From positions 40,549-104,548 of the forward strand of contig WYER01000012.1 of NCBI GenBank assembly GCA_009903795.1: a stretch of DNA of 64,000 nt. Reading direction: 5' to 3'. The position numbers were made by a program, and so were the translations under genes. Shown here in pieces: positions 1 to 64,000 of this stretch. The DNA is from Nitrososphaerota archaeon. Its GTDB lineage: Archaea; Thermoproteota; Nitrososphaeria; Conexivisphaerales; UBA164. The notes under the pieces were generated by a model. It was not told where the DNA came from, did no database searches, and was given only the letters and a program-made list of their open reading frames with translations. How positions within the stretch are numbered: the first letter of the stretch is position 1; each line of letters starts with the position of its first letter.

Positions 1-1171
1 TAAGGATGTTCTTTAACCTTAAGTCAATCGGGTCTAATTTTAGTTCGTCTGCCAGCTCATTCATCATGCTTTCAATTGCAAAATTGCTTTCAGGGGCTCC
101 AAATCCTCTAAATGCTGAAGCTATACCGTTGTTAGTATAGACCAAGTTTGCGTCAATTACATAATTAGGGATTCTGTATGGACCGTTTATGGTTTCTATG
201 CTTACATCCAGTATGGTAGGCCCAAAGCTCTGATATGCCCCAGAATCAAGGTATATTGTTGCTTCATTTGAAAGCAAATACCCATTTCTGTCAACAGAAG
301 TTCTTAACTTTATCTTTGAAGCTGTCCTATGGAACCCTGCTATTCCGCTTTCTTCTCTAGACCAAACTAGCTTTACCGGCCTTTTGGTTTTGTAAGCAAG
401 CAGAGCTAGATGAATTTGAACTGTAATGTCATCTTTACCCCCAAAAGCACCTCCTGTTGGAGTGTTTTTTACTCTTATTTTTTCAGGAGGTATTCCTAAA
501 ACTCTAGATATTTGGATCCTATCCCTATAAGGAGTTTGCCCGCCAGCAAGTACGTTTATGACCCCTTCTTCATCTACAAAAGCTACTCCTCCTTCTGGCT
601 CTAAGAACATGTGCTTTTGCATTGGTGTTTCGTAAATCCTTTCAAGCACAATGTAAGCAGAAGATCTAGCTTTCTCTACGTCTCCTTTTCTTACAACCGT
701 GTGCCTTGCAATGTTTCCCTTCTCGTGTATTTTTGGCGCGTTTTCATCGAGCGCTTCGTCTATTGAACGTACGACAGGCAATGGTGTAATGTCTACCTTT
801 ATCCTGTTAAGAGCTTCTAATGCTGCTTCCTGTGTTTCAGCCGCAACAAGAGCTAACGGTTCTCCATAATACCTTACTTTATCGTAAGCTAAAACCGGTA
901 TTTCAGGTACGATCGCCCCATACCCATTCATCGCCGGTATGTCTTTATAGGTAAGAACTGCCTTAACGCCGTTAACTTTTTCAGCATCTTCAGTATATAT
1001 TGCATTTATCTTTCCATGCGCTACTTTACTCCTGAAAGTATAAGCGTACAGAGCGTTCTCCAGCTTTAAATCGGTTAAATATAACAGTGAACCTGCTACT
1101 TTATCAATAGAATCAATCCTTGGTATGGATTTATTAATATAACTATATTTTGATATTGTTTCAGTTATCAT
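1..1171 (-). CDS. Molybdenum hydroxylase large subunit, partial (xanthine dehydrogenase/aldehyde oxidoreductase family)
   Basis: This is the molybdopterin-binding catalytic subunit of a three-part molybdenum hydroxylase. Only the first ~390 residues are present; the frame runs off the left edge, so the ORF track omits it. I translated it from an ATG at 1171 preceded by a GGAGG ribosome-binding site. The start of the protein reads MITETISKYSYINKSIPRID and the family motif GGAFGGK follows. The loop AFRGFGAPE resembles xanthine dehydrogenase and aldehyde oxidoreductases. It does not match the AYxCSFR or AYRGAGR loops of form I and II CO dehydrogenases, so a CoxL label would mislead. FAD and Fe-S subunits lie just upstream in the same operon. 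The substrate cannot be deduced, because the C-terminal active site is outside the window. Confidence 0.88.
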   Translation of the reverse strand, partial: MITETISKYSYINKSIPRIDSIDKVAGSLLYLTDLKLENALYAYTFRSKVAHGKINAIYTEDAEKVNGVKAVLTYKDIPAMNGYGAIVPEIPVLAYDKVRYYGEPLALVAAETQEAALEALNRIKVDITPLPVVRSIDEALDENAPKIHEKGNIARHTVVRKGDVEKARSSAYIVLERIYETPMQKHMFLEPEGGVAFVDEEGVINVLAGGQTPYRDRIQISRVLGIPPEKIRVKNTPTGGAFGGKDDITVQIHLALLAYKTKRPVKLVWSREESGIAGFHRTASKIKLRTSVDRNGYLLSNEATIYLDSGAYQSFGPTILDVSIETINGPYRIPNYVIDANLVYTNNGIASAFRGFGAPESNFAIESMMNELADELKLDPIDLRLKNIL

Positions 1172-1173
1172 TT

Positions 1174-1284
1174 TTAATTTATCCCTCCTATAAACTTAAC
1201 CAGCATCTGCTTTAAAGTCTTTTTTAAGACGTCTAATGAAATGGTTGCATTAACAATATATTCGCCTAAAACGCATCCATTCAT
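1174..1284 (-). CDS. Small ORF between FAD and Mo subunits (36 aa), possible CoxG remnant
   Basis: A short ORF fills the gap between the FAD subunit and the large subunit. It begins ATG at 1284 and ends three bases before the large-subunit ATG. Its last codons contain the GGAGG that serves that next gene. The early stretch GEYIVNA loosely resembles the N-terminus of CoxG/SRPBCC proteins that often accompany molybdenum hydroxylases. At 36 residues it is far too short for a functional CoxG (about 150 residues or more). It may be a decayed coxG, a translational coupler, or chance. Confidence 0.3.
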   Translation of the reverse strand: MNGCVLGEYIVNATISLDVLKKTLKQMLVKFIGGIN

Positions 1285-1290
1285 TTTTGA

Positions 1291-2190
1291 TCAGCTTATT
1301 TTTTCAAAACCGTATTCTATCTTTTTGCCATATCCTTTTAATATTTTGTACAAAGCTTCATAAACTATACCATATGTTGCTTTTTTTCTATACTCTGCAG
1401 TGCCTCTAATATCGCTGATTGGCCTCGTAGCTTCAGACGCGAGCTTAGCTATTCTCTCTATAAGATCTTCAGTAAGCTCTTTCCCTTTAGCTTCTTCTTC
1501 AGCCTCAGTTGCCCTTATAACAGTTGGCGCAACAGCGCCGAGCGACAATCTTAAATACTTAATGGTTTTGTTTTCAAGACTTAGGATGCCTGCAGCATTT
1601 ACTATCGATATAGCGTTGGCGCTTCTTAACCCTAATTTTTCAAAAAAATAATATGAGCCTGGCTCCATTTTATCAACAGATATTTCAGTTATAAGTTCAT
1701 CAGCCTCTCTTACTGTTTTCCTTGGGCCCAAGAAAAATTTATCTATATGAACTTCCCTCGCACTTCCAACCTTCTGTAGCTTTACTTTGGCATTAAGAAC
1801 ATAAAGAGGTGGTATACTATCTCCTGCTGGACTTGCGGTTCCAAGGTTTCCACCTATTGTCCCTAAGTTTTGTATTTGAGGCGATCCAATCTGCCTTACG
1901 GCTTCAATAAGGATTGGAGCGTAAGCGTTTATAATGGGCGATCTCCTGATTTCTCTGTATTTTGTGGTAGCTCCAATTAATATATGGTTTTCTTTTTCCT
2001 TTATATAGCTTAACTCGGGAATATAAGAAAGATTTAGAAGTTCTTTTTCTTTAAGTGCTCCATCCTTTAACATTACCATCACATCTGTACCGCCAGCGAC
2101 GGGTTTTATCTGTTCTTTCTTCTGTGAAAGTATTTCAAGCGCTTCTGCTAAGCTTCTCGGAGAATAAACTTCTACTTTTTCATACGCCAT
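1291..2190 (-). CDS. Molybdenum hydroxylase FAD-binding subunit (CoxM-like)
   Basis: This is the medium subunit that passes electrons from the Fe-S protein to FAD. The N-terminal motif AGGTDVMV (about residue 32) and the central TIGGNLGTASPAGDS are the two FAD-binding signatures of the family. The C-terminal third matches the CO dehydrogenase flavoprotein C-terminal domain. Its 299 residues are normal for the family. The ATG at 2190 overlaps the end of the upstream 2Fe-2S gene by 11 bases, which indicates translational coupling. It works in a complex with the neighbouring small and large subunits, probably at or near the membrane or in the cytosol. Confidence 0.92.
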   Translation of the reverse strand: MAYEKVEVYSPRSLAEALEILSQKKEQIKPVAGGTDVMVMLKDGALKEKELLNLSYIPELSYIKEKENHILIGATTKYREIRRSPIINAYAPILIEAVRQIGSPQIQNLGTIGGNLGTASPAGDSIPPLYVLNAKVKLQKVGSAREVHIDKFFLGPRKTVREADELITEISVDKMEPGSYYFFEKLGLRSANAISIVNAAGILSLENKTIKYLRLSLGAVAPTVIRATEAEEEAKGKELTEDLIERIAKLASEATRPISDIRGTAEYRKKATYGIVYEALYKILKGYGKKIEYGFEKIS

Positions 2191-2650
2191 TCTTTTTCAC
2201 CACTTTCTTAATTGCGTTAAATATCCTAGGGTAAGCGCCGCATCTGCAAATATTTCCGCTTACACCTTCAAGAATTTCTTCATCAGTTGGGTTTGGATTT
2301 TCGTTTAAAAGTCCTTTTGCAGCAATTATAAACCCAGGCGTACAATACCCGCACTGTGTTGCACCCTCTTCTATGAATGCTTTCTGCAATGGATCCAATT
2401 CGCCATCTTTTTGTAATCCTTCTACTGTTAAAACGTTTTTTCCTTCAACCTGTGAAATCATAACAAGACAAGATGTTACAACCTGGCCATCTAAAAGGAC
2501 GCTACAGGCTCCGCATTCACCTGCTTCACATCCTGGCTTAACGCTCGTAATACCAAGGTCTTCTCTTAAAACCCTTAGAAGGCTTTTTGCAGGAGGAGCT
2601 GTGACACTAACTTTTTTGCCGTTTAAATTGAACGAGACAGTTACTTCCAT
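2180..2650 (-). CDS. Molybdenum hydroxylase 2Fe-2S subunit (CoxS-like)
   Basis: This is the small iron-sulfur subunit of the molybdenum hydroxylase. The N-terminal plant-type ferredoxin domain carries CEAGECGACSVLLDG followed by a fourth cysteine in VTSCL, giving one [2Fe-2S] cluster. The C-terminal helical domain carries CGYCTPGF and GNICRCGAYPRI, giving the second cluster next to the molybdopterin. All eight expected cysteines are visible. Its 156 residues are typical. It is transcribed leftward ahead of the FAD and Mo subunits, and the gene downstream overlaps its stop. Confidence 0.94.
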   Translation of the reverse strand: MEVTVSFNLNGKKVSVTAPPAKSLLRVLREDLGITSVKPGCEAGECGACSVLLDGQVVTSCLVMISQVEGKNVLTVEGLQKDGELDPLQKAFIEEGATQCGYCTPGFIIAAKGLLNENPNPTDEEILEGVSGNICRCGAYPRIFNAIKKVVKKNGV

Positions 2651-2728
2651 TACGATAACTTTCTAAAGTGAGCATATAAAATTTTTCTATAACATTTTTT
2701 TTAAGTAAAAGATGCCGACTTATAATGT

Positions 2729-3361
2729 TTAAGATTTTTCACTATTTAGCATTTTGTCAATAGGCTTCCTTGTTTTAATATCATCTTTATAGTCTATGTC
2801 TATAAGTATTCTGGAGGTTCCTATTTCAAATTTTAAGATCTCATCTGTATGTTTATTTAATATGCCTTTAAGCCCTTTTGTCTCTTCGTTTATTGCTAAA
2901 AGCTCTTCTTTTAAAGACGAATCAAAAAGTATAGGATGCCCGCCCTTTCCCTCAAAACTGGGTATGACGATTTTTGCTTTTGATTTTTCATACGTATTTA
3001 TTATTTTTTCGCAAATCCATCTTTGCAAATAAGGCATATCTCCTGGAGTTATCAAATAAGCCCTGCTAGGATTTATTCTTGACACGCCTATCTTTATTGA
3101 AGAACTCATGCCTCCTGTTTTATAATCAGGGTTTATTGCGAAAATTACGTTTTCTCCTATAAGCTCCTTTTCTATCATTTCTCTTTCATGTCCAACAACT
3201 ACAACCGTTACAAATTCTTCCAAAGAGCACTCATCTACAACTCTTTTTATTATTGATTTTCCGTCGATTTTATAAAGAAGTTTATTTTCCCCAAATCTAG
3301 TAGACTCGCCGGCTGCTAAAATTATAAGTGCATATTCGGGGTTCGTAAATCTCGAAGGCAT
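2729..3361 (-). CDS. MocA-like molybdopterin nucleotidyltransferase
   Basis: This is an NTP-transferase of the MocA/MobA type. The N-terminal nucleotide-binding signature LAAGESTRFGENKLLYKIDG and the later PGDMPYL match molybdenum cofactor cytidylyltransferases, which convert Mo-molybdopterin to the MCD form used by xanthine dehydrogenase-family enzymes. The neighbouring molybdenum hydroxylase operon supports that role, since maturation genes commonly travel with the enzyme. The gene lies 78 bases upstream of the small subunit on the same strand and could head the operon. A different NTP transfer specificity cannot be excluded from sequence alone. Confidence 0.8.
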   Translation of the reverse strand: MPSRFTNPEYALIILAAGESTRFGENKLLYKIDGKSIIKRVVDECSLEEFVTVVVVGHEREMIEKELIGENVIFAINPDYKTGGMSSSIKIGVSRINPSRAYLITPGDMPYLQRWICEKIINTYEKSKAKIVIPSFEGKGGHPILFDSSLKEELLAINEETKGLKGILNKHTDEILKFEIGTSRILIDIDYKDDIKTRKPIDKMLNSEKS

Positions 3362-3419
3362 GATTTAATCATATAACAGTATGATTTAAAAGTTGCTTTT
3401 TGGAGGTAAAAATGATCAG

Positions 3420-4178
3420 ATGAATATAGGTATAATAGGAATAGGTAATATGGGTTATGCCCTTAGCGTGGCGCTCTCAAAAAGTAAAGAAGATACTATA
3501 TTAGTTTACGACAGGGGTAAATATAAGGTTCCAAAAATAAAAAATATTAAACGTGCAAATAGCCTTATTGATCTAGTTAAAAGCTCAGATACGATATTTG
3601 TTTCAGTAAAGCCTAACGACGCAGAAAAACTTTTTGATGAAATTTCTTTAAACGTAGAAGGAAAAACGGTGGTTTCGGTTGTAGCTCTCTATCCATACAG
3701 CAAAATGGTAGAAAAAATGCCAAAAGCAAAAATATGTAAAATCATGACAAGCATAGCTGCAGAAACCGGAAAGGCACCTGTTCTTGCTTATTGTCAAAAA
3801 GAACTTTTTGAAAGCCTTAAAAGGTTATTAGAAAAGATAGGGGAACCTTATCTTTTTGATGAGAAAATTATTGATGCTTTAGTTCCAATAACAGGAAGTG
3901 GACCTGCAATAGTGGCCTATTTTCTCGATTCTTTATCTCAATATATGCTTCTTGCAGGAGTTGAAAAAGATTTAGCAGAAAGAATAACTAATCTGGTTAC
4001 CTACTCAACTTCCATCTATGCACTTAAAAAAGACGTTGATTATCGAACTCTTATAAAAAAAGTAGCTACTCCTTCAGGAATAACTATTAAGATCTTGCAG
4101 GAATTTGATAAAAGAACGTTAAAAGGCAATGTTGTAGATTCAATTTATTCAAAAATTAAAGAATATGTGAAATTATAG
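3420..4178 (+). CDS. proC: Pyrroline-5-carboxylate reductase-like protein
   Basis: This enzyme reduces pyrroline-5-carboxylate to proline with NAD(P)H. The N-terminal Rossmann motif GIIGIGNMGYAL and the C-terminal family block around GSGPAIVAYFLDSL and ATPSGITIKIL support the call. The ORF track starts at 3393, but the ATG at 3420 is better: GGAGG at 3402 precedes it and the Rossmann strand begins there. The protein is then about 252 residues, slightly shorter than bacterial ProC. No proA or proB is nearby, so a related imine reductase is possible. The gene converges on the 5S rRNA gene, with only three bases between them. Confidence 0.8.
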   Translation: MNIGIIGIGNMGYALSVALSKSKEDTILVYDRGKYKVPKIKNIKRANSLIDLVKSSDTIFVSVKPNDAEKLFDEISLNVEGKTVVSVVALYPYSKMVEKMPKAKICKIMTSIAAETGKAPVLAYCQKELFESLKRLLEKIGEPYLFDEKIIDALVPITGSGPAIVAYFLDSLSQYMLLAGVEKDLAERITNLVTYSTSIYALKKDVDYRTLIKKVATPSGITIKILQEFDKRTLKGNVVDSIYSKIKEYVKL

Positions 4179-4181
4179 AGC

Positions 4182-4293
4182 GCCGGCACCGCTGCTTCGC
4201 GAGGGCTTGCGCACCTCACTAACACAGCGGCGGTGGTAGGTTTTACTTCCGGGTTCGGATGAGACCGGGTAGAACCCTACCCCTATGGCCGGC
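4182..4293 (-). rRNA. rrf: 5S ribosomal RNA
   Basis: Read on the minus strand, the RNA begins GCCGGCCATAGGGG and contains CCCGGUCUCAUCCGAACCCGGAAG, the highly conserved loop region of archaeal 5S rRNA. The ends GCCGGC and GCCGGC pair to close the terminal helix, which sets the boundaries at 112 nt, slightly short. No 16S, 23S or tRNA gene is beside it, so it is a detached 5S gene with its own promoter, as is common in Thermoproteota. It is far more GC-rich than its surroundings. Confidence 0.93.
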
Positions 4294-4311
4294 TTTGTAT
4301 GTTATGCTTCC

Positions 4312-4323
4312 TTTTTTTATAAA
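4312..4323 (-). promoter_or_regulatory. TATA box of the 5S rRNA gene
   Basis: The minus-strand sequence TTTATAAAAAAA is centred about 26 bases upstream of the 5S 5' end at 4293. That is the standard distance from an archaeal TATA box to the transcription start, and it independently supports the RNA end. Confidence 0.75.
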
Positions 4324-4363
4324 CCTTTCTGACCATTTGTAATTTGCTTATGTTTTTTAGTTA

Positions 4364-5107
4364 TTGATAAATATGTATGAAAAAATAACAATGCGTATGA
4401 TCAAGCTTATTGGTATTGATATTGACGGAACTTTAACTGAAAATGACGGCAGAATTAATTTTGAGGCTGCTGTTTTATTGAGAAAGCTACAAGACAGTGG
4501 TTTACAAGTAGTTTTAGCAACTGGGCGGAGCGTATTTGAGACTTATACGTTATCAAAATTTTTAGGTTTTGCAAATTTTGGCATTAGCGAAAATGGCGGA
4601 GTTATATATTATAAAGAACCTACAAGAGTTAAATTGTTTGGAAACTATTTTGATTCCTTAAAAGCATATGATTTTTTATCTAAAAATATAGATAACATAA
4701 GGATAAATCAGCGAATGCCAAGGTTAACCGAAATTTTACTCGAAAGAAATTTTGATATAGATTTTGCCAATAAGTTACTTAAGGACAATGGTTATAATTC
4801 AAAAATCCTTGATAGCGGTGTAGCTTACCATCTATCAAGTATTAACGCAAATAAGGGTGTTGCATTAAAATATATTATAGAAAAGATGAATTTAAAAAAA
4901 GAAGAAGTAGCAAGCATTGGAGATAGTGAGGTTGATGAACTAATGTTCGCTGTATCTGGTTATTCATTCCTTGTAAATAAAAATTATATTATAAAAAATA
5001 GAACGATTAATGAAAATACAAAATTAATAGTAACGGAAAGACAAGGCCCTATGGGATTAATAGAGGCAATCGAATGGTTGATGAATAATGATCTCCTATT
5101 TTACTGA
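4364..5107 (+). CDS. HAD-superfamily phosphatase, phosphoglycolate phosphatase-like
   Basis: This is a Cof-type (subclass IIB) HAD phosphatase of the archaeal phosphoglycolate/sucrose-phosphate phosphatase group. Motif I is GIDIDGTLTE (nucleophile Asp). Motif II lies around LATGRS, with GISENGG after it. Motif III/IV is KGVALKYII followed by ASIGDSEVDELMF. The ORF opens at a TTG, but ATG at 4373 or 4391 is at least as likely because the catalytic domain starts just after them. Its stop overlaps the argS start by 20 bases, so the two are co-translated. The exact substrate is inferred from family only. Confidence 0.82.
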   Translation: MINMYEKITMRMIKLIGIDIDGTLTENDGRINFEAAVLLRKLQDSGLQVVLATGRSVFETYTLSKFLGFANFGISENGGVIYYKEPTRVKLFGNYFDSLKAYDFLSKNIDNIRINQRMPRLTEILLERNFDIDFANKLLKDNGYNSKILDSGVAYHLSSINANKGVALKYIIEKMNLKKEEVASIGDSEVDELMFAVSGYSFLVNKNYIIKNRTINENTKLIVTERQGPMGLIEAIEWLMNNDLLFY

Positions 5108-6932
5108 ACTGAATAAACTTACAGCATCAGTAAATGATGCTTTAAGCAAGCTTGGCATAACAACTACAAGCGTTTACGTTGGAGAACCTACAGAGCCTGC
5201 CTTTGGTGAAATTACAACTAATGCGGCATTTGTATTAGCAAAGACATTTAAAAAACCTCCCTACGAGATCGCTAAAGATTTTTTAAACAAGATTGAATAC
5301 GATAAAGAAAACTTAAGCGCAGAAATTCATCCAAGCGGTTTTATTAATTTTAGATTTACAGAACGATTTTATCTTAGTTTCTTGAACGAAATACTTAAAA
5401 ACGACGGTTTTGGAGAAATCCAGGTTAAAGAAAAGAAAAAAATAATAATTGAACATACAAGTGTTAACCCGAATAAAGCCTTACATGTAGGACATGCGAG
5501 GAACGTGGTGCTCGGAGATACTTTTTATAGGCTTTTTAAAAGGTTAGGACACGATGTAAAAGTTTTAAACTATATAGACGATACTGGCGTGCAGGTTGCT
5601 GACCTTATTGTAGGATTCAAATATTTAGGGTATTCTCTTGAAAGTGATGACAAATTTGACCATTACTGCGGAGATGTTGTTTATGTTAATGCTAATAAAG
5701 CAATCGAAGAAAACGAAGAATTAAAGAAAAAAAGAAGTGAAATATTAAAAGACCTAGAAGAAGGGGGCGAGATATATAATTTTGCAAAGCCAATTATAGA
5801 AAAAATTGTAAGAGAACAACTAAAAAGCGCATGGAATATTGGGGCAAGATATGACATACTTAACTGGGAAAGCCATTTTATACACGGCGGTTATTGGAAA
5901 AAAATGTTTGAAATCTTAAAAGAAAAAGGACTTGTAAAGTTTATAAAAGAAGGCAAGTATAAAAATTGTTGGGTTCTTTTAGATAAAAAAATACTTATAA
6001 GAAGCGACGGGACGACAGTTTATACCGCTAAAGATCTTACTTATGCAGCGTGGAAACTTGGTTTAATACATGATGAGTTTTATTACCATGTTTTTTCTAA
6101 ACAACCGGATAATACAGACGTCTATACGACTACATTATCGGACGGAATTAAGGGGCTCTATACTCCTGCGGATGAAGCATATATACTTATAGATCAAAGA
6201 CAGTTGCCTTTGCAAAACCTTATAAAAGAAACTTTAAGGGCTTTATCAGTATCTAAAGAGTATAAAGTTATAGCTTATGGATTAGTTGCGCTTTCAAAGA
6301 ATACAGCAGAAAAAATCGTTAAAGGAAAAGTTGAAAAAGAGTTTGTTCATATGTCAGGTAGAAGCGGAATTTATTATAATCTAGATGATTTAATGGATGC
6401 TATAAAAATTGCTGCAATTAATCTAATAAATAATAGAAATCCGCTCCTTCCTGACAAAGAAGATACGGCTTCTAAAGTTGCAATTGCTGCAATACGATAT
6501 TCGCTCCTAAGGCCCGATCTCGAAAAACAGATAGTTTTTGATATAGACGATGCCCTTAAGCTAGAAGGTGATACTGGACCATATATTCAATATACTTATG
6601 CAAGGGCTTCTAAAATACTCGAAAAAGCTAATCAAGAATTCAGTAAATTGGAGGAGATTAACCTTAGCCAAGAGGAAAAGAACTTATTACTTTATATGAG
6701 CAAATATGATTATTACTTATTAAAGGCTTATTCATCGATGTCAGTTTCTATTCTTGCTAATTATGCTCACGAGCTGGCTTTTAGGTTTAATGTCTTTTAT
6801 GAAAAGAAAAGAGTGCTAGATGAAAAAGACACAAAATTAAGAACTTTACGGCTAGCGCTTGTTTATGCATACAAATTGATCATCTCTGATCTTATGAACG
6901 TTCTTGGTCTGCCGACACTAAAAGAACTTTAA
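5088..6932 (+). CDS. argS: Arginyl-tRNA synthetase
   Basis: This class I aminoacyl-tRNA synthetase charges tRNA-Arg. An N-terminal Add-1 domain (roughly residues 1-100) recognises the tRNA D-loop. The HIGH-type signature is NPNKALHVGHARN near residue 127. The MSGRSG stretch occupies the KMSKS position, and the C-terminal DALR-type anticodon-binding helices follow. Its 614 residues are a normal full length. It overlaps the HAD phosphatase gene by 20 bases and probably shares its transcript. Confidence 0.96.
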   Translation: MISYFTELNKLTASVNDALSKLGITTTSVYVGEPTEPAFGEITTNAAFVLAKTFKKPPYEIAKDFLNKIEYDKENLSAEIHPSGFINFRFTERFYLSFLNEILKNDGFGEIQVKEKKKIIIEHTSVNPNKALHVGHARNVVLGDTFYRLFKRLGHDVKVLNYIDDTGVQVADLIVGFKYLGYSLESDDKFDHYCGDVVYVNANKAIEENEELKKKRSEILKDLEEGGEIYNFAKPIIEKIVREQLKSAWNIGARYDILNWESHFIHGGYWKKMFEILKEKGLVKFIKEGKYKNCWVLLDKKILIRSDGTTVYTAKDLTYAAWKLGLIHDEFYYHVFSKQPDNTDVYTTTLSDGIKGLYTPADEAYILIDQRQLPLQNLIKETLRALSVSKEYKVIAYGLVALSKNTAEKIVKGKVEKEFVHMSGRSGIYYNLDDLMDAIKIAAINLINNRNPLLPDKEDTASKVAIAAIRYSLLRPDLEKQIVFDIDDALKLEGDTGPYIQYTYARASKILEKANQEFSKLEEINLSQEEKNLLLYMSKYDYYLLKAYSSMSVSILANYAHELAFRFNVFYEKKRVLDEKDTKLRTLRLALVYAYKLIISDLMNVLGLPTLKEL

Positions 6933-6974
6933 TAGATAGTGTTTTTATACCAAAATTTTCTTATTTAGGTACAA

Positions 6975-7724
6975 ATGGAAAAATTGTCTGTTTATCAAAT
7001 GCTTCTTAATAGAAGAAAAAATAATAGGCTTTGCTTTCCACTATTAGATCCAGTTAACTTTTTTGATGTTGCTAAAACGGAAAAAAAGCTTTCTGAAGTG
7101 GATAAAAGTTTGGTAGATGCTTTTCTTGTTGGAGGTTCTACGATGATAGCGCAAGAAGATCTTGACAGAACTATCGATTGTATAAAAAAGAAGACTGGGT
7201 TGCCAGTTATAATCTTCCCGAATAATGTTAATGCTGTTTCAAAAAAGGCCGATGCAATACTTTACATGATGCTGATGAATTCAGACATAACATATTATAT
7301 CATAGATGCTCAAGTTTTGGCTTCTTCATTGATTGAAAGATATAAATTAGAAACTATACCAACAGCGTATATAGTTACAAACTCAGACAGTGCAGTATCA
7401 CATATAGGTCATGTACGACCCATACCTTCTATTCCTGAGCTTATTTCCCTTTATGTGTTAGCAGCAAAACATTTTGGATTTAAAGCTGTGTATTTAGAAG
7501 GAGGTTCGGGCACATCTACACCAATATCTGAAGAAACTATAAGCTTAAGCAGAAAACTTTTTAATGGTTTGCTTTTAGTAGGCGGAGGAATAACTAATGC
7601 AGAAAGAGCGGTTAAAATTGCGCGTGCTGGAGCAGATGGTATTGTTATAGGTAATTTGTTAGAAAAAGAAAAAGGAGAAAACGAGTTTAATAAAATATGT
7701 AAAGAAGTCAAAAAAGTTCCTTAA
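6975..7724 (+). CDS. Geranylgeranylglyceryl phosphate synthase
   Basis: This TIM-barrel prenyltransferase joins geranylgeranyl diphosphate to glycerol-1-phosphate, the first committed step of archaeal ether lipid synthesis. The phosphate-binding loops are visible as FLVGGSTMI near the start, YLEGGSGT in the middle, and VGGGITNAERA plus ADGIVIGNLLE at the end. The 249-residue length is typical of archaeal GGGPS. Two other lipid genes, the polyprenyl synthetase and the geranylgeranyl reductase, lie 13-16 kb away. The last 17 bases overlap the convergent gene at 7708. Confidence 0.93.
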   Translation: MEKLSVYQMLLNRRKNNRLCFPLLDPVNFFDVAKTEKKLSEVDKSLVDAFLVGGSTMIAQEDLDRTIDCIKKKTGLPVIIFPNNVNAVSKKADAILYMMLMNSDITYYIIDAQVLASSLIERYKLETIPTAYIVTNSDSAVSHIGHVRPIPSIPELISLYVLAAKHFGFKAVYLEGGSGTSTPISEETISLSRKLFNGLLLVGGGITNAERAVKIARAGADGIVIGNLLEKEKGENEFNKICKEVKKVP

Positions 7725-8097
7725 TAATTGTATCTAATAGGATATTCAGTTTATGGTAAATTTCCTCATTTTTTATATCTAATACTTCTTTAAGCATATC
7801 GCTTATTTCTTTTAACTGTATCAAATTTTTTTCATTAATTATTCCAAAAGTTAAAAAAAGAATAAAGGTCAAAAAACAAGATTTTATGTTTTTTCTCGCG
7901 CGTCTCCTTATTGTGGATTTTTCTCCTGATGTTTTTTTATAAAATTTACGATAATTTTCATATTTATTAAACAATTCATAGGAGAAATTTGTAGTTTTTT
8001 TATTAATTAATGCCAAAAATTCTAATTCTGTAATGCATGAGTTATCTACTATTTTTTCTAAAATTTTTTTTGTTTCATTGTTATGATTATTACTCAT
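7708..8097 (-). CDS. Hypothetical protein (129 aa)
   Basis: I do not recognise this protein. It is Lys/Asn/Ile rich, with a central basic patch RRRARKNIK followed by one hydrophobic stretch (CFLTFILFLTFGII), so it may be a single-pass or peripheral membrane protein. The C-terminal 35 residues look helical and amphipathic. It is divergent to the winged-helix/kdp operon and converges on the GGGP synthase gene with a 17-base overlap. Very AT-rich codon use makes even its coding status less certain than its neighbours. Confidence 0.5.
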   Translation of the reverse strand: MSNNHNNETKKILEKIVDNSCITELEFLALINKKTTNFSYELFNKYENYRKFYKKTSGEKSTIRRRARKNIKSCFLTFILFLTFGIINEKNLIQLKEISDMLKEVLDIKNEEIYHKLNILLDTIIKELF

Positions 8098-8229
8098 ACA
8101 ATACTATACATTTTTGTATAGTTTAAACGTTTAGAATGCTGCCAACCTTTTTAAATTAAATCATTAATTACATTTTATAAAAAATTCAAAGATTAATGTT
8201 TATATGATAATGTGATATTATCTTGTATA

Positions 8230-8679
8230 ATGATAAACATCACAACAATAAGCTTTTTAATGTCATTTTTTTCACTAGTGATATCAATATTAACTTTTTT
8301 ACTGATTTTTCGTCTCATCAATAAAGTGAAAGAAGAATATAACGTGTTTAGCGATATCACAAAAGAATACATAATTAAAAAGAAAATCCAGAACGACATC
8401 GACTCTCTCAATTTTAATAATCAAGTAAAAACACATGTTGATAGACCTAAAACACAAAATGAATTAAATAAAACTCAAGTTGAAATATTAAAAATTGCTA
8501 CCTCTATGCCTATAACAGCGCGTGATGTGATGCAAAAATTTAACATCACAAGAGAACATGCATCTAGAATGTTGTCACTTCTCAATAAAGAAGGATATTT
8601 AAAAAAAGTAAATGAAAGCAAACCTTATAAGTACATAATAGATGATAAAGGTCGACAATACATGAGTGATGTATATTGA
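8230..8679 (+). CDS. Membrane-anchored winged-helix protein, putative Kdp regulator
   Basis: One N-terminal transmembrane helix (ITTISFLMSFFSLVISILTF and following) is joined by a coiled, charged linker to a C-terminal winged helix-turn-helix domain with MarR/ArsR-like features (ITARDVMQKFNITREHASRM and the wing KPYKYIIDDKGRQYM). The ORF opens with GTG at 8212, but ATG at 8230 fits a TATA-like TTTATAT about 28 bases upstream. The stop overlaps the TTG start of kdpA, so regulator and pump are co-translated. I infer a one-component membrane-bound regulator of potassium uptake; no sensor kinase is nearby. Confidence 0.72.
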   Translation: MINITTISFLMSFFSLVISILTFLLIFRLINKVKEEYNVFSDITKEYIIKKKIQNDIDSLNFNNQVKTHVDRPKTQNELNKTQVEILKIATSMPITARDVMQKFNITREHASRMLSLLNKEGYLKKVNESKPYKYIIDDKGRQYMSDVY

Positions 8680-10208
8680 GTACAGTTATATACAGCTATA
8701 TTATTTGGTTCATATTTCCATACGTTATTAGCATTATATTTTCATACATCTATGCTCTAGCTATTTATCGTATTTTCTTTAGTTTTAAACAAAATTCTAT
8801 TTTTTCACGAGCCTTTAAATACAATATGCAAGCCAATGAATACTTTTTTAGTTTAATGTTAGTTAATTTATTTTCAGCTGTAATCGCATTAGTGATTATA
8901 TGGTTTGGTTACATCACATCACATAATAACTACTTATGGTTTAATATTATCACATCATATATCACAAATACAAATTTACAGCATTTTATAAATCAGCAAT
9001 TACCCTATTTTGTCCAAACAACTAGCCTTATGTATTTACAGTTTTTAGCTCCTGCCACTGGTCTTTCGGTTGCCGTAGCCATATTTAGGTCGCTTTTTTA
9101 TAAAACGTTTGGTAACTTTTATGTTGATTTTTTAAAAAGCATTTTATTGCTTGCAACAACGGTTTTTATAATTATTATCTTGTATGATTATTTTGGAGTT
9201 ACATTTGGTTTTCCTTTTTCATTTTTACATGGAATTAATAATGCTCCTTTAAGCATCTATAACGCTATTACTTTGCTAGGTAACAACGGTGGTTCTTATA
9301 TCACAGAAGGTATTGCTGCAGGAGCTCTTATGCCTAACTCAATAACAGCTTTTTTGGACATAATTTTTCTAAACTTATTACCGTTTTCACTTATTTTTCT
9401 AATAGGTATAATTACTAAGAATATTAAACTAAGCCTTTCCATTTTTCTAGTTGTTTTAATTTTTTACTTCGCCTTTAACCTGATACTTCTCAAAAATTCA
9501 TACCCTTTTTTAAACAAATCAATGCCTGCAGCTTTAGGTGAGTATTCTTCTTTAAGTCTTTTTTATTCATCCATAGCTACAAATACAGGTGCTGCTGTTT
9601 TTCCGTTAAAGCTATTATCACCTATTCAACTTGCTGTTTTTATCATACTTATGTTGGGTAATGCTTTGCCTGGCAGCGTTGGTACTGGGTTTATCTCATT
9701 AATATTTATAATCATCATAACAATATTTTTTACGGCTTTAATGAGCGGTAGGATGCCAAAATTTTTTGGCTACAAACTAGAACACAAAGAAATAGAATAT
9801 GCTGTTTTGGGTTATATTTTTCATTTTGCTATAGTTTTAACAGCCATACCTATAGCTATTTTTGCTTTAAGGGCTTTTAATTTCTCAACGGGTTATGGAT
9901 TTACCAAGCTTTTATGGGAAATAGTTTCCGCTAGTGTAAACAACGGTTCGGATTTTTATGGAGCTACAGGAAATATTAGCTCATTAAATATTTTAACAGG
10001 AATTCTTATGCTGGCAGGAAGGTATGTCCCTATCTACTTTATGATAAAAATAAGTGAATCATTAATAAGTAAAAAAATTAGTTTTACAGAAACAGATGTG
10101 AGGATAGATTCTTTTTATTTTTCGCTTTCTTTGGTATTTTTTACATTTTTACTTGTCATAATTTCAATTCTGCCGTTATTGGCTTTAGGTCCGCTTTCAA
10201 TAGGGTGA
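8676..10208 (+). CDS. kdpA: Potassium-transporting ATPase channel subunit KdpA
   Basis: KdpA forms the K+-selective membrane channel of the Kdp pump. About ten hydrophobic segments are visible, with four pore-loop-like stretches: APATGLSVAVA, LLGNNGGSYITEG, SSIATNTGAAVFPLK and ASVNNGSDFYGATG. The second and fourth are the clearest matches to canonical KdpA filters. The protein has 510 residues, somewhat shorter and more divergent than bacterial KdpA (about 557). It starts with TTG inside the stop of the upstream regulator gene and lies six bases ahead of kdpB. Ion selectivity is inferred from family. Confidence 0.88.
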   Translation: MSTVIYSYIIWFIFPYVISIIFSYIYALAIYRIFFSFKQNSIFSRAFKYNMQANEYFFSLMLVNLFSAVIALVIIWFGYITSHNNYLWFNIITSYITNTNLQHFINQQLPYFVQTTSLMYLQFLAPATGLSVAVAIFRSLFYKTFGNFYVDFLKSILLLATTVFIIIILYDYFGVTFGFPFSFLHGINNAPLSIYNAITLLGNNGGSYITEGIAAGALMPNSITAFLDIIFLNLLPFSLIFLIGIITKNIKLSLSIFLVVLIFYFAFNLILLKNSYPFLNKSMPAALGEYSSLSLFYSSIATNTGAAVFPLKLLSPIQLAVFIILMLGNALPGSVGTGFISLIFIIIITIFFTALMSGRMPKFFGYKLEHKEIEYAVLGYIFHFAIVLTAIPIAIFALRAFNFSTGYGFTKLLWEIVSASVNNGSDFYGATGNISSLNILTGILMLAGRYVPIYFMIKISESLISKKISFTETDVRIDSFYFSLSLVFFTFLLVIISILPLLALGPLSIG

Positions 10209-10214
10209 CGATAT

Positions 10215-12260
10215 TTGAAGCTTGGGGATTATCTTCAAATATTAAAAAATTCAATAACTAGGCTTTCTCCCTTATATCTTAAAAAAAATCCGGTTATGCT
10301 TCTTACAGAAATTTCTTTTGTAATAACTATAATCTATACGTTTTGTATGAAAGAAATTACGTCGTTCAATTTATCTATAGCTTTGTTAATATTTGCAACA
10401 GTCTGGTTCGGAACGTTTGCCGATTCATACGCAGAACATCAAGCAAAACTTACAGCCTCGTCGCTTTTAAGCGTGACATCAAATTTATCTGTACGAAAAA
10501 TAACACCTGAAGGTTCTGAAGTATACGTTCCTCCTGATGCCATTTCAGTAGGCGATATAATTTTAGTTAAAGAGAATGAAATAATACCGCTTGATGGAAT
10601 AATTGTAGAAGGAGCGGCTGCAATAGATGAATCTTTAGTTACTGGGGAATCTTTACCTGTAATAAAAGATGTAAACGATGAAGTAATTTCTGGCAGCAAA
10701 GTTGTAAGCGACTGGATTAAAGTTAAGGTTACTAAAACCCTCAAAGAATCGTACGTATACAGAATTGCTGAAATGATTGAAAAAACGAAAAGGCCCAAGG
10801 GCGAGAGCGAAAAGCAGCTTGACGCTTTAATCTATGGAATAACCTTTTTGTTAAGCTTAGTAGTATTTTCATTGGGTGTTACAATCAGGCTTTTGGGCTA
10901 TTCTTTGAGCTTACCTATATTGCTTGGTTTTTATGTTTGTTTGCTCCCTACTACTATTAGTGCTTTAGAAGAAGCTATTAGCATATCAGGATTAACAAGA
11001 CTGTGGAAAATAAAGGTTATATCGAAATCTGGAAAGGCAATCGAAGCGGCTGGTGATGTTGATGTGGTATTGCTTGATAAAACCGGTACTATAACTTTGG
11101 GTAGAAGAGAGCCGGTAAAAATAATACCGCTCAATTCTTATACAGAAGAAGATGTAGCTAAAGCTCTATTTCTATCTTCAATTCAAGATGATACACAAGA
11201 GGGAAAAGCTATTCTTAGATATCTGCAAAGTAAAAACTATATTCCAAGCGAAATAGATAAAGCTATAATGTCATCATATGAGGAGTTTTCTGCAAAAACT
11301 AGGAGAAGTGGCATTTATTATAAGGGGTTAAGGTTGCCCGGAAAAGAAATTTATAAAGAAATGAGGATTATTAGAAAATCTGATTTTTATGGTGCTTATT
11401 TAAATGAAAAAATGCCTATATTTAAAGGAGCTCCCGATGTCATGAGGACCATCTTTCATGCTCCTCCTGATTTTGATGAAAAGCTTGAAGAAATTGCTAA
11501 AGAGGGGGGTACGCCTTTAGCTGTAGCAGTAGGAGATGAAATAATAGGACTTCTTGAACTGAAAGATATTTTAAAAGAAGGGGTCAAAGAACAGATTAGA
11601 GCCCTTAAATCTATGGGAATAGAACCTTATATGGTAACTGGAGATCATCCTATAACAGCACAAATAATTGCTTCTGAAGTAGGTATTGAAAAAGTAATTT
11701 CGCAAGCTAAGCCTGAAGATAAATACAAAAAAGTGATTGAAGAACAGGAAAAAGGAAAAACTATAGCCATGGTTGGCGATGGTACTAACGATGCGCCTGC
11801 TCTTGCAAGGGCAAATGTTGGTCTTGCAATGTATACTGGTACTGAAGTTGCTAAGGAAGCTGCTAACATGATAGATTTAGAATCAGATCCTTCAAAAATA
11901 ATTGATGTTATTAAATTAGGAAAACAGCTACTTATAACGAGGGGATCGTTAGCAACATTTTCTATCGCTAACGATGTGTCAAAGTACTTTGTTGTGCTGC
12001 CTGCTTTACTTAGCTTCTTAAGTGTAGCTAGAATTCTTAATATTTTACATTTGCCTCTGCGAGTTGCAGTTATTTCCGCGCTGATCTATAATGCCATAAT
12101 AATTCCCATACTTATACCTTTAGCTATTATAGGCATATCGTTTAAACCAAAATCTCCAAGAAGGATATACCTAGAAAACGTTCTTATTTATGGACTTGGA
12201 GGTGTTGTTCTCCCGTTTATTATAATAAAATTAATAGGAGTTTTGCTCGTTATCCTTTAA
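10215..12260 (+). CDS. kdpB: Potassium-transporting P-type ATPase subunit KdpB
   Basis: This P-type ATPase energises KdpA. The actuator motif is VTGESLPV, the phosphorylation site DKTGTITLG, and the hinge GDGTNDAPALA. The KdpB-specific membrane segments flank the nucleotide-binding domain. Its 681 residues match the family. It begins with TTG six bases after kdpA. No kdpC or kdpF follows: the next 262 bases are non-coding and lead into the L21e promoter. KdpC is normally required for the bacterial pump, so either it lies elsewhere or the archaeal pump manages without it. Confidence 0.92.
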   Translation: MKLGDYLQILKNSITRLSPLYLKKNPVMLLTEISFVITIIYTFCMKEITSFNLSIALLIFATVWFGTFADSYAEHQAKLTASSLLSVTSNLSVRKITPEGSEVYVPPDAISVGDIILVKENEIIPLDGIIVEGAAAIDESLVTGESLPVIKDVNDEVISGSKVVSDWIKVKVTKTLKESYVYRIAEMIEKTKRPKGESEKQLDALIYGITFLLSLVVFSLGVTIRLLGYSLSLPILLGFYVCLLPTTISALEEAISISGLTRLWKIKVISKSGKAIEAAGDVDVVLLDKTGTITLGRREPVKIIPLNSYTEEDVAKALFLSSIQDDTQEGKAILRYLQSKNYIPSEIDKAIMSSYEEFSAKTRRSGIYYKGLRLPGKEIYKEMRIIRKSDFYGAYLNEKMPIFKGAPDVMRTIFHAPPDFDEKLEEIAKEGGTPLAVAVGDEIIGLLELKDILKEGVKEQIRALKSMGIEPYMVTGDHPITAQIIASEVGIEKVISQAKPEDKYKKVIEEQEKGKTIAMVGDGTNDAPALARANVGLAMYTGTEVAKEAANMIDLESDPSKIIDVIKLGKQLLITRGSLATFSIANDVSKYFVVLPALLSFLSVARILNILHLPLRVAVISALIYNAIIIPILIPLAIIGISFKPKSPRRIYLENVLIYGLGGVVLPFIIIKLIGVLLVIL

Positions 12261-12487
12261 CCTTAAATTTTATCGATATAATTTAGCTTTATTTAAATTA
12301 AACAACCATAGATTTTAAGTATTTTTGAGTTTAAAAAATAGGAATAATAAAAAGACTGTTTTTGTCTTGTTGAATTAAATTTTAACCAGCTGTGAAAAAC
12401 TTGATTACCTATTATAACCTTTTTAATCAAAATTAAACTATTGTTAAATTCACTTATCATTGAAAGAAAAATAGTATGTTCAGGTAA

Positions 12488-12498
12488 ATTTTTATATA
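12488..12498 (+). promoter_or_regulatory. TATA box for the L21e-rpoF operon
   Basis: TTTTTATATAG is centred about 30 bases before the L21e ATG at 12523. That spacing fits an almost leaderless mRNA, which explains why no Shine-Dalgarno sequence precedes this start. Confidence 0.6.
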
Positions 12499-12522
12499 GA
12501 TATTCTTATTATCTTTTCGCAT

Positions 12523-12849
12523 ATGCCGCATTATAAAGGTTATAGGAGAAAAACTCGTAAGTTGTTAACAATAGAAAGCAAAAGAGGACTTTCTTATCTT
12601 TTAAACGAGTTTAAAAATGGAGATAAAGTTGTTATCAAAATCGACCCTTCACAACCAAAAGGTATGCCGCATAGAAGATTTCAAGGGCGTGTAGGTAAGA
12701 TTATTGAAGTTAGAAAAAGATCCCTAGTTGTGGAGGTTCAAGTGGGCAATAAAAAGAAAATACTTTACACAAGGCTTGAACATGTTGTCCCGTTCAAAGG
12801 TGAGAGCTTAAATGAGAATAATAAAGAGCAAAAAAATAACCATACATGA
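12523..12849 (+). CDS. rpl21e: 50S ribosomal protein L21e
   Basis: This is the archaeal/eukaryotic large-subunit protein eL21. The N-terminus MPHYKGYRRKTRKLL and the following KGD/KKV-type SH3 fold (FKNGDKVVIKIDPSQPKGMPHRRFQGRVGKI, quoted only in part elsewhere) are diagnostic of the family. At 108 residues it is slightly longer than many homologs because of an Asn/Lys-rich tail. That tail overlaps the start of rpoF by 38 bases. L21e and rpoF are adjacent in many archaea, so the pair is a conserved operon. Confidence 0.95.
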   Translation: MPHYKGYRRKTRKLLTIESKRGLSYLLNEFKNGDKVVIKIDPSQPKGMPHRRFQGRVGKIIEVRKRSLVVEVQVGNKKKILYTRLEHVVPFKGESLNENNKEQKNNHT

Positions 12850-13135
12850 AGCTAAGGATATATTAAAACAGTCAGCGAATGACATTGACGAATTACAAAG
12901 AAGAACATTTGAATATGTTAATGCTTTTTCAAAGATAAATGGTGAACAGGCAAAAAAACTTGTTGAATCGCTAGAAAAAGAAGTCGGTTTAGAAGAAGAT
13001 TATGCAATACAACTTGTTAACATTATGCCTAAAACTCCTGAAGAAATAAGAACCTATCTTCTTGGATGGAAAAAAATAGTGCCTACAGAAACAATAATGA
13101 AAATAAATGAAATTTTAAACAGCGTTAAACAATAA
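12812..13135 (+). CDS. rpoF: DNA-directed RNA polymerase subunit F (Rpb4)
   Basis: RpoF is the Rpb4 homolog that pairs with RpoE (Rpb7) to form the stalk of archaeal RNA polymerase. The all-helical protein has the typical N-terminal segment ITIHEAKDILK and the C-terminal HRDC-like region ending in PTETIMKINEIL. Its 107 residues match the family. It overlaps L21e by 38 bases at its start and the convergent orc1 gene by 21 bases at its end. rpoE is not in the window. Confidence 0.9.
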   Translation: MRIIKSKKITIHEAKDILKQSANDIDELQRRTFEYVNAFSKINGEQAKKLVESLEKEVGLEEDYAIQLVNIMPKTPEEIRTYLLGWKKIVPTETIMKINEILNSVKQ

Positions 13136-14332
13136 TTTAAAAATTTCATCGTTTTTTAAAGCCTCAATTATTTGGTTTTTATCTACTGCCAGTTCAACTT
13201 TTTTAGATCTACCATGCCTACCTCTGTTTATAATTGGAGCCGAAACCAAACCTAACATATCTAGCTCGTTTATTATAGAACTTACTCTTCTTTGTGTTAA
13301 TGGTTGTAACCCCAATTGATTGCATACTTCTTGATATTTAAGATAAACGTGACCAGTTGTTTCTCCGTTCGAAAAGCTTGCGATTGAATACAGAACGGCT
13401 TTTTCTTGTACTGGTAAAGAAGATATAGCTTCTTGTACTTTATCTCTTTCTATGTTTTTAAGGGCCTCATGAACATGCTTCTCTTCGATCTTTATAGATC
13501 CCTCTCTTTCAGCAAGTTCGCCAGATACTCTGAGAAGATCAACTGCTCTCCTAGCATCGCCGTGTTCACTACCTGAATATGCAGCGATAAGATTTATTAT
13601 TTCATTGCTTACTGAATTTTCAATAAATGCTTCTCTAACTCTGTCTTTTAATATTTCTTTTATTTCTTCTACTGTATATGGTGGAAAAAGTATTTCTTCT
13701 GATCTTAGGCTGCTTTGAACTCTTCCTTCAAGATATTCCATGAATTTTAAATCGTTTGAGATTCCAACTATCGCAACAAAGCTTTTGTTGCCCATTGTAG
13801 TATATATGCTATCATATCTAGTGAATTGATAAAGTATGTCATTTCCTATATCCCTTTTAGAAGCATTGTTAACCAAAAAATCTATTTCATCTAAAATAAG
13901 AACCAATTTTATACCATTATTGATTAAATGTTCAAATATTCTTTTTTCTACTTCACTTAAAGATAATCCAGTAAAGGGAATTTTTACTCCAATATTTTCT
14001 CCAATTTCACTTAAAACTCTATAAGGAGTGCCGCTTATTCTACAGTTGAGATAAGCAAAAACCGTGTAGTTATCTTTTATATATTTGTTAAGTTTATTCA
14101 TAACATATCTGGCCACCATAGTTTTTCCCGTTCCTGTTTTTCCATAAAGTAAAAGGTTAGAAGGTTTAGCACCTTTTATAATAGGAGATAGTGTTTCTCC
14201 AATCTTTTTTATTTGTTCGTCTCTAAATAGTATTCTTTCTGGTATATAATCTATATTAAGAACTTCTCTTTTTTTAAAAATTGATTTACCAGAGGCAACT
14301 TTATTAAATATATTATCAAGAAATTCAGACAA
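13115..14332 (-). CDS. cdc6: Orc1/Cdc6 replication initiator
   Basis: This AAA+ ATPase binds origin recognition boxes and recruits MCM. The Walker A motif is LLYGKTGTGKTMVARY, Walker B is LVLILDEIDFLV, and the C-terminal winged helix (about residues 310-405) contains QRRVSSIINELDMLGL. The 405-residue length is standard. The start is a TTG at 14332; a stop codon immediately precedes it in frame. The 16-bp inverted-repeat arm of the origin begins at the very next base, so origin binding could block this promoter. The 3' end overlaps rpoF. Confidence 0.95.
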   Translation of the reverse strand: MSEFLDNIFNKVASGKSIFKKREVLNIDYIPERILFRDEQIKKIGETLSPIIKGAKPSNLLLYGKTGTGKTMVARYVMNKLNKYIKDNYTVFAYLNCRISGTPYRVLSEIGENIGVKIPFTGLSLSEVEKRIFEHLINNGIKLVLILDEIDFLVNNASKRDIGNDILYQFTRYDSIYTTMGNKSFVAIVGISNDLKFMEYLEGRVQSSLRSEEILFPPYTVEEIKEILKDRVREAFIENSVSNEIINLIAAYSGSEHGDARRAVDLLRVSGELAEREGSIKIEEKHVHEALKNIERDKVQEAISSLPVQEKAVLYSIASFSNGETTGHVYLKYQEVCNQLGLQPLTQRRVSSIINELDMLGLVSAPIINRGRHGRSKKVELAVDKNQIIEALKNDEIFKLLFNAV

Positions 14333-14348
14333 TCAGCCCTACACCCCA
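14333..14348 (+). repeat. Left arm of 16-bp origin inverted repeat
   Basis: TCAGCCCTACACCCCA lies directly against the TTG start of orc1. Its exact reverse complement occurs at 14501-14516. It differs from the ORB-like elements further right, so it may bind the same initiator in another mode or a different factor. Confidence 0.85.
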
Positions 14349-14500
14349 TGATTTCTTTTGCATCTCTTTTAACAAAAGAATATTTTTATAAAAGAAATTA
14401 TAAAGATAAAAATAAAGATAAATTTACTAACAGTAAATTTTTTTTAATAAAAACAAAAATTATTACAAAAAGAAAAATAGAAAAGAAACAGAAGAAAATG

Positions 14501-14516
14501 TGGGGTGTAGGGCTGA
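14501..14516 (-). repeat. Right arm of 16-bp origin inverted repeat
   Basis: TGGGGTGTAGGGCTGA is a perfect inverted copy of 14333-14348. The arms are separated by about 150 bases made almost entirely of A and T. Confidence 0.85.
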
Positions 14517-14566
14517 CTTAAAGTTAATTTATTGTTAAATTATATATTTTTAACATGTAGCTTGAT

Positions 14567-14587
14567 ACCCCTATATTTCCACTGGAG
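14567..14587 (-). repeat. Origin recognition box (ORB-like), copy 1
   Basis: The plus strand reads ACCCCTATATTTCCACTGGAG. Its complement, TCCAGTGGAAATATAGGGGT, closely follows the known ORB pattern TTCCAGTGGAAAC...GGGG of archaeal origins. The first 20 bases are identical to the copy at 14626. Confidence 0.85.
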
Positions 14588-14625
14588 CTATTGCAGGTTT
14601 ATTATCAATTATTAACTGTTAAACA

Positions 14626-14647
14626 ACCCCTATATTTCCACTGGAAC
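14626..14647 (-). repeat. Origin recognition box (ORB-like), copy 2
   Basis: The plus strand reads ACCCCTATATTTCCACTGGAAC, a direct repeat of the 14567 element 59 bases away in the same orientation. This copy matches the ORB consensus GTTCCAGTGGAAA slightly better. Confidence 0.85.
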
Positions 14648-14735
14648 ATCTGCAAACAATTTAATAAGTTAAAATTAAATCGGTAAAGTTAATATAAAGT
14701 TAAGGTAATAATTTGCTAATAGCAATTTTGATAAG

Positions 14736-14784
14736 TTGTTAACAAAAATTATCAAATATACTTATTTTTAAAAATTGTTAACAA
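14736..14784. promoter_or_regulatory. Paired TTGTTAACAA palindromes (putative operators)
   Basis: The palindrome TTGTTAACAA occurs at 14736-14745 and again at 14775-14784, 39 bases apart. The second ends ten bases before the TTG start of the winged-helix gene at 14795. The position suggests operator sites, perhaps for that protein itself. Confidence 0.45.
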
Positions 14785-14794
14785 AAAAAGGGAT

Positions 14795-15211
14795 TTGGCA
14801 AAGAAGGCCATAAAGCTTGAGTTTGAGGATGAGAATGGTGCTAGATATTCCTTTAAAGTAGAGGGAAATATAGAAAAAGATAAAGTTTTAAGGCTTTTAG
14901 AGCTTTATGACCTTCTTTCTTCGTCTTCTGAAAACAATAGTAAAAAAGACGTGGATGAAGAATACGAAAAAGACCTTTATAGTAAAATAAAAAGGTTAAT
15001 TAACATGCTTCCTCTTACTGGTTTTACATCAAAAGATGTACTTAGTATGCTTGAAGATCGGTTTAACATAAGTGTTAAATTACCAATAATTTCTACGTAT
15101 CTCAGAAGAATGTATGATAAAGGAGAACTTTCAAGGAAAAAGGTTGGAAGAGAATGGGTATATTTTAGAAAGGAAGTCGAAAAAATAATCATAAAAGATA
15201 AAAGGGATTAA
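14795..15211 (+). CDS. Origin-adjacent winged-helix DNA-binding protein
   Basis: This 138-residue protein has two parts. The N-terminal 45 residues form a beta-rich domain (KLEFEDENGARYSFKVEG). A linker of Ser, Asp and Lys follows. The C-terminal 75 residues form a winged helix with FTSKDVLSMLEDRFNI and a wing LSRKKVGREWVYFRK. The start is TTG, immediately after the origin and its TTGTTAACAA palindromes. I infer a DNA-binding regulator of origin or nucleoid function. The specific role is unknown, and it is not an obvious WhiP/Cdt1-like protein. Confidence 0.75.
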   Translation: MAKKAIKLEFEDENGARYSFKVEGNIEKDKVLRLLELYDLLSSSSENNSKKDVDEEYEKDLYSKIKRLINMLPLTGFTSKDVLSMLEDRFNISVKLPIISTYLRRMYDKGELSRKKVGREWVYFRKEVEKIIIKDKRD

Positions 15212-16143
15212 AAAGTGAAAACCCATCCTTTCTTCTCTACTTTATCACCATTACTTAAATAAACACCTTTGCCTTTTACAACCGTTCCAATGTTATAAAT
15301 TTTAACGTTATGTTTTTTTGCAAGCCTTTGTAAAAAAGATTCTTTTTTAGGATTAACAGTAAAAACCATTTGATATTCTTCTCCACCATATAGGGCATCC
15401 TTTAAAGGATCTCTTCCTTCTAATGAAATTAATTTTTTAATTTCTTCACTCATCGGATAATTGTTAACAATAATCTTAACTTTGCTTTGTTCAGCAATTT
15501 CATTAAGAGTATATGCTAAACCATCACTAGAATCCATAGATGCTGTAATGTAACCTGAATTTATAGCATCTATATTAAAGTTAACTTGAGGATCAGGTTC
15601 ATAAACGGCTTTTAAGGCAAAAAACTTTAATTTTTCGTTATTAATCTCTTTTTTATTAATAAGGTAATCTAAACCTATAGTCGTTAATCCAAAATCTCCA
15701 ACAACATATACTTTATCACCAACACGAGCCCCACTTCTTAGAACCTTTCTTTTGTATTTGCCAATTATTATACAATCTATTATTAAATCATTAGCCTTGT
15801 TAACATCGCCGCCTATAAGTGTTATTTTGTATTTATTCGTCATTTCTTTTATTCCTTTTAAAATTTCAATTATGTATTCGTTGTTTATTCCTTCTGGAAA
15901 AGCAAAACTTAGCATCATAAACTTTGCAGTAACACCCTTAGTTGAAAGGTCAGAAAGTACCGCAACAACAGACTTACGTCCAAGCTGATAGCCGCTCATG
16001 CCTTCAGGAACATCAGTACTTTTAACAAGCATATCTACTTTATACGCCCACTTATTAGACAAGTAAGCCACATCATCTGTCAACGGATAATCTTTAACTT
16101 CAAACGTACTTCGTATCTTTTCTATTATTTCAAGTTCGTTCAA
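15208..16143 (-). CDS. thiL: Thiamine-monophosphate kinase
   Basis: ThiL phosphorylates thiamine monophosphate to thiamine diphosphate, the active cofactor. The fold is that of the AIR-synthase/PurM family. The N-terminal DDVAYL, the Mg-ATP site KSTDVPEGM, LSDLSTKGV and IGGDVNKA, and the late SMDSSDGLAYTL and GGEEYQMVFT all match ThiL. Its 311 residues are typical. It converges with the origin-side winged-helix gene, overlapping by four bases. No other thiamine genes are in the window. Confidence 0.92.
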   Translation of the reverse strand: MNELEIIEKIRSTFEVKDYPLTDDVAYLSNKWAYKVDMLVKSTDVPEGMSGYQLGRKSVVAVLSDLSTKGVTAKFMMLSFAFPEGINNEYIIEILKGIKEMTNKYKITLIGGDVNKANDLIIDCIIIGKYKRKVLRSGARVGDKVYVVGDFGLTTIGLDYLINKKEINNEKLKFFALKAVYEPDPQVNFNIDAINSGYITASMDSSDGLAYTLNEIAEQSKVKIIVNNYPMSEEIKKLISLEGRDPLKDALYGGEEYQMVFTVNPKKESFLQRLAKKHNVKIYNIGTVVKGKGVYLSNGDKVEKKGWVFTF

Positions 16144-16195
16144 TCAAATCACCATTAAAAGGACTAAATCGTTAATATTAAATGTTTATTTATAT

Positions 16196-16762
16196 TCACT
16201 CTTTAAATTGTTTAACAAAAAGATATATTTGCTGATTACCTTTAAGTTCTTCTAAAATTCTTTCTGTAATTTTTTTAGCGGGGTCTTTAAGACCAACACG
16301 TTCTTCTATATCTTTAAAACTTGTAAAAGGCTTCTTTTCCTTCTCTTTTAATATGACGTTCATTAAAGTTTTTCCAATGCCCGGTATCAGTTCTAAAGAA
16401 TTTAATCTCGGTGTAACTGGCATAGCATTGTTAAAAAAATTGACAAACTTCTGTTCGTTTTCTATAACAATTGTTTCAACAGCTTGAGGTAAAGTGTTTT
16501 TTGCTATTGATGTAAGGCTTTCATATTTTAGCTTTCCAAGCACGCTAAGAACTTTTTCTCTTCTTTCTTTACTTATATTTAACTTTTCTAATATAACATA
16601 ATTTACGCCAGGAATGCCCAATAATTCAAGCAACATAAAGTAATCTCCCCCTATTGCCTGTATAATCGTACCTCTTTTTCCTTTTATAGTTAATGACTCA
16701 GAATTTAGTTTAAAATCTAAAATGTAGGCTACGCTTTCATATTTTTTCTGTTGTGTTTGCAA
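16196..16762 (-). CDS. DUF655 family nucleic-acid-binding protein
   Basis: This archaeal conserved protein has an N-terminal OB-like domain (YESVAYILDFKLNS) and a C-terminal helix-hairpin-helix segment (ELIPGIGKTLMNVILKEKEK then FTSFKDIEERVGLKDP). These features suggest binding to structured RNA or DNA. The family often neighbours the rRNA methylase KsgA and RNA-processing genes, but here it lies beside thiL and the RNase P proteins. Its precise function has not been established. Length 188 residues is normal. Confidence 0.85.
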   Translation of the reverse strand: MQTQQKKYESVAYILDFKLNSESLTIKGKRGTIIQAIGGDYFMLLELLGIPGVNYVILEKLNISKERREKVLSVLGKLKYESLTSIAKNTLPQAVETIVIENEQKFVNFFNNAMPVTPRLNSLELIPGIGKTLMNVILKEKEKKPFTSFKDIEERVGLKDPAKKITERILEELKGNQQIYLFVKQFKE

Positions 16763-16884
16763 TTTTCTAATATAATATTAAAAAGGCATATTATAAAAGC
16801 TTACCTAAAAAGAATACTGACCTTCTCCCCTCTTTGAGAGATAAGTATTTCCTTAGGTCTCAGCTGTTACACCCTTTATGGATG

Positions 16885-17320
16885 TTACTTTACTGTTAAA
16901 ACCATTAAGTTTATTGCTTTCTTCAAAATGTTCAATGTTCTGTTTAGATCGCTATGTAGTATATGGCCTTTAGGATAACTAAATGCCTCCAGCTCTTCTT
17001 TTGATTTTCGCATCATAATAGACGTAGCATCTGGACTTTTTATACTCAAAGACCTTAAACACTTTTATTGTATACCCTTAGCCCTCACTTCTATCATACC
17101 TATTAATTTGCAAAAATATAATATGTTTACCTTGAACTTGTTGGCCCTCGTTTATCTACTTAACATCGTAGATACCTCCCTAGGGTATTGCAGGAGATTT
17201 CAACTATAGCTCCTCATCTCAATTAAGTTGACCAGAGAAAAGCATCTCAAAGAGAAATAGTATTTTTGATTTAAGAAAATTTACCACGAACATAGAATAA
17301 GCAAGTTTATAGGTCGTCGC
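16885..17320 (-). pseudogene. tnpB relic (IS200/IS605-type)
   Basis: The 570-base gap between DUF655 and pop5 holds the decayed end of a tnpB gene on the minus strand. The final codons read AFSYPKGHILHSDLN then ALNILKK-like RTLNILKKAINLMV, the conserved C-terminus of TnpB (HSDLNGALNIL). Upstream of this the frame is broken by stops and shifts. About 40 bases past the stop, at 16818-16850, CTCTCAAAGAGGGGAGAAGG resembles a transposon right-end hairpin. The element is inactive. Confidence 0.7.
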
Positions 17321-17332
17321 TTACATTTCGCA

Positions 17333-17659
17333 CTATACTGGACTAAATGCTTTCAAAAATTTCTTTGCAGATTTGATACTTCCAAAAGTTTTTAACGGTA
17401 CTAAATTAACCCCGTAGTTTTTTACATATTGTATTGCGAGATAAAATGCTCTGGGATCAATATCATAATATCTGAACTTTAAGAGAAGAAAATTATCTTT
17501 GTTTAAAAAGACTGTCTTTATTTCTATCCTAAAAAGAGCATAGTTGCCCATCAGTTCTTTTAATGCTCTTATTACGTTCTCACTTACTTTTAAAGGCGGT
17601 GATTTTTCTATCATAATAAGAATGTATCTTGTCCTAAATTTTTTCAAAATACCTTTCAT
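17333..17659 (-). CDS. rnp2: RNase P protein component 2 (Pop5)
   Basis: Pop5 is one of the core proteins of archaeal RNase P, which trims tRNA 5' leaders. The N-terminal [11 protein letters not shown] and the strand-rich [19 protein letters not shown] match the Pop5 fold, and the C-terminal [10 protein letters not shown] is typical. The 108-residue length is right. The start overlaps the rpp30 gene by 26 bases, and rnp3-rnp2 is a widely conserved archaeal pair whose products bind each other. The RNase P RNA gene was not recognised in this window. Confidence 0.85.
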
Positions 17660-18164
17660 CTCCTAATAAGCTAGCTAATTTTTTAAAAAAAGATCTGTAT
17701 AGTTTTTTATTTTCAAAATTTTTTATTCCATAAAAAAATTCTACAGCATAGTTTAGAACTATTGGAGAAACAAATTCGTGCACATTAGTGGCCCCACTTC
17801 CATATAATAAAGGAATTGGATAGATCTTTCTTAGAGATTTTATAAAATCCAAGTGAGATTCGTTATTAGTTATAAAATTGTTAAAATCAGCTATAACCGC
17901 AAATACCCTATTAGGGTGTTTTCTTATGTACTCAAAAACCGCTTTATAATTTTTTACATTTGCAGTAACCAAGGGGCCTTTAAAATCCTTTGAAGGATCG
18001 TATTTATAATGATAAACATTTATCCCTTTTATTTCTAAATTTTTTTCTATTTCTTCAGCTAAGATTATTTTTATGCCGGTTATTTTGCTCAACGTTAAAA
18101 ACGCTTTATCAACTTTTTTTACGTAAAAATCTGCTTTCTTACTAACGTAGTTTTCAATAAACAT
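17634..18164 (-). CDS. rnp3: RNase P protein component 3 (Rpp30)
   Basis: This is the TIM-barrel-like Rpp30 subunit, the partner of Pop5. The protein is divergent and somewhat short (176 residues), but the order of strands, the [10 protein letters not shown] region, the [12 protein letters not shown] region where family members have SSGA-type residues, and the C-terminal helical tail fit. The strongest support is the overlapping downstream pop5 gene. A TATA-like region precedes the ATG at 18164, and the divergent Lrp-type gene lies 130 bases away. Confidence 0.78.
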
Positions 18165-18295
18165 GCATATTTACGTGTTTTTTGTATAATAAAAATTTAT
18201 CTGAATACGATTCTTGCGGGAAAGCTTTACTTTTTTGTCAGAACCGCGTTTTGTTAATGGTAAAATTTATAACGAATGTTTTACAATTATTTTCT

Positions 18296-18526
18296 ATGGC
18301 AACAGCGTATGTATTAATAAATACGGATATGGGGTATGAAGGGGAAGTCTTAAAACAGTTAAAAGAAATGCAGGGTGTAAAAGAAGTATATCTAGTTTAT
18401 GGCGTTTATGATATAATAGCAAAAATTGAAGCAGAAAGTATGGAACAAGTAAAAGAAATAATAACTTGGAAAATAAGAAGGTTAGAAAAAGTAAGATCAA
18501 CACTATCAATGATTGTAATGGAATAA
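18296..18526 (+). CDS. Stand-alone Lrp/AsnC ligand-binding (RAM) domain protein
   Basis: The 76-residue product consists only of the RAM effector domain of Lrp/AsnC regulators: ATAYVLINTDMG, then the strand VYLVYGVYDIIAKIE, then the helix and final strand TLSMIVME. No helix-turn-helix is present. The track places the start at 18182, but the ATG at 18296 is where similarity begins. Such stand-alone domains bind amino acids and can form ring oligomers with full-length Lrp proteins. Its target and ligand are unknown. Confidence 0.85.
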   Translation: MATAYVLINTDMGYEGEVLKQLKEMQGVKEVYLVYGVYDIIAKIEAESMEQVKEIITWKIRRLEKVRSTLSMIVME

Positions 18527-19156
18527 CATCACAAACCTTGTTTATTTATAGAATTTTATCTTCTATATACTTTATTTTTATCGTTTGAAACGTCATCCAT
18601 TACAATAGATCAAAACTTGATTTTATAGTGAATTCATCGCATTAACAACTTTATGAGCGTTTTCCCTTAAATAGCTTTGGTAAAGCAGGTTAATCAAAAT
18701 ACGTTGACCTCCCGGATTCACTCAATTTTTGTGATCAATTGTAAAGGACGCAGTTACAAAATGATACGTTAATTACTTTTTAGCTTTATTCTGTTAACTC
18801 TAGACTTTATGGTCACAAGACATTTTGTACTACAACTCAATCGTAACGATAACAGTTTTGGATATGTCTACATCATTCATTTTCATGCCCTCTTTGTTGT
18901 AATCATAATACATTGTTATGAAGTACTGCTTCAGGTTTTTCTTATAACCCATCGCATAGTTTAAAAAGAGTTATCATAAATTTTTCATCTCTTATTAACT
19001 CATAATACGCTTTGCCGTTATTAGATCGTAGGATTGTGTATTATTTCTCATAAATGCTGAAACGACATTTTGCATCAAAAAGTTTTGAACTACTAGCTAA
19101 GGGCGAGTAGTTCATTAGGTTAAATTATAAAAACCTCATTCTTATTATTAACTAAC
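18527..19156. other. Gene-poor region with possible transposon remnant
   Basis: No intact gene is visible in these 630 bases. Minus-strand frames contain fragments such as YYDYNKEGMKMNDVDISKTVIV interrupted by stops, suggesting an old transposase, but I cannot name the family with confidence. At 19087-19113 an inverted repeat GAACTACT...AGTAGTTC encloses GGGCGAG. It resembles the hairpins near other transposon relics in this window. Confidence 0.4.
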
Positions 19157-20164
19157 ATGTTATTTATAATAGGTTTAGGTGTGGATCCAAAAAACACAGC
19201 TCCTATTTTTATAAACTATGCCTCTTCAATTTGCGAAAAAAGCTATTTTGATAATTATACTACATTTGTAAAAAACAGTGATTTAGTTTGGATAGAAAAA
19301 AAACTAAACGCAGTTCCCGTTAGCAGGGAAAAACTAGAAGATGTAGAACATTTTATTGAAGAAGCAAAAAACAAAAACGTCTGTTTGTATGTTTATGGTG
19401 ATCCATACATAGCTACGACTCATCAGGCTTTAAAAGTTTATGCAATAGAAAATAACATCGACGTAAAAACAGTTTATTCTTCAAGTTTTATAAATGTGAT
19501 TTTTGGAGAAACCGGACTGCATATTTATAAAATAGGATTTGTCGGGTCTATAATAAAAGATGACATAAATTCTAGAAATTATGTATATAAACAAGTAGGC
19601 GCGTCTTTGGAATTAAAAAAACACTCAATAATCATTCCTTCAGGGTATGAAGGTAACGTTAGATACCTTTTACATGAACTAAAACAAGCCGAAATTAACT
19701 TTAAGGAAGAAGTTTTTACTGACTACCGTTTTATTCTCCTTGTTAGCAGAGCCGGCACAGAAGAAGAGAAAATTTTAGGTGGTAAACTTTCTGAATTGCT
19801 AGAAAGTGAAATAGAACTCAAAGAACCATTTACGCTAATAGTACCTGGAACGTTACATTTTACCGAAGAAGAGGTTCTTAAAAAGGTTTATAAAATTTTA
19901 CCTTCTCAAAACATTAAGCCTTCTACTTTAGAAATAAGGACTCAAAAAATTATTGAGAAATGCAAAATTGCGATAAAAAACGCAGAACAAGACTCGATAA
20001 TAAAAAATTATAAGGATGTTTTTGAAAATGCCTTTTTATACATAAAAGATGCAGAAGAAGCGCAACATAAAGGAGATCTAGTAACAGCACTAATGCAAGC
20101 TGCATACGCTGAGGGCCTTATTGATGCTCTAAGGTTTTTAGGCGAAAAGATAAGATGGGAATAA
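19157..20164 (+). CDS. dphB: Diphthine synthase fused to DUF357
   Basis: Residues 1 to about 240 form a tetrapyrrole-methylase-type diphthine synthase (DphB/Dph5) that methylates the modified histidine of elongation factor 2. The start MLFIIGLGVDP, the YVYGDPYIATTHQ SAM-binding loop and the VSRAGTEEEKI block support this. Residues from about 270 onward are a helical DUF357 domain (AEEAQHKGDLVTALMQAAYA). In many archaea DUF357 is a separate gene next to dphB, so this looks like a fusion. The diphthamide ligase gene is at 53 kb. Confidence 0.87.
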   Translation: MLFIIGLGVDPKNTAPIFINYASSICEKSYFDNYTTFVKNSDLVWIEKKLNAVPVSREKLEDVEHFIEEAKNKNVCLYVYGDPYIATTHQALKVYAIENNIDVKTVYSSSFINVIFGETGLHIYKIGFVGSIIKDDINSRNYVYKQVGASLELKKHSIIIPSGYEGNVRYLLHELKQAEINFKEEVFTDYRFILLVSRAGTEEEKILGGKLSELLESEIELKEPFTLIVPGTLHFTEEEVLKKVYKILPSQNIKPSTLEIRTQKIIEKCKIAIKNAEQDSIIKNYKDVFENAFLYIKDAEEAQHKGDLVTALMQAAYAEGLIDALRFLGEKIRWE

Positions 20165-20246
20165 AACGGTTTTGCTCTACGTACATGCAAGTACGCATAA
20201 ACATACCTATAATATGATGCGTTCCTCCATCTTCAGTACTCCCACG

Positions 20247-20276
20247 AGTATAAAATTTCCGAGTATAAAATTTCAT
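20247..20276 (+). repeat. 15-bp tandem duplication
   Basis: CGAGTATAAAATTTC occurs twice in direct succession in the non-coding gap between dphB and the DUF371 gene. It contains a TATA-like core. The weak ORF over it (20172-20408) has no supporting features and I left it out. Confidence 0.6.
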
Positions 20277-20404
20277 TCTTTGGTTAAAGAACACGTAAGA
20301 CGTAGTTCAACATATTTAGAAATTTCTAAGCTTTACTACACCACGAATGAACAAAGCTATGCTATATACGAAAACCTCAAAATTAGGATTGTAGTAAATC
20401 AGCA

Positions 20405-20818
20405 TTAATCAATAAATATTTTAAGTTCCCCATGCGCACCAGTTCTTAGGATCGCAACAATCTCGCGCGGCAGATCTATGGCAGCAGCTGAACTTCTTAT
20501 TGCCAACGTTCTATTAGACAAAAATTCGCTTTTTCTTATTACTATATCTGTTGGATGAGACAACGAAAGACCCTCGTGTCCATAACCAAAAAAGGAAAAA
20601 CTAAAACCCCCAACGGTAATCAAGAAATCGATTCTACTATTATTTTTTCTAATTTTATTCTTCATTTCATCCGGAAGGTCATAAACGCTAGCTGAACTAT
20701 TAACTCCGATTATACAGTCGCCCCTTAAAGTTAGATGCGGTTCCTTAGTTATTTCTAAGGTTGTTTTATGTCTTGCTGTAATATTTGGATGACCTTGAAA
20801 TTTAACTATGTATTCCAT
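20405..20818 (-). CDS. DUF371 family protein
   Basis: This conserved archaeal protein of 137 residues is beta-rich. Recognisable segments are KFQGHPNITARHKTTLEIT at the N-terminus, DCIIGVNSSAS, and the C-terminal RSSAAAIDLPREIV. The function is unknown. It lies two bases downstream of the polyprenyl synthetase gene and is surely co-transcribed with it. Genome neighbourhood alone does not reveal a role in lipid synthesis. Confidence 0.88.
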   Translation of the reverse strand: MEYIVKFQGHPNITARHKTTLEITKEPHLTLRGDCIIGVNSSASVYDLPDEMKNKIRKNNSRIDFLITVGGFSFSFFGYGHEGLSLSHPTDIVIRKSEFLSNRTLAIRSSAAAIDLPREIVAILRTGAHGELKIFID

Positions 20819-20820
20819 TT

Positions 20821-21684
20821 TTAAGCATTAAAAAGTAGATCTGTAAGATCTAAAAGCATTTTATGGTATTCATTTTGTGGAAACTCTTTTAAATATTTAA
20901 TTGCGTCATTATAACTTTTTTCTACAATTTCATTTAAAGATTTTTGTTCCTCGGGTTTTAGTTTGTTTATAAGCTCATTAAAGAGATGTTTTTTGTCCTT
21001 AATATCGTCTTTTATTTGGTATATGATTCCTAAATTTTCTCCGAAATAGTAGGCTTTTTCTGTAAATTGTGGTGACTTAGAAAGAAGCGCTCCAAGCTTA
21101 GCCGCAGCTCCAAACAACGAAGCCGTCTTATAGTTTATAACGCGAAGATACTCTTTTAAGCTAATGTTTTCTTTATTGTTAAAAAGGCTTAACTCTTCTA
21201 ATTCGCCCTCGCTCATTTTTATGCTTGTCTTAGCCAGTGTATCAATAACCTCAGGTATCTTATACTGATTTATTAAATCTATAACAATTCCAAATATATA
21301 GTCAGTAACTAAAAGTGCATTTTCGTATCCATAAATTTTATAAAAAGGAACACGACTCCTTCTAATTTCTTCTTTATCTATAAAATCGTCGTGAATTAAG
21401 GAAAGATTGTGCATAAGCTCAATCGAAAAACTTGCATAAGAAACATCAAAACGCTCTCCAAGATTTTTATTAATTAAAACTAATATAAGAGGTCTAAGCC
21501 GTTTTCCGCCACCAACTGCATAATTAATCATTTTAATTAAAATTTCGTTATCATAAGAGTCTAAAACCCTCTTAAATTCTTCATCAAAATTAGGCATAAC
21601 GTTAGAAATCATTTCGTTAAAAACGGCCTCAATCTGCATGCTTTTGCACCTGATCAAAGAAAGCAAAAACGTATTTTTAAGCAT
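20821..21684 (-). CDS. Polyprenyl diphosphate synthase (GGPP/FPP synthase type)
   Basis: This class E isoprenyl diphosphate synthase makes the C15-C20 chains of ether lipids. The first Asp-rich motif is IHDDFID, the second YQIKDDIKD, and the substrate region GGGKRLRPL is near residue 60. The FARM region upstream of the first Asp motif (YASFSIELMHNLSLIHDD) contains no obvious bulky blockers, so chain length cannot be fixed. The track start gives 287 residues; the internal ATG at 21639 (MQIEAVF) is a better start. GGGP synthase and the geranylgeranyl reductase in this window use its product. Confidence 0.9.
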   Translation of the reverse strand: MLKNTFLLSLIRCKSMQIEAVFNEMISNVMPNFDEEFKRVLDSYDNEILIKMINYAVGGGKRLRPLILVLINKNLGERFDVSYASFSIELMHNLSLIHDDFIDKEEIRRSRVPFYKIYGYENALLVTDYIFGIVIDLINQYKIPEVIDTLAKTSIKMSEGELEELSLFNNKENISLKEYLRVINYKTASLFGAAAKLGALLSKSPQFTEKAYYFGENLGIIYQIKDDIKDKKHLFNELINKLKPEEQKSLNEIVEKSYNDAIKYLKEFPQNEYHKMLLDLTDLLFNA

Positions 21685-22284
21685 TATAATTATTTTTAAA
21701 TTGCTTTTTTATTAAAAAAATCATTTCACACTTTAGCTTAAGTAAAGATTGACCGATCAACACTTTCCATATTTTTATTTCATACACCCAATGCCCCACA
21801 GTGGATTGGTTATCCCTTTCGTATTTATTCCTAAAGGCCAATGTTTTCTGTGGATAACAATTGTGTTTTATTACTAAGTATATTAAGTATATTTATATGT
21901 AGTTTACCTTTTACCTATTTTGCAATAAATGTTCCAGATAGCATGCGCATGAGTTTGGTTGTTAACTTTAATAATAACCTTTCATTGTTTTTAATCTCAA
22001 ATTTTTACCTTAATTCTTTAATTGCGCTGTCTTCAAAATTTCATTTACGCTCAACAAATCTGCTGAATTATGCTGCAAAATCTTTTGTGCTTCAACAGTA
22101 TTTTTGTTATTCATCCTTCCTTTCTGATTTATTTACTTGCTCGTCATTAAGCGCACTATATCTTTTCATTATATTTATCCATAATACACTCATCCGTGTT
22201 TTTGGGATGAAATAATTTTTAAAATGAGATATAACGAAGCAAAATATAGTTAAAGCTAAATTAACCTGTAAATAAATAATACTT
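21685..22284. other. Intergenic region without clear gene
   Basis: The 600 bases between the divergent prenyl synthase and zinc-ribbon genes contain only doubtful ORFs. The 124-residue plus-strand ORF at 21841 is Leu/Phe/Ser rich and looks accidental. A 34-codon minus-strand ORF (22110 down to 22004) has a GGAAGG before its ATG, but there is nothing else to support it. A minus-strand stretch KYERDNQSTVGHWVYEIKIW may be transposase debris. Confidence 0.4.
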
Positions 22285-22620
22285 ATGCTTTCAAAAGAAA
22301 AAAGGGCTTTGGTTGCTGAAATCATGCGGAGAGGGGGTACTCTATTAGCTGAACCATGTCCTAAATGTGGGGGTATAATGCTTAGGTATAAAGGGAAGAC
22401 ATTTTGTCCAAACTGTGACAATATAGAAAATATAGAAGAACTTGAGGGTAGAAGCGAAACAAAACTAACAGACCTTCAAGAAATAGACGATCTGCTTTTA
22501 CGCAGACTTTTAAACGTTCTTAAGCAACAGCCAGATGATGAAAAAACTTCAATCATAATTCTAAATTATATAAATGCCTTGAAAACTTTGAGGGAAATGA
22601 AAAATAAAAATGAAAGTTGA
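22285..22620 (+). CDS. Zinc-ribbon protein of the SSSCA1/ZNRD2 family
   Basis: The N-terminal helix KRALVAEIMRRGGTLL leads into a zinc ribbon CPKCGG...CPNC, the hallmark of the Sjogren-syndrome autoantigen 1 (p27/ZNRD2) family found across archaea. The C-terminal half is a charged helix. Its biochemical role is unknown. The stop overlaps the start of the trm56 gene by 11 bases, so a link with tRNA modification or translation is a fair guess. Confidence 0.88.
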   Translation: MLSKEKRALVAEIMRRGGTLLAEPCPKCGGIMLRYKGKTFCPNCDNIENIEELEGRSETKLTDLQEIDDLLLRRLLNVLKQQPDDEKTSIIILNYINALKTLREMKNKNES

Positions 22621-23155
22621 AATATTAAGGCTTTTTCACAGATCGAAAAGGGATAAAAGGGTAACCACTCATTGCGGGCTTGTAGGAAGAGCCTTTGGCG
22701 CCTCGGGCATGTATGTTTACGGTGATAGAGATGAAAAAGTTTTATTATCAATAAAAAAAGTAAATGAAAAATGGGGGGGCGATTTTTTTGTAGAATTCGT
22801 TGATAGCTGGAAAGACCTTATTAAAAAATCAAAGGAAGATGGCAAAAGCATAATAAATCTTACAATGTACGGTATTCCATTACCAGAGGTTTTAGAAGAA
22901 ATACAAAGCGCAAATAAGGACATTTTAGTTATAATAGGCTCTGAAAAAGTACCTCTAGAGGTATACCTTCTTTCTGACTATAACATATCCATAGGGAATC
23001 AGCCTCATTCAGAAATAGCAGCATTAGCAATTTTTTTGGATCGTATTTTTAATGGTTCTGAATTTTACAGAGAATTTAAAGATGCAAAGTTAAAGATCGT
23101 GCCGCAGGAAAAGGGCAAAAAGATAATTCAGCTAAAAAACAGCGATTTTAAATAG
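22610..23155 (+). CDS. trm56: tRNA (cytidine(56)-2'-O)-methyltransferase
   Basis: Trm56 is a SPOUT methyltransferase that methylates the ribose of C56 in the T loop of archaeal tRNAs. The N-terminal block EILRLFHRSKRDKRVTTHCG, the FGASGMYVYGDRD region and the knot GSEKVPLEVYLLSDYNISIG match the family. The length of 181 residues is normal. The last 28 bases overlap the convergent reductase gene. In some Thermoproteota a C/D guide RNA replaces this enzyme, so its presence is informative about the lineage. Confidence 0.92.
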   Translation: MKVEILRLFHRSKRDKRVTTHCGLVGRAFGASGMYVYGDRDEKVLLSIKKVNEKWGGDFFVEFVDSWKDLIKKSKEDGKSIINLTMYGIPLPEVLEEIQSANKDILVIIGSEKVPLEVYLLSDYNISIGNQPHSEIAALAIFLDRIFNGSEFYREFKDAKLKIVPQEKGKKIIQLKNSDFK

Positions 23156-24279
23156 CTAAGAACGACGGACGGTATAGCTTCCGCAACCTTCAATGCTAAC
23201 AATGGGTCCCCCAATATTTTTTTTATAAATTTTGAATGAAAATCAAATTCATCGCCACTGAAACTAACATCATTCTTATGTAAAACCTCTACAATTTTAT
23301 ATATCGCTGAGTCGTTTAACGCATCGTAGACATCTTTTATTTTAACCTGATTTATGAGATCTTTCCCGGGCCCTCGCTCGTAGTATTCTTCATTATACTT
23401 ACCAAGAGCATCTTCCGCAACCAGTTTTCCAGCGATTTTTCCTCCAATTCCTCCAAAAATTATACCCCCTCCAGTAGTAGGTTTGGTTTGTCCTCCTGCG
23501 TCCCCTATAAGAGCGTAATCGTTTGTGTTATTTTTAAACACGGGCCCTCCGTTTATTAAATACGAACTCATGATTTTTATTGGTTCACCGTTTAAATTAA
23601 GATTATTAAGGATCTTTTTAGCAACTAACAGTGCAACGTCCGCGCTTCCTGGGGCTCCAACTTTAGCAAGTCCCTCGTCATATGGTATGTACCAGCCAAA
23701 CATTTGCGGCATTAGCTCTTTATTTATGTATATTGCAACACCATCATAATTTCCGTTCTTTAAAGCAAACAAAAACTGGGTGGCTAGAATTTTTCCTTCT
23801 TTTTTAGGATAATGAGCATTTCCCCCCGCGTTAATAACATATTTAGCTGATAGCTTTTTACCTTTTACGTAAACTAAATTTACGTTATTTTCTTTCTTAT
23901 AAAACGCATAAGATCCTAAAACTATATCAGAACCTTCTTTTATAGCAAGGCTTGCAAGTTTTTTATCTAAAAGCTGTCTATCTATTTCAACCAAATTGCT
24001 CTTTTTAAAAGAAAAATCAAAAGATCGACCTTTTACTATTAAAACTCCTTTATCTATTTTCTTCTTAATGACACTGTAGTCATCGATCAAATTTTTTAAT
24101 CCGCTTGTGCTTACGAGTCCGCCGCAGTGTTCAGGAATTCCAACTTCTGTATCCTTTTCTACGATCAAGACGCTTTTTCCGGCGCGAGCGGCTTCTGCGG
24201 CAGCAAGTGAACCTGCTGGGCCCGCGCCGATCACTATAACTTCATAGTTATAAGATGGAGCCACATTACATAAGTTCAT
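23128..24279 (-). CDS. Geranylgeranyl reductase family protein
   Basis: This FAD enzyme saturates the geranylgeranyl chains of archaeal membrane lipids. The N-terminal dinucleotide-binding motif is VIVIGAGPAGSLAAAEAARAG, followed by PEHCGGLVS, where the family has its conserved Cys. The second FAD contact is YALIGDAGGQTKPTTGGGI. Its 383 residues are typical. The annotated start is the ATG at 24279, but GTG at 24264 is possible because a shared TATA box lies about 27 bases upstream of it. The S13 operon diverges 39 bases away. Confidence 0.9.
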   Translation of the reverse strand: MNLCNVAPSYNYEVIVIGAGPAGSLAAAEAARAGKSVLIVEKDTEVGIPEHCGGLVSTSGLKNLIDDYSVIKKKIDKGVLIVKGRSFDFSFKKSNLVEIDRQLLDKKLASLAIKEGSDIVLGSYAFYKKENNVNLVYVKGKKLSAKYVINAGGNAHYPKKEGKILATQFLFALKNGNYDGVAIYINKELMPQMFGWYIPYDEGLAKVGAPGSADVALLVAKKILNNLNLNGEPIKIMSSYLINGGPVFKNNTNDYALIGDAGGQTKPTTGGGIIFGGIGGKIAGKLVAEDALGKYNEEYYERGPGKDLINQVKIKDVYDALNDSAIYKIVEVLHKNDVSFSGDEFDFHSKFIKKILGDPLLALKVAEAIPSVVLSYLKSLFFS

Positions 24280-24286
24280 AGTCAGA

Positions 24287-24296
24287 TTTATAAATA
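24287..24296. promoter_or_regulatory. Palindromic TATA box between the reductase and the S13 operon
   Basis: TTTATAAATA contains the palindrome TTTATAAA. It is about 27 bases from the S13 ATG on one side and about 27 bases from an in-frame GTG of the geranylgeranyl reductase on the other. One box could therefore drive leaderless transcripts in both directions. Confidence 0.5.
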
Positions 24297-24318
24297 TCGT
24301 GCATATTAACGAAAGCGG

Positions 24319-24822
24319 ATGTCTTCACAAACCCAGGTTAGGGCAATAATTAGGATGGCTGGGAGGGACCTTAACGGTAATAAACCATTACTTGCTGCTT
24401 TAAGGGATATTAAAGGTCTAAATTTTACTTTAGCTTTAGCTATAATAAGGGCACTTCGGCTTGATCCATTTATAAGATTAGGAAGGCTTAGTGATTCTCA
24501 ACTTCAAACTCTTGAAAAAGCAATAATGAACCCTAAATCTCTCAACCTTCCAGGATGGTTGTTAAACAGGAGGAAGGATATAGAAACCGGACAGGACTTA
24601 CATTTGCTTGAAAGTGATCTGATGCTAAAGATAAAAGAAGATATCGAAAGAGAAAAACTCATAAACAGTTGGCGTGGATTTAGGCATTCGCTTGGCTTGA
24701 AAGTCAGAGGACAAAGGACACGTACAACTGGTAGGAAAGGCCTTACTGTTGGCGTTAGAAAGAAAGCCGCTCAACAGCCAGCTCAGCAGGCAGCGCGTGA
24801 AAAAGAAAAGGAGGGAAAGTAA
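24319..24822 (+). CDS. rps13: 30S ribosomal protein S13
   Basis: This is uS13 of the small subunit head, which contacts the P-site tRNA. The archaeal signature is RAIIRMAGRDLNGNKPL, followed by ALAIIRALRL and the C-terminal SWRGFRHSLGLKVRGQRTRT. Its 167 residues include an extended Gln/Ala/Lys-rich tail beyond the usual end. It opens the S13-S4-S11-RpoD-L18e-L13-S9 operon and ends directly against the S4 ATG. Confidence 0.97.
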   Translation: MSSQTQVRAIIRMAGRDLNGNKPLLAALRDIKGLNFTLALAIIRALRLDPFIRLGRLSDSQLQTLEKAIMNPKSLNLPGWLLNRRKDIETGQDLHLLESDLMLKIKEDIEREKLINSWRGFRHSLGLKVRGQRTRTTGRKGLTVGVRKKAAQQPAQQAAREKEKEGK

Positions 24823-25299
24823 ATGGGAGATCCTAAAAAACCTAAGAAAACTTTTACTACCCCGCGGAATCCATGGGATAAGGCAACTTTACAGCAAGAA
24901 CTGATGCTAATAGGAGAATATGGGTTAAAAAACAAGAAAGAATTATGGAAAGCTGCAACCATAATCTCAAATATACGTAGACAGGCCAGAATGCTTTTAG
25001 GCACTCCTGAAGAGATAAGGAAGACTAGAGAAAAAATGCTAATAAACAGGCTTTATGAAATGGGTCTGTTAGAAGAAAATGAGCTTAACTTAGATAGTAT
25101 ACTTAATCTAACGGTAAAGGATTTATTAGAAAGAAGACTGCAGACAATGGTTTTTAAGAAAGGTCTAGCCAAAACAATACATCATGCTAGACAGATTGTA
25201 ACACATAAAAAGATAATGGTAGGAGATAGAATAATAAACAAGCCAAGTTATCTGGTTAGTAGGAAAGAGGAAGGTCTTATTAAGGTGAAAGAGGTATGA
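24823..25299 (+). CDS. rps4: 30S ribosomal protein S4
   Basis: This is archaeal uS4, an early-assembling 16S rRNA-binding protein. The N-terminus [17 protein letters not shown] and the S4 RNA-binding domain ([20 protein letters not shown] with [14 protein letters not shown]) are clear. Length 158 residues is a little short but contains both domains. The ATG follows the S13 stop with no gap, and its stop overlaps the S11 ATG by four bases. Confidence 0.97.
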
Positions 25300-25763
25300 G
25301 TGAAGAAAAAACATCTAAAGAAAAAACGGTTAAAAAAGAAGAGATGCAAGCCCAAACTGCATCACAGGGTGTACAGCAAGAAGATAGATGGGGCATAGCA
25401 CACATTTATAGTAGCTTTAATAACACTATAGTACACATTACAGATCTTTCAGGAGCTGAAACCATTGCGTTTAGCAGCGGTGGGCAGCACGTAAAAGCTG
25501 ATAGGCTAGAAGGTTCACCTTATGCGGCTATGAAGGCAGCGTCAGCTGCTGCAGCAGTTGCTAAGGAAAAGGGTATAACTGCGCTTCATATTTATGTTCG
25601 CGGCGAAGGAGGGACAGGTTCAAAAACGCCCGGTCCAGGAGCGCAGGCTGCAATCAGGGCTTTAGTTAGAGCTGGATTTAAAATTGGAAGGATCGAAGAC
25701 GTAACACCTATTCCACATGATAGTACAAGACCTCCAGGTGGCAGAAGAGGAAGGAGAACGTAA
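25296..25763 (+). CDS. rps11: 30S ribosomal protein S11
   Basis: This is uS11 of the 30S platform. The core contains [19 protein letters not shown], the [14 protein letters not shown] stretch and the C-terminal [20 protein letters not shown], all standard. A 30-residue Lys/Glu/Gln-rich N-terminal extension precedes the core. It overlaps S4 by four bases and abuts rpoD. The gene order matches that of many TACK archaea. Confidence 0.97.
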
Positions 25764-26531
25764 ATGACGGTCGAAGTTCTAGAAAAAGACAAATTAAATC
25801 TAACGATTAAAATTGAAGGTTATCCCTTAGATCTTATTAACGGTTTAAGAAGATATGCTATGTCAGAGGTTCCAACTCTTGCGGTTGAAGACGTAGTAAT
25901 TATCGAAAACAGTTCGCTTGTTTATGATGAAATTATAGCCCATCGCTTGGGCTTAGTGCCTCTCAAAACACCTAAAAAATATTTAGAAATGAAAGATGCT
26001 CAGCTGATGTTAGTTCTCGATGCCAGTGCAAATGATTCGGTAAGAACCGTTTACTCAGGAGATTTAGTACCAGTAGAAGACAAAGAAGTAAAACCAGTAT
26101 CTAACGAAATACCCATACTAAAATTGGCGCCAAAACAGAACATAAAGCTTGAAGCTTATGCAAAGCTTGGAAAAGGTAAAAAGCACAGCAAATATAGCCC
26201 AACTTCAAAATCCATAGTTAAACCAACTCCAGTAATAAACATAATTAACCCAAAAACCGATAGTGCAAAACAAATAGTAGATTCTTGTCCGAGAAATGTT
26301 TTTGAGATAATAAACGGAAACCTTGTGGCTAAAAACCCATACGCTTGTACTTTTTGCGAAGAATGTCTCAAGGTTGACAGAAAAAATCTAGAAATTTCAG
26401 AAAAGCCAGGAAGTTACATTTTAAGTATTGAGAGTATAGGGCAGCTTGAAGCAAAAGACATAATCCTCGAAAGCGTAAATTTAATAATTAAAGATTTAGA
26501 TGAGTTTAATAAGAGGTTAGAGGCTTTATGA
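25764..26531 (+). CDS. rpoD: DNA-directed RNA polymerase subunit D
   Basis: RpoD is the Rpb3/alpha homolog that nucleates polymerase assembly with RpoL. The N-terminal dimerisation domain includes LINGLRRYAMSEVPTLAVEDV and HRLGLVPL. An inserted domain carries CPRNVFEI and then CTFCEECLKVD, a four-cysteine pattern that binds an Fe-S cluster in Sulfolobus RpoD. The second half of the dimer domain (ESIGQLEAKDIILESV) follows. Its 255 residues match. It lies between S11 and L18e. Confidence 0.96.
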   Translation: MTVEVLEKDKLNLTIKIEGYPLDLINGLRRYAMSEVPTLAVEDVVIIENSSLVYDEIIAHRLGLVPLKTPKKYLEMKDAQLMLVLDASANDSVRTVYSGDLVPVEDKEVKPVSNEIPILKLAPKQNIKLEAYAKLGKGKKHSKYSPTSKSIVKPTPVINIINPKTDSAKQIVDSCPRNVFEIINGNLVAKNPYACTFCEECLKVDRKNLEISEKPGSYILSIESIGQLEAKDIILESVNLIIKDLDEFNKRLEAL

Positions 26532-26866
26532 TGGAAAGAATGAAAACTTTAAAAATAATTAAAAAAGCTTATAGAGAAACAGGAAGAGCTTTATGGAGGG
26601 CGGTGTATAAAGCGGGAGTAAAAAACGCTTCAAAACATGTTGTTAACGTTTCTAAGTTAAACAGACTTGTCCCAGAAAACGCTTACGTTGTAGTATTAGG
26701 TAAAGTTCTCGGTGGGGGATCTTTAACTAAAAAAATTCATGTGGGGGCCTTCTCATATTCAAAGGCAGGCAGAGAAAAAATAAATAAAGCGGGCGGTGAA
26801 GCATTGCTAATTGATCAATTTATTGAAAAGTATAAAGATCAGGGTGGTATAATAATTGTCAAATAA
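26528..26866 (+). CDS. rpl18e: 50S ribosomal protein L18e
   Basis: This is eL18, shared by archaea and eukaryotes and related to bacterial L15. The motif VVNVSKLNRLVPENAYVVVLGKVLGGG and the following AFSYSKAGREKI are typical. Its 112 residues match the family. It overlaps rpoD by four bases and L13 by 11 bases. ATG at 26528 and ATG at 26531 are both possible starts. Confidence 0.95.
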   Translation: MMERMKTLKIIKKAYRETGRALWRAVYKAGVKNASKHVVNVSKLNRLVPENAYVVVLGKVLGGGSLTKKIHVGAFSYSKAGREKINKAGGEALLIDQFIEKYKDQGGIIIVK

Positions 26867-27305
26867 TGAGACAATTTATATAGATGGATCTGGGCTAATA
26901 ATAGGCAGACTTGCTAGTAAAATAGCTAAACTGTTGCTCGAAGGAAAAAAGGTTTATGTCGTTAATGCAGAAAAGATTTTGATTTCAGGCAATAGGCGTT
27001 CAATTATTGAAGAATGGAAAAGAAAGCTTGAAATAAAAAGCATTATAAATCCCAGGCACAATCCGATACACTATAGAAGACCTGATAGGATTTTTAGAAG
27101 AGTTGTAAGAGGAATGCTTCCTTATAGAAAACCCAAAGGCAGAACAGCATACAAAAACTTAACAGTAGTTCACGGAATTCCTGAGCAGTTTAAATCTGTT
27201 AAGTTTTATAAACCAGAGGAGGCAATAGCAAAAGGCTTACCAACAGATTATATAATGCTAGGAGAACTAGCTAAAGAGTTAGGGTGGAATGGAAATGTCA
27301 ACTAA
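26856..27305 (+). CDS. rpl13: 50S ribosomal protein L13
   Basis: This is uL13. The segment IIGRLASKIAKLLLEGKKVYVVNAEK opens the core domain and FRRVVRGMLPYRKPKGRTAYKN carries the conserved basic loop. The 149-residue length is standard. The start is TTG at 26856, inside the end of L18e. Its stop overlaps S9 by 17 bases. All three genes are tightly coupled. Confidence 0.95.
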   Translation: MSNNETIYIDGSGLIIGRLASKIAKLLLEGKKVYVVNAEKILISGNRRSIIEEWKRKLEIKSIINPRHNPIHYRRPDRIFRRVVRGMLPYRKPKGRTAYKNLTVVHGIPEQFKSVKFYKPEEAIAKGLPTDYIMLGELAKELGWNGNVN

Positions 27306-27708
27306 AGCAAAATTAGTAAAGATATACTCAGGATCAAGGAAAAAAGCAAAAGCTTTTGTAATGATTGAGCCCGGAACAGGCATAATAAGGTATAACGGAA
27401 TGCTTTTGGAGACGCTTCCTGAGCATATTCAGTCTATAGTAAGCATACCGATAAAGTTAATTGGCGATAAAAGGTTTTCAGTTAACATAAGGATCAAAAC
27501 AAAAGGCGGGGGGGTTATAGGACAAGCATATGCTGCAGCTATCGCTATTTCAAGAGCTGTAGTAGACTATTTTAAAGATGAAAAAGATTTAAAAGAAAAA
27601 ATACTTAGCTACGATCGTCATTTGCTTATTGGAGATAGTAGACAGAAAGAACCTAAAAAGTTTGGCGGACCTGGCGCTAGAAGAAGAGAACAGAAATCAT
27701 ACAGATAA
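27289..27708 (+). CDS. rps9: 30S ribosomal protein S9
   Basis: This is uS9, whose C-terminal tail reaches the P-site tRNA. The segment IRIKTKGGGVIGQAYAAAIAISRAVVDYF and the terminal KKFGGPGARRREQKSYR are diagnostic. Its 139 residues are normal. It ends this ribosomal operon here; in many archaea rpoN, rpoK and S2 follow, but they are absent at this position. Confidence 0.96.
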   Translation: MEMSTKAKLVKIYSGSRKKAKAFVMIEPGTGIIRYNGMLLETLPEHIQSIVSIPIKLIGDKRFSVNIRIKTKGGGVIGQAYAAAIAISRAVVDYFKDEKDLKEKILSYDRHLLIGDSRQKEPKKFGGPGARRREQKSYR

Positions 27709-27792
27709 AAATTTCTATATTATAACAAATTATTTTATTTTAAATATAGCTTTATAAGAAACTTTAATAGGTCCTTCTTTAAAAAGGAAATC

Positions 27793-28023
27793 ATGACAAG
27801 GAAAAAAAGAAGAGTGATTAAACCATTTAAAAAAGTACTCCCTAAAATTCTTCGATGTCCAAGGTGTGGAGCTATATCTGTGATCGTAAAAAAGCAGGAT
27901 GACAAATGGGTTGCTGTCTGTGGCAACTGTGGCTTAAGATATGAAAAGCCCGTTACATCACAGGAATACATAGACATTTACAACGAATTCGTTGATGCTT
28001 TTAATGCCGGGAAGATAGGCTGA
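27793..28023 (+). CDS. Elf1-like transcription elongation factor
   Basis: The 76-residue protein has a basic N-terminus (TRKKRRVIKPFKK) and a single zinc ribbon made of CPRCGA and CGNCGL. This matches the archaeal Elf1 (Spt4-associated) elongation-factor family, found in TACK and Asgard archaea. It acts at the RNA polymerase. TATA-like sequence lies about 30 bases before the ATG. It precedes S10 on the same strand with a 52-base gap. Confidence 0.85.
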   Translation: MTRKKRRVIKPFKKVLPKILRCPRCGAISVIVKKQDDKWVAVCGNCGLRYEKPVTSQEYIDIYNEFVDAFNAGKIG

Positions 28024-28075
28024 ACTTCAAGATACGCGTAAAATAAATATAATAGGTATCAGGTGGTATATTAGA

Positions 28076-28402
28076 ATGGAACAGATAGCAAGAATAAAAC
28101 TAGTGTCAAATAACTTAAAGGATTTAGAAAGTGTAAGTGGCGCTATAAAAGATATGGCAGAGAAGATAGGGATTAAGGTAAGTGGGCCCATACCTTTACC
28201 TACAAAAAAACTACTAGTCGTGACTAGAAAAGCGCCATCTGGAGAAGGAACGCACACTTATGATAAGTGGGAATTAAGGTTACACAGGAGGCTAATCGAA
28301 GTCCCTTATAATGACAGGGTAATGGCTCAGATAACAAAACTTAACATTCCTCAATCAGTAAGTATAGAAATTGATTTTAAGACAGCAAAAACCAAAAAGT
28401 AA
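28076..28402 (+). CDS. rps10: 30S ribosomal protein S10
   Basis: This is uS10. The stretch IKVSGPIPLPTKKLLVVTRKAPSG and the following HTYDKWELRLHRRLIEV are classic. Its 108 residues are slightly long at the N-terminus. S10 usually follows EF-1A in archaea; here it follows Elf1. It converges with the NAC gene, with eight bases between the stops. Confidence 0.96.
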   Translation: MEQIARIKLVSNNLKDLESVSGAIKDMAEKIGIKVSGPIPLPTKKLLVVTRKAPSGEGTHTYDKWELRLHRRLIEVPYNDRVMAQITKLNIPQSVSIEIDFKTAKTKK

Positions 28403-28410
28403 TTCAAAAC

Positions 28411-28782
28411 TTAAGGGTTATTACTTTTCCTTTCCTGTATTTTTAATATAGCGAGGGCGATATCGCCGTTTGTTTCCCGCAAAACTTTTTCTGCTTCATC
28501 TTTGCTCACACCAGTTTCTTTTGCAACTAAAAGAACATCATCTTCTTTTATTTCTATAGGAACTTCTTCCCTTTCAAGCGGGTTTTTTGTGAATTCCCCT
28601 CCTATAATTTCAAAACTTAATGTTCCCTGCATTTTTACGAGGTTAACTGCAGGTTTTTTTATGATGTATTCTTCTTTATCAGTCCTTATTATAACCTCTT
28701 TTACATTTTGAAGTTCTTCTATTTTTACTCCCATCTTTTCGAGCATTCTTCTCATATCCCTGTTCATTCTAAACATTTTCAA
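28411..28782 (-). CDS. nac: Nascent polypeptide-associated complex protein
   Basis: NAC binds emerging polypeptides at the ribosome. The start MFRMNRDMRRMLEKMG, the central beta-barrel NAC domain (EYIIKKPAVNLVKMQGTLSF) and the C-terminal UBA helix set (AKETGVSKDEAEKVLRETNG) match archaeal homodimeric NAC. The 123-residue length is typical. The ATG may be either of the two near 28782. It lies opposite the ribosomal cluster. Confidence 0.93.
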   Translation of the reverse strand: MKMFRMNRDMRRMLEKMGVKIEELQNVKEVIIRTDKEEYIIKKPAVNLVKMQGTLSFEIIGGEFTKNPLEREEVPIEIKEDDVLLVAKETGVSKDEAEKVLRETNGDIALAILKIQERKSNNP

Positions 28783-29505
28783 TTAATTATCAAAAACAGA
28801 TTTACTTATAAACATAGTGCTTTTAACCCATTGGGGTTAAGGGGGCGGAACTCCCATTCAGTGAGGGCGGGCTAGTTAACCACTACTGCCGCAAGTATAA
28901 TGCCTCACTCTTCTAAGGAAATTTATTAAGTGCCTTTTTTGTTTTAACGATTAGGGAATAACAAATAAGGCTCGATAAAAAATTTGCGAGCTATATAAGC
29001 TATACCTTAAAGATAAATCCTAGATAAGTTTCGTAAAAAACTTAAGGGATATGATAAAGCCTTCGTTTTATATTTCAATGAATAATGCATCTACTTGAAA
29101 TAAACTAAAGGATCTCCTTCGTTAAATAGGCTGTTATGCAAGCTTAAAAGCCTTAATTTTAGGCTAAGACTAGAAGCAAGAACTTAAGAGTTATTTACTT
29201 TATGCTATCAATAATTCTCTATAATTTGTTGTACTAATAGGTCGAAACCCAAAGCATGACCTTATATTTGTAAACACTTTGTTGAAATGAAAATAATGAG
29301 CGGGCGGGCTTCCTGAATAAGAAATTAAACAAGCTAAAATGAGGCCCTTAGTTTGAACTATAAAAACTAAGGTCTAAATTTGGTATTATAGGAAGCAACA
29401 TAAGATTTACGTATAGATATAATTGCTTACGTGAATGCTACCATTATAGAAGGTTTAAGTTTTTACTAAATAAATATATTCTACTTATTAATTTAATTTA
29501 ATAGA
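28783..29505. other. Non-coding 720-base region with transposon-end-like motif
   Basis: No gene can be read here. At 28821 a copy of the dispersed 35-bp motif is followed by an inverted repeat AGTGAGGGC...GCCTCACT (about 28859 to 28910) that could fold into a hairpin. The remaining 590 bases are AT-rich with many stops in all frames. It may be the carcass of an IS200/IS605-type element or contain an unrecognised structured RNA. Confidence 0.45.
28821..28855 (+). repeat. Dispersed 35-bp motif, copy 1
   Basis: TTTTAACCCATTGGGGTTAAG and the following GGGCGGAACTCCC match three other sites in the window (42828, 45861 on the minus strand, 53706). One of the others sits just upstream of a tnpB relic, so the motif is probably a transposon left end. 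Confidence 0.6.
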
Positions 29506-30024
29506 ATGTCTGAAGATTTAAAGGAGACACTTTTTATGATTAAGAGGCTTGGAATGCTTAACTCAATTAAAGCGGAATTTAGCTTAAATAGACCCGACTT
29601 TAAATTTGATTATATAAAAATAAACGGTCCAAAAGAAGGCGAAATACTTGATATAGGTTTGTGGCTTGCGCCAGTACTAGCCGAAAGAGGGCTGATAAAG
29701 GTAGGATTAGAAGATTTTGAAGCGGAAGTTTTTAATGCCATAAATAAAGAAAAGATATTAGGACAGCATCAGATAGGGCCTCTTCCACAGGACTTTTATC
29801 AAAAGTTCAATCTTTATATTAAGTTAAAAAAAGATGACAACCGGATAAAAATGCATGTTTATGATTTAATTAAAATAAGGATGAACAAGATAATTCAGAT
29901 GGCCTTTCAAGATGTAGAGCTAGATAAACTTGCAAGCTTATTAACTCCTGAAGAGACCATACTCTTTGAAAGATTAAAAAACGACCTCAAAGAATGGTAT
30001 TCAAACGTTTTTAGTGATGGGTGA
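29506..30024 (+). CDS. gins23: GINS complex subunit Gins23
   Basis: GINS links the MCM helicase to other fork proteins. The N-terminal beta domain precedes the helical domain, the order seen in Psf2/Psf3. DIGLWLAPVLAERGLIKV resembles the PLWLA segment of these subunits. The helical half includes RMNKIIQMAFQDVELDKL. The stop overlaps the mcm ATG. The gins23-mcm pairing is the same as in Sulfolobus, which supports Gins23 over Gins15. The length of 172 residues is appropriate. Confidence 0.85.
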   Translation: MSEDLKETLFMIKRLGMLNSIKAEFSLNRPDFKFDYIKINGPKEGEILDIGLWLAPVLAERGLIKVGLEDFEAEVFNAINKEKILGQHQIGPLPQDFYQKFNLYIKLKKDDNRIKMHVYDLIKIRMNKIIQMAFQDVELDKLASLLTPEETILFERLKNDLKEWYSNVFSDG

Positions 30025-32063
30025 TGGTGTATACACAGTCAAAACTTTACGACCAATTTGAGCTCTTTTTAAAGAGCGTAACTACTCCTGATGGAAAATA
30101 TAAGTATAGAGAGCAGATAGCAAAGCTTGCATCTATAGGTAAAAAATCGATAGTAATAGATTATCAAGACTTGTTAAAGTTCGATCCGGATCTTGCTATA
30201 TTACTAGTTGATAACCCTGATGTGGCAATACAAGAGCTTAACAAAGCAGCTTTTGATACATTAAAAGTAGAAAACCCAACATATGCAGAAGAAATTAAAA
30301 ATGAGTTCAAAGTTAGAATAAGGGGGCTTTCAGACAGGCTTAACCTACGAAACGTCAGTTCTAAGTATATCGACAAGCTGGTTTCTATAGGGGGAATGGT
30401 TGTGAGGACATCAGAAGTTATGCCTCTTATTAAGGTTGCGGCCTTCGTGTGCCCATTGGGGCATGTAAACTATATGTTGCAATCAGATACAGTTTTAAAA
30501 AAACCAGCAAAGTGCGCTGAGTGTGGCGAAAAAAGCCTTGAGCTTGATAAAACTAGAAGCATATTTACGGATTATCAAGTCATAAGGATTCAGGAATTAC
30601 CCGAGGAACTTCCGCCCGGTCAATTACCACAGTACATAGATATTGAAATAGATGGAGATTTAGTTAATGTATCAAGACCCGGGGACAGAATAGTTGTAAC
30701 GGGCATAATAAGGGCTGATCAGGAAAAGGTAAAAAGAACGGCACCGCCTAGTTTGTTCAAGATTAAGCTTGAAGGGCTTTGGATTGAAGAGTTAGCAAGA
30801 GGGAACGAAAAAATTGAAATAACTCCAGAAGACGAAATAAAAATAATAGAAATAGCCAGAAACCCAAATGCTTATGAAATTTTAAAAAATTCTGTTGCGC
30901 CAGGGATATTTGGTCATGAAGATATAAAGGAAGCTTTATTGCTTCTTACTGTTGGATCGCCTCAAGTAACGCTCCCTGACGGGCAAACGCTAAGGGGAGA
31001 CATAAACATATTGCTTGTGGGAGATCCAGGTACGGCAAAATCAGAATTTTTAAAATACATTTCGAGGTTAGCGCCAAGGGCTCTTTACACTAGCGGAAGG
31101 GGATCAACGGCAGCAGGTCTTACTGCGGCCGTAGTTAAGGAAACTAACGGGATGATGATGCTTGAAGCAGGAGCTGTTGTCCTTGCCGATCAGGGAATTG
31201 CTTGTATAGATGAGTTTGACAAAATGAAGCCTGAAGACAGGAGCGTTCTCCACGAAGTTATGGAGCAACAAACAGTGAGCGTTGCAAAAGGAGGTATAGT
31301 CGCAACGCTTAATGCAAGAACCTCAATACTCGCAGCGGCCAACCCCGTGTACGGAAGATATGATCCTTACAAAAACCTATATGAAAACATAAACTTACCA
31401 ATACCTCTCCTTACAAGATTTGATCTTATTTATGTAATTAGAGACATTCCTGATAAAGAAGGTGATGAAAAGCTTGCGGAACATATATTGGAAATAAGAA
31501 GAAAAAGCTCGTACAAAATCGCGCCCCCGATCGATTTTATGCTTTTGAGAAAATATATTGCTTATACGAAAAGGATAAACCCAGTGCTCAGTGAGGAGGC
31601 ATCAAAGAAAATTAAAGAATTCTATCTACAGATGAGATCTCTGAGTCAAGAAGGGACAATAACCATCACGGCAAGACAATTAGAAACTCTTATAAGACTT
31701 ACTTTAGCTAGGGCAAGGTTGTTACTAAAAAACATAGCCGATGAGGATGATGCTGAACGGGCCATAGCTCTTGTTAAAAACATGCTGGAAACTGTAGGTT
31801 TGGATGTAAGAAGCAAAAAAATAGATATTGGAGGTATCTTACAAGGGAAACCTGCAAGCGAAAGGAACAAGCTACAAATAGCGCTAGAAACGATAAAGAA
31901 GCTATGCGGACCTAACAATGAACCGATAGATGAAAAAAAGCTGATCGAAGAATTAGTTAGGACAGGCAAGTTTACTGACGAAGACGCAGTAAGAATTATA
32001 ATGATAATGCTCAAAAACGGGCAAATATACGAAAAAGCTTGGCGTAAATACTGCATCGTTTAA
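30024..32063 (+). CDS. mcm: Replicative DNA helicase MCM
   Basis: MCM forms the hexameric helicase at the replication fork. The N-terminal domain contains a zinc motif CPLGH...CAEC at about residues 140-170. The AAA+ core has Walker A GDPGTAKSEFLKY, Walker B GIACIDEFDKM and the arginine finger LLTRFDLI. A C-terminal winged helix ends the protein. Its ~679 residues are full length. GTG at 30021 and ATG at 30024 are both in frame; the ATG overlaps the gins23 stop. Confidence 0.97.
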   Translation: MVYTQSKLYDQFELFLKSVTTPDGKYKYREQIAKLASIGKKSIVIDYQDLLKFDPDLAILLVDNPDVAIQELNKAAFDTLKVENPTYAEEIKNEFKVRIRGLSDRLNLRNVSSKYIDKLVSIGGMVVRTSEVMPLIKVAAFVCPLGHVNYMLQSDTVLKKPAKCAECGEKSLELDKTRSIFTDYQVIRIQELPEELPPGQLPQYIDIEIDGDLVNVSRPGDRIVVTGIIRADQEKVKRTAPPSLFKIKLEGLWIEELARGNEKIEITPEDEIKIIEIARNPNAYEILKNSVAPGIFGHEDIKEALLLLTVGSPQVTLPDGQTLRGDINILLVGDPGTAKSEFLKYISRLAPRALYTSGRGSTAAGLTAAVVKETNGMMMLEAGAVVLADQGIACIDEFDKMKPEDRSVLHEVMEQQTVSVAKGGIVATLNARTSILAAANPVYGRYDPYKNLYENINLPIPLLTRFDLIYVIRDIPDKEGDEKLAEHILEIRRKSSYKIAPPIDFMLLRKYIAYTKRINPVLSEEASKKIKEFYLQMRSLSQEGTITITARQLETLIRLTLARARLLLKNIADEDDAERAIALVKNMLETVGLDVRSKKIDIGGILQGKPASERNKLQIALETIKKLCGPNNEPIDEKKLIEELVRTGKFTDEDAVRIIMIMLKNGQIYEKAWRKYCIV

Positions 32064-32148
32064 AATAAATTAAATTAACAAAAAATCTAACTTTATTATG
32101 CTAATGTTTTTAAATAGAAGGTTAGATATTTATATACAAGGACCAAAA

Positions 32149-32292
32149 ATGGTAGAAGCATATTGTGTTAAATGCAGAGCAAAAAGAGAAATCCAAAACC
32201 CGCAAGAGATAACCTTAAAGAACGGAAGAAAAGCAATAAAAGGCGTTTGTCCGGTCTGTGGTACGACCCTTTATAGGATTTTGGGAAAGTAA
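32149..32292 (+). CDS. Small zinc-ribbon protein (DUF5679-like)
   Basis: The 47-residue product MVEAYCVKCRAKREIQNPQ has two CxxC pairs (CVKC and CPVC) and matches a small zinc-ribbon family of archaea often annotated DUF5679. The track start at 32098 adds 17 residues with no family similarity, so I use ATG at 32149. A TATA-like TTTTAAATA lies about 40 bases upstream. The function is unknown. The position after mcm may be incidental. Confidence 0.78.
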   Translation: MVEAYCVKCRAKREIQNPQEITLKNGRKAIKGVCPVCGTTLYRILGK

Positions 32293-32363
32293 TCTACACG
32301 ATATTTTTATGATTTTTTTGAAATTTAAATAATAGGCAATATTAAGAGGAAGTATAAGTTAAA

Positions 32364-34034
32364 ATGATAACAAAGATTCGCTGGCTGGAAATCAACATAT
32401 GGATAGCCCCTATAATAATGGGGGTACTAATAGGGCTTGCAGTTTCAATTGCTTTTTATATATTTTACGGGCTTTGGAAAATATTTGAAAAAGCTCTGCT
32501 AATAGTTCCTAAGCTGTCATTTTCTTTTATCTTTTTGAGCATAATACTTTCTAGTCTTCCTATTAGGATGTTTCTCAAAAGAAGACCTAAAGATTCTTTT
32601 GACATAATTCTCGAATACTATCATACGTCTCCAGAATCTTTCTCGTTTAAAGAATCTTTAATTTATTCTTTATCGTCCTTTCTTTCGTTTGCATTTGGGG
32701 CCCCTGTAGGCCCAGAAGGAGGGGCAGCCATGATAGGAGCCGGCATAGCAAAGAAGATGAAAGAAACGTTCAAGGTAAACATAGAGAGCAACACTGTTCT
32801 TCTTACAGGTTTAGCGGCAAGTTTTACGGCGCTCTTTAAAGCTCCGATAAGCGGTTTTTTGTTAGCTTTAGAATTACCTTATAAAGGCGACCTAGAAAAA
32901 GATCCATTTCTTCCTTCGGCTTTAGCATCTGCAACCGCCTATTTGACATCTTTTGTGTTAAAGACACCTTCATTAATCTTGGTTCAAAACATCCAGATGC
33001 CAGGAATTTCTACGAGCATGATAGCTATATCCCTTGGATTTGGCGTTCTTTCAGGAGTTTTTTCAGTGGTTTTCATAAGTGTTTACAAAGCTTTTACTTA
33101 TGTAGCGCAGAACCTTATGAAGTTAGCAAGCTTTCCTATGCTCATACTAATAGGGGGGCTTCTTGTTGGATTTTTGGGATATCGCATTCAACCATCGATA
33201 GGTCCAGGTTTTTTGTTGTTGAACAACACGATCTATATGAAGCTTAGCATTTTTTCTGCTATAATTATTTTAGTTTCAAGGTTAATAAGCGTGTCATCTG
33301 TTATAAACTTTGGAGCAAGCGGCGGATTGCTTCTTCCAAGTATAGAGATAGGAGCTTTATTTGGATACATAACTGGTTATCTTCTCTATCCAAAATATTT
33401 GATTGTTTTTGTCCTTTTAGGAATGGCAACAATGGCGGCCGGAGTTAATAAACTAGTACTGGTACCTGTTACGTTTTTGTTAGAGCTTGTTGGGGGTAGC
33501 ATAGCGATACCTATTCTTATAGCTTCTATTACAAGTTATTTTATAAGCTATAAGTTTACAATTTATGAATATCAGCCCGCTAACAAGCTAGATAAGGGCA
33601 CATTTGCGCTTGAAAGATTCTACATTAAAGCTCTTAAAACGGCGCCCCAAACATTAGAAATAAATATAAGCGAAATCATGAACAAACAAGCAGTTTATAT
33701 TGATTATACTAAAACTGTTTCAGAAGCATTTGACCTTCTTAAACAAAAAATGATAAAAATATTACCTGTTGTCAACGAAGAAAAGATCTTCTTGGGTTAC
33801 ATTTCTATAGAATACCTTGCATCTCTTCCAGATCGTTATAAATCACTTCCTTTAGCTGAATTGGAAATAAAGAAAGGTTTAACAGTAAGTGAAAATTCAA
33901 CGCTAAAAGACTCCATAGAGCTTATGCTCAACTCTGGCGAGGACCACATATTTGTAGTAAACAAAAAGTGGGAACTTGTTGGCGTTATTACAGAAGTTGA
34001 CATAATTAGGTATCTGTTAAAGGTGATCTCGTAA
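32364..34034 (+). CDS. ClC-type chloride transporter with CBS domains
   Basis: This membrane protein has about ten hydrophobic helices (residues 10-400) and two CBS domains at the C-terminus (from about 430). The selectivity and gating segment GAPVGPEGGAAMIGAG retains the glutamate that marks proton-coupled exchangers, and GASGGLLLPSIEIGALFGY matches the GxFxP-type motif. The CBS pair suggests control by nucleotides. Length 556 is typical. Chloride/proton exchange helps acid-tolerant cells, but the physiological use here is inference. Confidence 0.9.
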   Translation: MITKIRWLEINIWIAPIIMGVLIGLAVSIAFYIFYGLWKIFEKALLIVPKLSFSFIFLSIILSSLPIRMFLKRRPKDSFDIILEYYHTSPESFSFKESLIYSLSSFLSFAFGAPVGPEGGAAMIGAGIAKKMKETFKVNIESNTVLLTGLAASFTALFKAPISGFLLALELPYKGDLEKDPFLPSALASATAYLTSFVLKTPSLILVQNIQMPGISTSMIAISLGFGVLSGVFSVVFISVYKAFTYVAQNLMKLASFPMLILIGGLLVGFLGYRIQPSIGPGFLLLNNTIYMKLSIFSAIIILVSRLISVSSVINFGASGGLLLPSIEIGALFGYITGYLLYPKYLIVFVLLGMATMAAGVNKLVLVPVTFLLELVGGSIAIPILIASITSYFISYKFTIYEYQPANKLDKGTFALERFYIKALKTAPQTLEINISEIMNKQAVYIDYTKTVSEAFDLLKQKMIKILPVVNEEKIFLGYISIEYLASLPDRYKSLPLAELEIKKGLTVSENSTLKDSIELMLNSGEDHIFVVNKKWELVGVITEVDIIRYLLKVIS

Positions 34035-34069
34035 AATGAAGGCTAAGAACCTTTTAGAGGTAGATTCTA

Positions 34070-35335
34070 ATGCAGAAGGCTTCGAAGAGACCATCTTGGT
34101 TTAATTTTCTTATACCTTATTATGCTAGCCAAGAAATTGTAGTTAACATAGTTCCGCTTTATATACTTTACCTGGGGGGCAACGTTATTGAGGTTGGGTA
34201 TGCTTTAGCTCTTTACAACATAATTCCTATTTTTACTTCTATAGTTAGCGGCAGGTTGGCTGACGTTACAGGCATGAGAAGAAATATGATAACAGCCAGC
34301 CTTATCATAGCTCTTGTAGCATTTTTTATAATGTACTTTGTCAAAAACATATTGGGTGTAATAGTTGCCACAACGCTTTTTTCTTTTGGCTTTTCATTTG
34401 CAATACCAATTATAGGATTGTTGCTAACTGAAACTTTGCCAAAAAATATGTGGGGACAAGGTAACTCATGGTCTTTTATGTTCATGTTAATAGGATATAT
34501 AGTAGGGATGATCCCCACAATTCTTGTTTCTATAAAACTTCCTATCTTTTATGGACTTTACGTAATATTTGCATATCTGATGCTTGCATTTTTATTCAAC
34601 TATTTTTATGTAAAGGATCCTCCAGTAGCTTTTGAAAGAAGGAGTGAGGTCAGGAATTTTAACCTTTTCCTTCACAGGATACTAAAATGGCCTGCTATGA
34701 CGCTCAGAGCGCCCAGACTTAGTGACTTTAAGATACTAAAGGGCATAAAAAGTTCTGTTTCTTTTCAGCTTCCAATAATAATTGCAGCAAGCTCTATGTT
34801 CTTTTTGGCAACAAATCTCTTCTTCACTTCATATTCGCCTTATCTTGTTTATAATAAAGTTCCTTATTGGATGGTTTTAACAGCAAGCACTTACATACTT
34901 ATAGTAAACTCAATTGGCATGCTGCCTAAAATAAGACAAAAAGCCCAACAGGCAGACGTTGCATTTATAGTAGACATGTTGCTAATTAGAGTTATAGGTG
35001 CGATAAGCGCTTCCATCGTAGCTTCATATGTATACGGTATAGATAGCTTTTATATCACATTTTTGATATTTACAATGCTTGGATTAGCTTATACACCAAT
35101 TTACGTAGGTTTAAGTTCGCTTCTTTATTACAATTTACCCTCTATAAATCAGGGAGCAACGCTTGGGGTTTACAGCTCTTTTGTTAATCTTAGCTTATTT
35201 TTGGGATCTTTGTTCTCAGGTTATATTTCTTATTATGAAGGATACAGCTTTACATTTTTTGTTGCGGCTTTATTTTTTATGTTCTCAGCAATTATACTAG
35301 AATGGTTCTATAAAGTTCATGAACGCGAGTTCTGA
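34070..35335 (+). CDS. Major facilitator superfamily transporter
   Basis: Twelve hydrophobic helices in two halves are visible. The loop between helices 2 and 3 reads SGRLADVTGMRRNMI, the MFS signature GxLaDrxGrR. The central cytoplasmic loop (about residues 185-225) is rich in basic residues. The substrate is unknown. The gene begins 35 bases after the ClC stop and ends near a transposon-rich region. Length 421 residues is standard. Confidence 0.88.
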   Translation: MQKASKRPSWFNFLIPYYASQEIVVNIVPLYILYLGGNVIEVGYALALYNIIPIFTSIVSGRLADVTGMRRNMITASLIIALVAFFIMYFVKNILGVIVATTLFSFGFSFAIPIIGLLLTETLPKNMWGQGNSWSFMFMLIGYIVGMIPTILVSIKLPIFYGLYVIFAYLMLAFLFNYFYVKDPPVAFERRSEVRNFNLFLHRILKWPAMTLRAPRLSDFKILKGIKSSVSFQLPIIIAASSMFFLATNLFFTSYSPYLVYNKVPYWMVLTASTYILIVNSIGMLPKIRQKAQQADVAFIVDMLLIRVIGAISASIVASYVYGIDSFYITFLIFTMLGLAYTPIYVGLSSLLYYNLPSINQGATLGVYSSFVNLSLFLGSLFSGYISYYEGYSFTFFVAALFFMFSAIILEWFYKVHEREF

Positions 35336-35493
35336 TAATCTTTGAAGCTCAATTAATTAAATTAAAAAGAGCTTTATCGTGCTTGGTAATATTTAATAAT
35401 TTAATAAAACTAATAACAAACCTAGTCTATTTTTGTACTTTGATGTTAACTTCAGCTTAAAGTTTTTTATTATGCCCTATTTCAAGCAAATGA

Positions 35494-35540
35494 TTACAAA
35501 ACGAACGAAAGCCTCACCTCTTCTAGAGGCGGGTGCTGTG
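35494..35540 (-). repeat. Hairpin resembling a transposon right end
   Basis: The plus strand ACAAAACGAACGAAAGCCTCA, then CCTCTTCTAGAGGCGGGTG, aligns base by base with 48661-48707 (ACAAAGCAAATGACAAACCTCGCCCTTTCTAGGGCCTG). Both contain a short stem with a TCT loop. Related hairpins near tnpB relics suggest IS200/IS605-type ends. Confidence 0.5.
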
Positions 35541-35569
35541 TTGAATAATTATTTATAGCGTGGCTGTCA

Positions 35570-36440
35570 ATTCCTTGCTTATGAACCCAAAAGACAGTCG
35601 CAATAATAAAATGATGGGCAATTAGTTTATCGACAAAAGGAACTGGAAGAGTTACAATGAAGAGCTTGTAATAAGAGGTGAGTTTTTGCTGCCGATAGAT
35701 ATGTTTGACAACTGGTATGAAGTATTGGATAAGATGAATGAAAATAAGAAAGGTAGGCCTTATGAATTTCCTGAATCGTTCATTAAAATCCAGGCTGTAT
35801 GGCATCAGTTTTGGTTAAAGGGGACTTGAGGGTATAGCAAGGTCACTGGAAAAGTTACGCTTGATACCTTACCATGATGATTACACAACAATATGGCAAA
35901 GAGTACATAACATGAGACCTGAAATAAAGCTACCAACTTACGAAGTTGAGGCTGGCTCAGACGGAACTGGGTTTAAGACTGGCAACGCTTGGGATAGGAC
36001 TTATGTTTACGGAAATTTAAGGAGAAAGTACGTTAAGGTAATAATAACTGCTGAGATAAAGTCAAAAAAGCTGATTGCTTTGATGTAAAGATAGGCGAAA
36101 TATCTGAGCCAAAGTTAGATGCTAAGCACATAAAGCTGTTAAAAGAGAAAGGGATAAAGATGAAGAAGTTCTACGGAGATTGTGCATACGACACTAATGA
36201 AATATTCAATTGGCGATGCAGAATCAGCTATAAAGATAAGGAAGAGCGCTACAACTTATCGTTATAAAGGAAGGAGGAGAAGACAAGAGGTTAGGGAGTA
36301 CATGAAGCTAGGTTATAAAAAATGGGCAAAGAAAGTTAAGTATGGCCTTAGGTGGGCTATCGAGGGAATATTCTCATCTATAAAGAGAAAATTTGGAGAA
36401 GACCTTAGGGCAAGAAGCGTAATTGGTTTGCTAGCGGAAG
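35570..36440 (+). pseudogene. IS5-family transposase pseudogene (ISC1058-like)
   Basis: A frameshifted transposase can be read in at least three pieces. The first includes NWYEVLDKMNENKKGRPYEF and ends at a shift near 35825. The next reads LIPYHDDYTTIWQRVHNM and then AGSDGTGFKTGN with the first catalytic Asp. After a second shift come KKFYGDCAYDTNEIF with the second Asp and RWAIEGIFSSIKRKFGE with the Glu. All three catalytic residues survive but the frame does not. The layout matches the Sulfolobus ISC1058 group of IS5. Confidence 0.78.
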
Positions 36441-36449
36441 CTATGCAAA

Positions 36450-36876
36450 AAGGTAGCATACGAACCTCAACTAAAAGCGTTCTTATCGTTTTACATAAGC
36501 TGGCACAGAACTCCCTCGATGCATATTATTTCATAAGGAAGCTTGTAAAGAATTATGGTAAGAAGACTATCTACACAGAGCTCTTTGGTACGTGAATGCA
36601 TGTAAGTGGGCAGGGGTAAATCACGTTGTATATGAACAGAGACTGAAGAACCTCATGGAAAGGATGAATGAATATATAAAGGACAGGACAGAAGCTTTTG
36701 ACGACCTTTTCCCGTGCAAAAAGCCAAAATTTGAGCACGTAAAGAACTGGTTCAAAGCCTTCAGGTTCTTTTATAACTATGTATTCACGAACGAGGACAT
36801 TGGTAAAGCTCCACTCTCCAATGAACAGCTTTCTGAATGGATTAAGCCAATTTTGTTGATTGCAAGCATGAGGTGA
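36450..36876 (+). pseudogene. IS6-like DDE transposase C-terminal fragment
   Basis: Directly after the IS5 remnant, and in part in its frame, lies the end of another transposase: SLDAYYFIRKLVKNYGKKTI, then after a stop ACKWAGVNHVVYEQRLKN, KDRTEAFDDLFP and WFKAFRFFYNYVF. This is the pattern of archaeal IS6-type transposases (catalytic Glu region, then KDRT...WxxxFxxxYN). The N-terminal half and the first Asp are missing. It suggests one element inserted into or recombined with another. Confidence 0.7.
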
Positions 36877-37001
36877 TCAGAACGAGCTTAAGTTAACGAC
36901 ACCGAAAATTGTAATATAAAGTATTTATAAAGGATAAAATTATTTTATCCTTTCAACCGATATGCTTTTAAATTAACTGGAGAAAGATAAAGCGACCGAA
37001 A

Positions 37002-38054
37002 ATGAGCTTACCGAGTTATGTAGGGATTTGGAAAGGCAGAGATTTCTTAAACACCCAAGACTTTACTCAAGAAGAAATAAACATGATCCTAGATGCGGCA
37101 GATGACTTAAGGAATAAGTTTAGATCCGGCGTTCCAACACCTTATTTGCCTGGAAGAACAGTATTCCTGATGTTCTACAATGAAAGTCTAAGGACAAGGA
37201 ACAGTATGGAAGCTGGAATTTTCCAGCTAGGAGGACATGCTCACTTTATCAGAGCTTCAGACGTCTATACTCCAACATTGCCAGAAGACAGGGTTCCCTA
37301 TAAAACAGAAGACATTTCTGATGTTGCGAGAGTTTTGAGTAGATTTGGACAAGCCATCGCAATAAGAATGTATGCAGATGCTGCAAAATGGATAATCGGA
37401 AGAGCTAATAAAATAATAAAGCTGTTTGCCCAGTATGCAACCATACCAGTCATAAACATGGAAGACGACATGTACCATCCGCTACAAGCTCTTGCTGATA
37501 TGCAAGCAGCAAGAACCGTAAAGCCAAAACTTAAAGGAAAGAAGTTTGTAATGTCATACGCTTATTCTGGCGGTCTAAAACCTTTAGCTGTGCCACAAAG
37601 CGTTGTCTTAGCAGCGACTCAGATGGGCATGGATGTGGTTTTAGCGCATCCTAAAGGTTTCGAGTTAGATGACAAAGTTATCCAGCAAGCAAAGGAGAAC
37701 GCAGACAGATACGGAGGCAGCTTTAGGATAGAATATGATATGAAGACGGCTTTTGAAGGCGCTACATTTGTATATCCAAAGGCGTGGTCTCCTAAAGGTT
37801 TCATGGAGCCGTATGGTCCAAAGACAGATCCAGAGGCGGCAAAACAGTATCAGGCTAAGTTTAAAGACTGGATAGTTACATTAGATCTGCTCGAAAAATC
37901 TGGAAACCCATATTACATGCACTGCGGTCCAGCAGACAGAGGGCAAGAAGTAGAGGATGCAGTGCTTGACTCGTACGAGAACTCACTTTACTTTGAGCAA
38001 GCAGAGAACAGACTTCATACTGCAAAAGCTATAATGTCAATGATTGTACCATAA
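37002..38054 (+). CDS. YgeW-like knotted carbamoyltransferase
   Basis: This belongs to the aspartate/ornithine carbamoyltransferase superfamily. The carbamoyl-phosphate loop is NESLRTRNSMEAG, followed by HPLQALADMQ and the C-terminal MHCGPADRGQE, where most members have HCLP. Central segments KGKKFVMSYAYSGGLKPLAVPQ and MDVVLAHPKGFELDD align with E. coli YgeW and knotted N-acetylornithine-type enzymes better than with OTCase or ATCase. The amino-group substrate is unknown. It is a single gene with transposon remnants on its left, so lateral arrival is possible. Confidence 0.8.
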   Translation: MSLPSYVGIWKGRDFLNTQDFTQEEINMILDAADDLRNKFRSGVPTPYLPGRTVFLMFYNESLRTRNSMEAGIFQLGGHAHFIRASDVYTPTLPEDRVPYKTEDISDVARVLSRFGQAIAIRMYADAAKWIIGRANKIIKLFAQYATIPVINMEDDMYHPLQALADMQAARTVKPKLKGKKFVMSYAYSGGLKPLAVPQSVVLAATQMGMDVVLAHPKGFELDDKVIQQAKENADRYGGSFRIEYDMKTAFEGATFVYPKAWSPKGFMEPYGPKTDPEAAKQYQAKFKDWIVTLDLLEKSGNPYYMHCGPADRGQEVEDAVLDSYENSLYFEQAENRLHTAKAIMSMIVP

Positions 38055-38151
38055 AACTATACACATTTAATTTATTTTTTATTATAACTTTATTATAACA
38101 CTGTTATAAAATTATATCAAAGTTTATTAATTGTAGAAGATAATAATTTTT

Positions 38152-39540
38152 ATGAGTTTTGAAATAGACTACAGTAAATACAACTTTACGGTTCAAGTTG
38201 ACTATAAATACATTGCGCAAAAGGGTTTAAATGAAAACCTTATCAAAGAGATTTCATCTATAAAGAACGAACCTGGATGGGTTGAGGAAATGCGATTAAA
38301 GGCTCTTGAAGAATTTTACCGTCTTCCCATGCCAAAATGGGGCCCTGATCTTTCTGGACTAGATCTTGGCAACGTTATATATTACGCAAAACCTACTAAT
38401 TTGAAAGCAAGCAGCTGGGATGATCTACCTCCATCTATAAAGGAGGCGTTTGAAAGGCTTGGAATTCCAGAGGCTGAAAAGAAATTTCTTGCTGGAGTTG
38501 GTGCTCAGTTTGAATCTGAAGTAGTATATCATAACATGCAAAAAGAACTCGAAAAACAGGGCGTAATATTTACAGACATGGATACTGCCGTAAAAGAATA
38601 CCCAGATCTTGTTAAAGAATACTTTGGTAAAGTTATACCTATAGGGGATAATAAATTTGCTGCTCTCACATATGCAGTTTGGAGCGGCGGTAGCTTTGTA
38701 TACGTACCTAAAGGCGTTAAACTAGAAAAACCAATATACGCGTACTTTAGGCTAAATGCACCTGAGGTAGGTAACTTTGAAAGAACGCTAATAATAGCCG
38801 ACGAAGGTTCTGAGGTTCATTATATAGAAGGATGCACAGCTCCGGTTTATTCCCAGAGCACGCTCCATGGCGGAGTAGTAGAAATAGTTGTAAAAAAAGA
38901 CGCGCATGTAAGATATACGACTATACAAAACTGGTCTAAGAACGTATATAACCTTGTAACCCAGAGATCGCATGTTTACGATAACGGAAGAATGGAATGG
39001 ATTGATGGAAACATAGGAAGCAAGGTTACGATGAAATATCCTTCAATCTATCTGTTTGGAAGAGGTTCAAAAGGCTTTATAAACTCTTTAAGTCTTGCTA
39101 CAAACAATCAGGTTATAGATTCTGGGGGCAAGGTTTATCACCTTAACAAAGAAACTAGTTCGCTTATATCATCAAAAGGTGTTTCGCTAAAAGGAGGCAA
39201 AACAATCTATAGAGGAATGGTATGGGTAGGAAAGGGTGCAGAAAAGGCCAAGGCAGCAGTTAGGTGTGATTCATTAATGGTTGACGAAAAATCTACCTCT
39301 ACAACTTACCCCTACGAGTACGTTTATGAAGAGGATTCTTCTATAGTTCACGAGGCTACAGCAGGTAAAATAGGCAAACAACAGTTATTTTACTTGCAGA
39401 GCAGAGGTATAAAAGAGCAACAAGCTCAGTCACTCATTGTGACTGGATACCTTGGTGATTTTGCTAAAGAAATACCACCAGATTTTGCTATAGAGCTATA
39501 TAAGCTGATAGAGCTAGAGTTAACAGGGGCAGTCGGATGA
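38152..39540 (+). CDS. sufB: Fe-S cluster assembly protein SufB
   Basis: SufB is the scaffold subunit of the SUF iron-sulfur assembly system. The N-terminal segment MPKWGPDLSGLDLGNVIYYA and the right-handed beta-helix core with GSEVHYIEGCTAPVYSQSTLH (scaffold Cys) match the family, as do the C-terminal STTYPYEYVYEEDSSIVHEA and the final LFYLQSRGI. Its 462 residues are normal. It leads the operon sufB-sufD-sufS-sufU. The expected ATPase SufC is not in the operon. Confidence 0.95.
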   Translation: MSFEIDYSKYNFTVQVDYKYIAQKGLNENLIKEISSIKNEPGWVEEMRLKALEEFYRLPMPKWGPDLSGLDLGNVIYYAKPTNLKASSWDDLPPSIKEAFERLGIPEAEKKFLAGVGAQFESEVVYHNMQKELEKQGVIFTDMDTAVKEYPDLVKEYFGKVIPIGDNKFAALTYAVWSGGSFVYVPKGVKLEKPIYAYFRLNAPEVGNFERTLIIADEGSEVHYIEGCTAPVYSQSTLHGGVVEIVVKKDAHVRYTTIQNWSKNVYNLVTQRSHVYDNGRMEWIDGNIGSKVTMKYPSIYLFGRGSKGFINSLSLATNNQVIDSGGKVYHLNKETSSLISSKGVSLKGGKTIYRGMVWVGKGAEKAKAAVRCDSLMVDEKSTSTTYPYEYVYEEDSSIVHEATAGKIGKQQLFYLQSRGIKEQQAQSLIVTGYLGDFAKEIPPDFAIELYKLIELELTGAVG

Positions 39541-40529
39541 GCACGACATTAAAGGATAAATTAAAAGAAGCTTTTGAAAAATTTCCGTATGAGACGCATC
39601 AGCTTTTCCTAAGAAATTACATTCCTTTGACTATAGACCCCTTTTCGCTTAGTTATTCGAACGTGTTAGAAAGCTATAACGTAAGCTTTGTAGAAAGCGA
39701 AATTAAACTCAGTGAAGACATGTTCGACAAAAATGCTTTTCTGAACCTTTATTTTTCGCAGAGGGCTAAAAGGTTTGTCTTGTTAAGCGATTCAAGGTTT
39801 GAGAGAGTTTTTGGATCAGGTGCTGGTTTTTTAAGCAAAATTGTTGAAGTAGAAAAAGACTCGACCCTTTATGACTCTTTATCTTTAAATTCAACAGATC
39901 TAGCTTCTGAAGTAGTTGTTTTTTTTATAAAGAAAGGGGTTAAATTTAACCATCTAAAGAAAGTAGAAGGAATAGGGAATTTTCTTTATAATGCTTATTA
40001 CTTTTTAGAAGATGAAGCCTCTGTAAGCGTTAATTCATTTATTTCAGGAAAAATGTACGCACGAGAGAGGATTTATTCGTTTAATCAGGGGTTCTTGAGC
40101 TCATTTAACGCAAAGTTAGGCTATGATCTCGATGAAGCTTCATCAACAGATTCCACAGTGATAATGAAGCTCATGGCATCGAAATCTTCTGCTAATTCGT
40201 ACCAAAAAAGCGTTGTAAGGAAATACTCAAAAACAATACATAAAGGGTTAGTAATAAATACAGCTAAAGGCGTAGAAGGAAACTCATATATCGAGCAAAA
40301 AGCGCTGCTACTTAGTAAAGATTCAAGCGTACAGAATATACCGGGTATGGAACTTGAGATAAATGATATTTATGCAAAACACTCGGCAGCAGTATTTCCA
40401 ATAGACGAAGACCAGCTTTTTTACCTTATGTCAAGAGGTCTTTCTAGAGAAAATTCTATAAAGCTTTTAGCTAAAAACATGTTGAGCGACATTAGAGAGG
40501 CACTAGGGATTACAAATGAACAGTATTGA
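39537..40529 (+). CDS. sufD: SufD-like Fe-S cluster assembly protein
   Basis: This is the second SufB/SufD-family member, partner of SufB in the SufBC2D complex. The N-terminus FPYETHQLFLRNYIPL is family-like, the middle is beta-helical and divergent, and the C-terminus IPGMELEINDIYAKHSAAVF followed by LFYLMSRGLSRENSI is the conserved SufD end, with its histidine. The length of 330 residues is short compared with SufB. The ATG overlaps the sufB stop by four bases. Confidence 0.88.
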   Translation: MSTTLKDKLKEAFEKFPYETHQLFLRNYIPLTIDPFSLSYSNVLESYNVSFVESEIKLSEDMFDKNAFLNLYFSQRAKRFVLLSDSRFERVFGSGAGFLSKIVEVEKDSTLYDSLSLNSTDLASEVVVFFIKKGVKFNHLKKVEGIGNFLYNAYYFLEDEASVSVNSFISGKMYARERIYSFNQGFLSSFNAKLGYDLDEASSTDSTVIMKLMASKSSANSYQKSVVRKYSKTIHKGLVINTAKGVEGNSYIEQKALLLSKDSSVQNIPGMELEINDIYAKHSAAVFPIDEDQLFYLMSRGLSRENSIKLLAKNMLSDIREALGITNEQY

Positions 40530-41724
40530 AAAACACATAGATGAAATAAGAAACGATTTCCCTATTTTATCCCTTAAAGATTTTGCATACCTTGACAACG
40601 CAGCCACTTCACAGAAACCTATACAAGTAATTGAAAAAATTAACTTGATTTACAAAACTCTTAACGCAAACGTTCACAGGGGCATATACAAAATAGCTGA
40701 AAATATTACTGAAGAGTACGAACAGTCAAGAAAAGAAATATCAAGCTTTATAAATGCTTCTGAAAACGAAATAATCTTTACGAAGAACACAACAGATTCG
40801 ATTAATTTAGTAGCTTATTCACTCCTCCAAAAGCTTAAAAAAGGGGACAAAGTTGTTACAACTTTTCTGGAACACCATAGTAATCTTCTGCCATGGAGAA
40901 AGATTTCAGAGATAGCAGGATTAAAACTTGAACTTGTTAAAGTTACGCCTGAAGGTTTGATCGATGAAGAAGATTATGAAAAAAAGGTTCAGGATGCCAA
41001 GGTAGTTGCCTTTACTCACGTTTCTAATGTAGCTGGTACTATCGTAGAAGCTAAACAACTCGTTAAAAAGGCCAAAGAAAGCGGAGCCTTAGTTTTGATA
41101 GATGGTGCTCAAGCGGCGCCGCACTTAAAAGTAGATGTACGGGAGCTTGGAACTGATTTTTACGCTTTTTCAGGGCATAAAATGCTTGGACCTACAGGCA
41201 TTGGAATATTATATGGGCGAAAGGAGCTTTTAGAAGATCTCGAACCTCCATTTACAGGCGGTGAAATGGTGAAGGAGGTTCACAAAGAAGGTCAGTCTTG
41301 GAATGACATTCCGTGGAAATTTGAACCGGGTACACCAAACTATGTTGGTGCGATAGGTTTAGCTGAAGCTGTAAAGTACATTAAAAAAATAGGAATAGAT
41401 GAAATAGCTCATTATGAAAAAAAACTTGCAGAATATCTTTTAGAAGCGGTTGAGAAGATAAAAGGCCTTAGGTATGTCGGTCCACAAAAGAATAGAGCTG
41501 CGCTTGTAGCATTTGAAACAAAAGGAATTCATCCTCATGATGTTGCAGCTTTTCTTGATATGAAAGGCATTGCAGTAAGGTCGGGCTGGCACTGCGCACA
41601 GCCGTTGCAAGAAGAACTAGGTTTTTTGAACGGAACAACAAGGGCCAGCCTATATTTTTACAATACTTTTTCAGAAATAGATAAGTTAAAGGTCGCATTA
41701 GAAGAACTTGTGAAAATGGTATGA
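40516..41724 (+). CDS. sufS: Cysteine desulfurase SufS
   Basis: SufS removes sulfur from cysteine for Fe-S cluster building. The N-terminal FAYLDNAATSQKP is typical, the PLP lysine lies in FSGHKMLGPTGIGILYG, and the active-site cysteine is in RSGWHCAQPL. The 402-residue length matches group II desulfurases. It overlaps sufD by 14 bases and sufU by four bases. SufU next door accepts the sulfur. Confidence 0.95.
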   Translation: MNSIEKHIDEIRNDFPILSLKDFAYLDNAATSQKPIQVIEKINLIYKTLNANVHRGIYKIAENITEEYEQSRKEISSFINASENEIIFTKNTTDSINLVAYSLLQKLKKGDKVVTTFLEHHSNLLPWRKISEIAGLKLELVKVTPEGLIDEEDYEKKVQDAKVVAFTHVSNVAGTIVEAKQLVKKAKESGALVLIDGAQAAPHLKVDVRELGTDFYAFSGHKMLGPTGIGILYGRKELLEDLEPPFTGGEMVKEVHKEGQSWNDIPWKFEPGTPNYVGAIGLAEAVKYIKKIGIDEIAHYEKKLAEYLLEAVEKIKGLRYVGPQKNRAALVAFETKGIHPHDVAAFLDMKGIAVRSGWHCAQPLQEELGFLNGTTRASLYFYNTFSEIDKLKVALEELVKMV

Positions 41725-42104
41725 GCTATTTCTTTTATGAAAATATAATGGATCATTATAAGAACCCACGTAACAAAGGGAAGCTTGATTTTTATGATTC
41801 AGAATATGGAGATAGTAACCCTACGTGCGGGGACAGCGTAAAAATTTACCTAAAAGTAAATGGAAACAAGATAGAAAAAATAAGCTTTGAGGGAAGTGGT
41901 TGCGCTCTTTCGATAGCATCATCGTCTATTCTTACCGAAATGGTAAAAGGAACAAATTTAGACGACGCCTTAAATTTAAGCGAGAAAGACATAATGAACG
42001 AGTTAGGGATTAAAGAGCTAGGGCCAAACAGAATAAAATGTGTAGCGCTTCCCGTTAAGGTTTTAAAAATGGCGATATTAAGTTATAAAGCAAAACAGTT
42101 ATAG
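41721..42104 (+). CDS. sufU: SufU/IscU-type Fe-S scaffold or sulfur acceptor
   Basis: The three conserved cysteines are visible in NPTCGDSVKIYL, EGSGCALSIASSS and NRIKCVALP. The start FFYENIMDHYKNPRN is diagnostic of the IscU/SufU family. Its 127 residues match SufU. It overlaps sufS by four bases and closes the operon. In SUF systems the partner receives sulfur from SufS; a scaffold role is also possible. Confidence 0.93.
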   Translation: MSYFFYENIMDHYKNPRNKGKLDFYDSEYGDSNPTCGDSVKIYLKVNGNKIEKISFEGSGCALSIASSSILTEMVKGTNLDDALNLSEKDIMNELGIKELGPNRIKCVALPVKVLKMAILSYKAKQL

Positions 42105-42151
42105 CAAAAAGTTATAGTAAAAATCATTAAACCTGTTTTATAAGAAACTTA

Positions 42152-42823
42152 TTGTTGACATCTATAATAGCTGATAACAGGGAAGCAGCTTCAACACTAC
42201 CTTCTCTTTTAAAAGAGTTGGGACTTGATGTTAAATTCGAACAGCTAGCTGTTGGTGATTACGTGCTTTCTGATGAGGTGGCTATAGAGAGGAAAACTAT
42301 AAACGATTTTATATCATCTCTTTTTGACGGTAGACTTTTCAGACAAATTAACGACCTTTCGAATGTTTATAAACAACCAATACTTTTGGTAGAAGGCGAC
42401 ATAACAATCATTCCTAGCTTGGTAAATAACGTTAAAGTTTATTACGGGGCGATTGCTTCGCTTACTATTAATTTTCCTGTTAAGCTAATTTTTGTACCTT
42501 CATTAAATGAGAGCGCCATTTTTATAGAAAGGCTTGTTTACAACCTCCATAAAGAAGGGAGACCTCATAATATAGTTAAAGAAAAAGGACAGAGCCTTAA
42601 AGAACAACAGATAAACATAATCGCTTCCCTTCCTGGGATTGGAGAAAAGCTTGCTGAAAGACTTTTAGCACGTTTTGGAACACCAATAAAAGTGTTAAAC
42701 GCGCCACAAACTTCTTTAGCTGAAGTTATTGGGTCAGCAAAGGCTCGAAAAGTTAAATACGTTCTTGAAAGTGAATTTGAGAAACATTCAGAAACTGAAA
42801 AAGGGCAATCAACATTAATTTAA
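42152..42823 (+). CDS. xpf: XPF/ERCC4-type structure-specific nuclease
   Basis: This short archaeal XPF has only the nuclease and tandem helix-hairpin-helix parts, the form known from Thermoproteota, without a helicase. The catalytic motif is AIERKTINDFISSLFDGRLF (ERKxxxD with an upstream D in ADNRE). The C-terminal HhH segment is IIASLPGIGEKLAERLLARFG. Its partner is normally PCNA through a terminal QxxL-type box. Here GQSTLI is followed at once by a stop, then by codons for FLI. TTG at 42152 or 42155 is the start. Confidence 0.92.
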   Translation: MLTSIIADNREAASTLPSLLKELGLDVKFEQLAVGDYVLSDEVAIERKTINDFISSLFDGRLFRQINDLSNVYKQPILLVEGDITIIPSLVNNVKVYYGAIASLTINFPVKLIFVPSLNESAIFIERLVYNLHKEGRPHNIVKEKGQSLKEQQINIIASLPGIGEKLAERLLARFGTPIKVLNAPQTSLAEVIGSAKARKVKYVLESEFEKHSETEKGQSTLI

Positions 42824-42827
42824 TTTT

Positions 42828-42859
42828 TAATTTTGTGGGGGTTAAGAGGCAAAATTACC
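42828..42859 (+). repeat. Dispersed 35-bp motif, copy 2
   Basis: TAATTTTGTGGGGGTTAAGAG then GCAAAATTACC matches the other copies in a degenerate form. It begins just after the xpf stop. The next 100 bases contain ATTACCT and AGGTAAT in inverted order and the string GAAGCCGCCC. Confidence 0.5.
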
Positions 42860-43061
42860 TAACTTTATGGAAAGTGATGGATAGTAAGTTTCCTAGTAGA
42901 AGTAGGAAATCCGCGTTGCGAGGTAATGAAGCCGCCCTAATGCTCGGAGTACCCATGTGAGCTGCTTATTAATTTATCGGCAATGCTTTTCTGTATCTCT
43001 TATCAAACAATTATTTCACCCCCATAAGCTAGCAGTACGTTTGAGCAAATTTTGGATAAAT

Positions 43062-43705
43062 ATGTTAAAGAAGTATAAGCATAGCATGCTTACAGATGAC
43101 TAAATAAAGTGGATAGTTAAGCAAAAGATTGAAGTCAAGTTAAAGAATGAAGAAATAACTGCTGTTTAAGGAATTTCTGTAAGGAGAGTACAGCAGATAT
43201 ATTCTTTATACAAGAAGAATGGAAGTTTGCCAGTTTTGAAGAAAGTTGGAAGGCATAAAGCAAGCGTTACCGAAGAAGTTATTATCGAAGCCTATGGACA
43301 ATTTAAATCATGCGCCAGCTATTTGGAGAACATAATAAAACAAAAGTATGGATTAAAGATAAACCATATGAAAATAAATTATGTGTTAAAGCAGGAGGGA
43401 CTTGCAATGAATGAGCCTAAAAAGTGGCACAGAAAGAAGTGGATAAGGTATGAGAGAGAATGCTCAAATTCATTGTAACACGTTGATTGGCACGAAATAA
43501 AGGATCCTAGTGGAAGGGTTTATTGTTAATAGTGTATGAATACCCTTCTATATTTATAGTTGGCTATGGAGTTTATCCAACTCCTACATCTGAGTACTTC
43601 GATTTTTGTTGATGAATTTATACACTTGTACAACTTCATAAGGCCACACGGAGCATGTGATGTTGAAAGGCTTGTAACTCCAGCAGTTATAATACTATAA
43701 GAGGC
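43062..43705 (+). pseudogene. IS481-type transposase pseudogene
   Basis: One reading frame from 43062 carries an integrase-like transposase broken by in-frame stops. The helix-turn-helix part reads KNEEITAV, then GISVRRVQQIYSLYKKNGSL and KKVGRHKASVTEEVI. After another stop the first catalytic region reads HVDWHEIKDPSG. The end, in a shifted frame, is FIRPHGACDVERLVTP, the RPHGA signature of IS481. The middle with the second Asp is mostly gone. The annotated 83-residue ORF is part of this wreck. Confidence 0.78.
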
Positions 43706-43836
43706 TTCCTAAAAAGGAGATAATTAAACAGTCATTCTTTGATATGTTGGAAATGGGGTGTAATAATTTGGAAATAAAACAAACAGAAGAGTATATCCGA
43801 AAGAGTTAAAAAGCCGTTATTTAACAAAAATATGTC

Positions 43837-44118
43837 TTGCCTAAGAAAAGAAAAAGCAGAGGAAGGGACAAAGGCTCTAAGGGTAGAAATGAGTACGTTA
43901 CATGTAGCCAATGCGGAGCAAGGGTACCAAGAGATAAAGCTAAAAAAGTAACTGTTAGAGTACCTTTAGTTGATGCCGCATTAGCTAAAGAATTGCAGGC
44001 TAAAGGCGCTTATGTTCCATATACGGTGGTAACTAAATATTACTGCATATCTTGTGCTGTTCATTTTGGGATAGTAAAGGTAAGGCCAAGAGAAGAAAGA
44101 AAGGCAGAAATATCATAA
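43837..44118 (+). CDS. rps26e: 30S ribosomal protein S26e
   Basis: This is eS26, found in eukaryotes and in TACK archaea and useful as a lineage marker. The Lys/Arg-rich N-terminus PKKRKSRGRDKG, the zinc pair CSQCGARVPRDKAKK and the later YCISCAVHFGIVKVRPREER are diagnostic. The length of 93 residues is typical. The start is TTG at 43837. It sits alone between transposon relics and the folP-like gene, which follows after 11 bases. Confidence 0.95.
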   Translation: MPKKRKSRGRDKGSKGRNEYVTCSQCGARVPRDKAKKVTVRVPLVDAALAKELQAKGAYVPYTVVTKYYCISCAVHFGIVKVRPREERKAEIS

Positions 44119-44129
44119 ATAATTAAAAA

Positions 44130-44978
44130 TTGTTCAAGATTGGGAGAAAGCTCAGAATAAATCTTAACGAGGTTGTTATAATGTTAGTGCTAAATACAAG
44201 CCCTGAATCTTTTTTCCCAGGTTCTGTAAAAAGTTCAGTTAAAGAGATAGAGGATTTTGTGTTGGACGCAACAAAACATGGTGCAAAGATAATAGATGTA
44301 GGAGGTATGAGTACAGCGCCTTACAAAAAAACATTTGTGCCAGAAGAAGTTGAGCTTGAAAGAGTTAAAAAAGCTATGAATGTTCTAAAAGATCTTGCAC
44401 TAGATTTAGAAATATCGATTGATACTCAAAGGAGCAAGGTAATGAGCGTTGCTCTCAACATGGGAGCAACTATAGTAAATGATATCTCGGGTTTCTCTGA
44501 TCCTAACTCATTAAAAATCGCAAAAGACTATTCAGCTTCAGTAATAGCTGTTGCTCATGGTGTTCCAAGTGAAAAGGTTGACCCTGCAGAATACGTTAAA
44601 AAAAATTTAGAAGAAACAATAAAAAAGGCTTTGAATGAAGGAATAGATGAAGAACGCATAATAATAGATCCTGCCATAGGGTTTATTAGGCCTACTTGGA
44701 TAGAAAGCGCCGAATGGGATATCACGGTTCTTGATAACCTTACAAACATTAAATCTTATTTTAATAAACCGTTACTTATAGGGATCTCTAGAAAATCCTT
44801 TATAGGGAAGGTGGCAGGAGAAACAGACCCTGCGAAAAGATTGCCCGGAAGCTTAGCGGCGGAAATTATAAGTGTAGAACGTGGAGCTAATATAGTTAGA
44901 GTGCATGACGTTTATGAAACGGTTCAAGCCTTAAAAATCGCGGAAAAATTGCTAAAATCATTCAAACTTAAGCTCTAG
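44130..44978 (+). CDS. folP: Dihydropteroate synthase-like protein
   Basis: This is a TIM-barrel pterin-binding enzyme. The start INLNEVVIMLVLNTSPESFF corresponds to the DHPS pattern IMGILNvTPDSF. ISIDTQRSKV, IVNDISGFSD and LLIGISRKSFIG match the other conserved barrel ends. It is 282 residues long from a TTG at 44130. Archaea use such enzymes in folate or methanopterin-type cofactor synthesis, and some homologs have changed specificity, so the exact pterin acceptor is unknown. It is probably co-transcribed with S26e. Confidence 0.82.
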   Translation: MFKIGRKLRINLNEVVIMLVLNTSPESFFPGSVKSSVKEIEDFVLDATKHGAKIIDVGGMSTAPYKKTFVPEEVELERVKKAMNVLKDLALDLEISIDTQRSKVMSVALNMGATIVNDISGFSDPNSLKIAKDYSASVIAVAHGVPSEKVDPAEYVKKNLEETIKKALNEGIDEERIIIDPAIGFIRPTWIESAEWDITVLDNLTNIKSYFNKPLLIGISRKSFIGKVAGETDPAKRLPGSLAAEIISVERGANIVRVHDVYETVQALKIAEKLLKSFKLKL

Positions 44979-44989
44979 AGGAAAACATG

Positions 44990-45760
44990 ATATGCTGCAC
45001 TAAATGCGAATTACTCAGCCCTTACTGAAGCGCATCAAGGTTCCTCAAGCTGCTATGTGAGAAAAGTATTCCATAATCTTGGCAAAATTATAGTCGGAAA
45101 TCTAGTATACTTTCCATAAGAAAAAGCTCATCCTTCAATATTACGATTATGTAAGTCACATCCTTGTCGAATATTAAGTTACAAGAGAGGCAAGCTAACT
45201 CAGACACGTTAAGCTCATGTTATACAAATTGGACAAACTCCTGTCGTCTTAACAAACCTTAACATTAGTGCTAGCCTTTCTCTTCAAGGCGTTATGAATA
45301 CTCCTGTGGAGGTCTCGTAAATATTTTCACTGAATAGCTTTTCTCAAGAGCATATATATTATCGTGAAATACGACTTTTGAGTACCTTGTCGTTACGAAG
45401 TAGGTCACCTTGTTTATTATGACTTTTTATTATTATAAGTTTCTAATTTCTAACGCGTATATAGATACTTTTTATTATCCTTTTTGATCCAATAAGTTAA
45501 GCCGTACTGTATCAAAGGAATTGAATGCACACCCTTGACGAATTTTATCCTGCTTACTTTTGAGGCCTTTTCCTTTAACTTTGAGAGAGCTATCACGTTG
45601 TTATGAAGCATCTTTATTAGAGGTTGTTTCATTTGAGAGGAAAGCATTTCAATTTCTCTTTCATAAAACACGTCACCTACTTAACATTAACAATTTAGCT
45701 TCAATAAGGAGGCAGTTAAGGACGACAAGCCTGGTTTTAGAGATCTTACTTTTCACTTAA
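44990..45760 (-). pseudogene. tnpB relic with zinc-ribbon remnant (IS200/IS605-type)
   Basis: The 980-base gap before cdc48 holds a decayed tnpB on the minus strand. The N-terminal piece (the 73-residue ORF at 45450-45671) reads MLSSQMKQPLIKML and then GVHSIPLIQYGLTYWI, typical of TnpB. Further on, in shifted frames, CPICIT and ELACLSCNLIFDKDV recall the zinc ribbon and the last RuvC Asp. Stops and shifts break the frame many times. The dispersed 35-bp motif lies 100 bases upstream, at the expected left end. Confidence 0.7.
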
Positions 45761-45860
45761 ACATTCTATCCTGAGACTTTCTCCTAAGCAGTGTTTGTTT
45801 ACTATTTTTCCCATAGGTTTGGAGGCAAAAAATCTCCTTTACTTACTCAAAAAATCTTTC

Positions 45861-45900
45861 TATAAAGGGAATTTCATCCTCTTAACCCCATAAAGTTAAA
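45861..45900 (-). repeat. Dispersed 35-bp motif, copy 3 (left end of tnpB relic)
   Basis: The minus strand reads TTTAACTTTATGGGGTTAAG then AGGATGAAATTCCC, the best-preserved copy. It precedes the tnpB relic, which identifies the motif as a likely transposon left end. Confidence 0.6.
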
Positions 45901-45957
45901 TAAAAAATTCAGTCAAGTTAAATAAATATATATGTTAGTTATGTTGAGACGACTCAA

Positions 45958-48108
45958 ATGCCTGCTATTGAGTTAAGGGTTTCTGAACCCTATGAAAGAG
46001 ATATTGGGAAATGTAGAGTTAGAATACCTAAAAAATATCTTCAAACTCTTGGAATAAAAAGCGGTGATGCTGTTACTATAACAGGGAAAAGAAAAGCCGC
46101 GGCTTTTGCTTATCCTATTCTCGAAGAATCCAAAGAAGACATAATAATGATGGATTCTACCTTAAGAAGCAATGCAGGTGCGGCTCTTAATGAACGAGTA
46201 AAAATCGAAAAAGCAGAATATGCAGAAGCAAAAAAAGTGTTTTTTGAAGTTTCTAACAAAGAGTTTAAGTTACAAAACAAAGCCCTTAAAACGATATTTA
46301 AGAAAAAGCTTAACAATTTTTTAGTGGTAGAAGGTAATTCTTTTAATGTAAACGTTTTAGGATCCAACATTACTTTTACTATAAGTAGGACAGATCCTAA
46401 TGGTGTTGTCCTTATAACTCAGAAAACTGTTGTCTCTATAGAAAAAAGTAAGAAAACTGTTGAAACAAAGGTAACTTACGAAGATATAGGAGGTTTAAAA
46501 ATGCAACTGCAGACGCTCAGAGAAATGGTAGAGCTTCCACTTAAATATCCATCGCTTTTCAAGAAAGTTGGAATAGAGCCGCCCAGAGGCGTTTTGCTTT
46601 ATGGTCCCCCTGGATGCGGTAAGACTTTAATGGCAAAAGCATTAGCTAATGAAACAAACGCTAAGTTCTTCTCTATAAACGGACCAGAAATAATGAGCAA
46701 ATATTATGGAGAGACAGAAGCAAAACTTAGAGAAATATTTAAGGTAGCAAAAAAGAATGCGCCGGCAATAATATTCATAGATGAGCTAGATTCTATTGCT
46801 CCAAAAAGGAGCGAGGCTTTTGGAGAAGCAGAAGTTAGAGTTGTAGCTCAGCTTCTTACTTTAATGGATGGATTAAAAGACAGGGGTGATGTCATAGTTA
46901 TAGGCGCAACAAACAGAATAGAAGATGTAGACCCTGCTTTAAGAAGACCTGGCAGGTTTGACAGGGAGATTGAAATAGGAGTTCCAAATGAGGATGGTAG
47001 ACTTGAAATACTAAAGATCCATGTTAGAGGAATGCCTTTAGCTGAAGATGTAGATCTTAAGAAATATGCAAGGATGACAGCAGGCTATACCGGCGCAGAT
47101 TTGGCAGCACTTTGCAGAGAAGCAGCTTTCAATGCGATAAGAAGGGTCGCGCCACGTGTTCTGGAAGGTGAAGCTTTAACGGAAGAGAAGCTCAACGAAA
47201 TAAAAGTAAATGATGCAGATTTTATGCAAGCGTATAGACAGATAGTTCCTACTGCATTAAGAGAACTTTATTTTGAGGTGCCAAAAGTTACATGGAACGA
47301 TATAGGGGGTTATCAGGACGTTTTAAAAAAGCTCAGACTTAACTTTGTTGAAGCCATAAAAAATATAGAGAAATTTAAAAGCGTTGGAATAGAGCCGCCC
47401 AGAGGCGTTTTGCTTTATGGTCCCCCTGGATGCGGTAAGACTTTAATGGCAAAAGCATTAGCTAATGAAAGTAAAGCAAACCTGATAACAATAAAAGGAC
47501 CTGAAATACTTAGCAAATGGGTAGGTGAATCGGAAAAGGCCATAAGAGAGATTTTTAGAAAAGCGAAATCATCGGCCCCATCTATAATTTTGTTTGATGA
47601 AATCGACTCGATAACTAAAATTAGAGGAGGAGAATACGAAGCAATTGAATCTTTGGTCAGTCAGCTCATAACCTCCATAGATTCGCTTCAACCTGAGGAC
47701 ATGGTATTTTTAATTGGTACAACAAACAGGCCAGACCTTATAGACCCTTCGCTTTTAAGACCTGGCAGGTTTGACCTTCTTATATACGTTAGGCCACCTA
47801 ATATGCAAGAAAGGGAGGAGATTTTAAAAATTTTGTTAAAAAACACCAAGCTTGATCCCAGCGTAGATATAAGCAAAATAGCCGCATTAACAGAAGGTTA
47901 TTCTGGAGCCGACATAAAATCTGTAGTTAGAGAGGCTGGCATAAGCGCAATAAGCAGAGGATCTACTATAATAAATAGCGAAGATTTTGAAAAAGCTTTA
48001 GCGAACGTAAAACCATCTTTAACACCCCAACTCATCAAGTTTTATGAAGAAATGGAAAAAAGGCTTGAGTCAAGGTTCAATCTACGAATAGGCTCCCCAT
48101 ATACTTAA
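45958..48108 (+). CDS. cdc48: Cdc48/VAT family AAA ATPase
   Basis: This is the archaeal p97/VAT unfoldase that feeds substrates to the proteasome. The N-terminal double-psi barrel domain covers about residues 1-170. D1 has Walker [18 protein letters not shown], Walker [13 protein letters not shown] and [15 protein letters not shown]2 repeats these with ILFDEIDSI and [13 protein letters not shown]. The 716-residue length is standard. A TATA-like AAATATATATG lies about 25-30 bases before the ATG. Both Walker A regions are encoded by an identical 88-bp DNA segment. Confidence 0.97.
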
Positions 48109-48140
48109 AAACCACTAAAATAAATATTACGTGAAGGATT

Positions 48141-48617
48141 TTGAAAATACTCTGGGCACCTTGGAGATTAAAGGGTGTAACTGAGAGATCGCAAAGATGC
48201 ATTTTTTGCGATATGATAAGCGAAGACAAGTCGCAGGATGAGAAAAACCTTATAGTTTACAGGGGAAATAAAATATTTATTGTAATGAACAAATATCCTT
48301 ATAATAACGGTCACATAATGCTTGTTCCTTATAGGCACATAACTAAATTTTCAGAACTTAACAATGATGAAATAATTGAAGTATTAGATCTTTTAAAAAA
48401 GCTAGAAAACTGTTACCAAAGGACTATGTCGCCAAATGGTTTTAATTTAGGAGTAAACTTGGGTATAGATGCTGGTGCTGGTTATGAACACCTGCACTTT
48501 CACCTAGTACCTCGTTGGAGGGGTGATACGAATTTCATGCCTGTTATTGCAGATACAAAGGTAATACCAGAAAGCTTGATTAACAGCTATAGAAAACTAA
48601 AAGGCTGTTTTGAATAA
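48141..48617 (+). CDS. HIT family hydrolase
   Basis: The histidine triad is HLHFHLVPRW near the C-terminus, and the N-terminal LWAPWRLKGV plus CIFCDM (zinc-like Cys pair) match the archaeal HIT branch related to Ap4A phosphorylase/hydrolase. The start is TTG at 48141, 33 bases after cdc48. The 158-residue length is typical. The substrate is probably a nucleotide phosphoramidate or dinucleotide, but this is known only at the family level. Confidence 0.92.
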   Translation: MKILWAPWRLKGVTERSQRCIFCDMISEDKSQDEKNLIVYRGNKIFIVMNKYPYNNGHIMLVPYRHITKFSELNNDEIIEVLDLLKKLENCYQRTMSPNGFNLGVNLGIDAGAGYEHLHFHLVPRWRGDTNFMPVIADTKVIPESLINSYRKLKGCFE

Positions 48618-48660
48618 GCTTCTCAATAAATTTGTACAAGTTTTCTAGCTTCTGTTTTTG

Positions 48661-48707
48661 ACAAAGCAAATGACAAACCTCGCCCTTTCTAGGGCCTGAA
48701 CAGACGT
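48661..48707 (-). repeat. Hairpin resembling a transposon right end, second copy
   Basis: ACAAAGCAAATGACAAACCTC followed by GCCCTTTCTAGGGCCTG forms a stem GCCCT/AGGGC with a TTCT loop and aligns with the copy at 35494. No transposase gene adjoins it, so it is an isolated relic or a very small non-autonomous element. Confidence 0.5.
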
Positions 48708-48712
48708 TTGCA

Positions 48713-49543
48713 TCAAATTTTATCTAAAATTTCTTTAGGAATTTCTATATCCACAGCTTTTACGTTTTCAATTACATGTTCAGGCCTTGAAGCGCGTGGT
48801 ATTGGAAAAACAGAGTTCCATCTTAAAAGCCATAAAATTGACAATTGTGCAGGTGTTATTTTTAACTTTTTTGAAATATCAATTATATTTTTATCTTCTA
48901 TAAGCTTTCCATGAGCTAAAGGATAATACGCCATAAAAGCTATTTTTTCTTTCTCACAATAAGGCAGTAAATCTTTTTCAGGTTCCCTGTGCTTAAGATT
49001 ATACTGGTTTTGTATTGCTGTAATATCGTTTTTCCTAAGCGTTTTTCTGGCTTCTATTATATCTTTAAGGTTAAAATTGCTCAATCCTATAAATTTAATC
49101 AAGCCACTTTCTACAGCATCTTCCATAGCAAGCAACGCCTCTCTATTAGAATCTTTGCTGCCGGGAAAGTGGATCAGATAAAGATCTATATACCTTGTTC
49201 CTAGTCTTTGTAAGGATTTCTCAAGACTTTTAAATAACCTTTCCCTTTTTAAATGCGTAGGCCACACCTTTGTTGATAAAAATATTTTATTCCGTGCATA
49301 ACCTTCTATGGCTTTTTTAACTAAAGGTTCTGAGCCATATAACTCGGCTGTATCTATTATGTTTATTCCAGCATCAAGACCAGCCCTTAACGATTGAATT
49401 TTTTTCTCTGCATCTCTTAACCATCCTAACTTGGCTGTAACAATCCATAAAGGATCATAATAAGTTCCCATGCCTATTACAGAGTTTTTTGTACCGCTAT
49501 TTCCAAACTCTTTATATTTCATTTTAAAAATAAAGTTAGGCAA
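48713..49543 (-). CDS. Aldo/keto reductase
   Basis: This NADPH-dependent oxidoreductase has the AKR TIM barrel. The segment INIIDTAELYGSEPLVKKAI contains the catalytic Asp and Tyr, STKVWPTHLKRERL the catalytic Lys, and YIDLYLIHFPGS the catalytic His. The C-terminal nucleotide-binding part is FPIPRASRPEHVIENVKA. The 276-residue length is normal for the open-chain AKR group. The natural substrate is unknown. It diverges from the tRNA-Leu gene 33 bases away. Confidence 0.9.
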   Translation of the reverse strand: MPNFIFKMKYKEFGNSGTKNSVIGMGTYYDPLWIVTAKLGWLRDAEKKIQSLRAGLDAGINIIDTAELYGSEPLVKKAIEGYARNKIFLSTKVWPTHLKRERLFKSLEKSLQRLGTRYIDLYLIHFPGSKDSNREALLAMEDAVESGLIKFIGLSNFNLKDIIEARKTLRKNDITAIQNQYNLKHREPEKDLLPYCEKEKIAFMAYYPLAHGKLIEDKNIIDISKKLKITPAQLSILWLLRWNSVFPIPRASRPEHVIENVKAVDIEIPKEILDKI

Positions 49544-49544
49544 A

Positions 49545-49556
49545 TGTATATAAATT
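49545..49556 (+). promoter_or_regulatory. TATA box of tRNA-Leu
   Basis: The AT-rich GTATATAAATTTA lies about 25 bases before the tRNA 5' end at 49577, a normal archaeal promoter distance. It also lies just outside the start of the divergent aldo/keto reductase gene. Confidence 0.6.
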
Positions 49557-49576
49557 TAGGGCAAAAAACAATTCAT

Positions 49577-49672
49577 GCGGGGGTCCCCTAGCCAGGTCGA
49601 TGGGGGCAGAAGATGCCTAAGCTCAAGACCTGCTGGCGTAGGCCTTCGTGGGTTCAAATCCCACCCCCCGCA
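49577..49672 (+). tRNA. tRNA-Leu(CAA) with probable 11-nt non-canonical intron
   Basis: The acceptor stem GCGGGGG pairs with CCCCCGC, the T arm is GTGGGTTCAAATCCCAC, and a class II variable arm (GGCGTAGGCC) is present. The loop CTCAAGA gives anticodon CAA. The anticodon stem pairs fully (GCAGG with CCTGC) only if AAGATGCCTAA (49610-49620) is removed, leaving 85 nt. That places the intron between positions 30 and 31. Non-canonical introns are typical of Thermoproteota. The gene does not appear to encode a full CCA. Confidence 0.85.
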
Positions 49673-49842
49673 TTTTAATAAGCTTTATAAGAAAAAACTT
49701 TGGTGAACAACTAAAAACGACTTTGGATTTAACTCAGTTTATGTAACTGATAATCTAACTGCGTTTCGAATATTCTTGAAAATATTAAAACTAACAATGC
49801 TTAAAAGCAACGTTTTATAAGCACAAAATTAAAGATCATTGC

Positions 49843-51165
49843 ATGCCGTATTTCAGGATTATTTATTTTAACCAAATAAAAGAAGAAGAATTAAGAAAAA
49901 TAATGGAACGGTCTAAAAATGAAATTTTCAATTTAAAAAAAGATGTAGCGAACATTATAGAAGACGTCAAGAACCGAGGCGACAAAGCTATAACAGATTA
50001 TTTATCATCCGTTTATGGGAAAAAAGTTAACGCTTCAGAGCTTATCGTTAGCGAAGAAGAATTAAAGAAAGACTACTTATCTTTATCCCAGGATCTTAAA
50101 AACAGTTTAAAATATATGATAAAAAACGTAACTAAATTTCATAAAAGACAGATGCCAAAAGAGTTTCAAATACAGACAGATAAGGGTGTCTTTGCAGGAA
50201 TGTACTTTGTACCTGTTAATTCTGCTGGCTTATATGTTCCATCAGGAAAGGGTAGTTTTCCATCTGTTGCCGTGATGCTTATTGCTCCTGCTAAAGTCGC
50301 TGGTGTTAAAAGGATAGCTTTAGCTACACCACCTGTTGATAAAGAGATGCACATAGATAAAGCTACAGCTGCTGTAGCATACATGATGGGAGTGAAAGAA
50401 GTTTATGCTGTTGGTGGTGCGCATGCCATAGCAGCTTTTGCTTATGGCACAGAAACTATAAAGAAAACAGATATAGTGGCAGGACCTGGAGGACCTTATA
50501 CATTTTTAGCGAAAATGATCGCTTGTGATTCTGTAAAGTTTGATTTACCTGCAGGGCCTTCTGAAGGCATGATACTCAGTGACGGAAACGCAGATCCTGA
50601 AGTTGTAGCGTGGAATTTAGTAAACGAGGCTGAACATGGTCCAGATTCAGCGGGGGTTCTTGTGACAACCTCAGAAGAATTTGCAGCTAAGGTCTCACAG
50701 TATGCAGACCTAATAATAGAACAGCTACCAGAGCCAAGGCGTTCTTATATGATTGAAAACACAAAAAAATACAGCGCAATAATAATTTTTGATAATTTAA
50801 AAGACGCAGTTAATTTTGTAGCAGAATATGCACCAGAACATCTTTCTATAGAAAGCATGAGGGCAGAAGAAATTTTTAAAGAATACAAGAAAGATATTAA
50901 GGCAGGAACGATTACTATAAATACGCCGTTTTCTGCGGGTAACTACGGCATAGGTCCTAACTCAACACTTCCTACTATGGGATTTGCAAGATCTTATTCT
51001 GGACTAAACGTTTACAATTTTCTAACATCAATAACTATTGAAAAAATAAACCAGGAGGGTTGGAAAAGAATGAAAGATCACGTAATTCGACTTGCAAACT
51101 ATGAAGGGTTTCCAGCTCATCTTGGCGCTATGAAAATTTCTGAAAAGAGGTGGAAAAATTCTTGA
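49843..51165 (+). CDS. hisD: Histidinol dehydrogenase
   Basis: HisD catalyses the last two oxidations of histidine synthesis, using NAD and zinc. Conserved stretches are VNSAGLYVPSGKGSFPSVAV, IVAGPGGPYTFLAK and NEAEHGPDSAGVLV with a zinc-ligand His. The later EYAPEHLSIES contains the catalytic Glu-His pair. The 440-residue length is standard. It overlaps the hisC start, so histidine genes are at least partly clustered; the rest of the pathway is not in this window. Confidence 0.96.
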   Translation: MPYFRIIYFNQIKEEELRKIMERSKNEIFNLKKDVANIIEDVKNRGDKAITDYLSSVYGKKVNASELIVSEEELKKDYLSLSQDLKNSLKYMIKNVTKFHKRQMPKEFQIQTDKGVFAGMYFVPVNSAGLYVPSGKGSFPSVAVMLIAPAKVAGVKRIALATPPVDKEMHIDKATAAVAYMMGVKEVYAVGGAHAIAAFAYGTETIKKTDIVAGPGGPYTFLAKMIACDSVKFDLPAGPSEGMILSDGNADPEVVAWNLVNEAEHGPDSAGVLVTTSEEFAAKVSQYADLIIEQLPEPRRSYMIENTKKYSAIIIFDNLKDAVNFVAEYAPEHLSIESMRAEEIFKEYKKDIKAGTITINTPFSAGNYGIGPNSTLPTMGFARSYSGLNVYNFLTSITIEKINQEGWKRMKDHVIRLANYEGFPAHLGAMKISEKRWKNS

Positions 51166-52244
51166 GCTGGAAAGCCAATTTAAAAAAATGGCATATAACG
51201 CCTGTTTATAAATCTGGTATTTCAGCAGAAGAAGCGAAGAAGCTAGTTGGGGATAAACATTTTTTAAACCTGCAATCAAACGAGAATCTTTTTGTTCCTT
51301 TAGAGTTCATAAAAAAGCTTGCAGTAAAGGCGCTTGAAAACATTGACTTAAGGTTGTATCCAAAAGAAGTAACAAACAAACTCACAGAAAATTTAGCTAA
51401 ATTAAACGGCGTAGATGAAGAAAGCGTTATATTATCTCATGGAGCTGATCAGATGATAGAGTTAATCTTCAAAATGTTTGAAGGAAACGCAAAAATTTTT
51501 CTCCACAACCCTACTTATTCATATTATAAAATAGCTGCCATAAATTATGGTCTAACCGTAATAACAGATGAATATGTTAACGAAACGTTATTAAACATAA
51601 AATCTATACAAGAAAACTCGCCAGATCTAGTATTTGTCTGCAACCCTAACAACCCAACCGGTCATATAATTCCCAAAGAACAGATAAAGGAACTTTTAGA
51701 TAACAGAAATTTAGTCTTAGTCCTCGATGAAACATATGCGGAAATTTCTGGCGTAACCAACAACGATCTTTTTCATAATTATGATAATCTAATAATTTTA
51801 AGAACCTTTTCAAAAGCTTATGGATTAGCTGGGCTTAGAATTGGTTATGCTTTAACCCAAGGAGAGCTCGCTAAAGTTCTTAGAAAGCTTCAGTCTCCAT
51901 TTCCTGTTTCTTCGTTTTCTGCATCAGTCGCACTCGAGGCCTTAAAGAACACAGAAGAATTCAAAAGATACTGGGCCGAATCATTAAAGACAAGAGAGTG
52001 GTTTGAGAAACAGCTTGATGAAGAAATATTGAAAAGCAAAAGCGCATCTTACTTTATTACGCTTTCTTTTAAAGTAAGCGCAGAAGCTGCTTTTATCGAA
52101 CTGCTTAAGCACGGTTATATAACAAGGGTTATAGAGCCGTTTGGAAGGTTTTTAAACCCATTAAGGATGAATATGGCTCCTAAGAATCTTATAGAAGATC
52201 TTCCTCATTTAATAAACAACATCAACAAAAAATATAGTGAATAA
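51150..52244 (+). CDS. hisC: Histidinol-phosphate aminotransferase
   Basis: HisC is a PLP-dependent fold type I enzyme that makes histidinol phosphate. Signatures include SHGADQMIELIFKM, VFVCNPNNPTGHII, DETYAEISG, and the PLP lysine in RTFSKAYGLAGLRIGY. The length is 360-364 residues. The track starts at GTG 51150; TTG at 51162 overlaps the hisD stop and is equally good. The pairing with hisD supports histidine rather than another aromatic aminotransferase. Confidence 0.93.
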   Translation: MEKFLSWKANLKKWHITPVYKSGISAEEAKKLVGDKHFLNLQSNENLFVPLEFIKKLAVKALENIDLRLYPKEVTNKLTENLAKLNGVDEESVILSHGADQMIELIFKMFEGNAKIFLHNPTYSYYKIAAINYGLTVITDEYVNETLLNIKSIQENSPDLVFVCNPNNPTGHIIPKEQIKELLDNRNLVLVLDETYAEISGVTNNDLFHNYDNLIILRTFSKAYGLAGLRIGYALTQGELAKVLRKLQSPFPVSSFSASVALEALKNTEEFKRYWAESLKTREWFEKQLDEEILKSKSASYFITLSFKVSAEAAFIELLKHGYITRVIEPFGRFLNPLRMNMAPKNLIEDLPHLINNINKKYSE

Positions 52245-52284
52245 TGTTTTGTTTGTAGAACCTCAGATTAATTGATTAGTAACG

Positions 52285-52290
52285 TTTATA
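52285..52290 (+). promoter_or_regulatory. TATA-like element of the acidic microprotein gene
   Basis: TTTATA, followed by a T run, lies about 38 bases before the ATG at 52326. A transcript beginning near 52313 would then carry the GAGG ribosome-binding site at 52318-52321. Confidence 0.5.
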
Positions 52291-52325
52291 TTTTTGGTTT
52301 AAGCCTATCCTAAACGCGAGGAAAA

Positions 52326-52433
52326 ATGTCAGACGAAGAGTGGGAAGAAGACGAAGAATGGGAAGAAGACTGGGAAGAAGATGAAGACTGGGAAGAGGAA
52401 GAGTGGGAAGAAGATTTAGAAGAAGAACTATAA
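52326..52433 (+). CDS. Acidic tryptophan-repeat microprotein (35 aa)
   Basis: The ORF is too short for the supplied track. It encodes MSDEEWEEDEEWEEDWEEDE and continues to EEEL. Of 35 residues 26 are Asp or Glu and five are Trp, spaced 4-6 apart. There is no Lys, Arg or His. A GAGG ribosome-binding site lies five bases before the ATG and a TATA-like box at 52285. I know no family for it. Its charge suggests a mimic of nucleic acid or a binder of a basic protein; this is inference. It is the only gene in the hisC-tsr3 gap. Confidence 0.72.
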   Translation: MSDEEWEEDEEWEEDWEEDEDWEEEEWEEDLEEEL

Positions 52434-52489
52434 ACTCAAATCGTTTAAAAAATATTTTTTGTAAAAACGCGTAACAGCAGATTTTTTAA

Positions 52490-53017
52490 TCAAATTCTAA
52501 AATATTCAACGTATTTTTCAGATACTTCTTTTTCTGCTGAGACTATGTCATTACTTTTCCTATAAACTTCAAGAGCTCTTTGGTTAAGCTTTATGAAATT
52601 AGGCCCCCATTTAAATTTACTTAACAAGGTTTCTGCCAGTTGTATATTGTTCATTATGTATACAACAGCAGCAAGAGCTTCTGCTGTCGAAAGCATATGT
52701 GGCCTAGCATAATTTATTGGATTAGCAGCGATAAGTAATGGTAGCCTTCTTGCATAACGGTTTAAAAACTTCATCCCCCATTCTTCTCTTTTTTTCCAGC
52801 TTGCATCTATGGCTGTAATTCCTTTAAGGGAATAAATAGCTTCATCTTCAGGCATTTGTTTTATTAGTATCTCGCTAAATGGATTTAAGACAATACCAAC
52901 AGGCTTGCTAGTAAAGACAACCAATCCAAACTTCTTTAATTTTTCAGCAGTACATTTTTTAGGATCATCTTGTTCAAAAGGTATAACGAAAAGCCTAGGT
53001 TTTTTATGCGACTCCAT
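52490..53017 (-). CDS. tsr3: Tsr3-type rRNA aminocarboxypropyltransferase (DUF367)
   Basis: This enzyme transfers the aminocarboxypropyl group of SAM to a hypermodified small-subunit rRNA uridine. The family segments KCTAEKLKKFGLV, ITAIDASWKK, RRLPLLIAANPINYARPHML and LSTAEALAAVVYIM are all present. The 175-residue length is typical of archaeal members. It is the downstream gene of a two-gene unit with dph6, 40 bases away, both acting on the translation machinery. Confidence 0.93.
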   Translation of the reverse strand: MESHKKPRLFVIPFEQDDPKKCTAEKLKKFGLVVFTSKPVGIVLNPFSEILIKQMPEDEAIYSLKGITAIDASWKKREEWGMKFLNRYARRLPLLIAANPINYARPHMLSTAEALAAVVYIMNNIQLAETLLSKFKWGPNFIKLNQRALEVYRKSNDIVSAEKEVSEKYVEYFRI

Positions 53018-53057
53018 ATTTTAGCCTAATTTTGATAAAGTTTGCATCTCTTAAACA

Positions 53058-53684
53058 TCACTCTAAAAAAGCTATTTTATATCCATTTATCGCAATTTTT
53101 TGCTTGCATCTAACTTTTATTTGAACACCAAGCTCGTAGATATTATAAACAAACGTATGGTATTCGCCAGCTTCTCCTATAGGGTTTAATTTCATCTTCT
53201 CTAGCGTTCTTAAAAAATCGTTAACGTTTTCCCTACTTACCTTTTTACATAACAAGCTTTCAAGACCATTTTTAACTCCTATTATTAAAAATGAAAACCT
53301 TGAAGCCTCTTCTTTAAGTAATTTAACAGGATCTTTAGCCCAAAGGGGTTCTTCTAACTCAGCACCAGCTTCTTCTGCTATTTTACTGAAATAATCTAAG
53401 TGGTCTTTAACTCCCTGATCGCCGGCAATTATCTTAGAAGCGTTTATCTTTCTGAAAAAATCAATCTGTTCTTTCATAGCGGATCCTTTATGAATCTTAA
53501 GAACAGTAACAGGCACTGAGAGAGCTTCCGCTAGTTCTATGGACTTTCTAAGATTGATCAAATGTGGCGAAGCTAATCCAATAAAATCGTAATCAAAAAC
53601 AACAAAAAGATCAACAGGCCAGAAAAGTATGGCTGAGTAAACCGAATCTTTACCTCCAGAAAACAGAGCTATCTTTAATCCCAT
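53058..53684 (-). CDS. dph6: Diphthine-ammonia ligase-like ATP-binding protein (Dph6 family)
   Basis: This is an ATP-pyrophosphatase-type enzyme. The PP-loop is KIALFSGGKDSVYSAI. The conserved C-terminal block NPIGEAGEYHTFVYN matches the Dph6/DUF71 family, which amidates diphthine on EF2 to diphthamide. The diphthine synthase gene elsewhere in this window supports that role. The length of 208 residues fits archaeal members. Some DUF71 proteins may have other amidation substrates. Confidence 0.88.
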   Translation of the reverse strand: MGLKIALFSGGKDSVYSAILFWPVDLFVVFDYDFIGLASPHLINLRKSIELAEALSVPVTVLKIHKGSAMKEQIDFFRKINASKIIAGDQGVKDHLDYFSKIAEEAGAELEEPLWAKDPVKLLKEEASRFSFLIIGVKNGLESLLCKKVSRENVNDFLRTLEKMKLNPIGEAGEYHTFVYNIYELGVQIKVRCKQKIAINGYKIAFLE

Positions 53685-53705
53685 GCTAAAAAATTGAAAG
53701 ATCGG

Positions 53706-53741
53706 TTTTTAACTTTATGGGATTAATAGGGCAGAAGTCCC
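53706..53741 (+). repeat. Dispersed 35-bp motif, copy 4
   Basis: TTTTTAACTTTATGGGATTA then ATAGGGCAGAAGTCCC matches the other copies (28821, 42828, 45861). It opens the gene-free stretch between dph6 and the endonuclease gene. Confidence 0.55.
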
Positions 53742-54265
53742 TTTTTGAGGGTATGAATAACCCACTTTGTAGAAAAATGTTTAATTCAAAAAAGGTATTA
53801 CATTGTACTGCCCAACGTAGAGAAAAATTCCAAAGCTAAGAAGAAGAGGAAGCAAACCTTAATCAAAAGTCTCAGAAGATCCTAACACTTCTTTTAATAC
53901 TCTAAACAGGGAGGAACAGGAATAAACTCATCCTGAAAATAAAGAAAGAGTTCCGTAAACAACGTAGCATGCTATGGCAAAAGCTATTTGACGATCCGTC
54001 AGGCTTCGATATTAGAATCCACTAAGCCTTGAAGATTAAGGCTAGCGCTCTAATCTAGTAAAATAACGATAAACGAGGCTTTGTCTGTGGGGCGCATGCT
54101 AGACGTCAGGCTAATGTTGCTAATATGATAAAAATCCTTTGCAACTATTTTCCGAATAAACGCATCTAAAAACTGTACGTAAGATTATGGCAGTTCGTGC
54201 AACTTTAAAAAATAAAACTTAAAAGGTTAAGTTTTTATTTTTATTTTTTAAAATACAAAATTAAT
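53742..54265. other. Gene-free region, probable decayed mobile element
   Basis: No intact gene lies in these 520 bases. One frame contains the fragment KKEFRKQRSMLWQKLFDDPS with stops on both sides, plausible transposon debris of unknown family. The preceding 35-bp motif supports a mobile origin. The last 50 bases are very AT-rich and contain the promoter of the endonuclease IV gene. Confidence 0.4.
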
Positions 54266-55114
54266 ATGAAAATTATAATAGGTGCTCATATGCCTATAAC
54301 AGGTGGACTCTCAAAATCAGCAGAGCGTGCAAAAGAACTGGGTTTTGAGGCATTCCAGATATTTACGAGAAACCCTAGAGGATGGAATTATCCCGCACTG
54401 AGAGAAGATGAAGTAAAAAATTTTTTGGATGCAAGCGCTGGGTTTTACTCTATTAATTCCCATATGCCATATTTACCAAATCTGGCTTCTCCAAAAGATG
54501 ATATATATGAAAAGTCTATTCAATCGTTAGTTGAAGAATTAAAAAGAGCAAAAAAGTTGCAGCTAAAATATGTAGTTGTTCACGTTGGGAGTCATTTGGG
54601 AGTAGGTTTAGAAAAAGGAAAAACAAGGGTTATAAATGCTGTAAAAAAAGCAATAAATTCTATCTCATGCGACTGCTATGTTCTTTTAGAGAATATGGCA
54701 GGACAAAAAAATAGCGTAGGATCAAGGTTTGAAGATATTGGTGAAATAATTAGCAATATAGGAAGTGATAGAGTGGGCGTTTGTTTTGATACATGTCATG
54801 CATTTGCTGCAGGATATGACATAGCAACTCAGAAGGGACTTGAAAAAACAATTAGTGAGCTGGATAAACACATAGGTCTAAAAAAAGTATTGTTAATACA
54901 CCTTAATGACTCAAAAGGCGGTCTAGGGTCTGGTTCTGATAGACACGAAAGAATAGGGAAAGGCTTTATAGGAATAAAAGGGTTTAAAAATTTATTTAAA
55001 GAGAAAAGGCTCATAGAAGACAGACCGATGATCTTTGAGACGCCAGTTAACGATTACCATGAATATCTAGAAGACTACAAAGTTGTCCAATCAATTTTAA
55101 ATGCTCGTGATTGA
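54266..55114 (+). CDS. nfo: Endonuclease IV (AP endonuclease)
   Basis: Nfo cuts DNA at abasic sites in base excision repair. The zinc-ligand segments are GAHMPITGG near the start, NSHMPYLPNLASP, YVVVHVGSH, ENMAGQKNSVG, VGVCFDTCHAFAAG, LLIHLNDSKGGLGSGSDRHE and MIFETP, so the three-zinc site looks complete. The length of 282 residues is standard. It is a single gene ahead of the nuo operon, with 140 AT-rich bases between them. Confidence 0.95.
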   Translation: MKIIIGAHMPITGGLSKSAERAKELGFEAFQIFTRNPRGWNYPALREDEVKNFLDASAGFYSINSHMPYLPNLASPKDDIYEKSIQSLVEELKRAKKLQLKYVVVHVGSHLGVGLEKGKTRVINAVKKAINSISCDCYVLLENMAGQKNSVGSRFEDIGEIISNIGSDRVGVCFDTCHAFAAGYDIATQKGLEKTISELDKHIGLKKVLLIHLNDSKGGLGSGSDRHERIGKGFIGIKGFKNLFKEKRLIEDRPMIFETPVNDYHEYLEDYKVVQSILNARD

Positions 55115-55254
55115 TTTTTTAAAACAGCTGGCCGTCTTTTTAATAAATATTTTTGTAGCGTTAAAATTTTATAAAAATCAAAGGTAAAAAATCCAATTTA
55201 TTAAAATTATTTGCAGAAAAGATTAATAAACATCAAAATTAAATAATTAACACA

Positions 55255-55629
55255 ATGACAACTGGCTGGGCCGGCGTATACTTGGACATTGCGGTCACCA
55301 TTATAATCGGCATCGCCATATCATATTTAGCTGTTGCGATAGGTCTTGCTCTTTCAAAAGGGGAGAGTAAAGCCAAAACCAAAAGATTTGAAAGCGGAAA
55401 CGAGGAGTTAGGAAGAGCTAGAGGATTATATATGATGCAGTATTACCCTTACCTGCTTGTATTTATGCTAACAGAACCTGTATTCGTTGTTTTGTTTACG
55501 ATTCTTTTATACCTTCACGTTTTATCTTATGTTGTTTTTGTTTTATCTGTCATAATATTTGTCCCCAGCCTTTTATTCGCCTTAAAAGAGGCGAAGGTGC
55601 TTAAAAAATGGCTGATGCCGAAGGATTAA
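55255..55629 (+). CDS. nuoA: Complex-I-like subunit NuoA
   Basis: NuoA is a three-helix membrane subunit near the quinone site. The first helix is followed by the loop KTKRFESGNEELGRARG, equivalent to the family's cytosolic loop, and two more helices with the acidic residue in TEPVFVVLF. The 124-residue length is normal. It begins the nuoABCDHIJKMLN operon and overlaps nuoB by 22 bases. No nuoEFG genes are present, so the electron donor is probably ferredoxin or another carrier rather than NADH. Confidence 0.92.
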   Translation: MTTGWAGVYLDIAVTIIIGIAISYLAVAIGLALSKGESKAKTKRFESGNEELGRARGLYMMQYYPYLLVFMLTEPVFVVLFTILLYLHVLSYVVFVLSVIIFVPSLLFALKEAKVLKKWLMPKD

Positions 55630-56147
55630 TATTTTTAGGAAATCTTGATGAGGTTGCAAGAAAAGCTTTAGAATTTTTAAACAAAAGCGAGTTAATGAAA
55701 AAAACTTTAAGCTGGGGAATAGATTTTTCCCTTTGGCCCGTACACTTGATGACATCATGTTGTGGGGCCGAATTTGCTGCTGCCGCTTCTCCACGTTTTG
55801 ACCTTGAAAGGTTAGGGTTTCTACCTTTTGGAGGCCCTAGACAAACAAACTTGCTTGTTGTAGAAGGTACAACAACCATAAAAATGGCTAAGGTTGTAAA
55901 AAGAGTATATGAACAGATGCCGAGTCCCAAATGGGTAATAGCGATGGGCGCTTGTGCAATGGATGGCGGCATATTCTTTAACAGTTATAATACGATAGTT
56001 GCCAGCGAATATTTACCTGTTGATGCTTACGTGCCAGGCTGCCCCCCTAGGCCTGAGGCGCTGGCTAGAGCAGTATTGCTCATCCAAGAAAAGATAAAAC
56101 GCGAAAAAGATTCTTTGTTAGGTGTAAAAAATGAACATAAAAGATGA
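55608..56147 (+). CDS. nuoB: Complex-I-like subunit NuoB
   Basis: NuoB carries the terminal N2 [4Fe-4S] cluster that reduces quinone. Ligands are the Cys pair in [11 protein letters not shown], then [11 protein letters not shown] and [10 protein letters not shown]. The length of 179 residues is normal. The ATG overlaps the 3' end of nuoA by 22 bases and the stop overlaps nuoC by 17 bases. Confidence 0.96.
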
Positions 56148-56661
56148 ACTTTTAAAAATTTCAGCAAATGTAGTTATAGACGAGAAAAAGGCGAACTATA
56201 AAATTATAATAGAAGATCCTGTTAAGATTTTCGATGCGGCTAGTTCACTAAAAAACCTGGGTTTTGACCACGTGGTTTCTGTTACTGGTGTCGATTATCC
56301 TGATAAAGTAGAAGTTATCTGGCACGTTTCTAGCTATTCGGTAGAAGATTTAAAGGGCATAAATCTTGCATTAACGCTCCCAGTAAAAAAGCCAGAGCGA
56401 GTAAACCAGAATGAAGCGCAGGGAAATTTTGCCAGTAAAAAACCGCCAGTTACTGTTCCTTCCCTTGTTAAAATATGGCCAAGCGCGATTTTTAATGAAA
56501 GAGAGGCTTTTGAAATGTTTGGTATTATATTTGAAGGTCATCCTGATCTTAGGTATCTATTGTTACCTGAAGAATTTTATGAAACGTGGCCAATGAGAAA
56601 GGATTTTACATACAACAGAGTGAATTTGTTGAAATATTTAAGGTGTTTATTGAATGAGTGA
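56131..56661 (+). CDS. nuoC: Complex-I-like subunit NuoC
   Basis: NuoC is the 30-kDa connecting subunit. The middle AAGxDYPD-like stretch [20 protein letters not shown] and the C-terminal [25 protein letters not shown] match the family signature ExExxDxFGixFxGHPdLRRil. The 176-residue length is right. It overlaps nuoB and nuoD, typical of a tightly translated operon. Confidence 0.95.
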
Positions 56662-57865
56662 AAAAATATTTAACATAGATGATCTTCAAAACATAAACGT
56701 TGAAGGTGAGAAATACATAATACTGCAAATAGGTCCATCCCATCCAGGCTCTGGGCATATGAGGATAAAAGTTTGGTTGGATGGGGACATAATCGTTAAG
56801 GTCGACCCAGATATAGGTTTTGTTCATAGAACAAGCGAATGGTTAAGCGAAAGGAGAGAGTGGATAAAAGCTATTCCTATAGTAGAAAGAATAATGCTTC
56901 CGGATACAGTTCACGCAAACCTAGCCTATGTTTTAGCAGTTGAAAAGCTTCTGGGCATTGAACCTCCACCTAGAGCACAATACCTAAGAAGCCTTGTAGC
57001 AGAGATAAATAGAATCACAAGCCACCTTTATGGCATAGGAATATTTGGTATATTTTTAGGTTCATCTACGGTTTATATGTGGGCTTTTGGAGATAGGGAG
57101 CCTTTTATAGATCTTATGGAGATGCTTACTGGAGCAAGGATAACGACATCTTATATTATACCTGGGGGCGTTAGGTGGGATATACCTAATGGTTTTAAAG
57201 AGAGGGCAGAAACAGTTTTACAATACATGGAAAGAAGGTTAAAAGATTATGAAGATATATGGGTTAAAAATCCAGTGGTTCAAGCCAGAACCATAAATGT
57301 TGGGGTTCTAAAGAAAGAAGATGCAATATCGTTGGGTGTAGTAGGGCCAAACCTAAGGGCTTCAGGAGTGTACTATGATACAAGAAAGCATCAACCTTAC
57401 GCAGCTTATCCTAACCTAGATTTTGAAGTTCCTACGATGAAAAACGGAGATGCGTATGACAGATTATTAATAAGGGTAGAAGAAATTAAGCAGAGCATAA
57501 GAATGATAAGACAGATACTTAAAGATTTACCTGAAGGAAAAATAATTGCTGATCAGATTTATAATCAGTTAAACCCCGTGATGAAAAAGAATTATGAAGA
57601 AAAGAAAAGAGTTATGTTTCCAGCTTTTATGATTCACATGAGGCCGCCACCTGGTGAAGCAACCGCAAAGGTTGAGGCTGGCAGAGGGGAGATTTTCTTT
57701 TATATAAAGAGTACAGGTGATAAATATCCTTACAGGTTTAGGTGGGTTACACCTTCTTTCAGAAATCTTCCATTTTTTACACATGTTGCTGTAGGGCACA
57801 GACTTGCCGATCTACCTACAATTTACGGCAGTATAGACTACTTCCCTCCGGAGGCTGATAGGTAA
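56654..57865 (+). CDS. nuoD: Complex-I-like subunit NuoD
   Basis: NuoD is the 49-kDa subunit that forms the quinone site with NuoB. The N-terminal [19 protein letters not shown] supplies a quinone-site His, [19 protein letters not shown] follows, and [20 protein letters not shown] and the final [15 protein letters not shown] are typical. It lacks the NiFe-binding cysteines of the related hydrogenases. The length of 403 residues is normal. Confidence 0.96.
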
Positions 57866-58891
57866 ATGAACTTCATACCAATCCCTTTGATAATATGGCT
57901 AATAGAAGATCTTCTTTACCTTATAATATTCCCAGGATTAGTAACTATACTTGTTTTAGTTATTATTATAATATGGCTTGAACGTAAGATAGCGGCTAAG
58001 GTTCAGATGAGGTTTGGGCCTCTCTGGGTTTCAAAGAAAATAGGCGGTGCACTTCAATCGCTTGCGGATCTGTTAAGGTATAGCTTCCAAGAAGCTATAA
58101 TACCTGAGAAAGCAGACAAATTAGCTTTTATACTTGCGCCAGGCCTTATGTTTGCGTTTGCAACCATAGCGCTTATATTTATACCAGTAGGACCATATTA
58201 TTCTGCTCTTTTCCCAAGTTACTATACAATACTTTTTTCTGTAGCGCTGATAATAATTACCCCTATATTTGCAATAATTGTAGGATGGGCTAGCGATAAC
58301 AAATTCTCGTTTATAGGGGCTTTGAGAGAAGGGTTCCTTCTTATATCTTATGAAGTTCCTTTCCTTCTTTCTGTTGTTTCTATGATTGTCATCTTTAGAA
58401 CATACAATTATATAAGCGCAGTACAAAGCCAACTGAATTTCTTACCTGGCATAATTCTGAATCCTTTGGCAGCGTTAACGATGCTTATAGTTATGATAAG
58501 AACTACAGGCAGGTTTCCATTTGATATAACGGAAGCAGACAGCGAGTTAGTGCTTGGTCTTTTCACAGAATATTCAGCTCTTTTCTTTGGCGTTGGGATG
58601 GCAACGCCGTATGTAGAGCTTTATAACTTTAGCCTTATTTTCAGCCTTCTGTTCTTGGGAGGCTGGTGGCCATTAAATGTAAACGTAATGAACCCATTAT
58701 ATGGTCTATTTTTACCTGGGTTAGTAGTTGTTATAAAAGCTTTCATCGTTATGGCTATTCTTGTTTTCCTCAGAGCCGTTTATCCGAGGTACAGGTTAGA
58801 CCAGGCTGTCAGGTCTGGTTGGAGCTATGTTCTGCTCTTGTCAGTACTTTCCGTGATTCTTTCTATAGTTGAGGTGAAGTTTTTAAGATGA
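57866..58891 (+). CDS. nuoH: Complex-I-like subunit NuoH
   Basis: NuoH is the membrane subunit that links the quinone site to the proton pumps. It has about eight helices. The cytosolic loop QMRFGPLWVSKKIGGALQSL and the conserved FDITEADSELVLGLFTEYS are diagnostic. The length of 341 residues is typical. Its ATG directly follows the nuoD stop and its stop overlaps nuoI by four bases. Confidence 0.96.
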   Translation: MNFIPIPLIIWLIEDLLYLIIFPGLVTILVLVIIIIWLERKIAAKVQMRFGPLWVSKKIGGALQSLADLLRYSFQEAIIPEKADKLAFILAPGLMFAFATIALIFIPVGPYYSALFPSYYTILFSVALIIITPIFAIIVGWASDNKFSFIGALREGFLLISYEVPFLLSVVSMIVIFRTYNYISAVQSQLNFLPGIILNPLAALTMLIVMIRTTGRFPFDITEADSELVLGLFTEYSALFFGVGMATPYVELYNFSLIFSLLFLGGWWPLNVNVMNPLYGLFLPGLVVVIKAFIVMAILVFLRAVYPRYRLDQAVRSGWSYVLLLSVLSVILSIVEVKFLR

Positions 58892-59427
58892 ATGAAGTTA
58901 GAAAACCTAGGGATCCAGTTACAGGCCATATAAAAGCTCTCGCAAAAGGTTTCAAGTATCTTTTAGAGCCCAACAGGATGACTTTAGATTATCCAGCTGA
59001 GACAATGAAGTTGCCACCTAATTATAGAGGTTTCTTTACTGTCGATGACAAAAAATGCATAGGTTGCAGCATGTGTGAAATGGTTTGCCCTCCAGAAGCG
59101 ATAACCATGGTGCCTAGGATAATAGGTGAAGGAGGTAAAACTCTACCTGCTCCTGAAGGTGAAAAAGAAACAAAAGGACCTAAAAGGACTAAAAGGCCAG
59201 TGGTAAATTGGGGAAAATGCATATTCTGTTACTTTTGTGTAGACGTTTGCCCAGTAGACGCATTCATACCTACACAGGTTCACGATGTGGCTTTTGAAAA
59301 AGATAAAGATTACAGACCTTCATACGAAGAGTACTTAAAGCCTCCAGAAGAACCTTATAAAAACGCAAAAAAGGTTGTCTCTAAAGCCGATCTTAAAAGA
59401 GGTGTAAGTTATGAGCCCGCTCCTTGA
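58888..59427 (+). CDS. nuoI: Complex-I-like subunit NuoI (2x[4Fe-4S])
   Basis: NuoI carries two ferredoxin-type [4Fe-4S] clusters bound by DDKKCIGCSMCEMVCPPEAI and WGKCIFCYFCVDVCPVDAF. A 30-residue charged linker separates them. Since NuoEFG are missing, NuoI is the likely entry point for electrons. The 179-residue length fits. It overlaps nuoJ by 17 bases. Confidence 0.96.
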   Translation: MNEVRKPRDPVTGHIKALAKGFKYLLEPNRMTLDYPAETMKLPPNYRGFFTVDDKKCIGCSMCEMVCPPEAITMVPRIIGEGGKTLPAPEGEKETKGPKRTKRPVVNWGKCIFCYFCVDVCPVDAFIPTQVHDVAFEKDKDYRPSYEEYLKPPEEPYKNAKKVVSKADLKRGVSYEPAP

Positions 59428-59932
59428 AATATTTGCCAGTTCCGTAGTAACTTTGGGAAGTCCTTTCCTAGACATTGCTTTGCTTGTACTGAGTGTAGCT
59501 TCAATAATCTTTGCTTATCTTACTGTAACGTACAAATCTCTGGTTTATTCCTCAATATTTTTGGCATTTGTTGGTCTAGTTAACGCGGCATTTTTTATGA
59601 TACTGGGTTATCCCCTTATTGCATTTGTACAACTTATAATTTACGTCGGTTCAGGAGTTCTTTTTATTATAATTTCAATAAGCATGCTCAAGGAGCCAAA
59701 GCTTACTTTCAGGCCAAACATTTACTCGTGGGTTATAATGCTCTTTATATTTGTGCTTATAGTAGTTATAGGCATTAGTGTTGGGATAGCACCTTCAGAA
59801 CTTACTTATCTGGGCATCTTCCCTGCCGTAGATTATTTAGTTAAGTACTGGTTTTCAATATTACTGCTCGTGCTAGCGCTTTCTATGGCTTTAATTGTTT
59901 CAATAGCAGTTTCGAGAGGTGAGAGAGAATGA
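59411..59932 (+). CDS. nuoJ: Complex-I-like subunit NuoJ
   Basis: NuoJ is a five-helix membrane subunit. The third helix region PLIAFVQLIIYVGSGVLFIIIS contains the conserved QlivYvGai-type pattern with a pi-bulge position. The length of 173 residues is normal. It overlaps nuoI and nuoK, and it contributes to the proton path with NuoK. Confidence 0.93.
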   Translation: MSPLLEIFASSVVTLGSPFLDIALLVLSVASIIFAYLTVTYKSLVYSSIFLAFVGLVNAAFFMILGYPLIAFVQLIIYVGSGVLFIIISISMLKEPKLTFRPNIYSWVIMLFIFVLIVVIGISVGIAPSELTYLGIFPAVDYLVKYWFSILLLVLALSMALIVSIAVSRGERE

Positions 59933-60252
59933 TAATAATAGGTTTATTTTTGATAATTATAACGGCAGCAGTACTTATCGGCGTTGGTGTATGGGGAATT
60001 GTTTATAACAAAAACCTGGTAAAAATGCTACTATCGCTTGAGGTCTCTTTTAATGGAATAACTTTGCTTGTCCTTTACATAGCTTCAACTACAGGCGTTC
60101 TTGGTATTATAAAACTTGGTGCATACATAGTTTTTCTCGGAATAGCTTTGGCTATAGGAGAAATCTCAATCATAGTTAGCGTGATACTTTATATGTTTAA
60201 GGAAAAAATGTTAAATGAAATCTCTCAGGATGAGGTGGGGAGTGAAGAATGA
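59929..60252 (+). CDS. nuoK: Complex-I-like subunit NuoK
   Basis: NuoK is a three-helix subunit related to MrpC. The glutamates of the proton path are visible in KMLLSLEVSFNGI and ALAIGEISIIVSV. The length of 107 residues is typical. It overlaps nuoJ by four bases and the next gene by four bases. Confidence 0.94.
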   Translation: MIIIGLFLIIITAAVLIGVGVWGIVYNKNLVKMLLSLEVSFNGITLLVLYIASTTGVLGIIKLGAYIVFLGIALAIGEISIIVSVILYMFKEKMLNEISQDEVGSEE

Positions 60253-61754
60253 TGGAAGGACAGATTTTAACCTATACGCTTGCTGTTCCATACCTTGTAG
60301 GCTTTGTACAACTGTTACTTAACAAAAAGGCTCCTGGCAAAATTCATGCAATTATGAGCACGATTTCTCTTTTAGTCCCTGCATTAGCTACAGTAATCTT
60401 ATTTGGACTTTATGGCACATACTTATCTTACCCGCTTCCTGTAGTGGGACTTGGGTATTTTATGCTGTTCATAGATGGTCTTAACTGGCCCGTGGTTGCT
60501 GGAATAGCGCTTGTTACGGTTCTGATAGCAATATACTCTTACCCATACATGGAAACGCGTTTCCGTGAACTTGGTTCAGAAGATTGGGGAATATATTACT
60601 TTTTATATGTTTATTTTTCTGTATCGCTTCTTGGAATAGTCCTTTCAAATAACTTTATACTTTTCTATTTATTCCTCGAAGTTTCTTTGATAACTTCTTT
60701 CCTATTGATAGCTCTTTATGGATATGGAAATAGACAGAGGATATCTATAATATACCTTATATGGACGCATTTAGGAGGTTTTCTGTTTTTAGTAGGCTCG
60801 TTTATTTATGGATTTGTATTACACACATTTAACTTCTACCCGCCTCCTATTTCCGTAGGTCTGATGTTGCAGGTCTTAGGACCACTTGCTACAGTAATTG
60901 TGACGCTTATAGTTCTGGGCATGTTCATAAAGATGGCAGTATTCGGCGTGCACATGTGGCTTCCTTACGCTCATGCAGAAGCTCCCACGCCTATTTCTGC
61001 TTTACTTTCACCAGTAATGATTGGCATAGGAGGATATGCAATAATAAGAATAACGTACATATTATTCGCGCCTCTCTTGTTAAAAGCGCAGATAATCCTG
61101 CTTATTATGAGCGTAGTGACTATAATTTATGGAGGTTTGATGGCTTTAAAAGAAAATGACTTTAAACGTCTGCTTGCATACTCGAGCATAGCTCAGATGG
61201 GTTATATGCTTATGGGCATAGCAACTCTGTCTCCAATAGGTATTCTTGGTGCGCTTTTGCAATTTTTTGCTCATGCTGTAGGAAAATCCATATTATTCTC
61301 TTCAGCTGGCGTTTTGATATCAAAGAACGACAATCTAAGGGATATAAACAAAATGGGCGGTCTGGCTAGAAGTATGCCTTACACTTCATCTTTGGCATTG
61401 CTCGGGTTTATGGATATATCAGGGTTACCACCAACTGTTGGGTTCTTTAGCAAACTTCTTATACTCATAGCTGTAGGAATAGAGCTTGTAAAATTGGGCC
61501 TTCCAGGCATGTTACTGCTCGCATTTGTTCTCCTTGGGTTTGGTCTAACTCCAGCTTATGCGTTCCTTGCCATGAAAAGGATATTCTTTGGTCCTCCAAA
61601 GATAAAAGGTGTAGAAGGCGGTAAAGCAATGCTTGTACCCATGATAATTATAGCAGCTATTGGAGTCATAACATTCGCTTTTCCTTCTTTAATCTTAAAC
61701 CCAGTTTCGAGTTTTCTACACGCTATGCTTGTTTTAGGTGGGGTGATTGGTTAA
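60249..61754 (+). CDS. nuoM: Complex-I-like antiporter subunit NuoM
   Basis: This is a proton-pumping antiporter-like subunit with about 14 helices. The helix-5 glutamate lies in LFYLFLEVSLITSF, the helix-7 lysine in MFIKMAVFGVHMWLPYAHAE, and later conserved segments are FKRLLAYSSIAQMGYM and SGLPPTVGFFSK. With 501 residues and no C-terminal lateral helix it fits NuoM. Its place before nuoL is the reverse of the bacterial order, but similar orders occur in archaea. Confidence 0.9.
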   Translation: MMEGQILTYTLAVPYLVGFVQLLLNKKAPGKIHAIMSTISLLVPALATVILFGLYGTYLSYPLPVVGLGYFMLFIDGLNWPVVAGIALVTVLIAIYSYPYMETRFRELGSEDWGIYYFLYVYFSVSLLGIVLSNNFILFYLFLEVSLITSFLLIALYGYGNRQRISIIYLIWTHLGGFLFLVGSFIYGFVLHTFNFYPPPISVGLMLQVLGPLATVIVTLIVLGMFIKMAVFGVHMWLPYAHAEAPTPISALLSPVMIGIGGYAIIRITYILFAPLLLKAQIILLIMSVVTIIYGGLMALKENDFKRLLAYSSIAQMGYMLMGIATLSPIGILGALLQFFAHAVGKSILFSSAGVLISKNDNLRDINKMGGLARSMPYTSSLALLGFMDISGLPPTVGFFSKLLILIAVGIELVKLGLPGMLLLAFVLLGFGLTPAYAFLAMKRIFFGPPKIKGVEGGKAMLVPMIIIAAIGVITFAFPSLILNPVSSFLHAMLVLGGVIG

Positions 61755-63756
61755 GATGATTGGATATATTTTGTTCCTTATATGGGCGCTTCCGATGATA
61801 GCAGCAGGACTTGGGCTTGTTTTAAAAAAGCAAGCGCCTTTCATTTCAATAGTAACGATAGCTCTTTCTTTTGTTATATCAGCTATGTCGCCTTTATTAG
61901 TTAAAGTACCCTCTGTAATATCTTATCCATGGTTTGCTTTGCTTGGCAATCAGATAAGATTTGGAATTCTTGTCGATGGATTATCGGTTATAATGGGATC
62001 AGTTGTAGCTTTTGTTTCTCTTCTTATAGCAATATATAGCTACAAATACATGTATGGAGATTGGGGGCACACAAGGTACTGGTATTTCTTTTCTTTCTTT
62101 GTTGGATCTATGCTTTTGCTTGTATATGCTAGCAATCTTATAGTTCTGCTAATAGGATGGGAAGGCACAACTCTTGCTTCCTATGCTCTTATAGGACACT
62201 GGTATACAGACGAAGATGAAGAAAGATGGGTTGGTGACAAAGGCAGGTATGCTTTAGGTGTTCCTATGTGGTTTACTCCAAGTCAATCAGGGGTAAGGGC
62301 AATGGTTGTCACAAGCTTTGGAGATATAGGATTCATAACTGGCATAGGCATGCTCTACAAGGTATCAGGAACAATAAGCATACTTGGCATAGAGAGCAAA
62401 ATAGTTGAAATAATTAGTGCCCTTGACAAAAGCGGATTGCTGCTTCCTTTCCTTATAGCGTTCACTATGGGGGCATTTGCCAAATCGGCCCAATTCCCGT
62501 TCTACGAATGGCTTGTAACCGCCATGACGGGTCCATCCAGCATAAGCGCTCTTATACATGCAGCAACTATGGTAAACGCAGGTGTTTATCTGCTGTTACG
62601 TTTTGTTCCTATGCTAATACAGGGCGCTGCTGTCGCTGGGCTTTATTCCAGCCTTAATTTATTCTTTACGTATGTGCTTATAATAGGTGCATTTACAGCT
62701 TTTATGATGGCAAGCATGGCCGTTGTGTCAAACGAACTAAAGCTCATTCTTGCATATTCCACCGCATCTCAAATAGGGTATATGTTCATGGGTATAGGCG
62801 CAGCTTACTTTATTTCAACGCCTTCAATTGCTCTTTTCGCGTCGCTTTCGCACTTTATAAGTCAAGCTCTTTTCAAAGCGGCAATGTTCATGGCCGCTGG
62901 AGTTTTGATCGAAGAATTTTCTTCAAGATACATAAAAGATATGGCTGGAGCCTATTCAAAGATGAAGCTTACCGCAATAGCTTTTATGCTCGCCTCACTA
63001 TCTCTTGCTGGAATTCCACCATTCTCGGGGTTCTGGGATAAAGACCTTATACTTGAAAGCACAATGCTGTCTGGTAACATTATAGCTTACATTTTGGGAG
63101 TCACAGGAGCTTTTATGACCGCGTTTTATATTTTCAGGGCTTTTACAATTATTTTCGTCAATAAAGGCGATGAAAGATTTAAAGAAAAAGAAATTAAGGA
63201 AGCACATGCGGTAATGCTTTGGCCTTATTTTGTGCTAGGTCTTCTTTCACTTATTTTTGGAATTTTCTGGTATTTTCCGAATGGGGGTCTTGCTTCAATG
63301 ATGTATTCTTTTGTTTACAGACAGTCGATTCCTAAATTACCAACAGCACAAATCTTCTTCAGTCCATTAGACGTTGGTATTTCTGTAACTGTTGCTTTAA
63401 TAGGCCTTTTGACGGCTTTCTACATATACGCTAACAGAAGAGAGGTTGTTCTGAACAGCAGTATTTTAAAGAAACTAAGGGACTTCCTATATGATAGATG
63501 GTACATAAACTCAGTTTATTACAGGGCTTTTGTTTATGCGCTGAACAACTTGGCTTCTTTTATGAGGAAGAACGTTGAGTTTGGGCTGTTTGACAGATTC
63601 TACCACAATCTAGTACCAAGGTTTATAATGGGAACAGGAGAAAAGTTAAGGAAATTCCAGCGCGGTGACATAGGAAAATACCTTCTTGTTTTGTTGGCTG
63701 GGGCTTTGTTTTTGTTAATTATAGGTTTTATAATGGTGGTGTTGATGTATGGTTGA
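61747..63756 (+). CDS. nuoL: Complex-I-like antiporter subunit NuoL
   Basis: NuoL is the distal pump with the long lateral helix. The glutamate of helix 5 lies in LLIGWEGTTLASYALIGHWY, and the quinone-oxidoreductase pattern SAQFPFYEWLVTAMTGPSSI is followed by LIHAATMVNAGVYLLLR. The C-terminal part (after residue 530) holds the extended helix and the final membrane anchor. The 669-residue length is normal. Its stop overlaps the start of nuoN. Confidence 0.95.
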   Translation: MVKMIGYILFLIWALPMIAAGLGLVLKKQAPFISIVTIALSFVISAMSPLLVKVPSVISYPWFALLGNQIRFGILVDGLSVIMGSVVAFVSLLIAIYSYKYMYGDWGHTRYWYFFSFFVGSMLLLVYASNLIVLLIGWEGTTLASYALIGHWYTDEDEERWVGDKGRYALGVPMWFTPSQSGVRAMVVTSFGDIGFITGIGMLYKVSGTISILGIESKIVEIISALDKSGLLLPFLIAFTMGAFAKSAQFPFYEWLVTAMTGPSSISALIHAATMVNAGVYLLLRFVPMLIQGAAVAGLYSSLNLFFTYVLIIGAFTAFMMASMAVVSNELKLILAYSTASQIGYMFMGIGAAYFISTPSIALFASLSHFISQALFKAAMFMAAGVLIEEFSSRYIKDMAGAYSKMKLTAIAFMLASLSLAGIPPFSGFWDKDLILESTMLSGNIIAYILGVTGAFMTAFYIFRAFTIIFVNKGDERFKEKEIKEAHAVMLWPYFVLGLLSLIFGIFWYFPNGGLASMMYSFVYRQSIPKLPTAQIFFSPLDVGISVTVALIGLLTAFYIYANRREVVLNSSILKKLRDFLYDRWYINSVYYRAFVYALNNLASFMRKNVEFGLFDRFYHNLVPRFIMGTGEKLRKFQRGDIGKYLLVLLAGALFLLIIGFIMVVLMYG

Positions 63757-64000
63757 GCCATTTTTTATTATTATGAGCGTTCTCATAGTGCTTTCATTAA
63801 TTTCGCCATTTTTATCAGGCAAAAAATTACTCAATTACTCTGCTTCAGCTATCTACACGTTGCTTTTGATTTATTTGGCATATGTTCTGTTTAAAGGAAT
63901 AGGCTTAGGAAAATTTAAAGAGTTAACGCCAGGACTGCTTTCCTATGCGGTTTTAGGCGTAAGTCTTATAGCAGGAGCTCTTACGTCGTTTAGCATAAAC
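63749..64000 (+). CDS. nuoN: Complex-I-like subunit NuoN, partial
   Basis: The ATG at 63749 lies within the last codons of nuoL and the frame stays open to the window edge. The 84 visible residues (MVEPFFIIMSVLIVLSLISP and on) form two to three hydrophobic helices. Position and order are the main grounds for the NuoN call; the diagnostic helices are outside the window. Confidence 0.75.
   Translation, partial: MVEPFFIIMSVLIVLSLISPFLSGKKLLNYSASAIYTLLLIYLAYVLFKGIGLGKFKELTPGLLSYAVLGVSLIAGALTSFSIN

Follow-up and report, generated by a model that had tools for sequence, protein, structure and literature searches.

The window, that is, the whole stretch of 64,000 nucleotides that was analyzed, contains one acidic, tryptophan-rich open reading frame (ORF), which lies between hisC and tsr3. 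The features of this locus are as follows.

51150 to 52244, plus strand: hisC, the upstream neighbor (best NCBIfam match TIGR01141, 252 bits, under the curated cut-off of 276.55)
52285 to 52295, plus strand: TATA-like box TTTATATTTTT, belonging to the microprotein gene (invariant in three species apart from a single base at the upstream edge)
52298 to 52325, plus strand: conserved leader with a putative start site and the Shine-Dalgarno GAGG (cross-species conservation)
52326 to 52433, plus strand: acidic-Trp microprotein gene, 35 amino acids (direct reading; orthologues at the matching site in the genomes G003 and G004; codon-wise conservation)
52490 to 53017, minus strand: tsr3, the convergent neighbor (PF04034 and PF04068)

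Read directly from the ATG at 52326 to the stop ending at 52433, the microprotein is MSDEEWEEDEEWEEDWEEDEDWEEEEWEEDLEEEL. The composition given in the initial annotation was confirmed: 26 of the 35 residues are Asp or Glu, five are Trp and none is Lys, Arg or His. The Trp residues were said to be evenly spaced, but their real spacing is 6-4-6-5. The GAGG does precede the ATG, although by four bases (52318–52321) rather than the five first counted. The proposed TATA-like box is conserved across three species, and from its spacing a short 5′ UTR and a start site of the gene may be placed in the leader. It was also correct that the gap between hisC and tsr3 (52245–52489) is otherwise empty, as no gene besides the microprotein was found there. 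Sixty dinucleotide shuffles of the 64 kb window produced no match to an acidic-Trp ORF, and pattern searches of the source genome for a paralogue matched nothing beyond the locus itself. Downstream, the nearest co-directional gene is 1.8 kb away. On the strand of the microprotein gene, no structured RNA (z 0.49), Rfam match, intrinsic terminator or sigma-70 type promoter was found. The N-terminus of tsr3 matches PF04068, the Fer4_RLI domain, which is present in ABCE1 too. This domain is thus common to Tsr3 and ABCE1, and the microprotein adjoins tsr3 in the window genus and ABCE1 elsewhere, which is possibly a coincidence.

The DNA of the microprotein is an imperfect tandem repeat, and chance slippage therefore needs to be considered. 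Two sister species of the same genus (G003 and G004) have the orthologues MSNEDWEEDEDWEEDEDWEEDEDWDEDLEEEEEL and MSEDDWEEDEDWEEDEDWEEDEDWDEDLEEEEEL at the matching place, with only the tsr3 side visible in G003, where the contig stops before hisC. A third species of the genus (G002) has MFSAEEDWEEDWEEEDWEEDWEDEDYEEEGEEEEF between hisC-like and DUF711-like genes, both named by sequence alone with no search; here, a different gene adjoins the ORF ahead of tsr3, so that the adjacency to tsr3 is not kept. In the three species that have the tsr3 arrangement, promoter and leader are identical in 44–46 of 48–49 columns, and the sequence of the window up- and downstream of these columns is only about 50–60% alike to that of the other species. 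Between G003 and G004, nine synonymous and three nonsynonymous changes were counted (pS 0.77, pN 0.033). Eight close pairs taken from the broader set showed, in sum, 51.5 synonymous changes on 86.6 sites and 9.5 nonsynonymous changes on 690 sites, a nonsynonymous/synonymous rate of about 0.02, and the differences at codon positions 1, 2 and 3 numbered 3, 1 and 58. The synonymous excess and this codon pattern indicate that the amino-acid sequence, including most choices between Asp and Glu, is kept between close relatives. The ORF at 52326–52433 is a real, coding and conserved archaeal gene under purifying selection. The check first suggested, conservation of the frame and a comparison of synonymous with nonsynonymous changes, does not refute the gene, and the view of a microprotein with its own expression signals stands, since frame, promoter and protein are all conserved.

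No match to the microprotein was obtained in Pfam, NCBIfam, PADLOC or the PDB chains, where low complexity limits the sensitivity, and no description of the gene was found in the literature. Within the reach of the literature search the gene family is new, but binding through a linear motif of acidic and aromatic residues may be a known principle. A W-[DE]3..W pattern matched 20 of 300 relatives, in several families of the class, against two for the reversed pattern, and all of the matches were short acidic ORFs save two chance ones. Throughout the phylum, a related pattern matched 137 of 398 genomes, as opposed to six with the reversed control. No real example of an acidic-Trp ORF was found in the ammonia-oxidizer-like families f7 and f9–f11, which means that the microprotein is not universally needed. 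When the genomes of 85,462 species were scanned, the matches listed included stand-alone examples in named archaea, while most of the bacterial matches listed lay inside long proteins or in other frames. Genes of the microprotein's class are likely to be hidden by annotation pipelines and low-complexity filters. In one genome (G023, family f5; L191–L193), three different acidic-aromatic mini-ORFs were seen on separate contigs.

ABCE1 (Rli1) is the enzyme that splits used ribosomes. Among the matches listed in the collection scan, eight of the first loci inspected had ABCE1 adjoining or near the ORF. When 1.5–1.6 kb upstream of ABCE1 was scanned outside the window's class, a same-strand acidic-Trp ORF was found in 10 of 30, 37 of 60 and 8 of 30 regions; the resulting 55/120 is not an unbiased estimate of the linkage fraction, because regions of the first batch were ranked on their similarity to a single ABCE1, and the later batches were picked for family spread. 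Three more cases lie on the opposite strand, and the 58 cases together span 32 families. Examples of the linkage with names are MAGs of Bathyarchaeota, Thermoprotei and Desulfurococcales, and Ignisphaera. No acidic-Trp ORF was present in 400 kb of control DNA drawn from the sampled genomes of the phylum, or in 88.7 kb of tsr3 loci. The neighboring proteins were typed by Pfam and NCBIfam (RLI NF009945, THUMP, TFS-like Zn ribbon, Sua5, SurE), and ABCE1 was seen to carry Fer4 domains (Pfam). The distances from ORF to ABCE1 cluster at 58–135 nt or at about 330–510 nt, and a TFS-like Zn-ribbon gene intervenes in many of the latter cases. In family f40, probably Sulfolobaceae, the ORF precedes ABCE1 by about 50 nt. 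The intervening Zn-ribbon protein is of the TFS/RPB9 type, about 100 amino acids long and under the curated TFS cut-off, and occurs in several families (L198, L199, L216, L231, L263 and others). The ABCE1 loci of Thermococcus and Thorarchaeota have no such ORF, though acidic-Trp ORFs occur elsewhere in those genomes. An ABCE1 fused to an acidic-Trp tail was sought in genomes without the ORF, and none was found. The family has its main, and probably its ancestral, place in the ABCE1 operon of Thermoproteota.

As defined here, members of the ABCE1-linked acidic-Trp set are ORFs that stand alone, have Trp anchors, consist of Asp/Glu to 50% or more and are almost free of basic residues; the window ORF has all of these features. 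The acidic-Trp set comprises 80 distinct proteins of 18–68 amino acids, with 58% Glu, 12% Trp and 7.5% Asp. The 53 distinct ABCE1-linked forms end in Trp in 50 cases and in Phe in one, where about eight aromatics were expected, the related sequences not being independent. The aromatic residues recur with a period of five (z 6), rather than with that of a helix (z −0.1) or a strand (z 1.2). This fits an extended multivalent ligand better than an amphipathic helix, which is ruled out by the periodicity test.

The window copy lacks two features of the ABCE1-linked set: the same-strand place upstream of ABCE1 and the C-terminal Trp or Phe. None of 30 ABCE1 loci in the window's class has the ORF. 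In the window genome (G000), ABCE1 directly follows SurE on a different contig with no such ORF, and the window copy follows hisC. The C-terminal residue is Leu in the window copy, G003 and G004 and Phe in G002, so that the genus mostly has Leu and not Trp. The neighborhoods nevertheless suggest relocation over an independent origin. The order SurE-ORF-ABCE1 of family f43 compares with SurE-ABCE1 in G000; a divergent Sua5 adjoins the ORF both in f25, an ABCE1-linked family, and in f5, which belongs to the window's class; a divergent THUMP gene adjoins the ORF at many ABCE1-linked loci and is found close to it in f3, a family of the window's order. Taken together, the window copy appears to be a relocated member of the ABCE1-linked family. 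However, low-complexity sequence cannot prove homology, and the window's own family (f1) has the SurE link only, so the copy could be convergent. Its relocation, its own promoter and the lack of a co-directional downstream gene within 1.8 kb favor action in trans, and the window microprotein probably acts in this way.

It is quite possible, with the balance tipped slightly against, that the window ORF encodes a trans-acting acidic-aromatic microprotein of the ABCE1-operon family and that this microprotein is an extended, multivalent ligand which binds ABCE1, alone or in complex with 30S, and aids recycling. Aromatic anchors (Trp or Phe), spaced some five residues apart along a stretch of Asp/Glu and joined by a terminal aromatic in the ABCE1-linked forms, would let the peptide dock on a groove of ABCE1, or of its complex with 30S, that is both basic and hydrophobic, and the docking may help to mature, recruit or release ABCE1 in ribosome recycling. 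Somewhat more tentatively, an undescribed archaeal translation factor can be envisaged, an acidic-Trp protein of 20–60 residues. By binding ABCE1, alone or with 30S, it would control either the splitting of ribosomes or the maturation of ABCE1, as the archaeal equivalent in function of eIF3j's acidic Trp motif or Lto1's tail. Five archaeal initiation factors have been listed (PMC5105147); a small accessory protein for the ABCE1 of archaea did not turn up in the literature searched. A gene that precedes ABCE1 in dozens of archaeal families, consists almost wholly of Glu and Trp and has Trp at its end makes it testable how the recycling ATPase is loaded, matured and released in archaea, whose initiation is far simpler than that of eukaryotes.

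The N-terminal acidic motif of eIF3j docks through Trp52 on a face of eIF3b-RRM that is both basic and hydrophobic (PMC2824034), and eIF3j assists ABCE1 in recycling (PMC7196836). An extended acidic peptide centered on Trp and a basic face with a hydrophobic pocket are what eIF3j/Hcr1 and the proposed interaction share; however, eIF3j is larger, with further domains and one key Trp, whereas the 35-residue window ORF has no further folded domain, and homology between the two is not detectable. To our knowledge, eIF3b is not found in archaea. Lto1, part of the Yae1-Lto1 adaptor of Rli1/ABCE1, is similarly dedicated to ABCE1 and has a conserved C-terminal Trp or Phe, but it has a deca-GX3 domain and the partner Yae1; the window microprotein has no Gly at all and hence no deca-GX3 motif. 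DSS1/SEM1 is likewise a small acidic protein with Trp-containing acidic motifs, but is longer, with fixed motifs, a C-terminal helix, and the proteasome and BRCA2 as partners; the microprotein showed no link to these. Acidic leader peptides of the MgtL type are also short acidic ORFs ahead of a gene, whereas the window copy is without a downstream target and the microprotein sequence itself is selected. The C-terminal tail of archaeal aP1 is acidic with a hydrophobic end and binds ABCE1 among others (PMC6791870), but lies within a folded ribosomal protein and has a Leu/Phe-Gly motif instead of Trp repeats. Since the defining features of eIF3j, Lto1 and the aP1 tail are absent, these are likenesses of action only.

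As a sub-case of an ABCE1 partner, the microprotein could be an adaptor for the Fe-S maturation of ABCE1, with a terminal Trp like that of Lto1 and the CIA clients. The C-terminal Trp or Phe of 51 of the 53 ABCE1-linked forms and the Fer4 domains of ABCE1 agree with this; maturation of Rli1 requires the C-terminal Trp of Lto1, which is Phe in some organisms (PMC4523923), and the client motif of the CIA system is [LIM]-[DES]-[WF]-COOH (PMC10623007). However, only the last two positions of this motif fit the ABCE1-linked forms, in which position −2 is Glu or Asp and never Leu, Ile or Met. With the deca-GX3 motif absent, the archaeal counterparts of the full targeting complex not established and the window genus without a terminal Trp, the adaptor role seems unlikely.

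In an equally doubtful reading, the microprotein would shield basic proteins of chromatin or the ribosome, either as a general acidic chaperone or as a mimic of nucleic acid, and its linkage to ABCE1 would be mere co-regulation with translation genes; a gene neighborhood can reflect shared regulation without contact. The extreme acidity and aromatic anchors resemble the acidic-aromatic segments of histone chaperones, for example the acidic domain of APLF (PMC9328677), and the gene is near tsr3 in the window genus. Yet, this adjacency is not kept in G002, and no linkage to chromatin genes was seen, as against ABCE1 in 32 families. The initial annotation had suggested a DNA/RNA mimic, an anti-factor or a binder of basic proteins from chromatin or the ribosome. 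Of this, only the broad notion of a ligand for basic surfaces remains likely; the recurrent genomic partner is ABCE1 and not chromatin genes.

The ORF could also act in cis as a leader peptide, whose acidic stretch destabilizes or pauses ribosomes during translation and so tunes ABCE1 expression to the recycling capacity, as in MgtL/mgtA. It lies on the same strand, often 58–135 nt ahead of ABCE1, and many ABCE1-linked relatives do have a gene directly downstream. Acidic nascent chains are known to destabilize ribosomes, and the ABC-F protein EttA acts there, MgtL included (PMC11282234; PMC9718836). A cis role is distinctly improbable, however, given a window without a co-directional gene for 1.8 kb, the Zn-ribbon gene that intervenes in other loci, the lack of RNA structure or an Rfam match on the microprotein gene's strand, and Trp positions and a terminal Trp that are kept.

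Mimicry of the acidic C-terminal tail of the stalk protein aP1, by which the microprotein would compete with or substitute for the ribosomal stalk, is very improbable. The aP1 tails are acidic with terminal hydrophobic or Phe residues (KKEEEVDLSGLSGMFGF; SEEEALAGLSALFG), and their ligands are EF1A, EF2, IF5B and ABCE1 (PMC6791870), but the microprotein has no Leu/Met-Phe-Gly pattern and is based on Trp, not on Leu. That the ORF is a purine-rich repeat open by chance, non-functional as a protein, is hardly credible and largely refuted: although the DNA is a degenerate tandem repeat, the 3/1/58 codon pattern with its rate of about 0.02, the conserved promoter and the 137 genomes matched against six with the reversed pattern all speak against it.

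Some variants of the acidic-Trp proteins were also seen. Family f32 (L385–L392) has acidic-Trp microproteins with a short basic N-terminus, e.g., MSRRKTPPK, away from ABCE1, and several of them share a recurrent neighborhood. Acidic-Trp ORFs in Thermococcus MAGs (L094, L126, L132) have a PPKKKK-like N-terminus, and the ABCE1 loci of two such genomes are without them. In G586 (L397, minus strand, about 1455–1685), an ORF of 76–84 amino acids has close Cys pairs, zinc-finger-like, and an acidic-Trp tail of the same kind; it is possible that this Cys-pair protein is a fusion that could name the partner process.
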